From assembly GCA_947561715.1 (NCBI GenBank), contig OX387204.1, forward strand, positions 13,397,001-13,461,000: a DNA stretch of 64,000 nt. The letters are read 5' to 3'. Within the stretch, counting starts at the first letter, position 1; every line of letters starts with the position of its first letter. This document shows, in pieces, positions 1 to 64,000 of this stretch. Both the position numbers and the translations under genes were made by a program. This DNA is from Ascidia mentula. Taxonomy: Eukaryota > Chordata > Ascidiacea > Phlebobranchia > Ascidiidae. The notes below the pieces were generated by a model, which did no database searches, was not told the origin of the DNA, and was given only the letters and a program-made list of their open reading frames with translations.

Positions 1-3000
1 ACACCCCGTAGTGATATCCGGACGCCTTGTCGCTGCAAATGAGACAAACTTCGTTGCCATCCAGTTTCGGCGCGGGTCCTTTTTTCCGCTTTTTTCCTTT
101 TTCTGTGATCGAAAATCGTGATTTTTTTAGGCAAAAAGAAAATTAAGCCGAATATATGTTGAAAATAACCCGCAACTCATTTGCTGTAAACGCAACATTC
201 ATTTTACTTGAAGCAATTGAGGTTTATGTTTGTTTTTCTTTCGCGCTGTACGTTTCAACACTAGGACAACTACATACCTCCCTGTTCGCTGCCTGCGGGT
301 GATCTTAAAAACGATTCGAGGCCAACCGTCCAGTTTTGCATTGTCTCGGCTTTTTGCACTCCATCGTCACCTGTACAAACTTGCGGGCGTAAATTGTTTT
401 CGTTGGGGAAATATCGCACTTTATAGAAATTTACCTGTTGCCATTGTTTCAGGTGTTTTGTTTGGTGTGTAGACTTCGGCTATTTCTTGAACATTAATAG
501 ATTGTGTGCTGAAAACATTCACATGTTTTACACGAAAATCTGTATGAGTCGCGCCCGAACCACTTTCAATAACAGTTAAAACTTACTCGGAAACTTGGCA
601 TGGGGTCGTGGGCGTAGAGTTTGGATTCGGATGATGTGTTACTAATGTTCCACACTCGTTGGAATTGCTCTCAATACTTATTCGTGGACTTTCGACTTGC
701 TCAGGCTTTTTGAGTTGCTCCTGAGAATTGGGAACACACTGTTCTGGGTTCGACTGAACAAATCCACTGTCTGCGCCGGTCGTGAATGGACTCGTATGCA
801 TAGTGGACGAGATATGTGGGTCATGAATGGGATTGGTTGGGTACCCGCTAGTTTGAACCCCGGCAGTGGTGGCAATTGAACCTAACTGGCTGGAGAGACC
901 CAAGTAGTTTAATGCCGCATCGGAAAAAGTCGATAAGGTTGGAATATTTCCTGTAGTTGGAGTTGCAGGCAATGTTCCGGGCAGTTGTAAATTTAACTGG
1001 CCACCTGACAATGGCGGGAGGTTAGCAGCATTGTTAACATGGTTGCTAAGCAGTTGCTGGGCTACAGCTGTCAACGAGTGTGTATTGTTCTGTACAGGTG
1101 CATTGGTTTGCTGCTGTAATATAGGTACGTTATGCTGAATAGGACTGTGGACAGGCAGCCGAATTGCTGGGCTTGGGGCAATAACCTGGGCAGTCTGTGT
1201 TGTTGTTGCTTGCTGAAAAAGCAATATAATTTCACATTGTTTTTACAGATGGGCAAACTACAATTAAACAAGTTCAAACCTGGGCAATTGAGGCTTGGGT
1301 AGAGTTTGCTACTGGAATTGGAACCAGCATAAAAGCAGTTGCTGACGTTTGTTGGGTGCTGGTGGTAGCGACTGGCAGCTGTATTTGTGCAGTATTTTGC
1401 ACAACCTGAAAAACGTTCTTTTGCTGTTGACAATGCATAACTTGAAGATTAGTAATAATCTGCACTGATGAGACCTTTTAGGTCGAAACAGTGGCCATCT
1501 GTCTGCAGCTTATACACAATAATCTTAACCTTCTACGTTATATCCCAAGAAATGACATATTTTTTCCAACAGACATGAAAAGGAACTTACTTGATGAAAA
1601 GCTTGTGGCTGAGCAGCAGGAATTGTTTGCGCTTGTTGCACTGCAGAAAGTCCAATTGAATTTTGTCCCAACAAAAGCGGATTTACTGTCTGCGGTTGTA
1701 TAGTCTGTTGGTTCTGCTGAAAGTGTGGCACTAAAAACACAGAATATATATTACTAAATGTATTATGACTTCTCCCCAAACAAATTACAACAAAAAGAAA
1801 CACCAGTTAAAAATACTTGGCGTCTGCTAAATAAAAAAACTTATCAGTTCATTTAACCTATCAGGACATCCATAACATAAAAAAAAACTTACAGCGAAAT
1901 CTGTTCATTCTCTATGGTAACCAAAAAAACGAGTTCACGTTTTCACCTATGGCACCATTGGCATGAGGTATAAGATACCCAACTGAATCTTGTGGCAGAC
2001 TGACCAACTTATATATCGGTGGCATTTTGCCTTCCAAGCATAACATCGTAGTATGCCACCAAGGACTTAATAATTGACAGAAAACACACATTGGAGTTAA
2101 ATAATCTTTGGCATCGCGGCGCACTCTGATTGCCAACCTTTGCACTTCGATCTCGATAAACAAAACACAGACAAACTTTCCTAGGTGGGGTTACTTTAGG
2201 TTGAGAACTACAGTAACCCCCAAAATCTCAAACAGTCTCCAGGTAAGAAGTAAATCTGGGAACCTTATGTCGTGGTTCCAACTTCTTTAAAATTCAGTCC
2301 TAAAGCTTTTTTTTGTCTAACTTTAATTGCTTTCTTTATTATGCATATACCTATTTACACAAATGAAATATACCAAACTAAAAAGATATCCGTACGGAGA
2401 TTTTTCTTTATTAAATAAAAGCATTGGTATCTGTAAAATATTTCTACCACTGTGGCACATGTGCACACACAGTACTTTGTTAATTTAAAAACAAATAGAA
2501 CAGATTCTGAGTTTTCAGTTTATGTAGCATCCCCAATCCATGCTAAGAAGACCCACATAACAACAGTAATCCACTGCCAAGTACCATATTTATCAAACTT
2601 AATTTTAGTTATAGTACATGCATAGGCATATCCAGGGGCTTCAGGCAGTCAATAAACAACAACTGCCGTTTTTCATTGATAAATATCTTTGTCAATAGGC
2701 AGGTTGTTGCAATGACATGCAGTTTCCCTGTGTGCAAAGCCAATTTGTACGGTTGTTAAACTTGCCAGAAATATAAGCAATGTACTGTATCTTACAAAGT
2801 AATTGTATTCAAGACTAAACTACCGCAAAAAAACCATGTATTTTGTGGAGCTTGACCACAATAAACCTTTATTTCGCAGCAAAAAATCAGGAAACTGCCC
2901 CAAAATTGTTAACCCCTGGACTCGTCTGTGAATACATGTACTAAAACAGCATGTGTAATGGCGTAGTCTACAACACTGAGATATTAAGAATTCAATGAAA

Positions 3001-4068
3001 CTAGCAGAAGTTTCGAATTGAGTCAGCTGATTTATTAGTAAAAAATCGATTTCGCCTGAACTGGCATCCTCAGTTTCTGCAAATTCGAATTTGCAAATAA
3101 AACACAGAAAGCTATACGGTACACTGAGATATTATGCCTAATAAAAACCTTAAAAAACTAATCTGCTAAGGCATTTTGAACCTTTTCTGGTCAATGCAGA
3201 AGTTCAGCAAGGAACATCTAAAAACTATACTACATAACTGTTGATTAAAATATTACCAAACAAACCTAATTGTGACAAAGCCACATTGTTGTTTGTGTTT
3301 CCTCCAAGGTTTAAGAGAATGATTCCATTGGATTGAACACCAGCTGGTTGAGCCATAATGTTGGTGGCTGTCTGGAGCAAGCCTGTGTTTCCTGTCATAC
3401 AAAATCAATCACACGTGCTATAAAGAAAATCTACATTAAAAGTAGCTATACTAATAAATATACATAGTTATAAAAACACTACTCTTATCCAAGATACCTA
3501 CCTATGTTTCCAGGAGCATTCATGGCACAGAGTGCTAACGGCAATGTTGCCAGGTTGGTTAATTGCATTGGCAGAGGCATTGCCACAGCTGCAAACAAAA
3601 ATTTTGGTGTTACCCAACGTATTAGTAGGAACTGTCTACGTTAAATGTCTTTGGAAGCAACATAAATATGCTATTCAATAAATTTAAAGCACCTCTGGCA
3701 AAACTTATTTATTCGGTCAACCTTTTAGTTGTTATCCAACCGACCCTTATCAGAACAAGTGTTCTACCAGAAGAGCTTTAAATTTATTGAATATTATGCC
3801 TGTTAGAGTCAGCAACAAATAAATATGCTATACTGGTGGCCCCAAGAATTTGTTACAGTTTTCTTAGCTTAAAATGCCATTGGTCAAAATATCGTGGCCT
3901 TATTTATCTGTCAATCATTTTTGTTGTAAAGTTTATGGACCCTTTGTCTATTTTGAACACAAACTTACTTGCATTGCTTACTGTTGGTACAGCAGTTTTG
4001 CTGGAATTGTTGTTGGTATCAGTTGCACCTGGATTATGCTGTGATATCCCATTTGTTTGATCAGACAT
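1..4068 (-). CDS. NR1H: LXR-type (NR1H) nuclear receptor, 5' part; runs off left edge
   Basis: Ligand-activated nuclear transcription factor; in known LXRs it binds oxysterols and regulates lipid genes with RXR. Exons, transcription order: 4068-3969, 3588-3502, 3391-3266, 1730-1591, 1405-1280, 1212-587, 508-435, 102-1 (continues off window). All junctions are GT-AG and all phases agree. The last exon reads KGKKRKKGPAPKL then DGNEVCLICSDKASGYHYGV, the start of zinc finger 1 of the DNA-binding domain; RKKGPAPK before the finger is typical of LXR. The start ATG at 4068 opens MSDQTNG. The region before the finger is about 426 residues, rich in Gln, Asn, Pro and Thr and probably disordered, far longer than the A/B region of vertebrate LXR (roughly 80-100). 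The ligand-binding domain lies outside the window. FXR or another NR1 class is less likely. The fit of the 74-nt exon 508-435, which repairs the phase between its neighbours, supports the model. Confidence 0.82.
1460..1508 (+). ncRNA. Solo hammerhead ribozyme (type I), antisense in LXR intron
   Basis: Intron between LXR exons 1730-1591 and 1405-1280, opposite strand. Core CUGAUGA (1465-1471), stem II GACC/GGUC with a 5-nt loop, then GAAA. Stem III closes CAG with CUG and ends in a GUC cleavage triplet at 1501-1503. Stem I pairs CUGCA (1460-1464) with UGCAG (1504-1508). Very similar to the ribozymes of the 5239-6122 array, but the DNA beyond the motif does not match that repeat. Self-cleavage is inferred from the intact core. 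Confidence 0.82.
3005..3079 (+). repeat. Dispersed repeat, copy A
   Basis: Matches the reverse complement of 9380-9452 with a few mismatches and small gaps; shared blocks include CAGCTGATTTATTAG, AAATCGATTTCG and GGCATCCTCAGTT. Lies in the large LXR intron 3265-1731. Family unknown. The rest of that intron (about 1.5 kb) shows nothing else I recognise. Confidence 0.6.
3674..3791. mobile_element. Small palindromic MITE, TA-flanked
   Basis: Inverted arms of about 25 nt (TTCAATAAATTTAAAGC at the left, its complement at the right) flank a short centre. A TA dinucleotide sits on both sides (3672-3673, 3792-3793), as in Tc1/mariner-type insertions. 118 bp, no coding capacity, inside an LXR intron. 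Confidence 0.65.
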
Positions 4069-4874
4069 AATGGGATATTGGTGCTCTACCAACAATTAAA
4101 CAAAAAATTTAGTTGCATATATTTTGTTAAGCCAAAGAAAAAAGTTAATTGGTTAAAGAACCCTATTCAAGGCAATTAAAGTGCAAACTTACGATAAAAA
4201 CACTTGTAAGTTATTCCTTCGTGTATTAGAGAAATTGTACTAAATAATTCTCAGCGTTAAAAACCTTGCCCAATTATTCACATACTACGTAACGCAACTT
4301 GCAAGTGTGACGACAGGCCTGTCCATCAAACAAATGGGAATTGAACTTATTTACAGTTACCGAGTTACTGTAAAAATAAATGTATTGTTTGATAAAAACT
4401 GGTATAACATTTACTTCATTTTAAAACATGTCGCTACAATGTCCTTCTGACGTGCTCGTCAAACAATGTTTCTCATACATGGTTCTTTTACCAAACCATG
4501 ATAAAACAAACTTACGTTTATTTTTGAAGGATAAATTTTGTATTTTTTTACTGAAGCAATATTTCACTTTGATCCACACATATTCACACTTTAAAATACT
4601 TTGTAAATTTTGGAAAAAAAAATGTATCAGAACATCTTTTTCAATTCAAATTAAATTGTTTTTATTTGTTTTAAACTTCCTGAGTATATGACGAATGTAA
4701 AAACAACACATGTCAGCAGAGGAAGCCCGTAGCTAAAATGTGGGGGTGCTGCTTCAGAAATTTTTAGTCTTCAAACATAATATTGCTTAACCTGTACGAT
4801 CAACAATTGCCTAAAAGACGTAAAACGTGTTTGCTGACAGGGTAATATGTTCACATTTACGGAAAATACTACTA

Positions 4875-5198
4875 CACCGGGTCATAAAGTTTTTTCCAAA
4901 CTTGATCCACATATAATATGTAAAACAAAAATCAGCGCGAATTTATTGATTAGGCGTAAACAGGACAACCACCTGTTATTTTTGTTTATAAATTTGAGTT
5001 GAAATACTACACGAATTTGAAAACAAACAAAGAATCCGCCGGCGCAAAGAGTGAGTGTGGACCTGGCCTTAACCTATAGCAATTTGTGCGAATATTAACG
5101 CTACGATTTCGTGTAGTATGTCAACTCAAATTTATAAACAAAAATGGACCCGGCCTTATATGTGGCCAAGTTTGGAAAAAAAACTTTGTGACCCGGTG
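4875..5198. mobile_element. Palindromic MITE, mariner-like, TA target duplication
   Basis: 324 bp starting CACCGGGTCA and ending in its inverted complement; terminal inverted repeats run about 45 nt, and further inverted blocks inside make it nearly a full hairpin. TA on both flanks (4873-4874, 5199-5200). No ORF. It ends 28 bp before the left target duplication of the hammerhead array. Confidence 0.75.
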
Positions 5199-5479
5199 TA
5201 AAATGATCTTTCCATAAATAAATAATAAAAATAACAACAATAGCAGCTTTGCAATATTATGGCTTTTTTTGCACATATATTACATTGGTGTTTTTAGCCT
5301 TTTGCGCTATCGGTTTCCAAGCAGTTCCGTTTGGCCATAGTGCGCTCCACAGTGGTTCGTCGTCTCTGTTGTTCGGTACCTAGTATAGGGTACCCTGCAG
5401 ATCGACGTTGACCGAAAGGTACCACAAAGTGGAAACTAGTGTGCCTGCTAGTGTGAAAGCTAGCACAGTGCCACTCAAC

Positions 5480-5539
5480 AGCTGCACTGATGAGACCTTA
5501 CAGGTCGAAACAGTGCGTGTACACACCCTGTCTGCAGCT
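5480..5539 (+). ncRNA. Hammerhead ribozyme, array copy 1 (type I)
   Basis: Stem I: AGCUGCA (5480-5486) pairs perfectly with UGCAGCU (5533-5539). Core CUGAUGA follows; stem II GACC/GGUC is capped by UUACA, then the conserved GAAA. Stem III closes CAG with CUG and carries an inner GUG/CAC helix. The GUC cleavage triplet ends at 5532. All core nucleotides are present. Confidence 0.92.
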
Positions 5540-5770
5540 TTGCAATATTATGGCTTTTTTTGCACATATATTACATTGGTGTTTTTAGCCTTTTGCGCTA
5601 TCGGTTTCCAAGCAGTTCCGTTTGGCCATAGTGCGCTCCACAGTGGTTCGTCGTCTCTGTTGTTCGGTACCTAGTATAGGGTACCCTGCAGATCGACGTT
5701 GACCGAAAGGTACCACAAAGTGGAAACTAGTGTGCCTGCTAGTGTGAAAGCTAGCACAGTGCCACTCAAC

Positions 5771-5830
5771 AGCTGCACTGATGAGACCTTACAGGTCGAA
5801 ACAGTGCGTGTACACACCCTGTCTGCAGCT
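5771..5830 (+). ncRNA. Hammerhead ribozyme, array copy 2 (type I)
   Basis: Same sequence as copy 1, 291 bp downstream; predicted cleavage after 5823. Cleavage at copies 1 and 2 would release a unit-length 291-nt RNA that could be circularised. Confidence 0.92.
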
Positions 5831-6061
5831 TTGCAATATTATGGCTTTTTTTGCACATATATTACATTGGTGTTTTTAGCCTTTTGCGCTATCGGTTTCC
5901 AAGCAGTTCCGTTTGGCCATAGTGCGCTCCACAGTGGTTCGTCGTCTCTGTTGTTCGGTACCTAGTATAGGGTACCCTGCAGATCGACGTTGACCGAAAG
6001 GTACCACAAAGTGGAAACTAGTGTGCCTGCTAGTGTGAAAGCTAGCACAGTGCCACTCAAC

Positions 6062-6121
6062 AGCTGCACTGATGAGACCTTACAGGTCGAAACAGTGCGT
6101 GTACACACCCTGTCTGCAGCT
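6062..6121 (+). ncRNA. Hammerhead ribozyme, array copy 3 (type I)
   Basis: Same sequence as copies 1 and 2; predicted cleavage after 6114. The array ends just after its stem I 3' strand, where the right target duplication begins. Confidence 0.92.
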
Positions 6122-6534
6122 TTAAAAATAACAACGTTTTCCAACTTATTTGTATTTCTACCCAAGTTCAAAACCAGATAAGGATTGTGCTTAATTCTTG
6201 TATCATAAAGCAATGGTGATGCATGTAATTCAAATGCATTCAAACGAATCTAAATCCAAATGCTTCGACAGTTTTAGTGTATTTTTTTTTTTTTTATTTA
6301 ACGTCAAGTCAATTAACTCTGATGTTGTAAAAAGGCAGCAAAAATCAAAATGAATTTTGCGGAAAAAGGAGTCACATGCACACATTGTGATGACAGTCCT
6401 TTTGTACGAAAAATGTTGCCCATAGTGAAGAAAAAAATATCCTATATGCTCTAAAACCTTGCTGTGTACTGACTAAAGCGGTTGCAATCGTTTTTTGTTG
6501 TGGCAGAATCTATTTGAGTAAAACATTTTTCCAT

Positions 6535-6540
6535 TTTATT
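6535..6540 (-). terminator. Candidate poly(A) signal of Frizzled 3/6
   Basis: AATAAA on the minus strand about 445 nt downstream of the Frizzled stop codon. The 3' UTR between holds no other feature I recognise. Confidence 0.45.
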
Positions 6541-6984
6541 TTATGTAGTGTGGTTGACGTTACAATCCAAACAACATACATATGACGTGGTTTGATGTTT
6601 TTCGTGTATTGCAAGTAGAAGGTACGAAACAATAAATTCAACACTAGATGGCACAGTGGAACGACTTCGTCAAGCAAGCGCGGACAAACGGGCTCAACCG
6701 AGAACATAATAGGCATGTTGCAAAAAAAGATTTTTGTCGTATCCAAGTTTACTGGGTTAACAGTATTGTACATATTTAAATAAACAATGAAATGTGAGTT
6801 GCGTACAGTGAAAAAAACAGCATGTGGAGCAGGGGTAACCGACCTTGTATAAAATGCCAAGTAATGAATCGTCGACGCAAAAAGCTCATCTCATGACACA
6901 AATATCTGGTAGATTTTGGGTAATCCATCAAAACAACCAGTACTATTTAGTCAGTGAACTGGTCACATTTAACCCAACAAAACC

Positions 6985-9900
6985 CTATACTGACAACGCC
7001 CTTTCCACCTCCCCCTTAGTGTTTGCTGACTCGACCCTAGGAGGGGGTAACGGTGGTGGAGTCCTCGGCTTTTTCGGGATGGCATTTTTTAAAGCTTTAA
7101 CGATTGGCTCCGGCAACGGAATTGTATCTGTCTCTGTGTATGGAACAGGTTTAGGTGTTTCGTCATTTGATACTTCCTTTTCTACCGGCTGTTGTGTTTC
7201 TTTGGGAGGCGCCGATGATGAAAGTGGCTTCGCAAACGACAAGGTACTTTCCGACGTCGGTGAAACCTGCTTTCTCGCAAGTAACCTTGGTTGGTTGGAG
7301 GCAGACTGCTTGTCAGTAGTGTGTAAAGGTGTGCTGGAACCAAGCGGACCTTTGCTACTCTCAACGGGTTCCAATTGTTTACCGTCACTTTCCACCGACA
7401 CAATGACCTCCTTGCGACATAAATCCCCTTTAGCGCTGCCGTTAGGTGGACGCAAATGTTTCTGGGGGTTTTTGCCCGGGCGGGACACATAACCTTCAGT
7501 TCTCTTGTCTTTGCTGGCACGACCGATGGGCTGCTGCCTACGTCGACCGTAAACACGCTCGCCTCGGTTTCGACATTGGTCATATTCGATTGCACGTGAC
7601 ATGTCGCTGCTTGTTTCGCTGGTAAACTCAGTGTCGGTCAGGTCGTCCCAACGTGATTGGCGTTCTGTGAAGATAAGCAAGTGTGAATCATTACACACGC
7701 ATAATATCGAAACATGCTGACAAGTGGGTAAATATACTGATTTTGCTTCTTTGTAATCTTTCAAGTTACGTTCGGCAATTTGTGACATCATTGTTGTAAA
7801 TCATGGCAATAATTTCATTGTGATCACTTAAAACAACTTTTTTTGCAAAGCATAAGTAAACATTTTGACTAGTGCCCCATAATTTTACAATGTTTAAGAC
7901 GCGCCATTCATTTCAGACACCACAGGTGTTCTTGCGAATACACTTTTGTTTTTATTGCCGTTTTTGAAACACTTTTCGCAAGTGGGGTTAAGCTGTTTGC
8001 GAACATACCGAACGCAGATCGCGAGGCAATTGCAGCTGCTGCAACTGAAGCAGAAGATCCATGAAGTCCAGAATCTCGGAAATCTCCAAATACGGCTTCT
8101 CCATCCTTAGAAGTTTTCTCCAACATCAACTTTGCGTCGCGATCTGTATGAGACGTGAATTATTTAAATCCCGGTAAGCTTATACATGCGATTGATCAAA
8201 ATCTTTAATAGAATTGAAAGCCTTTTTATACCTCACTGAGAAACTTATGCGCCAATTTCTTGTTTGCTTATGACAATAAATTTAAAAAGGTTGACTTGCT
8301 GGAAATGTTTATACGACTCGAACAAGGAAAGGTTACTCGTTACGTCATACACCATCGTAGTGTATCTAGATTAACTAGGTCCTAAAAAAAACGCTGTGCA
8401 AATGCCGCAGGTTTACGATTTCATTTTGTCGTGTCAAATCCAGACCCGCAATTACCCTGAGGCGCAAGTATCTAATTCTCCCAAAGGTGAAAAGTTTTTG
8501 AGGATATTTTGATTTTTAACAGTGACATTTAATAACCGAAAGAAGAGAGAAGAGAGTAGAGTCAAAGCTTGTCGGATTTCAGTGCAGTACATGGAAAATG
8601 TTTTTAAACATGGCTCCTTTTGTGAATTTAGTTTAATTTTTTTTAATATAGTTTGTGTAACAATTTTAGCTAGTCATATCCACGTGATGAGCAGAGAAAC
8701 AAAAAATCCCTTCAATAACTCACCTTTTGCATGAGGACCGTTGGAGTCGTTAAGCAAGCGAGTTTGAGTCGTGTTCAGTGACGAGTTTTTCGAAGTTCTG
8801 CAGAACAACCGAAAACGTAAACATTAGTTTTTAACAACTAAAATATTTTTGGTTAAAGGATATTTATCGCACGGTCCTTTAACATATTCACCAAGCGAGG
8901 ACCTTTAAAAGCGCGTGTACCGATATTGGAACTTCACATTTAACACAAAACCACGCGCAAACTTTTACTGTTTTCGAGACACTTCACCCCTGAGGTACCA
9001 AATTACGATAAAAAATACTAATACCCAATACATTTGCCAGAAAACAACAATTTAAGTTGTAATATTTTCAGATTCGAATCCAATTAGTTTGATTGTAATA
9101 TATCAGAACAACTTTATCAACCTAATAATTAGGAACTGTGTTTACCCGGCATCGTTGAAAAAGTTTTTCCATGAGTCCAAGGTCTTCTTGCTTGCCACCC
9201 AGAAGAGTGGAGGGAGAGCAACAACCAACATCATCGTGTACTTCGCGAAGAAAAGCAGCAAATGGGGTCTGGGATCGCCTGCAAATCAACAGTCATTTAT
9301 CACTTTACGACGTGTATTGTACATCATGCGGCCAAATGACAATCACAAAAAAGGCCAAGATATGTAATATGGCAAAACTGAGGATGCCCGTGCAGACGAA
9401 ATCGATTTTTCAAGATTGCTAATAAATCAGCTGACTGCAATTTGAAACTTCTGATAGTTCTTTTTTTGACTTAATATGGCAAAATTTCTTGTTTTAATAT
9501 CAATATATTATAAAACCACAGAGGCAAGACAAATACTTTGATGAAGACGTTGTACAAACCAAGGCGTATATAAATACATGTAAAAGTAGCGTGGTTTAGG
9601 GCACACAAACTCCGACTCTATTTGTTCTCAACCTGGTTGAGTACTTTGACCTCCTCACTTAACTCACGAACAAACAAAACCCTTCTGTTATCAACTGTAC
9701 GATACTCAGTCTTACCGACAGCCAGTTGCCCCATTGGGTCGGACGGGGAAGGACAGGGAACAGCGTATTTGTCGCAGGATCTGACATACCAGGATGCTTC
9801 CCATCGGTTCCTGTTCATATCTTCGACCGCGTATATTATGATGAGGCTTATCTGCAAATAGGCGGGCGGATTATGAGAGGTGTCGATCACAATGCAACTC

Positions 9901-12900
9901 TCAGGGGTTTCGAGCCAATTTTTGGTGCGGAAGGCGTGACGTATCAATATTAATCTTGAGAAAAAGTTGAAAGGCAAAACAATTCAATCGATGTATGCTT
10001 TCAAAAAAACTAAAAGACTACTTGAAAAATGTACAAATTTATTCCCAGAGATTGCTTTACATTGAAATGCCGATGGTGTCGATGCCATTGTTAAATCTCA
10101 CTTTACAAACCTGAGGGATAATAAACAAGACGCTGAAGACTCCAATGCGGAGCATAAACTTCGCCAACTTTTCTCTGTTTTCGGCATCGCCTTCAAGGAT
10201 CTTGCGCACGCGGTTCAGACAAAGAAAACCTTGACAAGAAAACACGATTAGTTAGCAGGATGTGTCGTTGTGTTGTACAATATAAATGTGAAACTACATT
10301 GATGTAAAGACAGTATTTTTTGTTCACTGTCAACGATTTACGCACAGAGCAACAGTGTGTCACTGCTTGGTTTGATGCATTTCAATTTAAACAGCAGCAA
10401 TTTTTGCCAGTAACAGCTATTGCCGTCAAATACTGAGGTCCTCTTTTGGTCCTACTGTTTTGTTTGTTGTAGCAACCAGGGCCACTTGTAATTCACCCCA
10501 AGTCATCCTCATAAATGGCTTTTTTAAACGGTCATTTCGTATCTTAGGGGTTCATCACTGGGTCGTTTAAAAACGACCTCTGAGTCACGGTGGGCACACA
10601 AGCGTGGTTAAACCTCGATACGATCGCGCGGCGAGTGAATTATTGCCAAGACCCAACACACCAGTCTGTTATCGTGACAATATTTGTCAAAGCAGAGCGC
10701 ACGTCAACGAAATACGAGCAGTTCTTCCCGGTGAAGTTTGTGGTTCAAGCCCTTGGTGGATAACCTTTGCTGCTGTCGGATAAGTTGATAAGCTATCGGA
10801 GTATTGGAGCTTTTAAAATCTACCATGGTGTGCATTTCCATTGCTTTAAGGTGCAAAATTTGATTTTGGTGCTTCTAGTGTCTAAAAATGTTTGAATTTT
10901 ATAGTAAAACCGTTCTATACCAATTCTAACCTTCCACATTGTAACGATTGATGTTGAGGATGACGTTTGACGCGCGTCAAGAATTTCGTTTATGAATAGC
11001 CATTGTTTTTACACTATCTTATCCGCTTGTTTGTCAAACACTTGGGAATGTGTGCTCTTTTTTCATGCAACCCCACACTCCCATTTATCCCGTGGCAAAC
11101 ACGAAGAGATGGAAACGTTTTGTAACTTTCCTAAGCGCTTTACGGATTTGCAAACAAAAAATGATTTTCGTCAGTTATGTAGGTCAACCACGACGTTGCA
11201 ATGTGTATGACTTTGGTCAGTATTATTTTTCATTTGATATGAAGTGCATGGTGTTTTCCGCCTACCTGTCAGTAGAAGCGTGATGCCGATGATGAGATAG
11301 ATGCACATCGGTGCGAGGAGGAGAAAACGGAGACCGTCTGAGTCATATATCCCCACGAAGCAAACTCCTAACAAGGAATAAATGCATTAAATTAATTGTG
11401 TCACTCTATCATCCCAACATAGATACATACACTCAATAGCTCCATTTCTTTTATTAATAAATTGATTTTAGTGCCAGTTATAAAAATATCCACTCAAACA
11501 AAGCATGTTTTTGATTGTGATAACCGTTTATCACAATATATCATACAAAATGTTAACACAGGGTCTATTCCAGGTATAAGCATTGAAAAATACAGAAAAA
11601 CCAATGGTTTAAAACAGTGTTATGTGTAAAGGTGGCTTATGCACCAATTTGCCATAGAACAGATGAAGGCGCAATGGCACAATTTGAGTAGACCTTAGTT
11701 TCGTGTTCAAAGTTGTTGTATACATGTTTAACTAAAACACTAAGCGGGTAGTTCTAGACCAGACACAAGCAACGAAATGCATTTCTGGTGCACAAAGAGA
11801 AGCATCATCTAACGTAAGGAAGCGACAATGCTTTTGAATTATTGATGAGTTTTCGACTGCACTGTGTTCTTGTCATGGCATGCTTTGGTTTCACAAAAAC
11901 ACACACTACAAATTTCAGCTATTATCTTTTTCACAAATTTTTTTTATAAGTCTATACTTTTTAAGGTAAGGTACTTTTGAAAGGAAATTGACAAAACATA
12001 TTTTACGAAGGTGTGCCTTTGCTTAATATGAGCGAAAAAGGGCAAAGCATCTGTTCTCTCAACATGTCCCTAAAACGACTTGGAAATTGTGCATGACTTT
12101 TTATCTCAAAGGCAATTTTTTACTTGTTTGGGTGCAATCGCGACAATTGGATTTCCATTGGTTTTGTATGGCACGAAAACGAAAAGCTAATTGAACGAAA
12201 ATGCTTAAACGGGAAACCAGTCCCATTCTTGTTGGTGGGAGTTTCTCAGCACAAGTCAATACACAAATCTTGTTGTCCTACGGCTTATGGCTGGTTGCTG
12301 GTTGCTGTATCCTTTATCGGCGGGTTTATACACTCCTTGAGGAGGAACGAGATTTCTAGATACTGAGATTTCTTTACCATTCGCACACGGTATACCGTGG
12401 TTTTTAAACCCTAATCAGCAATCTAAAAAGCCGCAAGAACAGCCTTGTTAGCGAGGTATTTTGAGGACAAAACTCCTTATCGTGTGTTGGATCACCGTGG
12501 GGGCAATTATGGGTGGATACCGAGAGGTATTTCCAGGTTTGGCATAAACAAGATTTTATCGTTTCGCATAAACAGTTCCGGGACTTTAGAGAGCTAATGA
12601 AGTTGAAACACTTTTCGTTAGTTTTAACCACACGTTTTTACATTGGAAAATACTGCTTTTAGGCTGACAGATGCGGGACCATTTTACACACACACGCACG
12701 TGTAAATTTTACCTGTGATGTTGTCACCTTCGATCTTATTGGAGATTATTACTATCATCGTTTGGACGGCTGGAAGAATCCAAGCAACCGTGTGGTAATG
12801 CAGCCAGTACTTTTCTATTGCTTCACTTCCCCAAGTAAAGCCGGCAGCCAACAACCAGGTGATGGTCAGGATCAACCACCATATTGCTCCATTTACTGCG

Positions 12901-15900
12901 AAAATTAACACATGAGATTGAGCTGCCTTGTACGCAATGGCTTTGTTTTTTAAGTACAGTGCTCTAATCACACAATTGTGCAAAACAAAGGACCTGTTGT
13001 TTTAAACCGCGACACCTTGGTTTAATAAAGTAGTGTCTTTTTATATTGTTTCACACTTAAAGATAAACAGCCAAGAAGCCAAAAACATTGACTTTCTTCG
13101 GAATCGATGAACAGTTGATTGATGTTAGCTTTTTGGTCACAATGCTACAACAACTATTCCGATACAAACTTAAACCATAGGTTCCTGTAGCCGGATCCTA
13201 TAACGTTTGTCAAACCTCTCGTCCCGACAACAAGGGTCAAGTGGTTACAATGCCAGGTCGTTCTGATACAACTCATCCCATAGAATTGGGTTGTTTCATG
13301 CGGTTGGCTGACTTGTTCTCAGTTCAACCGCATGTGGGGTCACAGTCTGTGGGAAAAACTAGTGTGTGTGCGCAGTTCGAAGGTGTTACAACACATCGAT
13401 GGCTCGGCACAGATGTTAACTGCGTGCTAAACAATCAGGTCGGGGCGGGTGGTCGATCAAACACTTTTTAACGAGCGTTTTCACACTAGTACGACCGGTT
13501 TGCACGTTGCTGACAGCCAGGTTGGCGTCTCGGGTCAAGATCAGTTTTGTCAGGCTTCAAGGGCTCGAGGGTTCACAGCGAATATTCGTAAAACTGGCAA
13601 GCAAAAAAGGCGTTTTGTCCAAAATTAGTCAAAATAAACTGGTCATCAACACGAAATTGTTCTGATATTCTTCGCGCAAAAGAATACAAAATCATCAATT
13701 ATTCGTTGCATTCCCATCGAGCTTATCGAACAGCTAAGCATTTACCATAACTAGTTGAAGGGCGAAGGCTGTGAAGTCAATCACATCCGACAAGATAAGC
13801 TATATGTTGTAATATTAAGCCACAAGTATGGGATTTGGTGCGGATTGTCCCAATGGTTTTGTCACGCGCCGGTATTAATCCCAGGATCAAGTTGAAAATT
13901 ACACACCTGCACTTTGGCAAGCTCATTTTTGGTTAACCTGAAGATCTTTGATTGACGTCATTGCTTTCCCGCAATCGAATAATGAAATTGATTCAGTTTA
14001 CGCGATGATTCACATGGAAACATTTGTTTGTATCCAACAGATTTAGATGTGTTAAAGCAGTGTTCCCCAACCGGTGGTACGCGTACCACCAGTGGTACGC
14101 GACGTCATTCTGGATGGCACGCTAGCACCTTTTCGTAATTTACAGATATAGTTTAAATTGGAAAAAACGTAAGTGACCCCAAAATGTTAGTTACATCCCC
14201 TAGGTTACTTCGTAGCACTCAACTAGGTGGCACGCAACCACAAAAAGGTTGGGGATCACTGTGTTAAAGCCTTATCAGCCTCATACTTGAAGTACTTGAA
14301 GTCTACTTTTTACTGTAATTTGGAAATGATTGACGCAAACCCCTTTCACCTTTTATCACTTTTATCTTGTTCACATAACAGCAGTAGGGGTAAATGTTTC
14401 AAGGTTACGTGTTGTCTTGTTATTTTGCTTCTTTGACAAACTTTATTTCTTTGCTCACATTGTCCCTTTTCCCAACCGTGCCCAATATCGTGCAGCTATG
14501 CGGCCAGATCCTCAGCTGAATTGGCAACTACAGTACGCTCCTAACACGGCTTAGCGAAGGCTAAACCATTGAGATCAGGCTAGGACCAGCAGATGCAAGC
14601 TATATCAATACTTATGCCGTGAACGGTGATTATTGCGTTGGTACAGTTTTTAATGTGAAAGTGTCGTGAAGCATTTACCTGTGAAATAGTACAGTATCAT
14701 AAACAGCACGGTGCAAATCCTTCTGTGCGAACCGACTACAACCGCGTAGCCTTGCACTATCTCGTTGTCCACATTAACCACCTGTAATAAAAACAGCCGT
14801 GTGTTGGTAACAATGTATGTGTTGCTACCTCGTAAAATACTCTGCTAAGTCTGCTCACAAACCATGCGAACGACCGATTCGAGCTATTAATGGCTTAGCT
14901 GTATTTATTTTTATTGGAATACACTATTTGCATTAGTTGTGACGAATAGGATGCAAAAATAAATAATGAACTTAATCGAAAAAAAACGTTTACAAGGTCA
15001 CACAAGTTAATGTTAGGTCATGGCTTTCACAACGTTATAAACTGCGTGGACCAACAGGCTAAAGTGAGATTATTGGTCGAATTACAATTGGATTGTTGGG
15101 GTTTTAATGGTTTAAAAGTAATCTTTTCTCACACTGCAAAAACGGCTGCGATGTCATTGTGTTAAAAGGGTTATATTTGCAAGGATACATTTTTTTCTGA
15201 AATAAAAAATGTATACTTTGTGCTTGCATGACACGACCCGTAATTCGCGCTCTTCGAAATACGCTGGTAATACACAGACCCATGCCATTTTACAGGACCC
15301 AGAATAATAACACATGCGAAAACACAGGAAAAACAAAATCTGGGCTGGCGGGGGTTTTGTTAGCTAAGAAAATTGCCAACTTCGGTAGTAATCGCCCTAT
15401 AATCGGCGAAACGACTCACCTTGTCGTTGCAAGGCGCCCTTTCGCCCAGAATAAATCCGATCAAGAAGACTACTGACACCACGAAGTAGGAGAAGGCGTA
15501 GAATACGATCGGTCGCTCGGGGTATCGAAATCTGAAGGAGAGAATCAACGTTACACAAATGCCTGGCATTCCAAGGTAATGTTATAACCACACTATAGCG
15601 TACACCGTGTAATGAATGCTTGGGAAACACTGCTGGGCAAATATCGTACAGGTTAACAATTTATTATTTTTAAATATTTCCCGTTGTTTAATCGCAGCAA
15701 AGAATTATTTGGTAGTTTAGCAAGACAGCAAGTCGTGCTAACGGTAGCACTTTTTAAACATATTTTGGTTAAGTTCCATCATGATACGGTCCTGGCCACA
15801 TGAATAGCTAACACTTGAAATGAAAGGCTGTGAGTAGGTCATTATAGTTACCCAGGCTAAGCCTTAACAGGCGAATTGGCTATTGAGGCCCGATGAGGCG

Positions 15901-18405
15901 TTCCATAACGAATAGGCGCGATTCAAAAATGTCTTGCGTACCTTTCTCTGTCGATTGCGAAAGTTAGCAGCGCAAAGAGGGTGACGATTATGCAGATCGC
16001 AGCCAGCGCGCATACAAAACCACGCAGCGCGCTCATCTCCTGCTGACCCAAGTACATGTTAGGGCATGGCGCGGTGCAATTTTCCAATCCCATGAAGCTG
16101 TACCTGCGATGTAAAAGAGAGTGAATAGTTATGCTATCCACGTTGTTCACTCGAGGCTAACTGTAGAAGTCAACGTTGAATGGAGTTTAATTGAACGGGT
16201 CGGAAGCCGCACAAAGTATTGGAATCATACAGTAATATCTTTGCCTAGGGTTTGAGAAAAATCCAATGATTTACGTAAAAAGTATTTGCTCGAATACAAA
16301 TTCTAGGCAGTAAATTAAATACTCAGTACACCACATAATATTGGGAAGCATGACGCAAGCCTTCGACGGACCGTTGTGGCCATACGCCCAGGCGAGAACA
16401 AATTTGCGCACCTAAAATTACAACTAGCGGGTCGCTTTCAAGCTTTAGGTCGGTGTGTATTAAGTAAACAGAACGGGGGACCTGGCATATATACCCTAGT
16501 GTACCCGCGCAGGTTAGATGCTCGGATAATCCTTTATTAACTGGGGATAATACGGCGGGCGGTGTAAGCTACGAGCGGCGCCATGCAACAAAACACCAAC
16601 CGACTATTGTTTGTCTACGTCTTGCTGCGCCCCCGCAACCTTTGGGGTTTATTTATTGGGTTAAACAGACTCAAATTTGCAGTTTTGTCAGTAAGCGTAT
16701 TGTTGATTGAAAACTCCATATAGTTTACCTCAGCTTAACTTGTTTATAGAGTCGACGTTTCACAAATCCCTTACATGCTTGAAAATCTTTAGAAAATCCT
16801 GCATAACCACGCTAGGACATCGTGCACAAAGAAGTGTCGATTTCAATTTTGTGCTTTAACGCGTGGTATGTTTCACGAAGCAAGTCCTCACTTGCTAATT
16901 GCAGGTTATGCGGTTTAATTCCTTTTAACGATTTGGCACAACTAAAGCCGTATAGCGAACATGTAGTCGTTGTTTATTAAGTAAATGCTGATGTCAGACT
17001 TTTTTGATTGGTCTGCCTAGCTTTGATTTCCTGTACTTTGTGAGTCGCAGTGAGGCCGATTTCTAAACTTTGTTTTTTGTCTGCAAACAATCGAGCAAAT
17101 AAATGTAAAGCGAAACGAAAAGCTAACATTTATCTCGATCAAAGACAAACATGAAAAGGCTGACATTTGAGTTGCAGGAATCTGGTGTTTTCTATTCAAG
17201 TGAGGGCTAAAGAAACCGGCCTTTTCCCAATAGTTAAATGTCACGTCATGCCTATCAAGCTAATTGGTATACGTACAAATTCGACATATATTTCCTACCC
17301 TGTGTGACTCGGTGGTGCACGAAGCTCTGCAGGACAGGAGACTCCGTAATCTCCATCCCCCGGCTCGCTCGACGTCCAGTTTTCCCTGATGGATCCCTCT
17401 CTATCCAACCGTACCAACGCCGGACCCACTACATCTTCTTCCGATGGCGGGATGCATACCTGTAAGGGAATGTGTAGGTTGACAAAAGATGAAAAGACAA
17501 ATGAAACTAGGGCGCTACGCCTCACCCAAAGTAAACCTCTCCAATTTGATGTATTGCCCCTAATAAAGACCACAAGGCGTTACCAAGAAACTGAAAGACA
17601 TTATATCTGTTCCGTGCGCAATCAGGGCGAAAAATGGGGTTGACAGGAAAGCTGTACCAATTAAGGCTTTTGAAAAGATTAATCCAAATCAAGAAAATAT
17701 AAACAAGCACAGAAATTTCTTCCTGGGTGTCAATCCTTTTGGTAATTTCATACAATGAGCACAATTAGGTTTGGCTTTTACATTGGTAATCTGGAATGAA
17801 AGCACTATAACTGTGCAAATGACCAACATCATATAAAAGCAAATACATACTTTCCCATTGTCGAGCAGGGCCTCCCCCCATATTAGCGACGAAGATCGGC
17901 TAACGACGTACATATCCGCGCTATCGTCCATAAATCCTTCGTCTTTGCGACGTCGTAATCTTCCCTTTGCTTTGGTCATCTTGGGCAGTGATTCGCACGC
18001 CAGTCCACCCGGCCATCGGATTCCGAACGTTTCCGAAACTTGCCGACAGTCATTGCGCACACGTTCACACAGTTCCCTGCAGGGTGGGACAACTCCGTGT
18101 CTTGTACACACCGGCGAGTGGACCGCACACAAATAAAGGTTTAAAAACTTTGAACAACTTGTAGCAATAAGAGGATGCAATGCGCTAAGTGACGTGGAAA
18201 CGTCTTCAGGTGAACGGTCATCAGCAAATGTTGGAAACGTTGTTAGGTTGTAGCGCCATTGAAAGCTGTTGCTACTTCCAGTGCTGGTGCATATAGGCGC
18301 GGATGTTTTTGTGCAAGTCCTGCTAAAATCCAACGCTTGAACGAATGAATGACGCAATACGGTAGCCACAGTAAACGTCGCGACGATATAACTCCACAAA
18401 TCCAT
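6985..18405 (-). CDS. FZD3/6: Frizzled 3/6-class Wnt receptor, complete (13 coding exons, 884 aa)
   Basis: Seven-pass plasma-membrane Wnt receptor; vertebrate FZD3/6 act mainly in planar cell polarity and axon guidance. Exons: 18405-17851, 17459-17299, 16103-15942, 15531-15420, 14781-14679, 12895-12713, 11367-11266, 10229-10111, 9851-9716, 9278-9146, 8797-8724, 8143-8009, 7664-6985. All phases agree. Signal peptide 1-24; cysteine-rich domain from C31, with VVPPCRELCERV and FGIRWP. TM1 follows APCPNMYL (exon 3); TM2 follows RYPERPI; later landmarks are GDNITGVCFVG, KFMLRIGVFS and the Dishevelled-binding KTxxxW motif as KTLDSW (about 580). FGIRWP, FMLRIGVFS and FWVASKKT favour the 3/6 class over FZD4, 5/8 or Smoothened. 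The cytoplasmic tail is about 296 residues, with acidic Ser/Thr and Lys/Pro stretches, PPPLPPP and a C-terminus ALSV. A 43-residue insert splits the last two cysteines of the Wnt-binding domain. An AG acceptor just upstream of the ATG (about 18460) suggests a 5' UTR intron or spliced leader. Confidence 0.96.
9380..9452 (-). repeat. Dispersed repeat, copy B
   Basis: Reverse-complement partner of 3005-3079, inside the Frizzled intron between 9716 and 9278. No ends or target duplication recognised. Confidence 0.6.
14058..14261. mobile_element. hAT-type MITE with 8-bp target duplication
   Basis: 204 bp with terminal inverted repeats CAGTGTTCCCCAACC / CAGTGATCCCCAACC (13 of 15 match). Flanked by an exact 8-bp duplication, TGTTAAAG, at 14050-14057 and 14262-14269. 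The CAGNG start and 8-bp duplication are hAT hallmarks. Non-coding; inside the Frizzled intron 14678-12896. Subterminal GGTGGTACGCG is itself repeated. Confidence 0.88.
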
Positions 18406-21400
18406 TGTGTTAAAAACTGACAGAACGCTACATCTTATGATATACGTCAAATGATTCTGCAACATAAAAATTTTGTTTATACAATCTAACAACGGGTGAT
18501 AATCAATATGACAACCGCAAAACCATTTCCTAATGACATTCCCATGGCGGATGTAAATGAAATAGGCCGCACTCACGATCAATTCCACAACTCTTGATTC
18601 AGCTGTGTGTGATCACAGTAGCGGAAAAGCATCCGCTCAGATTAAAAAACTCCCGCTGATTTCCAGCAGTGCAGCGCAAATTTGTTGACCCACATTCGAT
18701 TCGAGCTGACGGCCGTCAGTTAACTTGAATTAAATGTTGTGTTGATGCGCTCAACAACACATGGCAACAGCGTGTAATGACAGAAACTCGCGCGGTTAAT
18801 CGGATGACGATTTTCTCCCAGCGGACAAATTACGGTCAAGCAATTCGAGTGCATCTGGAAAGACGACAACATTCCGTTTTAGTAAAGACACTGCTGTTCT
18901 GAAGTTAACCTAATCTGTTGTTGTTTACTTGTTTTGCGGGTGGGCATGTTTTACCAAAGCAAATTATGATCACGCGTTCGCAACGCATTTACCGGTCGTT
19001 AGTCGTGTTACTGAAGCAGAAAAGAACTGAAAACCTCAATCTATCACAACCTGTTTGACTCTGGTTACTTCGTGGGCGCGGATGTAACACAACCACAGCT
19101 TGCTTCGTCCACTGAGCTCAGAACATTTACGACTGCCTCCCACTTTTACGACTGCGTTACAAACAAGCAACAAAGAGCACGCCTTGGACCTGCTGCAATG
19201 CTACACGTAGCTGAATTCTGACACTGATTTCTTCATTTTTCAAACAAGCATTAAACAGGATGTCTATCTTCCATACAAAAGACCACCAAAAAACAAACTG
19301 CTCACAGCGATGAGTCAGGACCAAGCTTTTACTTCGTGTCTCCATGCGTCTTAGTAACTGCGTTCATAAGTGCCATTCAGTCGCTGTATTCTTGGTCGAG
19401 TGTGCCCTCCAAACGCGAACAATGCTTGTGAAAAGCTTGGCTTTGCGGCGAAAATGCCGCGAGAAATAATCCGTACTCCACGCGGGCCAACCGTTACAAT
19501 CAAATTAGTCGCGCGACTTTTGAGTCCACAATACGCAGCAGTGTTTTGTCTTCTTCGGTAGCCGGCGTTTTGACGTCAAACTCCTGTGAAAAGCTGTCGT
19601 TGTTTGATCTCACAACACAGCGCCCCGAACGCTAGGTTTTTACTGGTAAATTCTTTTGTGCCATTCAAGGGTGCTTGCACCCTGTCTGTTCACTGAACTT
19701 GAGATTTCTGGTCTAAACCAAACCCCACTAAGCTCTGCAGAAAACTCAAACCTGTTGTTACAGGCTTGACGTATTTAACAACATAAAGTTCAGCCCCATG
19801 GAGCAAAAGTCAATCCGATTTTCTTACAGTCTGTTTCGACCGTAGTATATTCGCCTCGGGGGCGCAATAAAGCTACGGCCGCGCCGATCATTAATTACGG
19901 TTGTAAAAGTATGGTAAGTAACTCGCTCATGGGATAATCTGCCGTCATAAGTCATATGTCACTCAGTTAATGGGTAGATTTGTATAAGTATACCGGCCAT
20001 GGGTGAGTGCTGTTCCGCAAGACAGCTGCAAAGGTATGCATTCCCCATTAACATTAATGGGCCTACTGTGCGTTTACAACAATCTTACATGAACGAAGCA
20101 TTATCGTAATAAAAAGTTTTTTTGCGAACAACAATTTGGTATGTCGTTTCCTAAAAAGCATGTTACAACACGTTCAAACAATAATGTATAGATCATACCT
20201 TTCGGCACAGCTTCAGTAAACCGATCTTCCGACACACATTTGTACAAACAACTGATAATAAAAGCAGCTACAATCGTCCGGAAGAACAAAAATAAGTTCC
20301 AGCAGAAGAATAAACAAACTTTCTCACATACAGGCAGACAGGCACACACTTGCGCATAAACTTCGCAATTTAGAGAGTGTTATATAGCTATCGGCGCGAC
20401 CGTGTTGACATATTGCTATTGAAGTGCAGTAGAGCGACATCCAATAATAAGCGGTGGAATTTCAATGGTATAATGCCGCCACAATAGAAAACAGCTACGG
20501 TGAACTAGCAATGTTTGGCTGCGTGCCGTTTTATCGTACATAGAAATCACCCTATTAAAATCTAAGTTAGATCGAAAATAAGTTAACGCCTTCTGTTTGG
20601 GACTGAAGCGTAGACTTCCAGATAACTCGTTGGCTTGGCATTGTTAAAAGACATACACAGTAGGTTGCACGTGAAAGCAGGATCGGCGGTTCGCAAACAT
20701 GATCACCTGCGGAATGAAATTGCTCTTTCTTTTAATTTGTTGCCCGAGGAAGCACGTAATATCCGTAACCAAGACCCGCCCTAAAGGTGGTGAAACGTTT
20801 CTACATGTGCAATGAACTTATGAGCTTTTGTTTAGTGCAGTGGTTCTTAACCGGTGGGAAGTGGGATAGAAGAGAAAAATGGTTAAGAACCACTGACTTT
20901 AGTGCTTGGGTTCTACATAAAACGTCAAAAATTACAAGTGATAATGAACTAAGTGTGCTACGCGTGACTGGATAGCATGCTTAAACACATTTGTGCAGTA
21001 ATCTACCCAAGATCAAGCAATATTCGACAAAAGTTGTTGGAGTTTAGGTATACATCGCATATCCAAACAAAGAACATCGCTGTAATAATATGGTATTCCG
21101 GCAAATGACAGCCCTGTAACTGGTACACTGCTGTGTTTGTTTGCTTAGCATAACAGCAGGAGTGTATCTTTCAACGTATAGAAAAGCAACCGATTAGAAA
21201 AGCTATCATACAACTAAAAACAAGACGAATACTCGTGCATGCATCACGACTGTTAAAAGATGGTAGTGTCATAAACGTATCTAAAGCAAAAACATGTTTT
21301 ATGACGCTTGGCTCTTTAAACTTATACAAACAATCATTATTACCTCTGAGAAGCAGTCGTTACCCATGATCTTAGACTTTCAATGCGCCGATAAGATAAA

Positions 21401-24165
21401 ATCAGGTTTACGGTCAGCAGTTGCGAAACACTTTTTATGCCAAGGTCATGAGAGCTGAAATGGAGCTGAACATAAACCTTCAACAAGCGCATGTCTTCCT
21501 TAATCACGAGCTTGGATCAGTAATGCTGCGCTTTAAACATATTGTACAGTACAAGGCTAGATTCAGGCTAAGTAACTCACGACTAAGACTGCAATGTGTC
21601 TCACTACAACCATTGCCTGTCACTCCCCCCATGCGTCATCAACTGCAACACGTTTCTCGTTGGTATAAAGCACGCACTTTCCTATACCTACAGTAGGCCT
21701 CCGAGGAATTCTACACTTGAAGTTTACGGGTGGCAAGCCGTCAACTTCATCAATAATTAACGCCTCGCGGTGAAACGTCATCTGGGACGCCGGCACGCCA
21801 GGGCATTGCGATTACGCTGAAGATCAATACAGAAAAAGTAAACAAGCTGTGCTCGAAGCCTTCCCGAGCTTGAAAACGTCGCAGGGGCCAGGCTAACGCT
21901 GTAAGTTGAGATGACTCTCGTGTCTTACGGCACAACACATGTAACTCATAACCCTGGGAGGGAAATCGATGGGCAAATCGTTGAAGCAAAGCTATTTTAA
22001 AATGAGCATTACGTAACCGTTTGGTTGCGACTCCCTCCTCTCGCGACAAGCGACCCGTTGGCGACCCGTGACAAAACTTTGTTTTATTTCCGGCGCAGCG
22101 AGCTTTCACTGCGACAACATGGTACTAGACCCACTGGCACGCCGACTATGCCATGAGCTGGGGACGCGCCAGCAATCGGACACCGCCGCCGGCTGAACGA
22201 TGAATGACAGTGCTTCAACGTACAACATTTTGTCGCTAATCCACAACGGGTCAGAATAAGCTGTGTACACATCTTTTTTTTGGGGGGGGAGGGATTGTTT
22301 TGTGCCTTTGGTTACCCTATAGCCTATACTGTCTTGCGACAGGTGCATGTGGTCAGTTTTAGTTCTCATTTACCCAGCAAAAACACTGAATTATACGCTT
22401 AAACTATCTAAGCAGGTCGTTAACAAATTAAAACAATAAATATAATGAACTCAGAAAAAAATCGTTCAATTCTTTTCGCTGGCAAACAACTTTTAACTAT
22501 TTTAAACCTCCTATGGTTGTTTAGTTTACTTTTATTTGACAAAGAGACAGTTTGTTTAAATTTGCCCTACTGAAATCAATCCTGCTTGATACAAAATCCG
22601 TCTCCCATAATTTTCTTCAGTAGCCTCTAAAATCCCAAGACTGTTGCACCCACATAACAATACTCAAATCACCCCCCAACACAAACGTAAGTACTGTGCT
22701 CATGGGGATTGAAATTGTGCTGACTCATCAGGACCTAAAACAATTTAGGTAACGAATAACATTCTAGTAAACCGTCAATCCCTTACAGTCTGAAATACCA
22801 GCACTTAAAGTCTTATCCACTACAGACAAACTAAAGTTCTTTTTCAAACTAACTAACGACGCTATGCCACACTTACATCCTTTAACACTTGGAAGGGATA
22901 TGCTGGCCTTACAATATTTACCAACGCCGACAAACACTGCTGTTATCGCACTTTTTGTCCGGTCAACACTGGCAAAGCAAACAAATCGCTTATCCAACCG
23001 ACGAAAGCATCCTACGTAAATTGATTAGCTTTTTATTCGCTTTGGTTTAGTTATCGGCCTCACTTGAACTAACACCAACTCTGAGTCGTCGCTCCAGCTC
23101 CTAATTCACAGACGTGCGAGCTGTGAGGTCGGAATAACAAAAAGCGTTGTCTATTGACACAAGGATGACGCGTGTAAGAGAAAAAGGGCCTTCTCAACAA
23201 AGACAAGCAACAATCTACAGTAATTCAGCGCCAAAGAACATTTTGTGAGACCACTAATTCCTTAGACTCATTCGAATTTTCGTAATTTTATTCCTAAATT
23301 TAATTGTGCTTAATTGTGCCGTTTAGTTTGAGCGTTTGTCATTTTTCTAGAGAAGCGCGACCATGTCGCAATGCAAACTAACGCCTTCTCCAAAGTGCCG
23401 TGGCAAGTGACCGCAATCCCAAGTCTTCTCCAGAGTTTACATTCACAAAACGATTTTTTCGACTTTGCTTTATAAACTGCTTTGCATCCTTATAACAACA
23501 CAAATGCTGGATCCTACACGGCGAAATAAACGATTTGTTCACAAGAGGAAAAACAACAACTCACTTGGAAAACAATTGGGCAAAACACAGAAGTAGGTCT
23601 ACGCATTGCTGGTTGTTAAAATTTCTGTGTTTTCTGTCATATTTTTTAATGGCATAGGTCCCAAAAGGGTTGATAGTTTTATAACCTTCACCTAATAATG
23701 AACAGTTATTACGTAATGTTTCAATTCACTCAGGAACGAAACTTTGCGTTCGGAAAATTGTTTGCAAAACTACATGCGAAGTGAGCGAAATAATCCGTAT
23801 TCTGGTATGCAAAGTGTAGGCATAATGCATGCGTCATTTGATTGTAATTTCTCTCTACAAATTTTTAATATTTGAACTTATTAAAATTCAAGTTTAACTA
23901 AACGGATTTTTTATTATTATTTGACCGTGAAAAACTGGCCAAACTTGAAATAATAATGTTTCTATTCCTCGAATCGCCATGGCAATCAGAAAGTCATGGT
24001 TGACTGACGTTAACCCAGCTCACTGTAGTGAATGTTTGCAAAAACGAAACAATCGTATGCTAATTGGATTAATACGCGGGCCAAAACACACAATTTTGCC
24101 ATTGACGTGGTATGCTATTACACATTGCTTAACTATTGCATGATAAGATTTTTTAAAGATTCGTC
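18406..24165. other. Gene-poor intergenic stretch upstream of Frizzled
   Basis: No convincing coding exon on either strand; short open frames at 19370-19561, 21421-21696, 21750-22369 and 22764-22997 match no family I know and lack coherent splice context. A GTATG donor near 20204 (minus) follows a short hydrophobic frame and could be a 5' exon of Frizzled or chance. Contains the small palindrome at 20838-20895. Probably carries the Frizzled promoter, which I could not locate. Confidence 0.5.
20838..20895. mobile_element. Miniature hAT-like palindrome (solo end pair)
   Basis: 58 bp starting CAGTGGTTCTTAACC and ending with its exact inverted complement (20881-20895). Flanks share TTTAGTG (20831-20837 and 20898-20904), offset by two bases from a perfect flush 8-bp duplication. 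CAGTGGTTCTTAACC is a typical hAT terminus; almost no internal sequence is left. Confidence 0.65.
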
Positions 24166-25610
24166 ATGCCCACAAACGACGGTGGACAAACTAATCCCAA
24201 AAATTGGAAGAAAAAGTCTCCAAATGAAATCAAGAAAATGGCACCACAACAGAAAGCAAGGTAGTCTATTTTGTAAACACAACATCATGACTGGCTAATC
24301 TAGAAAGTGATGTGAAAACAGAACAATTTAATTAATCCTATATGTGTGACTGAAGTTTTACAAAGCTGCAACATAGCAGGCTGCATTATAAATGCTTTTA
24401 TTATACATTAATGAAAACGTTTGCAATTTGCAAGGATATTTTTGGGTTTATTGCAGTGACTAGCAGACGTTTCTTGTGAAAATGCATTAAATTATTTTGT
24501 GCCAAAGTTGTTAAAAACATTTTAAAGAGGTGATCTTCCACAAATGACATTTGTTCCATTATAAAAAGTTGCTACAATTTTCAGATACATGGCGTATGAA
24601 GAGCCACAGAAAGAAGTCCAAGAAAAGCTGGATGCAACACAAAAGCGGGTGAAAGAAGTAAAGATCCGGCACAAGATGTTGAAAGGACATAAAAATATGA
24701 CGGAAGAGGAGGAAAAGACTAAACACAGCAACCTTATTGGACAGTTAAAGTAATTACAAAAGTAACAAATTACAAAAGAGAGTTTTTGTTTTTTGAAACA
24801 ATATTGTTTCACATTTTGCTTTTCCTTAGGTGAAATCAATAAATATGTAACACCTAGTTTAACGCTAAAAACTATTATAAATGACATTATCAGTTTTCAT
24901 AGATTGGGTAGCACCTGTTCAGTTTTTAATCTTGTTCTAAATAGATGTTTTTAGAATAAAATAAGTTGCTATCACTCCTGCTGTTTTGAAAATACTAATT
25001 CCAATGGTCAATATCTAATATTTTTGTCATAAAACACTGCATTAATTAGCCAGTGCTTGTGACTGATAAAGTTTTCCAATGCAATCTATTTGAACAAAGC
25101 ACAAACTAAACATATCATTTCTTTTGACTTCAGTTTAGAAAAACAAAAGATAATCCCAGGGCTAATCATCTGCCATTCTTTCTCACTTTTTTGATAAAGC
25201 AATGCCTAGTTTTAGGGCATTTCACATTTACCACACTATAATTTACACTCCAGAGCTGCTGAAGCAAGAAATCGAATTCGCGTCATGAGACTCCAATACC
25301 AGGCCATGAGAGCACATGAAATCAAGCATCTCATAGCTTGTCAGCCAACTTCACTAAAGGGTAACTATTTGATGTACAACTTAACAAAAATTGAAGGAGA
25401 TTAGCAAACTAATATGTTTACATCTGCATTGATGTTTACAAATTAAAAGTTTACTGGTGACTATTTTTAGCACTAAGGTTTGAAGCCCTCGTCCCACCAT
25501 ACATAGACAACACCAACCCTGGGGACCAGCTTGACAAACTCGAGAGAGCTCGGGTGGAAACGATATTGGAAGATGAAATGGGGATTACTGTAAACAGAAA
25601 ATTAGATTGA
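24166..25610 (+). CDS. Small charged, helical protein of unknown function (168 aa)
   Basis: Exons 24166-24260, 24585-24749, 25254-25360, 25471-25610; splice sites and phases all agree (507 nt including stop). ATG at 24166 opens MPTNDGGQTNPKNW. Residues about 33-120 are Lys/Glu/Gln-rich with few helix breakers, predicted to be helical or coiled coil. They end in IKHLIACQPTSLKALRFEAL, then VPPYIDN and a C-terminal acidic helix ERARVETILEDEMG. No catalytic motif, signal peptide or membrane segment. It looks like a small structural or cytoskeletal adaptor, but I do not recognise the family. Convergent with the RRM gene on the other strand, 645 bp away. Confidence 0.78.
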
Positions 25611-26255
25611 ATTTTTTGAAAACTAAACTACCAATGCAGTGTTTTATACCTTTTCTTTTGTCCAATGATTTTCTGCTTTACCTGTGAAATTCAAAATTAT
25701 GGCTAGGGTCTCAATTCTTATTTGTTTTTAGTGTTAATAGCTGTTGTTTTAATTGTTACTAAACATTGAATATTTTGCTTTTAGAAATTGTTACACAGTT
25801 AAAACTTATCACTTTTTTAGGCAAAATTTGCCCTCATATATTGGAACACAGTTTTCTAGAAGGTTTTGATGTTTTTTATTGAATTAAAAATGGGCGCGAA
25901 AATGAAAAACACCCACAAAATTTATGAATAAGCTGCAGTTTGAAATGAGAAAAAACAAGTAAGAAAAATACTGCTTTGAGAAAGTATTGAACAAAAGCAT
26001 TGGAAAAAATGTCATTGCTTTGTTGAAAAGTACAAGAAACTATCAGCACATGTGATTAATTGCAGGTAGCAGTAACACTGAGGTAAAGAATATGTTGACA
26101 CATTGCTAACAGAAAACTTGAATTTTAAATGAACATTCAATCAGTTTTGGCAACATATCGAAAGTTCAAGAAATCAAACTGTGGTTGGAACTATATTGGA
26201 GCAATTACATGGCAAAAGTATGAATGGAATATGCCATGAAATTCGAGAAAAAGTA
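25611..26255. other. Intergenic region between two convergent genes
   Basis: Holds the 3' UTRs of the helical-protein gene (plus) and the RRM gene (minus). A minus-strand AATAAA at 25880-25875 is a candidate poly(A) signal for the RRM gene. Nothing else seen. Confidence 0.5.
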
Positions 26256-29200
26256 TCATGCTCCAGAAGTAGAGTTGACTGCACTAGTAGCGTAGTTTGG
26301 TGTGGGAATATTATCCACTTGAAATGAGGAAGTCGGAATAGAGGAATTTTCACCAGACGCTACAGTGTAAGAATTACAATCAACATCTCTTCGATAGTTT
26401 GCAGTTGCATCTACAGATAGAATATTGTGTGCAACAGCACTTTCAGTGATTGGAGCCAGAGGACCACTTGCAACTGGATTCTGACCCGTATCACCTAAAG
26501 CAACATAGTTTTGAGCCAAAGGATTTAAGGGTCTTCCTTGTGCAGATGCCTGCTGAGGCATAGTTTGCATTGGGGGAAACTGATTCACTTGATTTGATAA
26601 AACACCTACATGGCTTCCGGGTAATTGATTTTGCAAAACATTGGGCATTTGTGTTTGACCTTGAAAGAAATGGGACGATAAAACTTGATTTTGAACAGGG
26701 TAGTTGAAACGAATTCTAGGAAAAGCATGATTGATGGGTACTTGATACATAGGCACTTGATTTGGCATACTTCGTTGAAATTGCACCGAAGCCATTGTGA
26801 ATGGAACAAAGTGGTCTAATGGATTCCCAGCAAACCGACTGGGATAATATGACATGGGTGTACCTTGGCAATGATGTTGAGAACCATTCGCGATATTTAA
26901 AGCATGTATATTTTGGGTGCCATAAATTGGAGCACTTTGCATGGGAACAGGTGGAGATATTATTTGCTCATAATTTGCAGCAACAAAGGCACCTTTTGTG
27001 AAACTTGAAGAATTATCCTCAGAATTTACAGTCTTTTTGGCACCATTGATTGAAGTCAAAGGGGTGGCAATTTGGTTTCCTTGATTTCCGCTGTTTGGAG
27101 CAGGTATATTTTGGGTCGCATGAATTTGACCACCTTGCAAAGAAATTGCCGGAGATGTTATTTGATCATATTCAGAAATATTTGAACTGTTTCTAAAATT
27201 CAATGGGGATCCACATTGCGCAGTTCCAGATTTTGGAGCATCATTAGTTGAACTTGAAGGGGTTGAGGTGTGTTTGTTATGGAAATGTCCTGCTTCCTGT
27301 CCAGTTTGTTTCGAAGCCACATGGTTCGTTTTTGTTAACTGCAGCTGGTTTGCAGTGCCTATACCTTTAAATTTAACATAATTTAACATGAAAGAATCTC
27401 CCAAAAATGCTAAACTTTACATATCTTCACTTCTGAATTTTAGTAAACCAATCTAATTTATTTTTGAGACAGCATGTTCAAATATAAATTGACATATCCC
27501 TGCATCATAAAATTATTGAATTTAGTACAGATTAACGTTCCAATTAAGTACAAAATTACATTATAATCTGTAAAAACAAAATTACATTGTTTTGATGCAT
27601 CTCGGCGAGGTTCATAGAAGGCTGGGCGGATCACCAGTACTTGATTGCTGCCTAACAACTTCAAGTCAAATCCATCCTTAAAAGAAAAATAGTGATAGTC
27701 ACCACATGCCACTTTGAATAGCGCATGTAGTATATCCATAATAAGGCTAAATTTACTATTTAGTGTGTTAGTTTGAAAAGTTAAAATTAGACATTTGACA
27801 GCCTGGCGTTATTAACACAACAACCACCTAATATACCTTAATCCTTAGTAGGCGTTGACAATCTTCCACGTTGGCAAACGTCACAAAACAGTAGTGGTAT
27901 CTATATCCAATGAAACGTAACGCGAGTGTAACTGTTGGGTACGTTTATTGTGGCATGATGTTGTTACATAAACAATGAAGTACAATACTCAAATGCTATG
28001 TCATAGTTGCTCATTACTACTAGGGGTATTAAAAAGGGGTGTTTCAGGTCATTCTGGTGGAATACGTGGGATCTCTACCGATTTTTATTACTTACACGCT
28101 ATTCGCCGCTCTATCCTTGACAGTTACTGAGATTTAAAAAAATCCTATGGAGCGGAAATTGGTTTGGCATTGAAAGTGACGTCACCGGCATCCAGCAAAG
28201 CAAGATAGCGGAAAAAGACCCGTGTTTCAGCTCATTTTGATTAGGGATGCACCGAAAGTTCGGTTTGCCGGCCGAAAACCAAGGTTTTTATAATTATTCG
28301 GTTTTGGTCGAATATCTTTGCAAAATTCGGTCGAAACCGAAACTTTTTTTACTGCATCAGTGATACCTAAAGTTTAGTATAGTTTAGAATCGTTGTTTAA
28401 ACTAGTGTGTTTTGTTTGTTAAATGTCATCGAAATCAACTTTAAGCAGTTGGTACAGCATTCTTTAAGTGCCGATAAAAGGCTGTATGATAAAATCAGAT
28501 CTACTCCAGCACATGTTTTGTTTAAATTTATTGCGTTTTTAAAGAGATGGATACCAAAATTAGTTTCGGTTTATCCGGCCGAATTTGTTTGGCATCGTTT
28601 GCCGAATATGCGATTTCGGCCGAATAAAAAAAATGCTGTTTCGGTGCATCAATAATTTTGATTATAAACTCGGGTCTTCTACAAAGGTATCAGTGCGAAA
28701 TAATTTAAAAGTGAAATATTTTGCAAAATAATGTTTACTGGTATGATATAAACCCTAATAAACTCGATTGTATAAGTTAAACCTTTTTATGCAATGTTGC
28801 TTATTGATGCGGAACCTTTTCCGCGAAAAAATAATTTTGGATTCTGCCAGATTGACAACAGTGAGAGGAACCAGCCATGCATGAACAACTAGTTAACGAC
28901 TAAACCACGTGGCATCAATTAACAATGGAAACCAATACTCTCTAATATTACTGAATAAAAAAGTAGTGGACCTGAGAGTGACATATGTAAGTGATCATCT
29001 CAAATATAATAAGTTACACATGGAATGGTTACTAATAGAATACACAGTTAAGCAGAATATATAACAATAACAGAAAAATGGCATCATACTGCACCTATTT
29101 GAAACGATGTTTACTTGCAACACGTCTCCGAAAGATTCGAATTTATCTCGTATGTCTTTTTCGGTTGCCTGAAACGAAAGAATCCTACTAATGACCCGAA

Positions 29201-29344
29201 TTTATAACCACAATACAGACATTTCATGTTTAGACAAACCTTCTTTGTAAAGCCAGCTACGTAAACGCGGTTAACAATCGTGTTTCTTCGCCCCTTTATC
29301 GGTAAAACTTTCTTGTTTTTCTCTGCGACAGATACGTGTTCCAT
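26256..29344 (-). CDS. RRM RNA-binding protein with Asn/Gln/Pro-rich tail, possible DAZ/Boule relative
   Basis: Exons 29344-29240, 29168-29095, 27900-27837, 27676-27586, 27364-26256 (last acceptor could be 27358); phases agree, about 480 aa. One RRM at about residues 24-105: RNP2-like RVYVAGF, helix 1 ATEKDIRDKFESFGDV, RNP1-like YHYCFVTF, helix 2 VEDCQRLL, and beta-4 QVLVIRPA. The beta2-beta3 loop is unusually short. The remaining 370 residues are low complexity, rich in Asn, Gln, Pro, Ser and Thr, with recurring NQVP, NQFP and GNQ-type steps but no clean period. A single N-terminal RRM (VNRVYVAGF) plus such a tail resembles DAZ/Boule translation regulators of the germ line, but identity is too low to name it. 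Alternative 5' end: ATG at 29614 with donor at 29453/29452 also joins in phase to 29336. Intron 2 carries a hAT MITE. Confidence 0.74.
28242..28654. mobile_element. hAT-type MITE with 8-bp target duplication
   Basis: 413 bp; left end TAGGGATGCACCGAAA, right end the complement of TATTGATGCACCGAAA (14 of 16 match). Exact 8-bp duplication ATTTTGAT at 28234-28241 and 28655-28662. Inner sequence is rich in CGGCCGAA-type steps near both ends. The short internal frame is not a transposase. Sits in intron 2 of the RRM gene. Confidence 0.88.
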
Positions 29345-31425
29345 AATCCGTAATGTGCCTACGTTTTCATGCAATGCAAAGGTAATACACGCAAAATATG
29401 ATTCCTTGGCAAAATAAACAGCGCAGTAGCAGCTATACCTACCTCGTGCGCATATAAGACTCATTTGCCGGGGCATTTCTAACTGCTTTGTCCTCGTAGA
29501 CACACAGGAAGTCGTATTATTCACGTAGTGTAGTAGCATGCCATATGCATGCATCCAGCAGTTAGGTTGACACAACAACGTCATCAGTAACACATAATAG
29601 CCAACATTATTCATCCGAGGACGGCCTCTCGATTTTTTTTTGCTTTTCTTACAAGCAGCATAGTTTTTGTTCTTGCTATATGCCTACCGACGTGTTGTTT
29701 TTAACATAGGTTGTTTCCTTTACACGTTGAATTTCGTTGTTAAACTGGGGTTTTTCAATCTTTCAGGCATTTTTTTTCTACCAGTCTTCATGCAAAAATA
29801 TATAAGTTCATGCTGCTGTCATTGCATTTTTTGGACAAATCAAACCACGCCTTCAAACCATGTGCTAGGTCGCTATGTAAGCCCGTAAGGTTTTGTAGTC
29901 GTTCCATAAAAATTACAGTCAAATCGCCAAAAGCTTTTTGGGTGATCAGCGTAACGTATAAAAAACTTCCAACACTTGTTGCTAATAGGGCACTATAAAG
30001 TATAATTACACTGCATGCTTGAAAGGTGACAGTAAGACAACGCAATTTTTGAATTCTGTATTGAACAGAATAACTTAAAAAGGATTTAAACCGTGGCACA
30101 CCGGACATCGTCTGGTTTTGTCGCGGCACAACGATTCCGGAGCACTGTACGAAGACAATTGAAACAGCACATCCTATCCTAAAGCACCTGAGCACAATGA
30201 AACAAGGAGTCAGCTTTAATGTAAACGTACCAAAAGTATAGGCAGGTCGCTAAACAGCACTGTATATATCCTCTTTGTTTCATATATTCCAATACAGTGT
30301 GACATTTACATTCGAACACACTGTGTCACACACGGCGTTTAGGCCTACACTATTGAAATAATTTGGAATGCAGTTCCTCAAGTCTTTTCAATCCAGCAAA
30401 AATTAAACTTTTTGTTCCAGCAAACTTAAAGCGAATGACAGCAAGGATTGCACGGCGTTACTACTTTGTTATTCTTGTTGCCCAAATCCACTTATCTTGT
30501 TACCTTTGTCTTTCGTGAAAATGGGCCTTTCTACCTGTTACCAGGCACAGATAGTTTTTGCTGACAGATAAAATAAGCAGATCAGTTGGAATAGACATAC
30601 ATGAAGAAATCCGCGGCAGTTTTATTCAAGTTATGAGTTATGTAAGTTATATATACAGAAATTACCCCCAATGTTTTGTTATGATTTATATATTTTTTCA
30701 TGCCTGCAAAAATGTCATTCACAGCAGGAACACTGAGAAGGTAACACAGATGAAAACATAAACATAGTTGCTTTGTGGTATCCGGGTCCCTACCGTTTGG
30801 TTTTCATTTGATACAAAATGCGATATTTTTATTTACTAGAATCCTATTAAAGTTTTTGTAATTGTGCTTGCATGGAGTTTATGGACTAGGAAGGTATAGT
30901 ACAAGTTTATAGGCGAAGGCAGGGCCAAAACAAATTTAAAATCAAAACTCCAACAAACAAACTGCGTTGAGCGGGAAATCAACTTTTGTTTCATCCAAAC
31001 TGGATGAGCGAAAATGTTATCTGAAGATAGTTTATTTAAAATAAGTAAGAAATGCTCAAATAAAATTTAGTTTTTAAATTAAAATGCTATATATCTCCTT
31101 ACCTAGTTCAAGAATACATATATTTCTATTTTTCTCTGAATTTTACTTTAAATATTTTGCCGCTATTACTCTCTAGTCTCATCCATCCAAAGGAAAGTAT
31201 TTGTTTTTGCTTGAATTGTTTTTTTGACTTTTTGTGTTTTTGTTGTAATGGCGACGAAAGTGTTTGGATAATGGTAGTGTCAAATCAATGTAAAAATGTT
31301 CGTTTTATTTTGTAAGAACTCGTCACCCCTACTGAGTGATTTTATATAATTTTAGTGGGATTTTGACATTAACGATTTTCTGTGTACAGACATGTTTAAA
31401 CCTTGGCTTTGCTTAAACTAGCAAA
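29345..31425. other. Intergenic region between RRM gene and RAD21
   Basis: Contains a possible small membrane-protein ORF (29788-30108, minus) and the alternative 5' exon of the RRM gene (29614-29453). Next to RAD21, a pyrimidine-rich 3' splice site (TTTTCTGTGTACAG, ending 31390) lies 35 bp before the ATG with no obvious partner exon. It would suit spliced-leader trans-splicing, as known in ascidians. No core promoter recognised. Confidence 0.5.
29788..30108 (-). CDS. Possible small membrane protein, hypothetical
   Basis: ATG at 30108 opens MSGVPRFKSFLSYSVQYR; 106 codons. A hydrophobic segment, SVIILYSALLATSVGSFLYV, could be one membrane span, followed by KAFGDLTVIFMERLQNLTG. The frame is open upstream, with an acceptor-like CTCAG at about 30197, so this may be the last exon of a longer gene. 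No family recognised and no homolog in the window; could be a chance ORF. Confidence 0.25.
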   Translation of the reverse strand: MSGVPRFKSFLSYSVQYRIQKLRCLTVTFQACSVIILYSALLATSVGSFLYVTLITQKAFGDLTVIFMERLQNLTGLHSDLAHGLKAWFDLSKKCNDSSMNLYIFA

Positions 31426-34400
31426 ATGTTTTATGCTCACTTCGTTCTGAGCAAACGGGGCCCTCTTTCCAGAATATGGCTTGCTGCTCACTGGGACAAA
31501 AAACTTACCAAAGCACATGTTTTTGAGACAAACTTGGAAGACAGTGTGGAAAATATAATTAGTCCGCAGGTAACTATTTTTTATATAGGCCTAGTACAAT
31601 GTGTATATTAAAACTACAATTTCATTCTTTACCTACTGTTTATTATTTCTCTTTGGATCATGTTCAAAGCTGCAATTTCAACGTTGTATATAAAGTGTTC
31701 TCAAACTTTTGTGTGTTTCAGGTAAAAATGGCACTTCGTACTTCGGGTCATTTGCTACTGGGAGTTGTACGCATTTACAACCGCAAGTCTAAATACCTTC
31801 TAGCTGACTGCAATGAAGCATTTGTCAAAATTAAAATGGCTTTCAGGTGATTAAGTAGTTTGTCACCCAGATTGGAAAGTTTGTTTTTTGCATGGACAAC
31901 TAATTTTCGCAAAAGTGCATGACCAATCTGGGATGTCTCTAACAGAATATTATGTGTGGTTTGAAATGATAATATTGCACAATAGTTGGTGTGCTTATTC
32001 CTTTTACAACACATAAAAAGTGTTGACCTAGTTTTAGATAAGTTCTCTTACATAGTTGAATAGTTTTGTTGTAAGCCCAGCTTCACAGTAAGATATGCCA
32101 ACTGGGCCACTATATCATACACCTATCTTGCATGTTTATGGTTTACAGTTTTGTGATATCTAATGATGTCATTATTACTAACTTTCATGACACCATTTAC
32201 TCAATATTTGTTAGAAAGTTTTGTGAATTGCCAAATTTTTTATAACAAAACTATAAACAAGGGTGGTGTTAGTGCAACCACCTTGCATGCCATGCAATAT
32301 TTTCAAGAATGTAAAGTTTATCTGTCATTTCAGGTATGTAAACTGCATGCCATCTTGTATCCTAACACATAGTGGAGCATATTTTAACCAGTTATCTATA
32401 ATGGCTTTGCTTTTTTATTTTAAGTTTGTCAAAATGGACTTAAGTAAAAAAAATAATCTATTTTAGACCTGGAGTGGTGGATTTGCCAGAGGAAAATAGA
32501 GAAGCTCAGCACAATCAAATCTATCTGGTGGAAACCTTTCCTAACTTTGACACTCCACTACCAGATATTACGTGAGATGACAAATTAGGTTTTAAAGTGT
32601 TTACTTTGATTTAATCTTATGTTTTGTTGTTTGACAGTGACATTGATATGAATCGACATCTAACTTTGAACCAGTCGAGGATTGATGAAATTACTCTACC
32701 TGAAGAGGTCCCAACATCACTGCAACTTGAAGGGTTTGGTGGTAAGTTTTGAGTAAATGTTTACAGTGCCTAGATAGCAAAGTGGTACACAATTTATAAA
32801 AAAAATTGTGTTGTTTAGGTGCAGCAATGGAGTTCGGGAAAGACCTTGACAATCGTTATTCTGCTGGAGATTTGCAAAACATGTTTTATAAGGATGATGA
32901 TGGAAGTGGGTATTCAAACCATTTTAAATTCTTAGTAGCATCAAAAAATGTATTTCGTTGGTATTTTCTGATAAATGCAAAAGTTCATGTTATTTTTAGT
33001 CTGAACCCAAAATGTTACACTACTTCCATTCTATGTTGCATTGTGTAGTTTGTTAACACAATAAAGTACATGTGGTATGCACATTTTTTTAACATTTATC
33101 AAAACTGTGTTTTTTTGCAGAAGATGGTAAAGATCTTGGATTTTCAATGGATGAAAGTGGAATGAAAGATGGTTTCGGTGGAGATATGGGTGGCGACAGC
33201 TTGTTAGGTGATAAGCATACAGTGATGTCCTATAAAAAATCGTTTAGTTGTGTTTTTTCCCAAATTTTTTTTTTATTATAATTTTAGGATTCCTTTTTAC
33301 CTAATTCTTATGTCTTAAGGGGGAAGTTTCATGCAAGGTCCTGGCTTGTTTGGCGAAGAACAAGATGGTGGTTTTATGGGGGAGGGACCTGCACAAAGAG
33401 CTCAGGAAGAAACTGCAGGTAAGGAAATATAATGCCCTTTATGGAGACCTTTTGGGTGTAATTTTTAGCAAATTTGTTTTGAAATTATAGCACAGGAAAC
33501 AGCTGAAGGGGCCATGGACCACCAAGTGATGTCACCAGTTGCACAACAACAACCTGCAGCTCCAGAAAGAGATCTAAGTGATATGCCACAAGAAGTAAGC
33601 ATGAAATATATGTAACAAAATTGTCAAAAACATGCCTCAACATTTAAACCAAATAAACCTAGCATGTACTGACCCCATAAAATTTGTAATATGAGTTGGT
33701 TGACATGTAAGATAAACTTTGGTGTTTCAGGGTATAATAGTGCCCGAGGTAATGGACACAGCGATACCACCCCCAGTGATTGCCGAGCAACATCCACCTG
33801 CAGTCGAGGATCGACAAGAGGAAGCAGAGGAAACTATTAACAAGGATCAAACTACCCTTGTGGCAAATGAGGAGGAGGCTTTTGCCCTTGAACCCTTGGA
33901 CATAAGAGGTCTGGTTTGTGTATATTTGGTTATAATGACAGAAATTGTGGACGTCATGTTAAGCTGTATTAAGTGGGCATCTCATATTGCTGGTAAAAAT
34001 CATTTGCCGTAAGTGTTAAATAGATCTATCTATGTATTGCAAGGTACTGTGGTATAACAAGGGCCATTAAACCGTAAAGACAAAGTACGTGGTGTGCACT
34101 TCTCCTGATATAGTAAAAATACCAATTTGGTTTTGACCAAACTCATCAAGAATTTTTTTTTCAATAAAAGGGGTGAAGGACATGAGAATGAGGCGGAAGC
34201 GAAAGTTGATTGTGGATCATGTTATGGAACTGGATGGGCAAACAATGCGAGAACAACTTAAAGATTTCAATGACATTGTAACCACTCTTGACATGGCACC
34301 GCCAACAAAACGTCTCATGCAATGGAAAGAAATGGGGGGTGTTGATAAACTGTTTTCACTTCCTTCCAAGACAACTGGAGAGGGAATTAACAAGGTCTGG

Positions 34401-35975
34401 ATTTGTTTTTATTTTTATCAAGCAGTGGGACTACCGAAGCAGAAATATTTTTTTTAACCCTATTCCATCTAATTAAGAATATTATTAATAAAGTGTGATG
34501 CCACCGATGCAAATGATGGATGTGCGATGGCTATGATCATCCAGGCCTTCAGTGGAGTGATCTGCCAGGGAACAGTGTGCAATATGCATTGTTCCTGCCT
34601 CATTCATATTGCACATTTTTTATACTACCTTTGTATAATTTTAAAACTTCCTAATTTGCAGATATTTAGCAAAAACCTTCACAACACAATACCTGAAGAT
34701 TTGGTTGATATGACAGGCACACAGTTGCATGAACAGTTTGGTGACACAACTAAAATCCAGGATGAGTCTTCTGTCTATGCTGGTCGTGACGATCCAACAT
34801 TCAATAACATCAGTGCTGCTGTCGCTCTTGATCAAACCAACAACATGCTGTCGCAGAGCAAAGATATCTCAATGAATCAACTCAATGCACCGGTATGATG
34901 TTTTTAATGTAATAAAAAATTTTTAATGTAATAAAAACAATCAATGTGTGCGGTATGATGTTTTTAATGCAATTTTTAAAATGAACTATGTAGTAAGTAT
35001 CTAATACCCCACCAAGGCCATATATGCACACATTGATTTGTGTTTGTTTAATAAAAGCCAGCTGACCTACTGATCCAAGGCCAACTACATATCACTCGTA
35101 ATCATGCATTGAGATGTAAAAAGTAAATTTTAAATACTAATCTTCAAGATTTATGTATACCTATAACAATATTAAATCCTTAAACAGTCGGACACTCATT
35201 TGATTTGACATATTTCAGGCTGGCTACAACTCTGAAGATGACTATGAGCCCTACAGTGTTGGCCCCCAAAGTGTGGCTTCAAGCAATGGAGACAAGGGTT
35301 TAGGTGACATGGGAGTGTTAGATCCTACTGTCCCACAACTTCATGGTGATTCAATTCTCCCCGGCCCACCTGGTGGAGACCTTTCTGGCCCACCTGAAAG
35401 TGAAATGTCCCTCCCGGCACCAGGAAGTCCTGGCCAAGGTAAATTGGACCTAAAGTTCAAATTTTGATGAAGTCTGGTATATCTACTGTGCATAATTAGG
35501 CTTTTCCGCTTTTTAATTTTAAATTAGTTTTGAAATATTGATCTCTCATGTAAAATTTTTTTAGATGTAAGTTATGCGGATGATGTTGATGACTTGAGAT
35601 GGAACAAGAGAACACAACACTTGCTTCACACTTTACAGGTATAAAAGAAGCTTGTGTGGTTTTGTACCTTATTAAAACATATTACTTATTTTAATGTAGC
35701 AGTTGGTCACAGTGATTCTTGTGTCAGTTGTTTTTGCATGATTTATTTAGTAATACCAGCTTCAGTTCCAATTTCTTTTGCAGCGGTCTTTCAAGCATGA
35801 ACAGGAAGTTACCTTTTTCCGAATGACCGAGGGTATAACACGAAAACAAGCAGTATCAAAATTTTACTCCCTACTGGTGCTTGCCAAACAAGAGGCCACA
35901 CTTCTGTCCCAAAATCAAACCTTTGGTGACGTTTACATCAGAAAAGGACCTAAATTTGATGCCATCATTATGTAA
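31426..35975 (+). CDS. RAD21: RAD21, alpha-kleisin subunit of cohesin, complete (14 exons, 657 aa)
   Basis: Closes the SMC1-SMC3 ring in mitotic cohesin. Exons: 31426-31569, 31722-31846, 32467-32571, 32638-32741, 32819-32905, 33121-33207, 33320-33418, 33491-33594, 33731-33908, 34171-34394, 34662-34892, 35219-35438, 35565-35638, 35784-35975; all phases agree. Residues 1-103: SMC3-binding N-domain ([32 protein letters not shown]). Middle: acidic, Gly/Pro-rich, with the conserved [32 protein letters not shown] and KLFSLP. C-terminus: [17 protein letters not shown], then the SMC1-binding winged helix ([18 protein letters not shown]). Length is close to human RAD21 (631); the somatic-type middle and C-terminus argue against REC8. 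Introns 9 and 10 both begin GTCTGG, a weak donor; exon 5 ends at a GTGGGT donor chosen by phase. I did not find an unambiguous separase site. Confidence 0.97.
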
Positions 35976-36528
35976 GGCCCATTGTACGTTAATTGCCTCA
36001 GTTACTTTTGTGGATTTTGCAGCTTAGTGCATGGTCTAAGTGGTAGCATATGACATTGTATGTTACAAAGGATGCTGGCCTGGCACTCCATTCACTGCGC
36101 AATATATTATTTTACATCATTTTAATAACAAAAGCTGCTCAAAGCATTTACTTTTTCACGTTTTACATATCGAATGTCTTGCATATTTCAGCAAAAAGAT
36201 TAGTCTGTTGCGAGAGGGTGGTATGCTGGTAGTAATCTTTTTTGCTTTGCATTTGGTACACCCTGGTATAGGGGCATTCCAATTAAAAACCTTGCATATT
36301 TTTAATAACAATAGCCTGGTAAAATTGGAGTGTTTCTGGCACTTATTTTGACAATATGTGTGTTTACAATTTCACTGCCGCTAACTTTGATTTGGTGTTG
36401 TACAGCACTATGTGATTTTATGTTTGAGTTTGTAATTTCAAGGGGAATGAATTTGGATGTCAAACATGTTTCTTGTTTGTGTATATATGTTTACTTCGAA
36501 TTTTTTGTTATCTTTTTTACCAAGATGA

Positions 36529-36534
36529 AATAAA
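36529..36534 (+). terminator. Candidate poly(A) signal of RAD21
   Basis: AATAAA 554 nt after the RAD21 stop; the region between is plain AT-rich 3' UTR. Confidence 0.6.
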
Positions 36535-36680
36535 TGTTCAGTGAAATGAAAATTCTGCTGCCTGACACAGAACTATTACAAACAGATTTTTTCTAATCTT
36601 TGCGCCCTAATTAATCAACCAGTACTTTTGCTACTTCCAGTAACACCATTTAACGACACAGACAGTTCACAATAAAAAAA

Positions 36681-36686
36681 TTTATT
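36681..36686 (-). terminator. Candidate poly(A) signal of TMEM258
   Basis: AATAAA on the minus strand 127 nt downstream of the TMEM258 stop. It is about 150 bp from the RAD21 signal, so the two convergent transcripts end almost end to end. Confidence 0.6.
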
Positions 36687-36812
36687 GAATGAATTTCGGA
36701 CTTTCTCAGCGCTGATGTATTTTTACAACATCATTGATGCAAAAAAGAATGCTTGAATGCTTCATAGCAGTATACAAACACGTGATTGCTAAATGCAATC
36801 ATTAGGCATTTG

Positions 36813-37761
36813 CTAAACAAATATTCCAACCCAGAGGAGAAGAAAAAGTATCCCGAAACCATTGAAAACTGATCCAACAATCGACATCAGAAGTTCCTTG
36901 TAGAAATCTCTGGTATATTTTGTTGATGTAACCTGTGGTAATAATGCAGGTAAGGATAGGTTTGAAAATGAATAAGTGAATGCATTACATATCACTGTAC
37001 AACTCTTCAAAATTCTACATATTAAACACAGCTGATGTAGCAGTAAATATTTTTTACTTAATATTTAAAACATGCCTTTCATCGACTACACAAACATTAG
37101 CTTGGAGCAAAATGTGAAGTGTTTTTATTCAATAACGAAATGATAAATTGTTAGCTGAAACTTTTTGAAGCCTTGTAGTCCTGTACACAATTAGTTCAAT
37201 TTTTAGGTTTTGCATAAAAATTAATTCATAAAAAAATCTTACTTCATAAACAAAGAACCATGCAGTAAAAAACAATCCAATTCCAAGCAAGACCAGTGTG
37301 AGGTGAGGATAGATTGCAGGGTTTACTGGTGAGACATAACGTCTCATGCTCTCCAAGTCCAGGACATCCTAAAACACATAGAAGCATACCAGTACTGTAT
37401 TTACATGAAAGTCTGATTGGAAATGACTTGCTTGGGCAAACTGATGTTTTGGTGCATTAATGTAGCCTATTATTTGTTTTTTTTGTTGCTTAAAATTGAA
37501 TATAAAATTTCATGTGATTTTACACCAATGGAGATTTAGGCTTAGGAAATTAATGAAACTAAAATAAGCCTATTTACCAACGACGCATTTTATAAATTTC
37601 TGTCGGAAACTTTCCATTACACCTTCATGGGGTGAGCAATGATTCGCTTTTCTAATTTGGATTTTAATTCATTACTTTTTCACGCACTTTGTTGCAGACC
37701 TAAATTTTTGTGACTATTTGTAAATACAAACACTTTAAATATACAGTAATGTACGTACCAT
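36813..37761 (-). CDS. TMEM258: TMEM258, small oligosaccharyltransferase subunit, complete (82 aa)
   Basis: ER membrane subunit of the oligosaccharyltransferase complex for N-glycosylation. Exons 37761-37759, 37368-37243, 36932-36813; phases agree. [55 protein letters not shown] and [10 protein letters not shown] match the family nearly throughout, and the length is normal (79 in human). Two membrane segments: about 22-42 and 58-80. The first coding exon holds only the ATG, immediately followed by a GTACGT donor. A TTTTCAG site about 31 bp upstream of the ATG could accept a spliced leader or 5' UTR exon. Confidence 0.96.
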
Positions 37762-38984
37762 TCTCTCTGCTTTATTTGCTCCAATGGAAAACTGAAAACG
37801 TCAACAACAAGCTTGACGTGGAAATCAAATTGCCACCGAAGCACCTACTTTTGGTGTAATCCAATGCAGCAGAGTATATATTTTATGTTATTTTTGAATT
37901 AATTACAATTACCGCGCATCTACAATACGTAATGCAGATTTATAGTTTTATTGAAAAAAAATTCCTTGTTTAAGAAACAGTATCATGGCTGACGTTGTGT
38001 AAAACAAAAATAATAATTGTCATAGGGCAAAGGATAAAATGTGACGTACCCGGCATTTTGTACGTGGTAACCGGTAACCGGAGAAATTGCAATTTAAAGG
38101 AATCAGTCGTCCAACAAGGGAACTTTTCATTTCAAGTCTATTTTACAAAAATGACAAGTGTTCCGTACAAAATGTAAATAAAAAGCATGATTTACTGTAT
38201 CAATAAAAGTGCAACTTGTGTCGAACGTAACACTTCACTATTATTAAGTAATATGCCTGCAAGCATTAGCAACAAACTGCTTTACTATTAAGTTTACAGG
38301 ATGGGCAAATTCGGTTAATCCGCGGAACTTCACCTAATTAGTACAAACTTTAAGTTAGAAATGATTCGTATTCTTTTTCCAAAAAGATTCGGATAACCTG
38401 GAATATATAATTTTCTCATCTTTTGATCAGGATTTGCGTGCATTTGCTTTTCTGTTTTGATCGTAGTCCTACACCAAAGGTAAAACAAGTTTATTCATAT
38501 CAAACTATACCTTTGATTAGATACTTGTGTTAGATACTTGCTTTCAGTCAGCTAAATGCAAGAGGTTAGTTAATATAAAATTCATTCAAACTACGTCACT
38601 ATCTGGACACGTTTTCCTTCAAAACAAAACAAATCATACAAAAGATTTCCATCTAACATGGACCAACTTAGCTAAGTCACCAAGACGCGCATTGTTTCGG
38701 ACACAAAACAAAGATTGTATTACTTTTAAAAATTACTATTTTTGTGGTTCCAATCTTTACATGTGGCAAATTGGACAACATATACAACCTGGGCCTAGTA
38801 AATACATGCGTTTTGTAAAACAATCGAAATGGAGATGACATGCCGGTAATTGCAATCATTGGCGTATAGTTCTGCATATCAACGGGGGTGCGGCGAGTGC
38901 ACAATGCTATCTTCAGAAGATCGTTTGCACGCTATATTATACAGGTTATAGCATCTTTCATGTTAACAAGTGTTTTGACCGGCG
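37762..38984. other. Intergenic region between TMEM258 and Penelope-like remnant
   Basis: Presumably carries the TMEM258 promoter. Short open frames at 37995-38177 and 38527-38838 match nothing known. No repeats with clear ends seen. Confidence 0.45.
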
Positions 38985-40251
38985 ATGTTAGTAATTGTAT
39001 AGAACAACTTCCAATTCAACGGCGACAATTATATCCAAATTAAAGGAACGGCGATGGGTACTCGCCTGGCACCACAATACGCTAATATGTTCACTACAAC
39101 TGTGGAGGAACGTTTCATACAATCATGAGAGTCGTCGATAACAATGTCCCAAAGGTTTATCTACGACATTTTCTTGGTTTGGACTGCGGGGAAACAACCC
39201 CTTTACATATTTGTGCAGGAATTGTGGTCTAACACACGTGTCCATTTCCTGGATGTAACGGTCCCACTACAAAACTGTGAACTCTCTACCTCCCTATACC
39301 GTAAAGCGACGGATCGAGGTACGTATCTATATCTTTCTAGTGTCAACCCCATACATATGTATTGGTCCACAGTGCATTCTAAAACGCTGCAATACAGACG
39401 GATATGTTCTCGTTACGATTGCAACACAAGTTTACGTTCTTTGTAGGATGTATTCTTCGCGAATCGCTATCAGGTCAGCTTGGTAAATAAAGAAATGAAA
39501 AGAGCAGCAAATATCCCAATATACCGCCTTCTCCAATACAACGACGGAAGGAAAAACTCAACTCAACAACATTCGATTGGCCGGCTCAAAAAGATTGCAA
39601 GGTACCTGCAACCCATTTTACAACAGGACAAAACAGTAAGTGAAGTGTTCCCAAACTTACCAGAGACAACGTATCGGCAACCCCCTAACCTCAAAAAACT
39701 TTCTCCACACTGACTGCACCCAAACAACACTTAATAACTTGCCCTTGTGGAAGCACCATGTGTTCTTTGGGCAAATTGATCAACCCGGTGAATCACATCA
39801 ACACTAGACAAATAAAAAAATGCACCGAAGGGAACAATTACCTGCAAATCTACCACCGTGGTGTACGCCATAACATGTGTACGCTGCTCACACGCTCTTA
39901 CATTCCACAGACAGGACAAACACTGCGAAAACGAATGAATGGCAACACAAACGATATCCGACACAATAACACTGAGCCAGTGGGGGCCCACATTATTGAG
40001 CCCAATCTTAGCATGGACGACATACGGGTAATGGTTTTGCAAAAAAGTTAGAAGGGAATTCAAGACTTGCAAGGGAATCGGCCGAACAATGCCACATTGA
40101 TGATTTCTTCGATCAAACTAACGACAGCTTATCGTTTCAACGTGCCCTTTTTCTTTTTCCGTTTTGTGCTTGTTTTTTTGTATCGCATTTTGTTTATTTA
40201 CACCTGATGAGCGAGAGGTACTCGCAAATACTAAAGTACATTTTTAATACA
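38985..40251 (+). pseudogene. Penelope-like retroelement remnant: reverse transcriptase and GIY-YIG endonuclease, broken
   Basis: Three frames joined by frameshifts and stops. RT part: NNFQFNGDNYIQIKGTAMGT, then APQYANMF (about 39004-39126), ended by TGA. Shifted frame with RFIYDIFLVW (39153-39182), where the family has an Asp-Asp pair (usually YIDDIF); the first Asp is Tyr, so the catalytic site is lost. A connector follows at 39480-39713, then a GIY-YIG-type region with TGQTLRKRMNGN and HNNTEPVG (to about 40051). RT plus C-terminal GIY-YIG is diagnostic of Penelope-like elements. The 5' part is missing, as in typical truncated insertions. Ends and target duplication not identified. Confidence 0.85.
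40204..40239 (+). ncRNA. Decayed hammerhead-like motif 3' of the Penelope remnant
   Basis: CTGATGA (40204-40210), then a 5-bp GCGAG/CTCGC hairpin with loop AGGTA, then AAATACTAAAGTAC. This has the order of a hammerhead with a minimal stem III, but the invariant G of GAAA is absent and stem III is poor. Penelope-like elements are known to carry hammerheads, so its place just after the endonuclease region is suggestive. Likely inactive. Confidence 0.4.
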
Positions 40252-40304
40252 AAAGTCACTTCTTGAGGAGTGCTAAACCAGGATAATTCAGATAATTGAA
40301 CATC

Positions 40305-40392
40305 ATGTGGTGTGGTTACACTTGAATGAACACGAACTCCCAAATGTGCCACGTATTCAACGCAACGAAGAAGGAACTTCCCGGGAGCATAG
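40305..40392 (+). repeat. Isolated diverged fragment of the macrosatellite
   Basis: GTGGTTACACTTGAATGAAC, then CCCAAATGTGCCACGTATTC and CAACGCAACGAAGAAGGAA, closely follow the satellite sequence at about 42253-42330 and 46828-46905. It lies about 2 kb outside the continuous array. Confidence 0.65.
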
Positions 40393-40499
40393 CCCAGATA
40401 AAGCTATAAAATGTACTTCCCTCTTTTATGTTGTTAGCTTTGTAATATTTGTAACAATCGTGGTAAGAAATGCCAACTTAGATTTATCTGCGAGCAAGA

Positions 40500-40557
40500 T
40501 GCTTTCAACAAAAGAGCCACATCTGGCTCGCAGGCCATGGATTCCCGATCTCTGGTA
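40500..40557. mobile_element. Possible hAT terminal fragment
   Basis: AAAGAGCCACATCTGGCTCG followed by CAGGCCATGGATTCCCGATC resembles a common hAT subterminal region (GAGCC/GGCTC palindrome, then a G-rich end). No second end or target duplication found. The surrounding 40393-42510 interval otherwise holds no gene I can support. Confidence 0.35.
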
Positions 40558-41240
40558 GGAAGAGTTATAAAATGTGCTTCCTCATTTTATGTTGGTGGGA
40601 AGAGCATTTTTAACTGTAACAAATCTGCTTTATTTTGGACAACAGCTTGGTTTTAGAAATGCTTAAAATTCAAGTAATATATGTCATGGGTAAGTGCATG
40701 GATATGGTAAAGTTTTTGTTAACACAGCGTGCAGGTTTAGCTTTTAAGAGTGGTGCTGTTTTATAATTGCAAGACTTTAATTACAAATAAATGTTTTAAA
40801 ATTCAGTAACTCAACATTGCATTTGATGTTGGGAACCGATATTTTGTCAGATAAACCCAAAAACTACTGATGTTGTGTGCCATGTTTTTTCTGCTCTCAT
40901 TACGAGCTTGTTGTCTCTGTAGCAGTGAATATCTTGTCGCTTGTGCGCATAACTAGACTTGATTATTTGTGTCGATCTAGGAGTTGTGTCGCAACTAACA
41001 GAATTGGAGGTATGTCACAACTTAGTTTGTGTTGAGCTCTTGCTCAAATAACAAAGTTTAAGAGTTTACTGCGCGAGTTGCTATTGCGATCAAATCTGTT
41101 TGCACTGCGGAGACATGAACGTTTGGCAGACATTTTAACCACAAATGGACAGAAACAAAGTCTGTGGAGCGTCACAGCCGTTTGTTGCTTTTACTTTTGC
41201 ATAGTTGTAACCGGAATTAGTTCGGCGAACAGGCAATGCT

Positions 41241-41427
41241 GCCTAACGTTCAGAGAGCGAGATGTTAACAGTCTAAACAAATAACCTCGGCCGACAAAAC
41301 CCAAACTGCGCACCTGCGCATTGACGACCTACCCCCAGTTCGTCGAATAAGAAATAATGCCTAACGTACAGAGGGCGGGATGTTAACAGTCGAAACCAAT
41401 AGCCTTGGCTTACAAAACCCAAACTGC
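41241..41427 (+). repeat. Two-copy direct duplication, 118-bp spacing
   Basis: Blocks 41241-41309 and 41359-41427 align along their length (GCCTAACGT, GATGTTAACAGTC and ACAAAACCCAAACTGCG shared) with scattered mismatches. Function unknown. Confidence 0.7.
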
Positions 41428-42510
41428 GGACTTGCGGCCAAGGCAGCTACTTTTCCATTTAAAAGGACAGTAATGCGCCAAAAGTTTGAAACGCTAAATG
41501 ATAAGAACACGATTAAATCAACATTCGTTCTGACAGGACACGAGACATTACAATACTCTATAAAGAAATTTGACCTCCACAAAAAAATACCTGTAATGAA
41601 AACAACCGCGATCTACCATCAACCTCTTCCTAACCACCACAAGAGAACTGCCGCAGGTTTGCCACTCATCACTTCTTCCGCCTAAAACCCGATCAATCAG
41701 AGTACTACGCATTTGCAATGCAACCAAAAGTACGCAAGCGTTGTGGAATTAAACATGAATAATAAAACAAATAACGATGAACGAAAAGTTTTTTCCCAAT
41801 GGGGAAATGTAGATGATCATGTGACACAGGTTGTTGCCTGTCAGCGTCACTACGAATAATGCAGTTCTCTGGGCCGTGTTTTCGAACTTTATTCAAAGAC
41901 CTTTCAAATTCCGTTAAGCGCCTGTGGGAACGATCTTGTTTATTACTCGTGCCGCTCCATGTCGATGTCCTTAAATAAAGCTTCTGCCCTCTTTCGGAAA
42001 TCTTACCTTCCAATCCTTCGTTTTTTCGAGTCTTCCTTTTTCCTATATTTTGAACTCCGGGAATGAAACGATACGCAATTGCGTCATTTCCGACTCGCAG
42101 TGTTGTGATTGAAATAAATAGATTTGGCAATTCCATCGTTCAAATGATGATTTCCTAGGTCGAGCATGAGAGATGCATACGGCATTCAGCTTTATAATCG
42201 CTTCACATCACAAAAGTAATCAAGCACTGCAGAATAGCATTGATTCACGTGTTCTGGTTTCACTTGATTAAATATAAACACCCAAATGTGTGACGTATTC
42301 AACGCAAGAAAGAAGGAAAGTGGGATGAACTTTCTTTCGTAGACCACAAATTATTGTTAGAGACAGAAATAAAGTTTAAAGGTACGTTTCAAATCTTTAG
42401 GCAATTCCTTCGACTAAATGGCACTCGCCGTGAGCGTACAAACAGCCTTTTTAATAGGGATTTGAAAACACACCTAAGATTTGGTCTCCGCCGAAACAAA
42501 TACCTTCAGT

Positions 42511-43004
42511 TTTATCGCAGTTTATTGCTTGGAGCAAACAAGAAGCTAGTCGGGACCTGGCGTGGATGAGTTGATTCATTTACATGTACATTATTATATT
42601 ACCGGGTGACTCCTATGACTTTTTCATCCGAATTCTCTAATTGTCAGATTATCGACTATGACTATTAAAAATGCATGTAAATTTTTAAAAATAATTCGTC
42701 TAAATACTTCAAGTGTAGTATTTGTATAAATAAAGGCAACAATCCGCAGTGACGCTCTACAGACTTGCTTTCTGTGCAGTTGTCTGCTCAGACGAATACG
42801 GCAATTGTGTTTGAAGAAACTATTTCCTTGCATTAAATGAAATGCACGTATTTAAAATAGCCGATGTTCTGGCAATAAAAAGAAACGACGAAAAAGTCAT
42901 AGGAGTCACCCAGTAGTATGATAATGTATATGTAAATGACCCAACATGCCCACGCCAGGTCCCAACTAACTTTTTGTTTGCTCCAAGCAATAAACTGCGA
43001 TAAA
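42511..43004. repeat. Inverted arms of the satellite unit (copy 1)
   Basis: Arm 42511-42626 is the diverged reverse complement of 42889-43004; shared blocks include TTTATCGCAGTTTATTGCTT and GGGTGACTCCTATGACTTTT. The 262-bp centre holds the TATA-like core. Corresponding arm pairs occur in later copies (for example 47074-47190 with about 47460-47575). It could be a decayed transposon with long terminal inverted repeats that was captured by the satellite. Confidence 0.8.
42725..42752 (+). promoter_or_regulatory. TATA-like core in satellite unit (copy 1)
   Basis: TATAAATA (42725-42732) is followed by GCAGTGAC about 22 nt later, spacing suited to a Pol II initiator. Kept at 47296 and 51872; altered to TATAAACA at 56346. 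Candidate only. Confidence 0.35.
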
Positions 43005-43544
43005 ACATGGGGTGCAGTCATCATTCTTAGCTGTTGGTACCGTTTAGCGGGCGTCGAGTTGAAGTACGTTACATATATGATTTATACGTTAAAAATCACG
43101 AGATATAGTTAGCAGGCAACATAATTGTTTAGGATTAAAAACTAAAACCTTATTCAATTCAATTAAGCATAAAAAAACAGCAAAATGCAAACTTTGCAAG
43201 CAAGACAAACCCATTCGGTTTGCGGGTGCAAGATCTTTGCGCAAAAGGATTTTCAGTTCAGGAAATTATAAACTGCCCAATGGCTAACAAAATTGATTAT
43301 TGTCAAGCATTATAAGTTGCTTAAATTTCTGTTGAAGCAAAAGCAAAGTTAATTTTCGAATAAAACCGATTGATCAGTAGTTACTGCTGGTCAGATACTC
43401 AAATTTACGCTGATAGAATGGTAGACGATTAGCGTTGATATATCGTGAAACATTCAATGATCATTGCAGTCAGTAGTGCAAAGATGTACCCAGCGATGTC
43501 GCAACCTCTCCGTTGTGTCCTCAACGGATCCTTATTACCTCGTT

Positions 43545-43976
43545 ATGTTTGCTGTACGAAATGAACAGAAAAAACACGATAAAAAATTAAGTCGTTTTTA
43601 TTTGGGCGATTGTCGTTGTGGTTCGTCGCAGATACCGTTTAACGACCGTTTATTGCATGTTCGAAAGGACTTGTCCCAACTTGTATTGTTATGTGATACA
43701 ATTTTAACTACGATTATTGTCACGGAAAACAGAGAAATAAAAAAGGGATATTTTGTTGGCGTCAGCGTAAACGGCATTTGGTTCGCGTTTTTAACAAAGC
43801 TTTTTGAGCAGTGTGAGTATCGTTGCTCCCAAACAACCATACCTGTTTTTTATAACTTCGTGGCATCGTTACTGGAAAGTACAACTAAAAGCAATATATT
43901 TTTGAAGCCCCTGGCCTGTGCCGACGTGTCTGGATTTGTTCAATTTACATTTATGGTAATAGTCGTAAAAGTTTAA
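43545..43976 (+). CDS. Satellite ORF A, copy 1 (143 codons), doubtful
   Basis: Open from an upstream TTG at 43464; first ATG at 43545 (MFAVRNEQKKHDKKLSRFYL). Contains one hydrophobic stretch and seven Cys; no family recognised. The frame is broken by an extra G in copies 3 and 5 and mostly deleted in copy 4, which argues against function. A second ATG frame at 43458 shares its start with ORF B. Confidence 0.22.
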   Translation: MFAVRNEQKKHDKKLSRFYLGDCRCGSSQIPFNDRLLHVRKDLSQLVLLCDTILTTIIVTENREIKKGYFVGVSVNGIWFAFLTKLFEQCEYRCSQTTIPVFYNFVASLLESTTKSNIFLKPLACADVSGFVQFTFMVIVVKV

Positions 43977-45588
43977 AACCGTCAAGCTGTAACGTTGGGT
44001 ATAAATTGTGCTTCTTAAACATTTACTGAGATTGTCTGTGAGCTTCAGTAGCTGTGTAAGTTAGAGTTGGACCTGTTGTATTGTATATTCCTTACGGGTT
44101 TTCACTGCAGAAATCCAAAAGTAGTTTAACTTCCGAATTACCATAACTTGTGCACTTTAGTTGTATTTCTTGCTAAGTTAGTTTTTCCACTAAAATTGTT
44201 ATCATTGTTGTTATTAATCTATATTTTGGAAACAGCTGGAAATTGTTTGTATGACCAAACTTAACACACGAAGGGTAAACAAATGTCCTATTCATTCAAT
44301 GATTTACAAGCAAAAATGGAGTTTTCACCAGTAAATTAGACAAGAACCATTTGCTAAGGTGTATGCTACCAGGTTATTCAAAGAATAATATCGAAATTTT
44401 TGGTTTCTTTTGTGTTGTAACGTTTATGTATGTATACGTTGTTATTTCCCTGTATGCAATCGAGATAGGATTATAATTTTTGTTGGATAACAGAAATGTT
44501 ACTTGACACAAAGGTTCGATTTTGGTCGTATAAATTGTTCGAATTTTCGACATGATGATTTACATATGGAGAGAATGAGAATTACATTGTGGAAAACATC
44601 TGTGATATCAAAATACTGGCCGCTTTTGTATGATTTCCTGACTTTGTGTGGTATGATTTGGATTAGCAAAGAGTGCCGGTCAAATGCTTATGCTGGCATT
44701 TCTGGCTTTGTGATCTACGGTTAAATGCTGAAAGCTGTTTCTGCAGCCTGTCGCCATTGAATTACATGCCATCAACAGCGTTGTATTCTTGTACTTGCAA
44801 AAGCATAAACCGACACCAAGTAGAAATAAAGAATGTTCAAGTGAGAGAATAACCGCTGTTATATAAGGAGAACAGGCAAACGCATTCCGATACAATTAGC
44901 GTTGTATTGCGTCACGGGGTGCAAAAGTAATACATAGAGGGCAGGATAAAATGACAATTTATCTATCACAAAACAAAAAATGGAAATTCCGTGCAATGTG
45001 CTGTCAATAACAAATGCATGCCAAATTGAAAATAAGCATGTCGCCTACGTAAGTAGTCGTGGGAATATGTCTTATGGATTTTGTAGCTACTACTTTCTTT
45101 TTGTTTTTCGTTTTGAAACACATTAACTTAACAGGTAGTCATAATTTCCATTTCGAAAGAATATTGTAATTTTAAAAGTATTAACTTTAAACGAATTGTG
45201 AAGGAACGAAATTTTGGTTTGGTAAACTAGGTAAATTATGTAGAGAATAAAAAGTTATCCGTATATAAATATTTTTTCATAGATTTGAAATGCTACTACG
45301 CTGACCCACTGCCGACGAAACGTTTGTATTTTCAAACGATTTTGTTTTCGCGATGTAGAAAAGCCAGAGCTGTGTTACCTTACAGCACTGATGGTCAACA
45401 CAGTAGTTGTTCGAAACGTTTGCTCTCACCATGAATAGCATATTAACTATGGCCTTTTCTGTTTTGCATAATGAAGTTTTTTTGCAGCTAAATTTTGAAT
45501 TGTTCTTTGCTGCTAAATATTGTCACTGTATGTTTAATAGCTGATTCAGTGTGTTATTGGAGCTTATGTTCCTGACATTGTTGACTTT

Positions 45589-45795
45589 ATGTCTAACAAG
45601 GTACAACGCATCCGTCCTGTTTCAAACAGTCTGTTTCAACTTGAGTCAATGATGCATCTTGTTTCTTGTGTCGAGAAACGTTATGAATTGGCATATTTCG
45701 AAAATCGTAAAAAACGTTTTTGCACCAAAAATATTTATCAAACAAAAAAACAATTCCATAAATTTAGACTAGTTTTTTTTGCGGTGTCCAAATAA
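45589..45795 (+). CDS. Satellite ORF C, copy 1 (68 codons), doubtful
   Basis: True ATG; MSNKVQRIRPVSNSLFQLES, basic, no known domain. In copies 1 and 2 an indel near 45740 replaces the C-terminus seen in copy 5 (62381). Confidence 0.2.
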   Translation: MSNKVQRIRPVSNSLFQLESMMHLVSCVEKRYELAYFENRKKRFCTKNIYQTKKQFHKFRLVFFAVSK

Positions 45796-46329
45796 AGTAC
45801 GACCAAAATTGAAGTTCTCACTGGCACTTAATAGCTCAAAAGAGCAACGATGTATTTTGAAATAAAGCAACTGCTTCGCTATGTTCCTATCCATTAACTA
45901 CCGCGGTGTGTTTGATGTATGCAATAAACCGATAAAACACGATATTAAAGTAGCTTTAGCGCGGCGTCTCCAAGCTTGCCCGTTTAATGAGCGTCATTGC
46001 AGATTGATTTGGGTTGGTGGAAACTTGTATTTAAATTAAGTGGACACATAGATTCAACTGCGACTCTTGTTACGCAGATCTAGAGTACTCAAAATAAACG
46101 AAAAAAATCCTTTTTGCAAATTCCGCACTGTTTAGGGGTTAAAGAAATCGTTTAAAACTGTGTTTGCCATTTTTGCAATTTGTACTTATTGCCCAATCAA
46201 TGGAATATATAATAGGAATATGTATGTTTTAGTTAGTGGCACCGACGGATAAGTCGTTACTGGTCAGGTATCCAAATTTACGCTTTAAGAGTTGCAGGCG
46301 ATTAGCGTGGATATCTCGTAAAACATTCA

Positions 46330-46527
46330 ATGATCATTGCAGTCAGTAGTGCAAATATGTACGTAGCGATGTCGCAACTTCTCCGTTGTGTCCTCAATTT
46401 GTTGTGTGATTTAAATGAATGTAATTGGTTTTGCCCAGGTTTTTACGTTGTAGAAATGCAGTACGAAAAAAAAGTGATCGTTGCTGTTACTGGTGACTCG
46501 TTACTACAACGATGTGTGTTGAAATGA
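46330..46527 (+). CDS. Satellite ORF B, copy 1 (65 codons), doubtful
   Basis: True ATG; MIIAVSSANMYVAMSQLLRC. The first 20 or so codons parallel a frame at 43458, because the two regions are an internal direct duplication. Ends QRCVLK, like ORF C in copy 5 (QRCILK), through a second duplication. Confidence 0.2.
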   Translation: MIIAVSSANMYVAMSQLLRCVLNLLCDLNECNWFCPGFYVVEMQYEKKVIVAVTGDSLLQRCVLK

Positions 46528-47073
46528 AGCCACTGCTCCGCTTTGTTCCCATCCAATAACTACCGTGATGTGTTCGGTGTAAACAATAAACCGATAAAAC
46601 AAGATATTGAAGTAGTTTTACCGCCGCGTCCCCATGGTAGCCTCCTGTTTAATCAGCGCCGTTGCAGATTTGATTGGGTTGGCTCAACTTGTATTTAAAT
46701 TAAGTGGACACATAGATTTAAATATATATAGGTGTATTGCCAGGTCGCGCGTGAGAGATGTATACTGTATTAGGGTTTATAATTGCTTAACATCACAACA
46801 AGCACAGCAGAATAGCAAAGCTTCACGTGATATGGTTTCACTTGATTGTACGTAAATTCCCAAATGTGCGACGCATTCAACGCAACAAAGATGGAAGGTG
46901 GGATGAACGTTCTTACGGAGATCACAAATTATTGAAAGAGCAAGAAAATTTCGGTTAATCCGTTTCTCAGGAAACTCGTCTTGAGAGTCGTACAAAGCGT
47001 AAACAGCGTTTTTTAATAGAGATTTGAAAACACACCTAAGATTCGGTCTCCGCCGAACCCAAATACCTTCCCG

Positions 47074-50000
47074 TTTATCGCAGTTTATTGCTTAGAGCAA
47101 ATAATAAGCCGGTTGGGACTTGTCGTGGTCAAGCTGGTTCATTTACGTGTACATCATTATATTACCGGGTGACTCCTATGACTTTTTCGTTCGAGTTCTC
47201 TTATTGTCAGATTATCGACTATGAAGATTAAAAATGCATGTAAATCATTTAGTGCATGAAAACAATTCGTCTAAATACTTCAAGTGTAGTATTTGTATAA
47301 ATAAAGGCAACACTCCGCAGTGACGCTCTACAGACTTGGTTTCTGTGCAGTTGTCTGCTCAGACGAATACGGCAATTGTGTTTGAAGAAACTATTTCCTT
47401 GCATTAAATGAAATGCATGTATTTGAAATAGCCGATGTTCTGGCAATAAAAAACACCGACGAAAAGGTCATAGGAGTCACCCAGTAGCATGATAATGTAT
47501 ATGTAAATGACCCAACATACCCACGCCAGCTCCCAACTAACTTCTTGTTTGCTCCAAGCAATAAACTGCGATAAAACATGGGGTGCAGTCATCATTCTTA
47601 GCTGCTGCATGGTACCGTTTAGCAGGCGTCGAGTTGAAGTACGTTCCATATATGATTTATATGTTAAAGATCGCGAGACATATTTAGTAGGCAACATAAT
47701 TGTTGAGGTTTAAAAACTAAAACCTTATTCAATTCAATTAAGCATAAAAAAAACAGCAAAATGCAAACTTTGCAAGCAAGACAAACCCATTCGGTTTGCG
47801 GGTGCAAGATCTTTGCGCAAAAGGATTTTCAGTTCAGGAAATTATAAACTGCCCAATGGCTAACAAAATTGATTATTGTCAAGCATTATAAGTTGCTTAA
47901 ATTTCTGTTGAAGCAAAAGCAAAGTTAATTTTCGAATAAAACCGATTGATCAGTAGTTACTGCTGGTCAGATACTCAAATTTACGCTGATAGAATGGTAG
48001 ACGATTAGCGTTGATATATCGTGAAACATTCAATGATCATTGCAGTCAGTAGTGCAAAGATGTACCCAGCGATGTCGCAACCTCTCCGTTGTGTCCTCAA
48101 CGGATCCTTATTACCTCGTTATGTTTGCTGTACGAAATGAACAGAAAAAACACGATAAAAAATTAAGTCGTTTTTATTTGGGCGATTGTCGTTGTGGTTC
48201 GTCGCAGATACCGTTTAACGACCGTTTATTGCATGTTCGAAAGGACTTGTCCCAACTTGTATTGTTATGTGATACAATTTTAACTACGATTATTGTCACG
48301 GAAAACAGAGAAATAAAAAAGGGATATTTTGTTGGCGTCAGCGTAAACGGCATTTGGTTCGCGTTTTTAACAAAGCTTTTTGAGCAGTGTGAGTATCGTT
48401 GCTCCCAAACAACCATACCTGTTTTTTATAACTTCGTGGCATCGTTACTGGAAAGTACAACTAAAAGCAATATATTTTTGAAGCCCCTGGCCTGTGCCGA
48501 CGTGTCTGGATTTGTTCAATTTACATTTATGGTAATAGTCGTAAAAGTTTAAAACCGTCAAGCTGTAACGTTGGGTATAAATTGTGCTTCTTAAACATTT
48601 ACTGAGATTGTCTGTGAGCTTCAGTAGCTGTGTAAGTTAGAGTTGGACCTGTTGTATTGTATATTCCTTGCGGGTGTTCACTGCAGAAATCCAAAAGTAG
48701 TTTAACTTCCGAATTACCATAACTTGTGCACTTTAGTTGTATTTCTTGCTAAGTTAGTTTTTCCACTAAAATTGTTATCATTGTTGTTATTAATCTATAT
48801 TTTGGAAACAGCTGGAAATTGTTTGTATGACCAAACTTAACACACGAAGGGTAAACAAATGTCCTATTCATTCAATGATTTACAAGCAAAAATGGAGTTT
48901 TCACCAGTAAATTAGACAAGAACCATTTGCTAAGGTGTATGCTACCAGGTTATTCAAAGAATAATATCGAAATTTTTGGTTTCTTTTGTGTTGTAACGTT
49001 TATGTATGTATGCGTTGTTATTTCCCTGTATGCAATCGAGATAGGATTATAATTTTTGTTGGATAACAGAAATGTTACTTGACACAAAGGTTCGATTTTG
49101 GTCGTATAAATTGTTCGAATTTTCGACATGATGATTTACATATGGAGAGAATGAGAATTACATTGTGGAAAACATCTGTGATATCAAAATACTGGCCGCT
49201 TTTGTATGATTTCCTGACTTTGTGTGGTATGATTTGGATTAGCAAAGAGTGCCGGTCAAATGCTTATGCTGGCATTTCTGGCTTTGTGATCTACGGTTAA
49301 ATGCTGAAAGCTGTTTCTGCAGCCTGTCGCCATTGAATTACATGCCATCAACAGCGTTGTATTCTTGTACTTGCAAAAGCATAAACCGACACCAAGTAGA
49401 AATAAAGAATGTTCAAGTGAGAGAATAACCGCTGTTATATAAGGAGAACAGGCAAACGCATTCCGATACAATTAGCGTTGTATTGCGTCACGGGGTGCAA
49501 AAGTAATACATAGAGGGCAGGATAAAATGACAATTTATCTATCACAAAACAAAAAATGGAAATTCCGTGCAATGTGCTGTCAATAACAAATGCATGCCAA
49601 ATTGAAAATAAGCATGTCGCCTACGTAAGTAGTCGTGGGAATATGTCTTATGGATTTTGTAGCTACTACTTTCTTTTTGTTTTTCGTTTTGAAACACATT
49701 AACTTAACAGGTAGTCATAATTTCCATTTCGAAAGAATATTGTAATTTTAAAAGTATTAACTTTAAACGAATTGTGAAGGAACGAAATTTTGGTTTGGTA
49801 AACTAGGTAAATTATGTAGAGAATAAAAAGTTATCCGTATATAAATATTTTTTCATAGATTTGAAATGCTACTACGCTGACCCACTGCCGACGAAACGTT
49901 TGTATTTTCAAACGATTTTGTTTTCGCGATGTAGAAAAGCCAGAGCTGTGTTACCTTACAGCACTGATGGTCAACACAGTAGTTGTTCGAAACGTTTGCT

Positions 50001-51649
50001 CTCACCATGAATAGCATATTAACTATGGCCTTTTCTGTTTTGCATAATGAAGTTTTTTTGCAGCTAAATTTTGAATTGTTCTTTGCTGCTAAATATTGTC
50101 ACTGTATGTTTAATAGCTGATTCAGTGTGTTATTGGAGCTTATGTTCCTGACATTGTTGACTTTATGTCTAACAAGGTACAACGCATCCGTCCTGTTTCA
50201 AACAGTCTGTTTCAACTTGAGTCAATGATGCATCTTGTTTCTTGTGTCGAGAAACGTTATGAATTGGCATATTTCGAAAATCGTAAAAAACGTTTTTGCA
50301 CCAAAAATATTTATCAAACAAAAAAACAATTCCATAAATTTAGACTAGTTTTTTTTGCGGTGTCCAAATAAAGTACGACCAAAATTGAAGTTCTCACTGG
50401 CACTTAATAGCTCAAAAGAGCAACGATGTATTTTGAAATAAAGCAACTGCTTCGCTATGTTCCTATCCATTAACTACCGCGGTGTGTTTGATGTATGCAA
50501 TAAACCGATAAAACACGATATTAAAGTAGCTTTAGCGCGGCGTCTCCAAGCTTGCCCGTTTAATGAGCGTCATTGCAGATTGATTTGGGTTGGTGGAAAC
50601 TTGTATTTAAATTAAGTGGACACATAGATTCAACTGCGACTCTTGTTACGCAGATCTAGAGTACTCAAAATAAACGAAAAAAATCCTTTTTGCAAATTCC
50701 GCACTGTTTAGGGGTTAAAGAAATCGTTTAAAACTGTGTTTGCCATTTTTGCAATTTGTACTTATTGCCCAATCAATGGAATATATAATAGGAATATGTA
50801 TGTTTTAGTTAGTGGCACCGACGGATAAGTCGTTACTGGTCAGGTATCCAAATTTACGCTTTAAGAGTTGCAGGCGATTAGCGTGGATATCTCGTAAAAC
50901 ATTCAATGATCATTGCAGTCAGTAGTGCAAATATGTACGTAGCGATGTCGCAACTTCTCCGTTGTGTCCTCAATTTGTTGTGTGATTTAAATGAATGTAA
51001 TTGGTTTTGCCCAGGTTTTTACGTTGTAGAAATGCAGTACGAAAAAAAAGTGATCGTTGCTGTTACTGGTGACTCGTTACTACAACGATGTGTGTTGAAA
51101 TGAAGCCACTGCTCCGCTTTGTTCCCATCCAATAACTACCGTGATGTGTTCGGTGTAAACAATAAACCGATAAAACAAGATATTGAAGTAGTTTTACCGC
51201 CGCGTCCCCATGGTAGCCTCCTGTTTAATCAGCGCCGTTGCAGATTTGATTGGGTTGGCTCAACTTGTATTTAAATTAAGTGGACACATAGATTTAAATA
51301 TATATAGGTGTATTGCCAGGTCGCGCGTGAGAGATGTATACTGTATTAGGGTTTATAATTGCTTAACATCACAACAAGCACAGCAGAATAGCAAAGCTTC
51401 ACGTGATATGGTTTCACTTGATTGTACGTAAATTCCCAAATGTGCGACGCATTCAACGCAACAAAGATGGAAGGTGGGATGAACGTTCTTACGGAGATCA
51501 CAAATTATTGAAAGAGCAAGAAAATTTCGGTTAATCCGTTTCTCAGGAAACTCGTCTTGAGAGTCGTACAAAGCGTAAACAGCGTTTTTTAATAGAGATT
51601 TGAAAACACACCTAAGATTCGGTCTCCGCCGAACCCAAATACCTTCCCG
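47074..51649 (+). repeat. Macrosatellite copy 2 (4576 bp)
   Basis: Essentially identical to copy 1 beyond the inverted-arm module, including the ORF A frame (48121-48552 from ATG), ORF C (50165-50371) and ORF B (50906-51103). The near-identity points to recent homogenisation or an assembly duplication. Confidence 0.92.
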
Positions 51650-54600
51650 TTTATCGCAGTTTATTGCTTAGAGCAAATAATAAGCCGGTTGGGACTTGTC
51701 GTGGTCAAGCTGGTTCATTTACGTGTACATCATTATATTACCGGGTGACTCCTATGACTTTTTCGTTCGAGTTCTCTTATTGTCAGATTATCGACTATGA
51801 AGATTAAAAATGCATGTAAATCATTTAGTGCATGAAAACAATTCGTCTAAATACTTCAAGTGTAGTATTTGTATAAATAAAGGCAACACTCCGCAGTGAC
51901 GCTCTACAGACTTGGTTTCTGTGCAGTTGTCTGCTCAGACGAATACGGTAATTGTGTTTGAAGAAACTATTTCCTTGTATTAAATGAAATGCATGTATTT
52001 AAAATAGCCGATGTTCTGGCAATAAAAAACACCGACGAAAAGGTCATAGGAGTCACCCAGTGGTATGATAATGTATATGTAAATGACCCAACATGCCCAC
52101 GCCAGGTCCCAACTAACTTCTTGTTTGCTCCAAGCAATAAACTGCAATAAAACATGGGGTGCAGTTATCATTCTTCGCTGCTGGTACCGTTTAGCGGGCG
52201 TCGAGTTGAAATACGTTACATATATGATTTATACGTTAAAAATCGCGAGACATAGTTAGTAGGCAACATAATTGTTTAGGTTTAAAAACTAAAACCTTAT
52301 TCAATTCAATTAAGCATAAAAAAAACAGCAAAATGCAAACTTTGCAGGCAAGACAAACCCATTCGGTTTGCGGGTGCAAGATCTTTGCGCAAAAGGATTG
52401 TCAGTTCAGGAAATTATAAACTGCCCAATGGCTAACAAAATTAATTATTGTCAAGCATTATAAGTTGCTTAAATTTCTGTTGAAGCAAAAGCAAAGTTAA
52501 TTTTTGAATAAAACCGATGGATCAGTAGTTACTGCTGGTCAGATACTCAAATTTACGCTGATAGAATGGTAGACGATTAGCGTTGATATATCGTGAAACA
52601 TTCAATGATCATTGCAGTCAGTAGTGCAAAGATGTACCCAGCGATGTCGCAACCTCTCCGTTGTGTCCTCAATGGATCCTTATTACCTCGTTATGTTTGC
52701 TGTACTAAATGAACAGAAAAAACACGATAAAAAATTAAGTCGTTTTTATTTGGGCGATTGTCGTTGTGGTTCGTCGCAGATACCGTTTAACGACCGTTTA
52801 TTGCATGTTCGAAAGGACTTGTCCCAACTTGTATTGTTATGTGGATACAATTTTAACTACGATTATTGTCACGGAAAACAGAGAAATAAAAAAGGGATAT
52901 TTTGTTGGCGTCAGCGTAAACGGCAGTTGGTTCGCGTTTTTAACAAAGCTTTTTGAGCAGTGTGAGTACCGTTGCTCCCAAACAACCATACCTGTTTTTT
53001 ATAACTTCGTGGCATCGTTACTGGAAAGTACAACTAAAAGCAATATATTTTTGAAGCCCCTGGCCTGTGCCGACGTGTCTGGATTTGTTCAATTTACATT
53101 TATGGTAATAGTCGTAAAAGTTTAAAACCGTCAAGCTGTAACATGGGGTATAAATTGTGCTGCTTAAACATTTACTGAGATTGTCTGTGAGCTTCAGTAG
53201 CTGTGTAAGTTAGAGTTGGACCTGTTGTATTGTATATTCCTTACGGGTTTTTACTGCAGAAATCCAAAAGTAGTTTAACTTCCGAATTACCATAACTTGT
53301 GCACTTTAGTTGTATTTCTTGCTAAGTTATAGTTTTTCCACTAAAATTGTTATCACTGTTGTTATTAATCTATATTTTGGAAACAGCTGGAAATTGTTTG
53401 TATGACCAAACTTAACACACGAAGGGTAAACAAATGTCCTATTCATTCAATGATTTACAAGCAAAAATGGAGTTTTCACCAGTAAATTAGACAAGAACCA
53501 TTCGCTAAGGTGTATGCTACCAGGTTATTCAAAGAATAATATCGAAGTTTTTGGTTTCTTTTGTGTTGTAACGTTTATGTATGTGTACGTTGTTATTTCC
53601 CTGTATGCAATCGAGATAGGATTATAATTTTTGTTGGATAACAGAAATGTTACTTGACACAAAGGTTCGATTGTGGTCGTATAAATTGTTCGAATTTTCG
53701 ACATGATGATGTACATATGGAGAGAATGTGAATTACATTGTGGAAAACATCTGTGATATCAAAATACTGGCCGCTTTTGTATGATTTCCTGACTTTGTGT
53801 GGTATGATTTGGATTAGCAAAGAGTGTCGGTCAAATGCTTATGCTGGCGTTTCTGGCTTTATGATCTACGGTTAAATGCTGAAAGCTGTTTCTGCAGCCT
53901 GTCGCCATAGAATTACATGCAATCAACAACATTGTATTCTTGTACTTGCAAAAGCATAAACCGACACCAAGTAGAAATAAAGACTGTTCAAGTGAGAGAA
54001 TAACCGCTGTTATATAAGTAGAACAGGCAATCACATTCCGATACAATTAGCGTTGTATTGTGTCACGGGGTGCAAAAGTAATACATAGAGGGCAGGATAA
54101 AATGACAATTTATCTATCACAAACCAAAAAATGGAAATTCCGTGCAATGTGCTGTCAATAACAAATGCATGACAAATTGAAAATAAGCATGTCGCCTACG
54201 TAAGTAGTCGTGGGAATATGTCTTATTGATTTTGTAACTACTACTTTCTTTTTTTTCGTTTTTATGCACATTAACTTAACAGGTAGTCATAATTTTCATT
54301 TGAAAAGAAAATTGAAATTTTAAAAGTATTAACTTTAAACGAATTGTGAAGGAACGAAATTTTGGTTTTGTCAACTAGGTAACTTATATAGAGAATAAAA
54401 AGTTATCCGTATCTAAAGATTTTTCATAGATTTGAAATGCAACTACGCTGACCCACTGCCGACGATACGTTTGTATTTTCAAACAATTTTGTTTTCGCGC
54501 AGTAGAAAAGCCAGGGCTGTGTTACCGTACAGCACTGATGGTCAACACAGTAGTTGTTCGAAACGTTTGCTCATACCATGAATAGCAAATTAACTATGGC

Positions 54601-56123
54601 CTTTTCTGTTTTGCATATTAAAGTTTTTTGGCAGCTAAATTTTGAATTGTTTTTGGCTGCTAAATATTGTCACTGTATGTTTAATAGCTGATTCAGTGTG
54701 TTATTGGAGCTTCTTTTCCTGACATTGTTGACTTTATGTCTAACAAGGTACAACGCATCCGTCCTGTTTCAAACAGTCTGTTTCAACTTGAGTCAATGAT
54801 GCATCTTGTTTCGTGTGTCGAGAAACGTTATGAATTGGCATATTTCGAAAATCGTAAAAAACGATTTTGCACCATATATATTTATCAAAAAAAAATTCAA
54901 TAAATTTGGACTAGATTTTTTGCGGAGTCGAAATAAAGTACGACCAAAATTGAAGTTATCTCTGGCACTTAATAGCTCAAAAGAGCAACGATGTATCTTG
55001 AAATAAAGCAACTGCTTCGCTATGTTCCTATCCATTAACTACCGCGGTGTGTTTGATGTATGCAATAAACCGATAAAACACGATATTAAAGTAGCTTTAG
55101 CGCCGCGTCTCCAAGCTTGCCCGTTTAATGAGCGTCATTGCAGATTGATTTGGGTTGGTGGAAACTTGTATTTAAATTAAGTGGACACATAGATTCAACT
55201 GCGACTTTTGTTACGCAGATCAAGAGTACTCAAAATAAACGAAAAAAATTCTATTGCAAATTCCGCACTGTTTAGGGGTTAAAGAAATCGTTTAAAACTG
55301 TGTTTGCCATTTTTGCAATTTGTGCTTATTGCCCAATCAATGGAATATATATTAGGAATATGTATGTTTTAGTTAGTGGCACCGACGGATAGACGTTACT
55401 GGTCAGGTATCCAAATTTACGCTTAAGAGTGGCAGGCGATTAGCGTCGATATCTCATAAAACATTCTATGATCATTGCAGTCAGTAGTGCAAATATGTAC
55501 CCAGCGATGTCGCAACTTCTCCGTTGTGTCCTCTAATTTGTTGTATGAGTTAAATGCATGTAATTAGTTTAGCCCAATTTTTTACGTTGTAGAAATGCAG
55601 TACGAAGAAAAAATGATCGTTGCTGTTACTGTTGACTCGTTACTACAACGATGTGTGTTGAAATGAAGCCACTGCTCCGCTATGTTCCCATCCAATAACT
55701 ACCGTGATGTGTTCGATGCAATCAATAACCGATAAAACAAGATATTGAAGTAGTTTTACCGCCGCGTCCCCATGGTAGCCTCTTGTTTAATCAGCGCCGT
55801 TGCAGATTTGATTGGGTTGGCTCAACTTGTATTTAAATTAGGTGGACACATATATTTAAATATATATAGGTGATTTGCCAGGTCGCGCGTGAAAGATGTA
55901 CACTGCATTAGGGTTTATAATACGCATTCAACGCAACAAAGATGGAAGGTGGGATGAACGTTCTTACGGAGACCACAATTTACTGATAGAGCAATAAAAT
56001 TTCGGTCAATCCGTTTCTCAGGAAACTCGTCGTGAGAGTCGTACAAAGCGTAAACAGCGTTTTTAATGGAGATTTGAAAACACACCTAAGATTCGGTCTC
56101 CGCCGAACCCAAATACCTTAAGG
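51650..56123 (+). repeat. Macrosatellite copy 3
   Basis: Full-length but diverged. ORF A (52612-53125) has one extra G near 52844 that splits it into two overlapping frames; ORF C is shifted near 54892. About 100 bp shorter than copy 2, with the main loss near 55920. Confidence 0.9.
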
Positions 56124-59100
56124 TTTATCGCAGTTTATTGCTTAGAGCAAATAATAAGCCGGTTGGGACCTGTCGTGGTCAAGTTGGTTAATTTACATGT
56201 ACATCATTATATTACCGGGTGACTCCTATAAATTTTTCGTTCGAGTTCTCTTATTGTCAGATTATCGACTTTGAAGATTAAAAATACATGTAAATCATTT
56301 AGTGCATGAAAACAATTCGTCTAAATACTTCAAGTGTAGTATTTGTATAAACAAAGGCAACAATCCGCAGTGACGCTGTACAGACTCGCTTTCTGTGCAG
56401 TTGTCTGCTCAGACGAATACGGCAATTGTGTTTGAAGAAACTATTTCCTTGCATTAAATGAAATGCATGTATTTAAAATAGCCGATGTTTTGGCAATCAA
56501 AAACACCGACGAAAAGGTCATAGGAGTCAGTCACCCAGTAGCATGATAATGTATATGTAAATGACCCATCATGCCCACGCCAGGTCCCAACTAACTTCTT
56601 GTTTGCTCCAAGCAATAAGCTGCGATAAAACATGGGGTGCAGTGATCATTCTTCGCTGTTGGTACCGTTTAGCGGGCGTCGAGTTGAAGTACGTTACATA
56701 CATGATTTATACGTTAAAAATCGCGAGACATAGTTAGTAGGCAACATAATTGTTTAGGTTTAAAAACTAAAACCTTATTCAATTCAATTAAGCATAAAAA
56801 AAACAGCAAAATGCAAACTTTGCAAGCAAGACAAACCCTTTCGGTTTGCGGGTGCAAGATCTTTGCGCAAAAGGATTGTCAGTTCAGGAAATTATTAACT
56901 GCCCAATGGCTAACAAAATTAAAGATTGTCAAGCATTATAAGTTGCTTAAATTTCTGTTGAAGCAAAAGCAAAGTTAATTTTTGAATAAAACCGACGGAT
57001 CAGTAGTTACTGCTGGTCAGATACTCAAATTTACGCTGATAGAATGGTAGACGATTAGCGTTGATATATCGTGAAACATTCAATGATCATTGCAGTCAGT
57101 AGTGCGAAGATGTACCCAGCGATGTCGCAACATCGTTACTGGAAAGTACAACTAAAAGCAATATATTTTTGAAGCCCCTGGCCTGTGCCGACGTGTCTGG
57201 ATTTGTTCAATTTACATTTATGGTAATAGTCGTAAAAGTTTAAAACCGTCAAGCTGTAACGTTGGGTATAAATTGTGCTGCTTAAACATTTACTGAGATT
57301 GTCTGTGAGCTTCAGTAGCTGTGTAAGTTAGAGTTGGACCTGTTGTATTGTATATTCCTTACGGGTTTTTACTGCAGAAATCCAAAAGTAGTTTAACTTC
57401 CGAATTACCATAAATTGTGCTCTTTAGTTGTATTTCTTGCTAAGTTGGTTTTTGGACTTGAACTTCAAAATTTTTATGATTGTTGTTATTAATCTATATT
57501 TTGGAAACAGCTGGAAATTGTTTGTATGACCAAACTTAACACACGAAGGGTAAACAAATGTCCTATTCATTCAATGATTTACACGCTAAAATGGAGTTTT
57601 CACCAGTAAATTAGACAAGAACCATTCGCCAAGGTGTATGCTACCAAGTTATTCAAAGAATAATATCGAAATTTTTGGTTTCTTTTGTGTTGCAACGTTT
57701 ATGTATGTATACGTTGTTATTTCCCTGTATGCAATCGAGATAGGATTATAATTTTTGTTGGATAACAGAAATGTTACTTGACACTAAGGTTCGATTGTGG
57801 TCGTATAAATTGTTCGAATTTTCGACTTGACGATGTACATATAGAGAGAATGTGAATTACATTGTGGAAAACATCTGTGATATCAAAATACTGGCCGCTT
57901 TTGTATGATTTCCTGACTTTGTGTGGTATGATTTGGATTAGCAAAGAGTGCCGGTCAAATGCTTATGCTGGCATTTCTGGCTTTGTGATCTACGGTTAAA
58001 TGCTGAAAGCTGTTTCTGCAGCCTGTCGCCATTGAATTACATGCCATCAACAGCGTTGTATTCTTGTTCTTGCAAAAGCATAAACCGACACCAAGTAGAA
58101 ATAAAGACTGTTCAAGTGAGATAATAACCGCTGTTATATCAAGAGAACAGATAATCACATTCCGATACAATTAGCGTTGTATTGTGTCACGGGGTGCAAA
58201 AGTAATACATAGAGGGCAGGATAAAATGACAATTTACCGATCACAAAAACAAAAAATGGAAATTCCATGCAATGTTCTGTCAATAACAAATGCATGCCAA
58301 ATTGAAAATAAGCATGTCGCCTACGTAAGTAGTCGTGGGAATATGTCTGATTGATTTTGTTACTACCACTTGGTGTCAAAATAAAGTACGACTAAAATTG
58401 AAGATTATCACTGGCACTTAATAGCTCAAAAGAGCAACGATGTATATTGAAATAAAGCAACTGCTTCGCTATGTTCCTATCCATTAACTACCGCGGTGTG
58501 TTTGATGTATGCAATAAACCGATAAAACAAGATATTAAAGTAGCTTTAGCGTCTCCAAGCTTGCCCGTTTAATGAGCGTCATTGCAGATTGATTTGGGTT
58601 GGTGGAAACTTGTATTTAAATTAAGTGGACACATAGGTTCAACTGCGACTCTTGTTACACAGATCTAGAGTACCCTAGATAAACGAAAAAATCCTATTGC
58701 AAATTCCGCACTGTTTACGGGTTAAAGAAATCGTTTAAAACTGTGTTTGCCATTTTTGCAATGTGTACTTATTGCCCAATCAATGGAATATATAATAGGA
58801 ATATGTATGTTTTAGTTAGTGGCACCGACGGATAGACGTTACTGGTCAGGTATCCAAATTTACGCTTAAGAGTGGCAGGCGATTAGCGTGGATATCTCAT
58901 AAAACATTTAATGATCATTGCAGTCAGTAGTGCAAATATGTACCCAGCGATGTCGCAACTTCTCCGTTGTGTCCTCAATTTGTTGTATGAGTTAAATGAA
59001 TGTAATTAGTTTAGCCCAGTTTTTTACGTTGTAGAAATGCAGTACGAAGAAAAAATGATCGTTGCTGTTACTGGTGACACGTTACTACAACGATGTGTGT

Positions 59101-59651
59101 TGAAATGAAGCCACTGCTCCGCTATTTTCCTATCCAATAATTACCGTGATGTGTTCGGTGTAAACAATAAACCGATATAACAAGATATTGAAGTAGTTTT
59201 ACCGCCGCGTCCCCATGGTAGCTTCCTGTTTAATGAGCGCCGTTGCAGATTTAATTGGGTTGGCTCAACTTGTATTTAAATTAAGTGGACAGACAGATTT
59301 AAATATATATAGGTGATTTGCCAGGTCGCGCGTGAGAGATGTATACTGTATTAGGGTTTATAATTGCTTAACATCACAACAAGCACAGCAGAATAGCATA
59401 GCTTCACGTGATATGGCTTCACTTGATTGTACGTGAATTCTTAAATGTGCGACGCATTCAACGCAACAAAGATGGAAGGTGGGATGAACGTTCTTACCGA
59501 AACCACAAATTATTGAAAGAGCAATAAAATTTTGGTCAATCCGTTCTCAGGAAACTCGTCGTGAGAGTCGTACAAAGCGTAAACAGCGTTTTTAATAGAC
59601 ATTTGAAAACACACCTATAAGATTTGGTCTCCGCCGAACCCAAATATCTTC
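56124..59651 (+). repeat. Macrosatellite copy 4, two large deletions
   Basis: About 3.5 kb. One deletion at 57131 removes most of ORF A (about 360 bp); a second near 58373 removes the ORF C region (several hundred bp). Confidence 0.88.
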
Positions 59652-62600
59652 AGGTTAATTGCAGTTTATTGCTTAGAGCAAATAACAAGCCGGTTGGGAC
59701 CTGTCGTGGTCAAGCTGGTTAATTTACATGTACATCATTATATTACCGGGTGACTCCTATGAATTTTTCGTTCGAGTTCTCTTATTGTCAGATTATCGAC
59801 TATGACGATTATAAATGCATGTAAATCAATTAGTGCATGAAAACAATTCGTTTAAATACTTCAAGTGTAGTATTTATATAAATAAAGGCAACTATCCGCA
59901 GCGACGCTCTACAAACTCGCTTTCTGTGCAGTTGTCTGCTCAGACGAATACGGCAATTGTGTTTGAAGAAACTATTTCCTTGCATTAAATGAAATGCATG
60001 TATTTAAATTAGCCGATGTTCTGGCAAGAAAAAAAAACCAACGAAAAGGTCATAGGAGTCACCCAGTAGCATGATAATGTATATGTAAATGACCCAACAT
60101 GCCCACGCCAGGTCCCAACTAACTTCTTGTTTGTTCCAAGCAATAAACTGCGATAAAACATGGGGTGCAGTCATCATTCTTCGCTGATACTCAAATTTAC
60201 GCTGATAGAATGGTAGACGATTAGCGTTGATATATCGTGAAACATTCAATGATCATTGCAGTCAGTAGTGCAAAGATGTACCCAGCGATGTCGCAACCTC
60301 TCCGTTGTGTCCTCAACGGATCCTTATTACCTGGTTATGTTTGCTGTACTAAATGAACAGAAAAAACACGATAAAAAATTAAGTCGTTTTTATTTGGGCG
60401 ATTGTCGTTGTGGTTCGTTGCAGATACCGTTTAACGACCGTTTATTGCATGTTCGAAAGGACTTGTCCCAACTTGTATTGTTATGTGGATACAATTTTAA
60501 CTACGATTATTGTCACGGAAAACAGAGAAATAAAAAAGGGATATTTTGTTGGCCTCAGCGTAAACGGCATTTGGTTCGCGTTTTTAACAAAGCTTTTTGA
60601 GCATTGTGAGTATCGTTGCTCCCAAACAACCATACCTGTTTTTTATAACTTCGTGGCATCGTTACTGGAAAGTACAACTAAAAGCAATATATTTTTGAAG
60701 CCCCTGGCCTGTGCCGACGTGTCTGGATTTGTTCAATTTACATTTATGGTAATAGTCGTAAAAGTTTAAAACCGTCAAGCTGTAACGTTGGGTATAAATT
60801 GTGCTGCTTAAACATTTACTGAGATTGTCTGTGAGCTTCAGTAGCTGTGTAAGTTAGAGTTGGACCTGTTGTATTGTATATTCCTTACGGGTTTTTACTG
60901 CAGAAATCCAAAAGTAGTTTAACTTCCGAATTACCATAACTTGTGCACTTTAGTTGTATTTCTTGCTAAGTTATAGTTTTTCCACTAAAATTGTTATCAC
61001 TGTTGTTATTAATCTATATTTTGGAAACAGCTGGAAATTGTTTGTATGACCAAACTTAACACACGAAGGGTAAACAAATGCCCTATTCATTCAATGATTT
61101 ACAAGCAAAAATGGAGTTTTCACCAGTAAATTAGACAAGAACCATTCGCCAAGGTGTATGCTACCAGGTTATTCAAAGAATAATATCGAAATTTTTGGTT
61201 TCTTTTGTGTTGTAACGTTTATGTATGTATACGTTGTTATTTCCCTGTATGCAATCGAGATAGGATTATAATTTTTGTTGGATAACAGAAATGTTACTTG
61301 ACACAAAGGTTCGATTGTGGTCGTATAAATTGTTCGAATTTTCGACATGATGATGTACATATGGAGAGAATGTGAATTACATTGTGGAAAACATCTGTGA
61401 TATCAAAATACTGGCCGCTTTTGTATGATTTCCTGACTTTGTGTGGTATGATTTGGATTAGCAAAGAGTGCCGGTCAAATGCTTATGCTGGCGTTTCTGG
61501 CTTTATGATCTACGGTTAAATGCTGAAAGCTGTTTCTGCAGCCTGTCGCCAAAGAATTACATGCAATCAGCAACATTGTATTCTTGTACTTGCAAAAGCA
61601 TAAACCGACACCAAGTAGAAATAAAGACTGTTCAAGTGAGAGAATAACCGCTGTTATATCAAGAGAACAGATAATCACATTCCGATACAATTAGCGTTGT
61701 ATTGTGTCACGGGGTGCAAAAGTAATACATAGAGGGCAGGATAAAATGACAATTTACCGATCACAAAAACAAAAAATGGAAATTCCGTGCAATGTGCTGT
61801 CAATAACAAATGCATGACAAATTGAAAATAAGCATGTCGCCTACGTAAGTAGTCGTGGGAATATGTCTGATTGATTTTGTAACTACTACTTTCTTTTTTT
61901 TCGTTTTTATGCACATTAACTTAACAGGTAGTCATAATTTTCATTTGAAAAGAAAATTGAAATTTTAAAAGTATTAACTTTAAACGAATTGTGAAGGAAC
62001 GAAATTTTGGTTTTGTAAACTAGGTAACTTATATAGAGAATAAAAATTTATCCGTATCTAAAGATTTTTCGTAGATTTGAAATGCAACTACGCTGACCCA
62101 CTGCCGACGAAACGTTTGTATTTTCAAACAATTGTGTTTTCGCGCAGTAGAAAAGCCAGGGCTGAGTTACCGTACAGCACTGATGGTCAACACAGTAGTT
62201 GTTCGAAACGTTTGCTCTATCCATGAATAGCAAATTAACTATGGCCTTTTCTGTTTTGCATAATGAAGTTTTTTTGCAACTAAATTTTGAATTGTTTTTG
62301 GCTGCTAAAGATTGTCACTGTATGTTTAATAGCTAATTCAGTGTGTTATTGGAGCTTCTTTTCCTGACATTGTTGATTTTATGTCTAACAAGGTACAACG
62401 CATCCGTCCTGTTTCAAACAGTCTGTTTCAACTTGAGTCAATGATGCATCTTGTTTCGTGTGCCGAGAAACGTTATGAATTGGCATATTTCGAAAATCGT
62501 AAAAAACGATTTTGCACCATATATATTTATCAAAAAAAATTCAATAAATTTGGACTAGATTTTTTGCGGAGTCGAAATAAAGTACGACCAAAATTGAAGT

Positions 62601-63766
62601 TATCACTGTCACTTAATAGCTCAAAAGAGCAACGATGTATCTTGAAATAAAGCAACTGCTTCGCTATGTTCCTATCCATTAACTACCGCGGTGTGTTTGA
62701 TGTATGCAATAAACCGATAAAACACGATATTAAAGTAGCTTTAGCGCCGCGTCTCCAAGCTTGCCCGTTTAATGAGCGTCATTGCAGATTGATTTGGGTT
62801 GGTGGAAACTTGTATTTAAATTAAGTGGACACATAGATTCAACTGCGACTCTTGTTACGCAGATCAAGAGTACTCAAAATAAACGAAAAAAATTATATTG
62901 CAAATTCCGCACTGTTTAGGGGTTAAAGAAATCGTTTAAAACTGTGTTTGCCATTTTTGCAATTTGTGCTTATTGCCCAATCAATGGAATATATATTAGG
63001 AATATGTATGTTTTAGTTAGTGGCACCGACGGATAGACGTTACTGGTCAGGTATCCAAATTTACGCTTAAGAGTGGCAGGCGATTAGCGTCGATATCTCA
63101 TAAAACATTCTATGATCATTGCAGTCAGTAGTGCAAATATGTACCCAGCGATGTCGCAACTTCTCCGTTGTGTCCTTAATTTGTTGTATGAGTTAAATGA
63201 ATGTAATTAGTTTAGCCCAGTTTTTTACGTTGTAGAAATGCAGTACGAAGAAAAAATGATCGTTGCTGTTACTGTTGACTCGTTACTACAACGATGTGTG
63301 TTGAAATGAAGCCACTGCTCCGCTATGTTCCCATCCAATAACTACCGTGATGTGTTCGATGCAATCAATAACCGATAAAACAAGATATTGAAGTAGTTTT
63401 ACCGCCGCGTCCCCGTGGTAGCCTCTTGTTTAATCAGCGCCGTTGCAGATTTGATTGGGTTGGCTCAACTTGTATTTAAATTAGGTGGACACACATATTT
63501 AAATATATATAGGTGATTTCCCACGTCGCGCGTGAAAGATGTACACTGCATTAGGGTTTATAATACGCATTCAACGCAACAAAGATGGAAGGTGGGATGA
63601 ACGTTCTTACGGAGACCACAATTTATTGAAAGAACAATAAAATTTCGGTCAATCCGTTTCTCAGGAAACTCGTCGTGAGTGTCGTACAAAGCGTAAACAG
63701 CGTTTTTAATAGAGATTTGAAAACACACCTAAGATTCGGTCTCTGCCGAACCTAAATACCTTCAGG
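59652..63766 (+). repeat. Macrosatellite copy 5, one large deletion
   Basis: About 4.1 kb. A deletion near 60186 joins the right inverted arm directly to the region before ORF A. ORF A (60256-60769) carries the same extra G as copy 3, so the two share a lineage. ORF C is longest here (62381-62650, 89 codons). Confidence 0.88.
62381..62650 (+). CDS. Satellite ORF C, copy 5, longest version (89 codons), doubtful
   Basis: True ATG. Starts like copy 1, then continues through KKFNKFGLDFLRSRNKVRPK to QRCILK; strongly basic. No domain recognised. Best candidate for the ancestral form of ORF C, but no conservation test is possible here. Confidence 0.25.
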   Translation: MSNKVQRIRPVSNSLFQLESMMHLVSCAEKRYELAYFENRKKRFCTIYIYQKKFNKFGLDFLRSRNKVRPKLKLSLSLNSSKEQRCILK

Positions 63767-64000
63767 TTTATCGTAGTTTATTGCTTAGAGCAAATAACAA
63801 GCCGGTTGGGACCTGTCGTGGTCAAGCTGGTTCATTTACGTGTACATCATTATATTACCGGGTGACTCCTATGAATTTTTCGTTCGAGTTCTCTTATTGT
63901 CAGATTATCGACTTTGACGATTAAAAATGCATGTAAATCATTTAGTGCATGAAAACAATTCGTCTAAATACTTCAAGTGTAGTATTTATATAAATAAAGG

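Follow-up and report, generated by a model that had tools for sequence, protein, structure and literature searches.

Which enzyme spreads the retrozymes of animals, that of LINEs or that of Penelope-like elements (PLEs), is a question raised in several papers (PMC7229834, PMC7761336, and PMC8969392), which, like the others cited below, are drawn on here in part. Animal retrozymes should be mobilised by non-LTR elements, either LINEs or PLEs, with PLEs as a strong candidate (PMC7229834), and mobilisation by PLEs is described as likely or possible rather than shown (PMC7761336 and PMC8969392). The same question is posed by a tandem hammerhead array of the ascidian Ascidia mentula, located in a stretch of 64,000 nucleotides of contig OX387204.1 that was analysed as a whole (the window). 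The ends of an insertion provide a test for the mobilising enzyme that needs only sequence and is applicable to any retrozyme-bearing genome. From these ends, the array is very probably a recent, non-autonomous retrozyme insertion that passed through a circular RNA and was made by a PLE enzyme at two start sites. The mobiliser is left open in the consulted parts of PMC7229834, whereas it is supported here by a shared insertion anatomy.

The array and its hammerheads

The array at 5243-6123 is the only one called there by Tandem Repeats Finder (period 291, 3.0 copies, 100% matches), and its three plus-strand units at 5243..5533, 5534..5824, and 5825..6115 are identical to each other at 291 of 291 positions. 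They are followed by the leading 8 bases of a further unit (6116..6123). With u1 defined as the G of GCAGCTTT and the hammerhead cut placed between u290 and u291, the 3′ end of the insertion falls at u8, or at u7 if one T is assigned to the flanking duplication. This target-site duplication, AAAAATAACAAC, occupies 5227..5238 on the left and is repeated exactly at 6124..6135; it measures 12 bp, or 13 bp when the T before 5227 is counted. Between the left duplication and the array lie four bases, AATA (5239-5242), which equal the reverse complement of u36-39. An earlier, sequence-only reading had recognised the array and given its span as 5239..6122; the array stands, but its limits do not, since AATA lies outside the unit and the end is at 6123.

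Three type I hammerheads are found on the plus strand at 5480..5539 (core 5487, predicted cut after 5532), 5771..5830 (core 5778, predicted cut after 5823), and 6062..6121 (core 6069, predicted cut after 6114). Stems I, II, and III consist of 7, 5, and 4 bp, respectively, and cleavage is predicted between GTC and TGC, which bears out the earlier claim of complete type I hammerheads with a 7-bp stem I and a GUC triplet in three 291-bp units. The descriptor (CTGANGA core, stem II, GAA, stem III closed by A-U, H17, and a stem I of at least 5 bp) matched four times in the 64-kb window and not once in 100 random windows with the same dinucleotide frequencies. Its fourth match, at 1465, had been absent from the earlier reading and led to a second family (family 2). 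In the Rfam search, the array hammerheads gave no match at the gathering threshold, with sub-threshold matches to Hammerhead_3 (24.9 bits, threshold 48.5) and RAGATH-1-hammerhead (28.3, threshold 56.3), and the identification therefore rests on the descriptor and on conservation across the two families. Release of unit-length RNAs had also been foreseen; three consecutive hammerheads would release two such 291-nt monomers, not three.

The array hammerhead alone (63 nt) adopts the hammerhead shape as its minimum-energy structure. The family-2 hammerhead alone prefers another fold (-18.0 versus -15.7 for the active fold). Once flanking sequence is included, the active folds of the two families lie 1.7 and 1.4 kcal/mol above the respective optimum; tertiary contacts are counted in none of these comparisons. 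The predicted circle of the 291-nt unit is strongly self-paired (circular MFE -94.3, shuffled mean -78.2, z -3.37), as is that of family 2 (z -3.55); in neither family is the hammerhead part of the predicted minimum-energy circle, and tertiary contacts lie outside these energies. The stem III loop contains a self-complementary stretch in both families, with GTGTACAC at 5517-5524 (also 5808 and 6099) and TGGCCA at 1492-1497. The loop sequences differ despite this common property, and dimeric hammerheads are a possibility.

No stop-to-stop frame of at least 150 aa is present in 5243-6123, and an ORF with reverse transcriptase and GIY-YIG is thus absent. The tandem type I array of 291-bp units resembles the published animal non-LTR retrozymes (Cervera and de la Pena 2020, PMC7229834), which are described in the consulted parts of that paper with a type I hammerhead, tandem units of 170-400 bp, no protein found, strong predicted self-pairing, and co-existing PLEs. 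The GC content of the window unit, 47.8%, is below 50% but above 45%, both figures being taken from the same paper. The assignment to the animal non-LTR retrozymes is supported, as is the earlier remark that this class is already established, so that the array is known as a kind. Plant LTR retrozymes, as far as described in the excerpts of PMC7229834 and PMC7761336, are likewise retroelements with a hammerhead-processed circular RNA, the circle being putative in our case. However, they carry a type III hammerhead, LTRs, a tRNA primer site, and 4-bp duplications, whereas the window array is of type I with a 12-13-bp duplication.

Two dispersed families and the ends of their insertions

The sequence-only reading had called for a search for further copies, and a dispersed family was found. 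In the genome of 196 Mb, with nine contigs of 15-28 Mb, family 1 (291-bp unit) comprises at least 40 loci, the best 40 of 1815 loose candidates having been scored; this set consists of the window array and L009-L047, covers all nine large contigs, and includes many copies with ~12-bp duplications. Because the family is dispersed and a 12-13-bp target-site duplication borders the window copy, the window array is most likely a retrotransposed insertion. Family 2, for which the best 40 of 2021 candidates were scored, has a 285-bp unit with a different body and nearly the same hammerhead. The two units align over the hammerhead at 92.5% of 40 bases; outside it, they align weakly over one 58-base stretch and the remaining matches are short, the bodies being mostly unalignable. 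The motif is kept in 65 of the 76 full-length hammerheads across the 40 family-1 loci. A conserved ribozyme in changing bodies is the pattern that selection on self-cleavage would leave. A degenerate hammerhead-like sequence was also seen at ~120-175 of L077, in the flank of a family-2 locus.

The array had been called young, and this is supported by sequence comparison: the units differ from each other at no position, and L009, the nearest of the 40 loci, is one substitution away. This substitution is common to all 11 full units of L009 (seven minus and four plus), one of which additionally has a 2-base insertion. A54 is present in all three window units and absent from every other of the 40 loci covering position 54, while T54, the common state, is found in all 11 full L009 units of both arms.

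At many loci, a minus-strand run of units meets a plus-strand run with the 5′ ends inward, both outer ends being 3′ ends. These outer ends cluster at two positions shortly beyond the ribozyme cut, ~28 nt apart, which are referred to as short (S) and long (L); the 3′ end of the window insertion is at the S site. We scored 38 palindromes, 18 of family 1 and 20 of the at least 23 family-2 palindromes among the matches listed, with the ends defined by the duplication whenever one was present; L034 and L040 (both strands) and L026 (a detached piece) were left out. The combination of one S and one L end is strictly present in 32 of 38 and nearly so in two, four break the rule, and none of the 38 is S+S or L+L. 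In family 2, 19 of 20 palindromes combine an end at u12-18 with one at u39-48, and in family 1, 13 of 18 combine an end at u5-14 with one at u32-45. The short end lies at u0 or u2 in L023 and L037 of family 1. The exceptions have one end inside the hammerhead (L121/L122 and L036) or one end at u73 or u110 with no duplication (L046 and L015). L033 obeys the rule but has no duplication, and L077 and L040, read by eye, each show one S and one L end with a 12-bp duplication.

Duplications are present in 35 of the 38 palindromes and are typically 12 bp long (12 bp in 19, 13 bp in six, 14 bp in four, 11 bp in two, and 8, 9, 15, and 16 bp in one each; none in three). Those exceeding 12 bp may have been lengthened by chance, and L009 has an AT repeat as its duplication. 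Duplications of at least 7 bp were found in 35 of 38 true pairs versus 255 of 1406 mispaired flanks, and those of at least 9 bp in 34 of 38 versus 23 of 1406. Several 5′ ends are located near the ribozyme cut, namely at u1 in the window, u291 in L029, u290 in L020 and L032, and u291 at the inner end of L030. An enrichment of 5′ ends at the cut stays suggestive because stem I is near-palindromic.

The variants within the arms provide information on the template. Five private variants in four loci, one each in L014, L034, and L036 and two in L018, are common to both arms, indicating that both arms came from the same template sequence in these loci. Among 88 private variants at positions covered at least twice, six are common to all copies and 82 are not; later mutation would explain the latter. 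A circle copied repeatedly would fit best as the template.

Penelope-like elements of the same genome and the putative mobilising enzyme

A GIY-YIG search of the genome gave 121 matches (best 150 of 382 candidates scored), and the two PLE ORFs that were checked both carry RVT_1 and GIY-YIG. Minimal hammerhead-like motifs can be read 3′ of PLE ORFs. They rest on motif reading because no hammerhead was reported when six PLE/retrozyme loci were compared with Rfam at E up to 0.5, not even for L077 with its family-2 ones. Neighbouring GIY-YIG matches within 6 kb form 17 pairs in the (-,+) order, none in the (+,-) order, and six on the same strand, whereas the corresponding counts in the controls are 0, 0, and 6 for 150 LINE endonuclease matches and 0, 2, and 7 for 150 LTR integrase matches. 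The 14 PLE palindromes examined comprise L080, L083, and 12 of the 17 (-,+) pairs, and each of them combines a short with a long outer end. In 12 of the 14, duplications of 12-14 bp and ends 28-44 nt apart were found by script. For the palindrome at C69:12190k, the script picked a satellite repeat and the duplication AAGCTTTATTAT was read by eye; for L080, no duplication of at least 7 bp was found by script. A run of five PLE matches at L090 (C67:6136500-6143500), two minus and three plus with a spacing of 2870 bp, is built like the retrozyme locus L009, and its members are 100% identical where compared, suggesting a very recent array. The search of the PLEs of this genome found none with the S-L sequence of the retrozyme; the tails of PLEs differ in how far they fold into hairpins, and no convincing counterpart was found in the retrozyme. 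In the PLE copies L079 and L086, 20 kb apart, a degenerate canonical hammerhead was seen at 944-1002 (-), ~300 bp downstream of the PLE's own minimal hammerhead.

The head-to-head order, the S and L ends, the 12-bp duplication, and a hammerhead just upstream are shared with PLEs, and these features tie the retrozymes to the Penelope machinery. Likewise, PLEs with GIY-YIG are described, in the consulted parts of PMC11167929 and PMC3846280, with a head-to-head arrangement, duplications, hammerheads, and an optional 3′ tail of ~30-40 bp on one inverted arm. In rotifer PLEs, head-to-head is the most frequent order, a 31-bp tail is optionally found at one inverted repeat, and duplications are 8-10 bp long (PMC3846280), as opposed to typically 12 bp here. 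With a purified PLE protein, both strands are cut and extended, and synthesis begins at two neighbouring positions within the RNA, in agreement with the genomic 'tail' called unique to PLEs; in vitro, the PLE was inserted without hammerhead cleavage, and the start site did not differ by strand (PMC11167929, in part). The asymmetry of a single tail is already known in PLEs, and in retrozymes it is apparently new, no report of a PLE tail in retrozymes having been found among the publications listed. In contrast to PLEs, the retrozyme has no long open frame and has a canonical hammerhead with stem III, the PLEs of this genome having minimal ones. The retrozyme works like a PLE passenger and is not itself an autonomous PLE.

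A route through this machinery could be as follows, with cleavage, circularity, and the protein as the parts that we infer. Tandem retrozyme copies would be transcribed, and each hammerhead would cut after GUC to free a 291-nt RNA, which would be ligated into a circle as in published animal retrozymes. The PLE reverse transcriptase/GIY-YIG endonuclease would bind this RNA near the ligated hammerhead junction and cut both target strands, leaving the 12-bp duplication. The cDNAs would be primed from the cut strands at S (~u5-18) and L (~u32-48), one site per strand, may make one or more turns of the circle, and would be joined head to head into palindromes. A very short arm would then give an apparent one-way tandem such as the window array, whose second arm has 4 nt at most. 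AATA at 5239-5242 is suggestive in this regard, as it could represent a second cDNA that was started at the L site and went no further than 4 nt; the window copy might then, more tentatively, be an S+L insertion with one vestigial arm. Short second arms do occur, since L040 has one of ~16 nt (read by eye). Points against this route are the lack of an S-L or tail-hairpin match in the PLE search, the four exceptional palindromes and L033, the 82 variants not common to all copies, the in vitro behaviour of the published PLE, and the predicted folds in which the hammerhead is absent or disfavoured.

It is highly improbable that a LINE machinery (APE-type and poly(A)-primed) inserted the retrozyme and formed the palindromes by twin priming. 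The genome does contain LINE endonucleases with long open frames, and twin priming does make inverted insertions; however, it inverts the 5′ part and retains one 3′ end, whereas both outer ends here are 3′ ends at two fixed sites. Moreover, no consistent poly(A) tail is displayed at the retrozyme ends inspected, and the LINE endonuclease control is devoid of opposite-strand pairs within 6 kb. We give equally little credence to ordinary satellite DNA spread by unequal crossing over with the hammerhead as a passenger. The units are indeed tandem and identical, and local homogenisation would likewise carry A54 into all three of them, but neither the spread of the copies, many of them bounded by ~12-bp duplications, over all nine large contigs nor the near-identity of the hammerhead between families with mostly unalignable bodies is in keeping with such a satellite.

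Fold-back self-priming of the cDNA, proposed for rotifer PLEs by authors who inferred it from junction palindromes (PMC3846280, in part), agrees with the head-to-head symmetry and is perhaps a little less improbable than these. It would give one 3′ start per insertion, yet the arms start at distinct S and L sites; most insertions are bounded by duplications, and the 5′ ends of the arms look, by reading, like unrelated positions. A linear, uncut multimer in place of the circle is unlikely, but deserves more weight than the other alternatives. The insertion of a PLE in vitro needs no hammerhead cleavage (PMC11167929, in part), and transcription could run through genomic tandem copies. The single haplotype per array in the window and L009 argues for one circle copied repeatedly, although a homogeneous array would equally give this result.

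Short arms, bare hammerheads, and neighbouring sequences

The fourth descriptor match of the window is a bare family-2 hammerhead of 56 bp at 1462..1517 on the plus strand (core 1465, predicted cut after 1503), flanked by 8-bp repeats AATAATCT at 1454-1461 and 1518-1525. Among the 20 loci L058-L077, which were chosen for their likeness to this bare hammerhead and include the near-duplicates L065 and L066, eight likewise start the plus arm at the 5′ strand of stem I. A short opposite arm, read by eye, joins at stem I in L060, L065/L066, and L071, where a 7-nt complement is offered. We propose stem I as the joining site for short cDNA arms.

Insertion by the PLE enzyme could be extended to a wider reading, for which we see about even chances: animal retrozymes would be SINE-like PLE passengers, for which one complex extends both DNA ends from two neighbouring starts on a hammerhead-made circle, and joining at stem I yields the bare 56-bp insertions. 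If true, each insertion records both start sites, and the joining of short arms at stem I would explain solo hammerheads in animal genomes. The insertion ends also constrain PLE integration: each DNA strand has a single start, the stagger is 12 bp, and at some loci the same template sequence served both arms. The question of the mobiliser is approachable with an existing biochemical assay as well.

Other elements were observed in the window. A MITE-like element with inverted ends (ACACCGGGTCA...) is located at 4874-5199 and terminates 27 bp upstream of the array's left duplication. The region 42157-64000 is composed of tandem units of ~4.58 kb, mostly of 94-98% identity and with shorter internal repeats, and one 171-aa frame of this repeat gave no Pfam domain. 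A 118-bp tandem repeat (1.8 copies, 83% match) is found at 41219-41436, and an open frame at 17689-18612 (-) contains a Frizzled-type Fz domain (E 7e-21).
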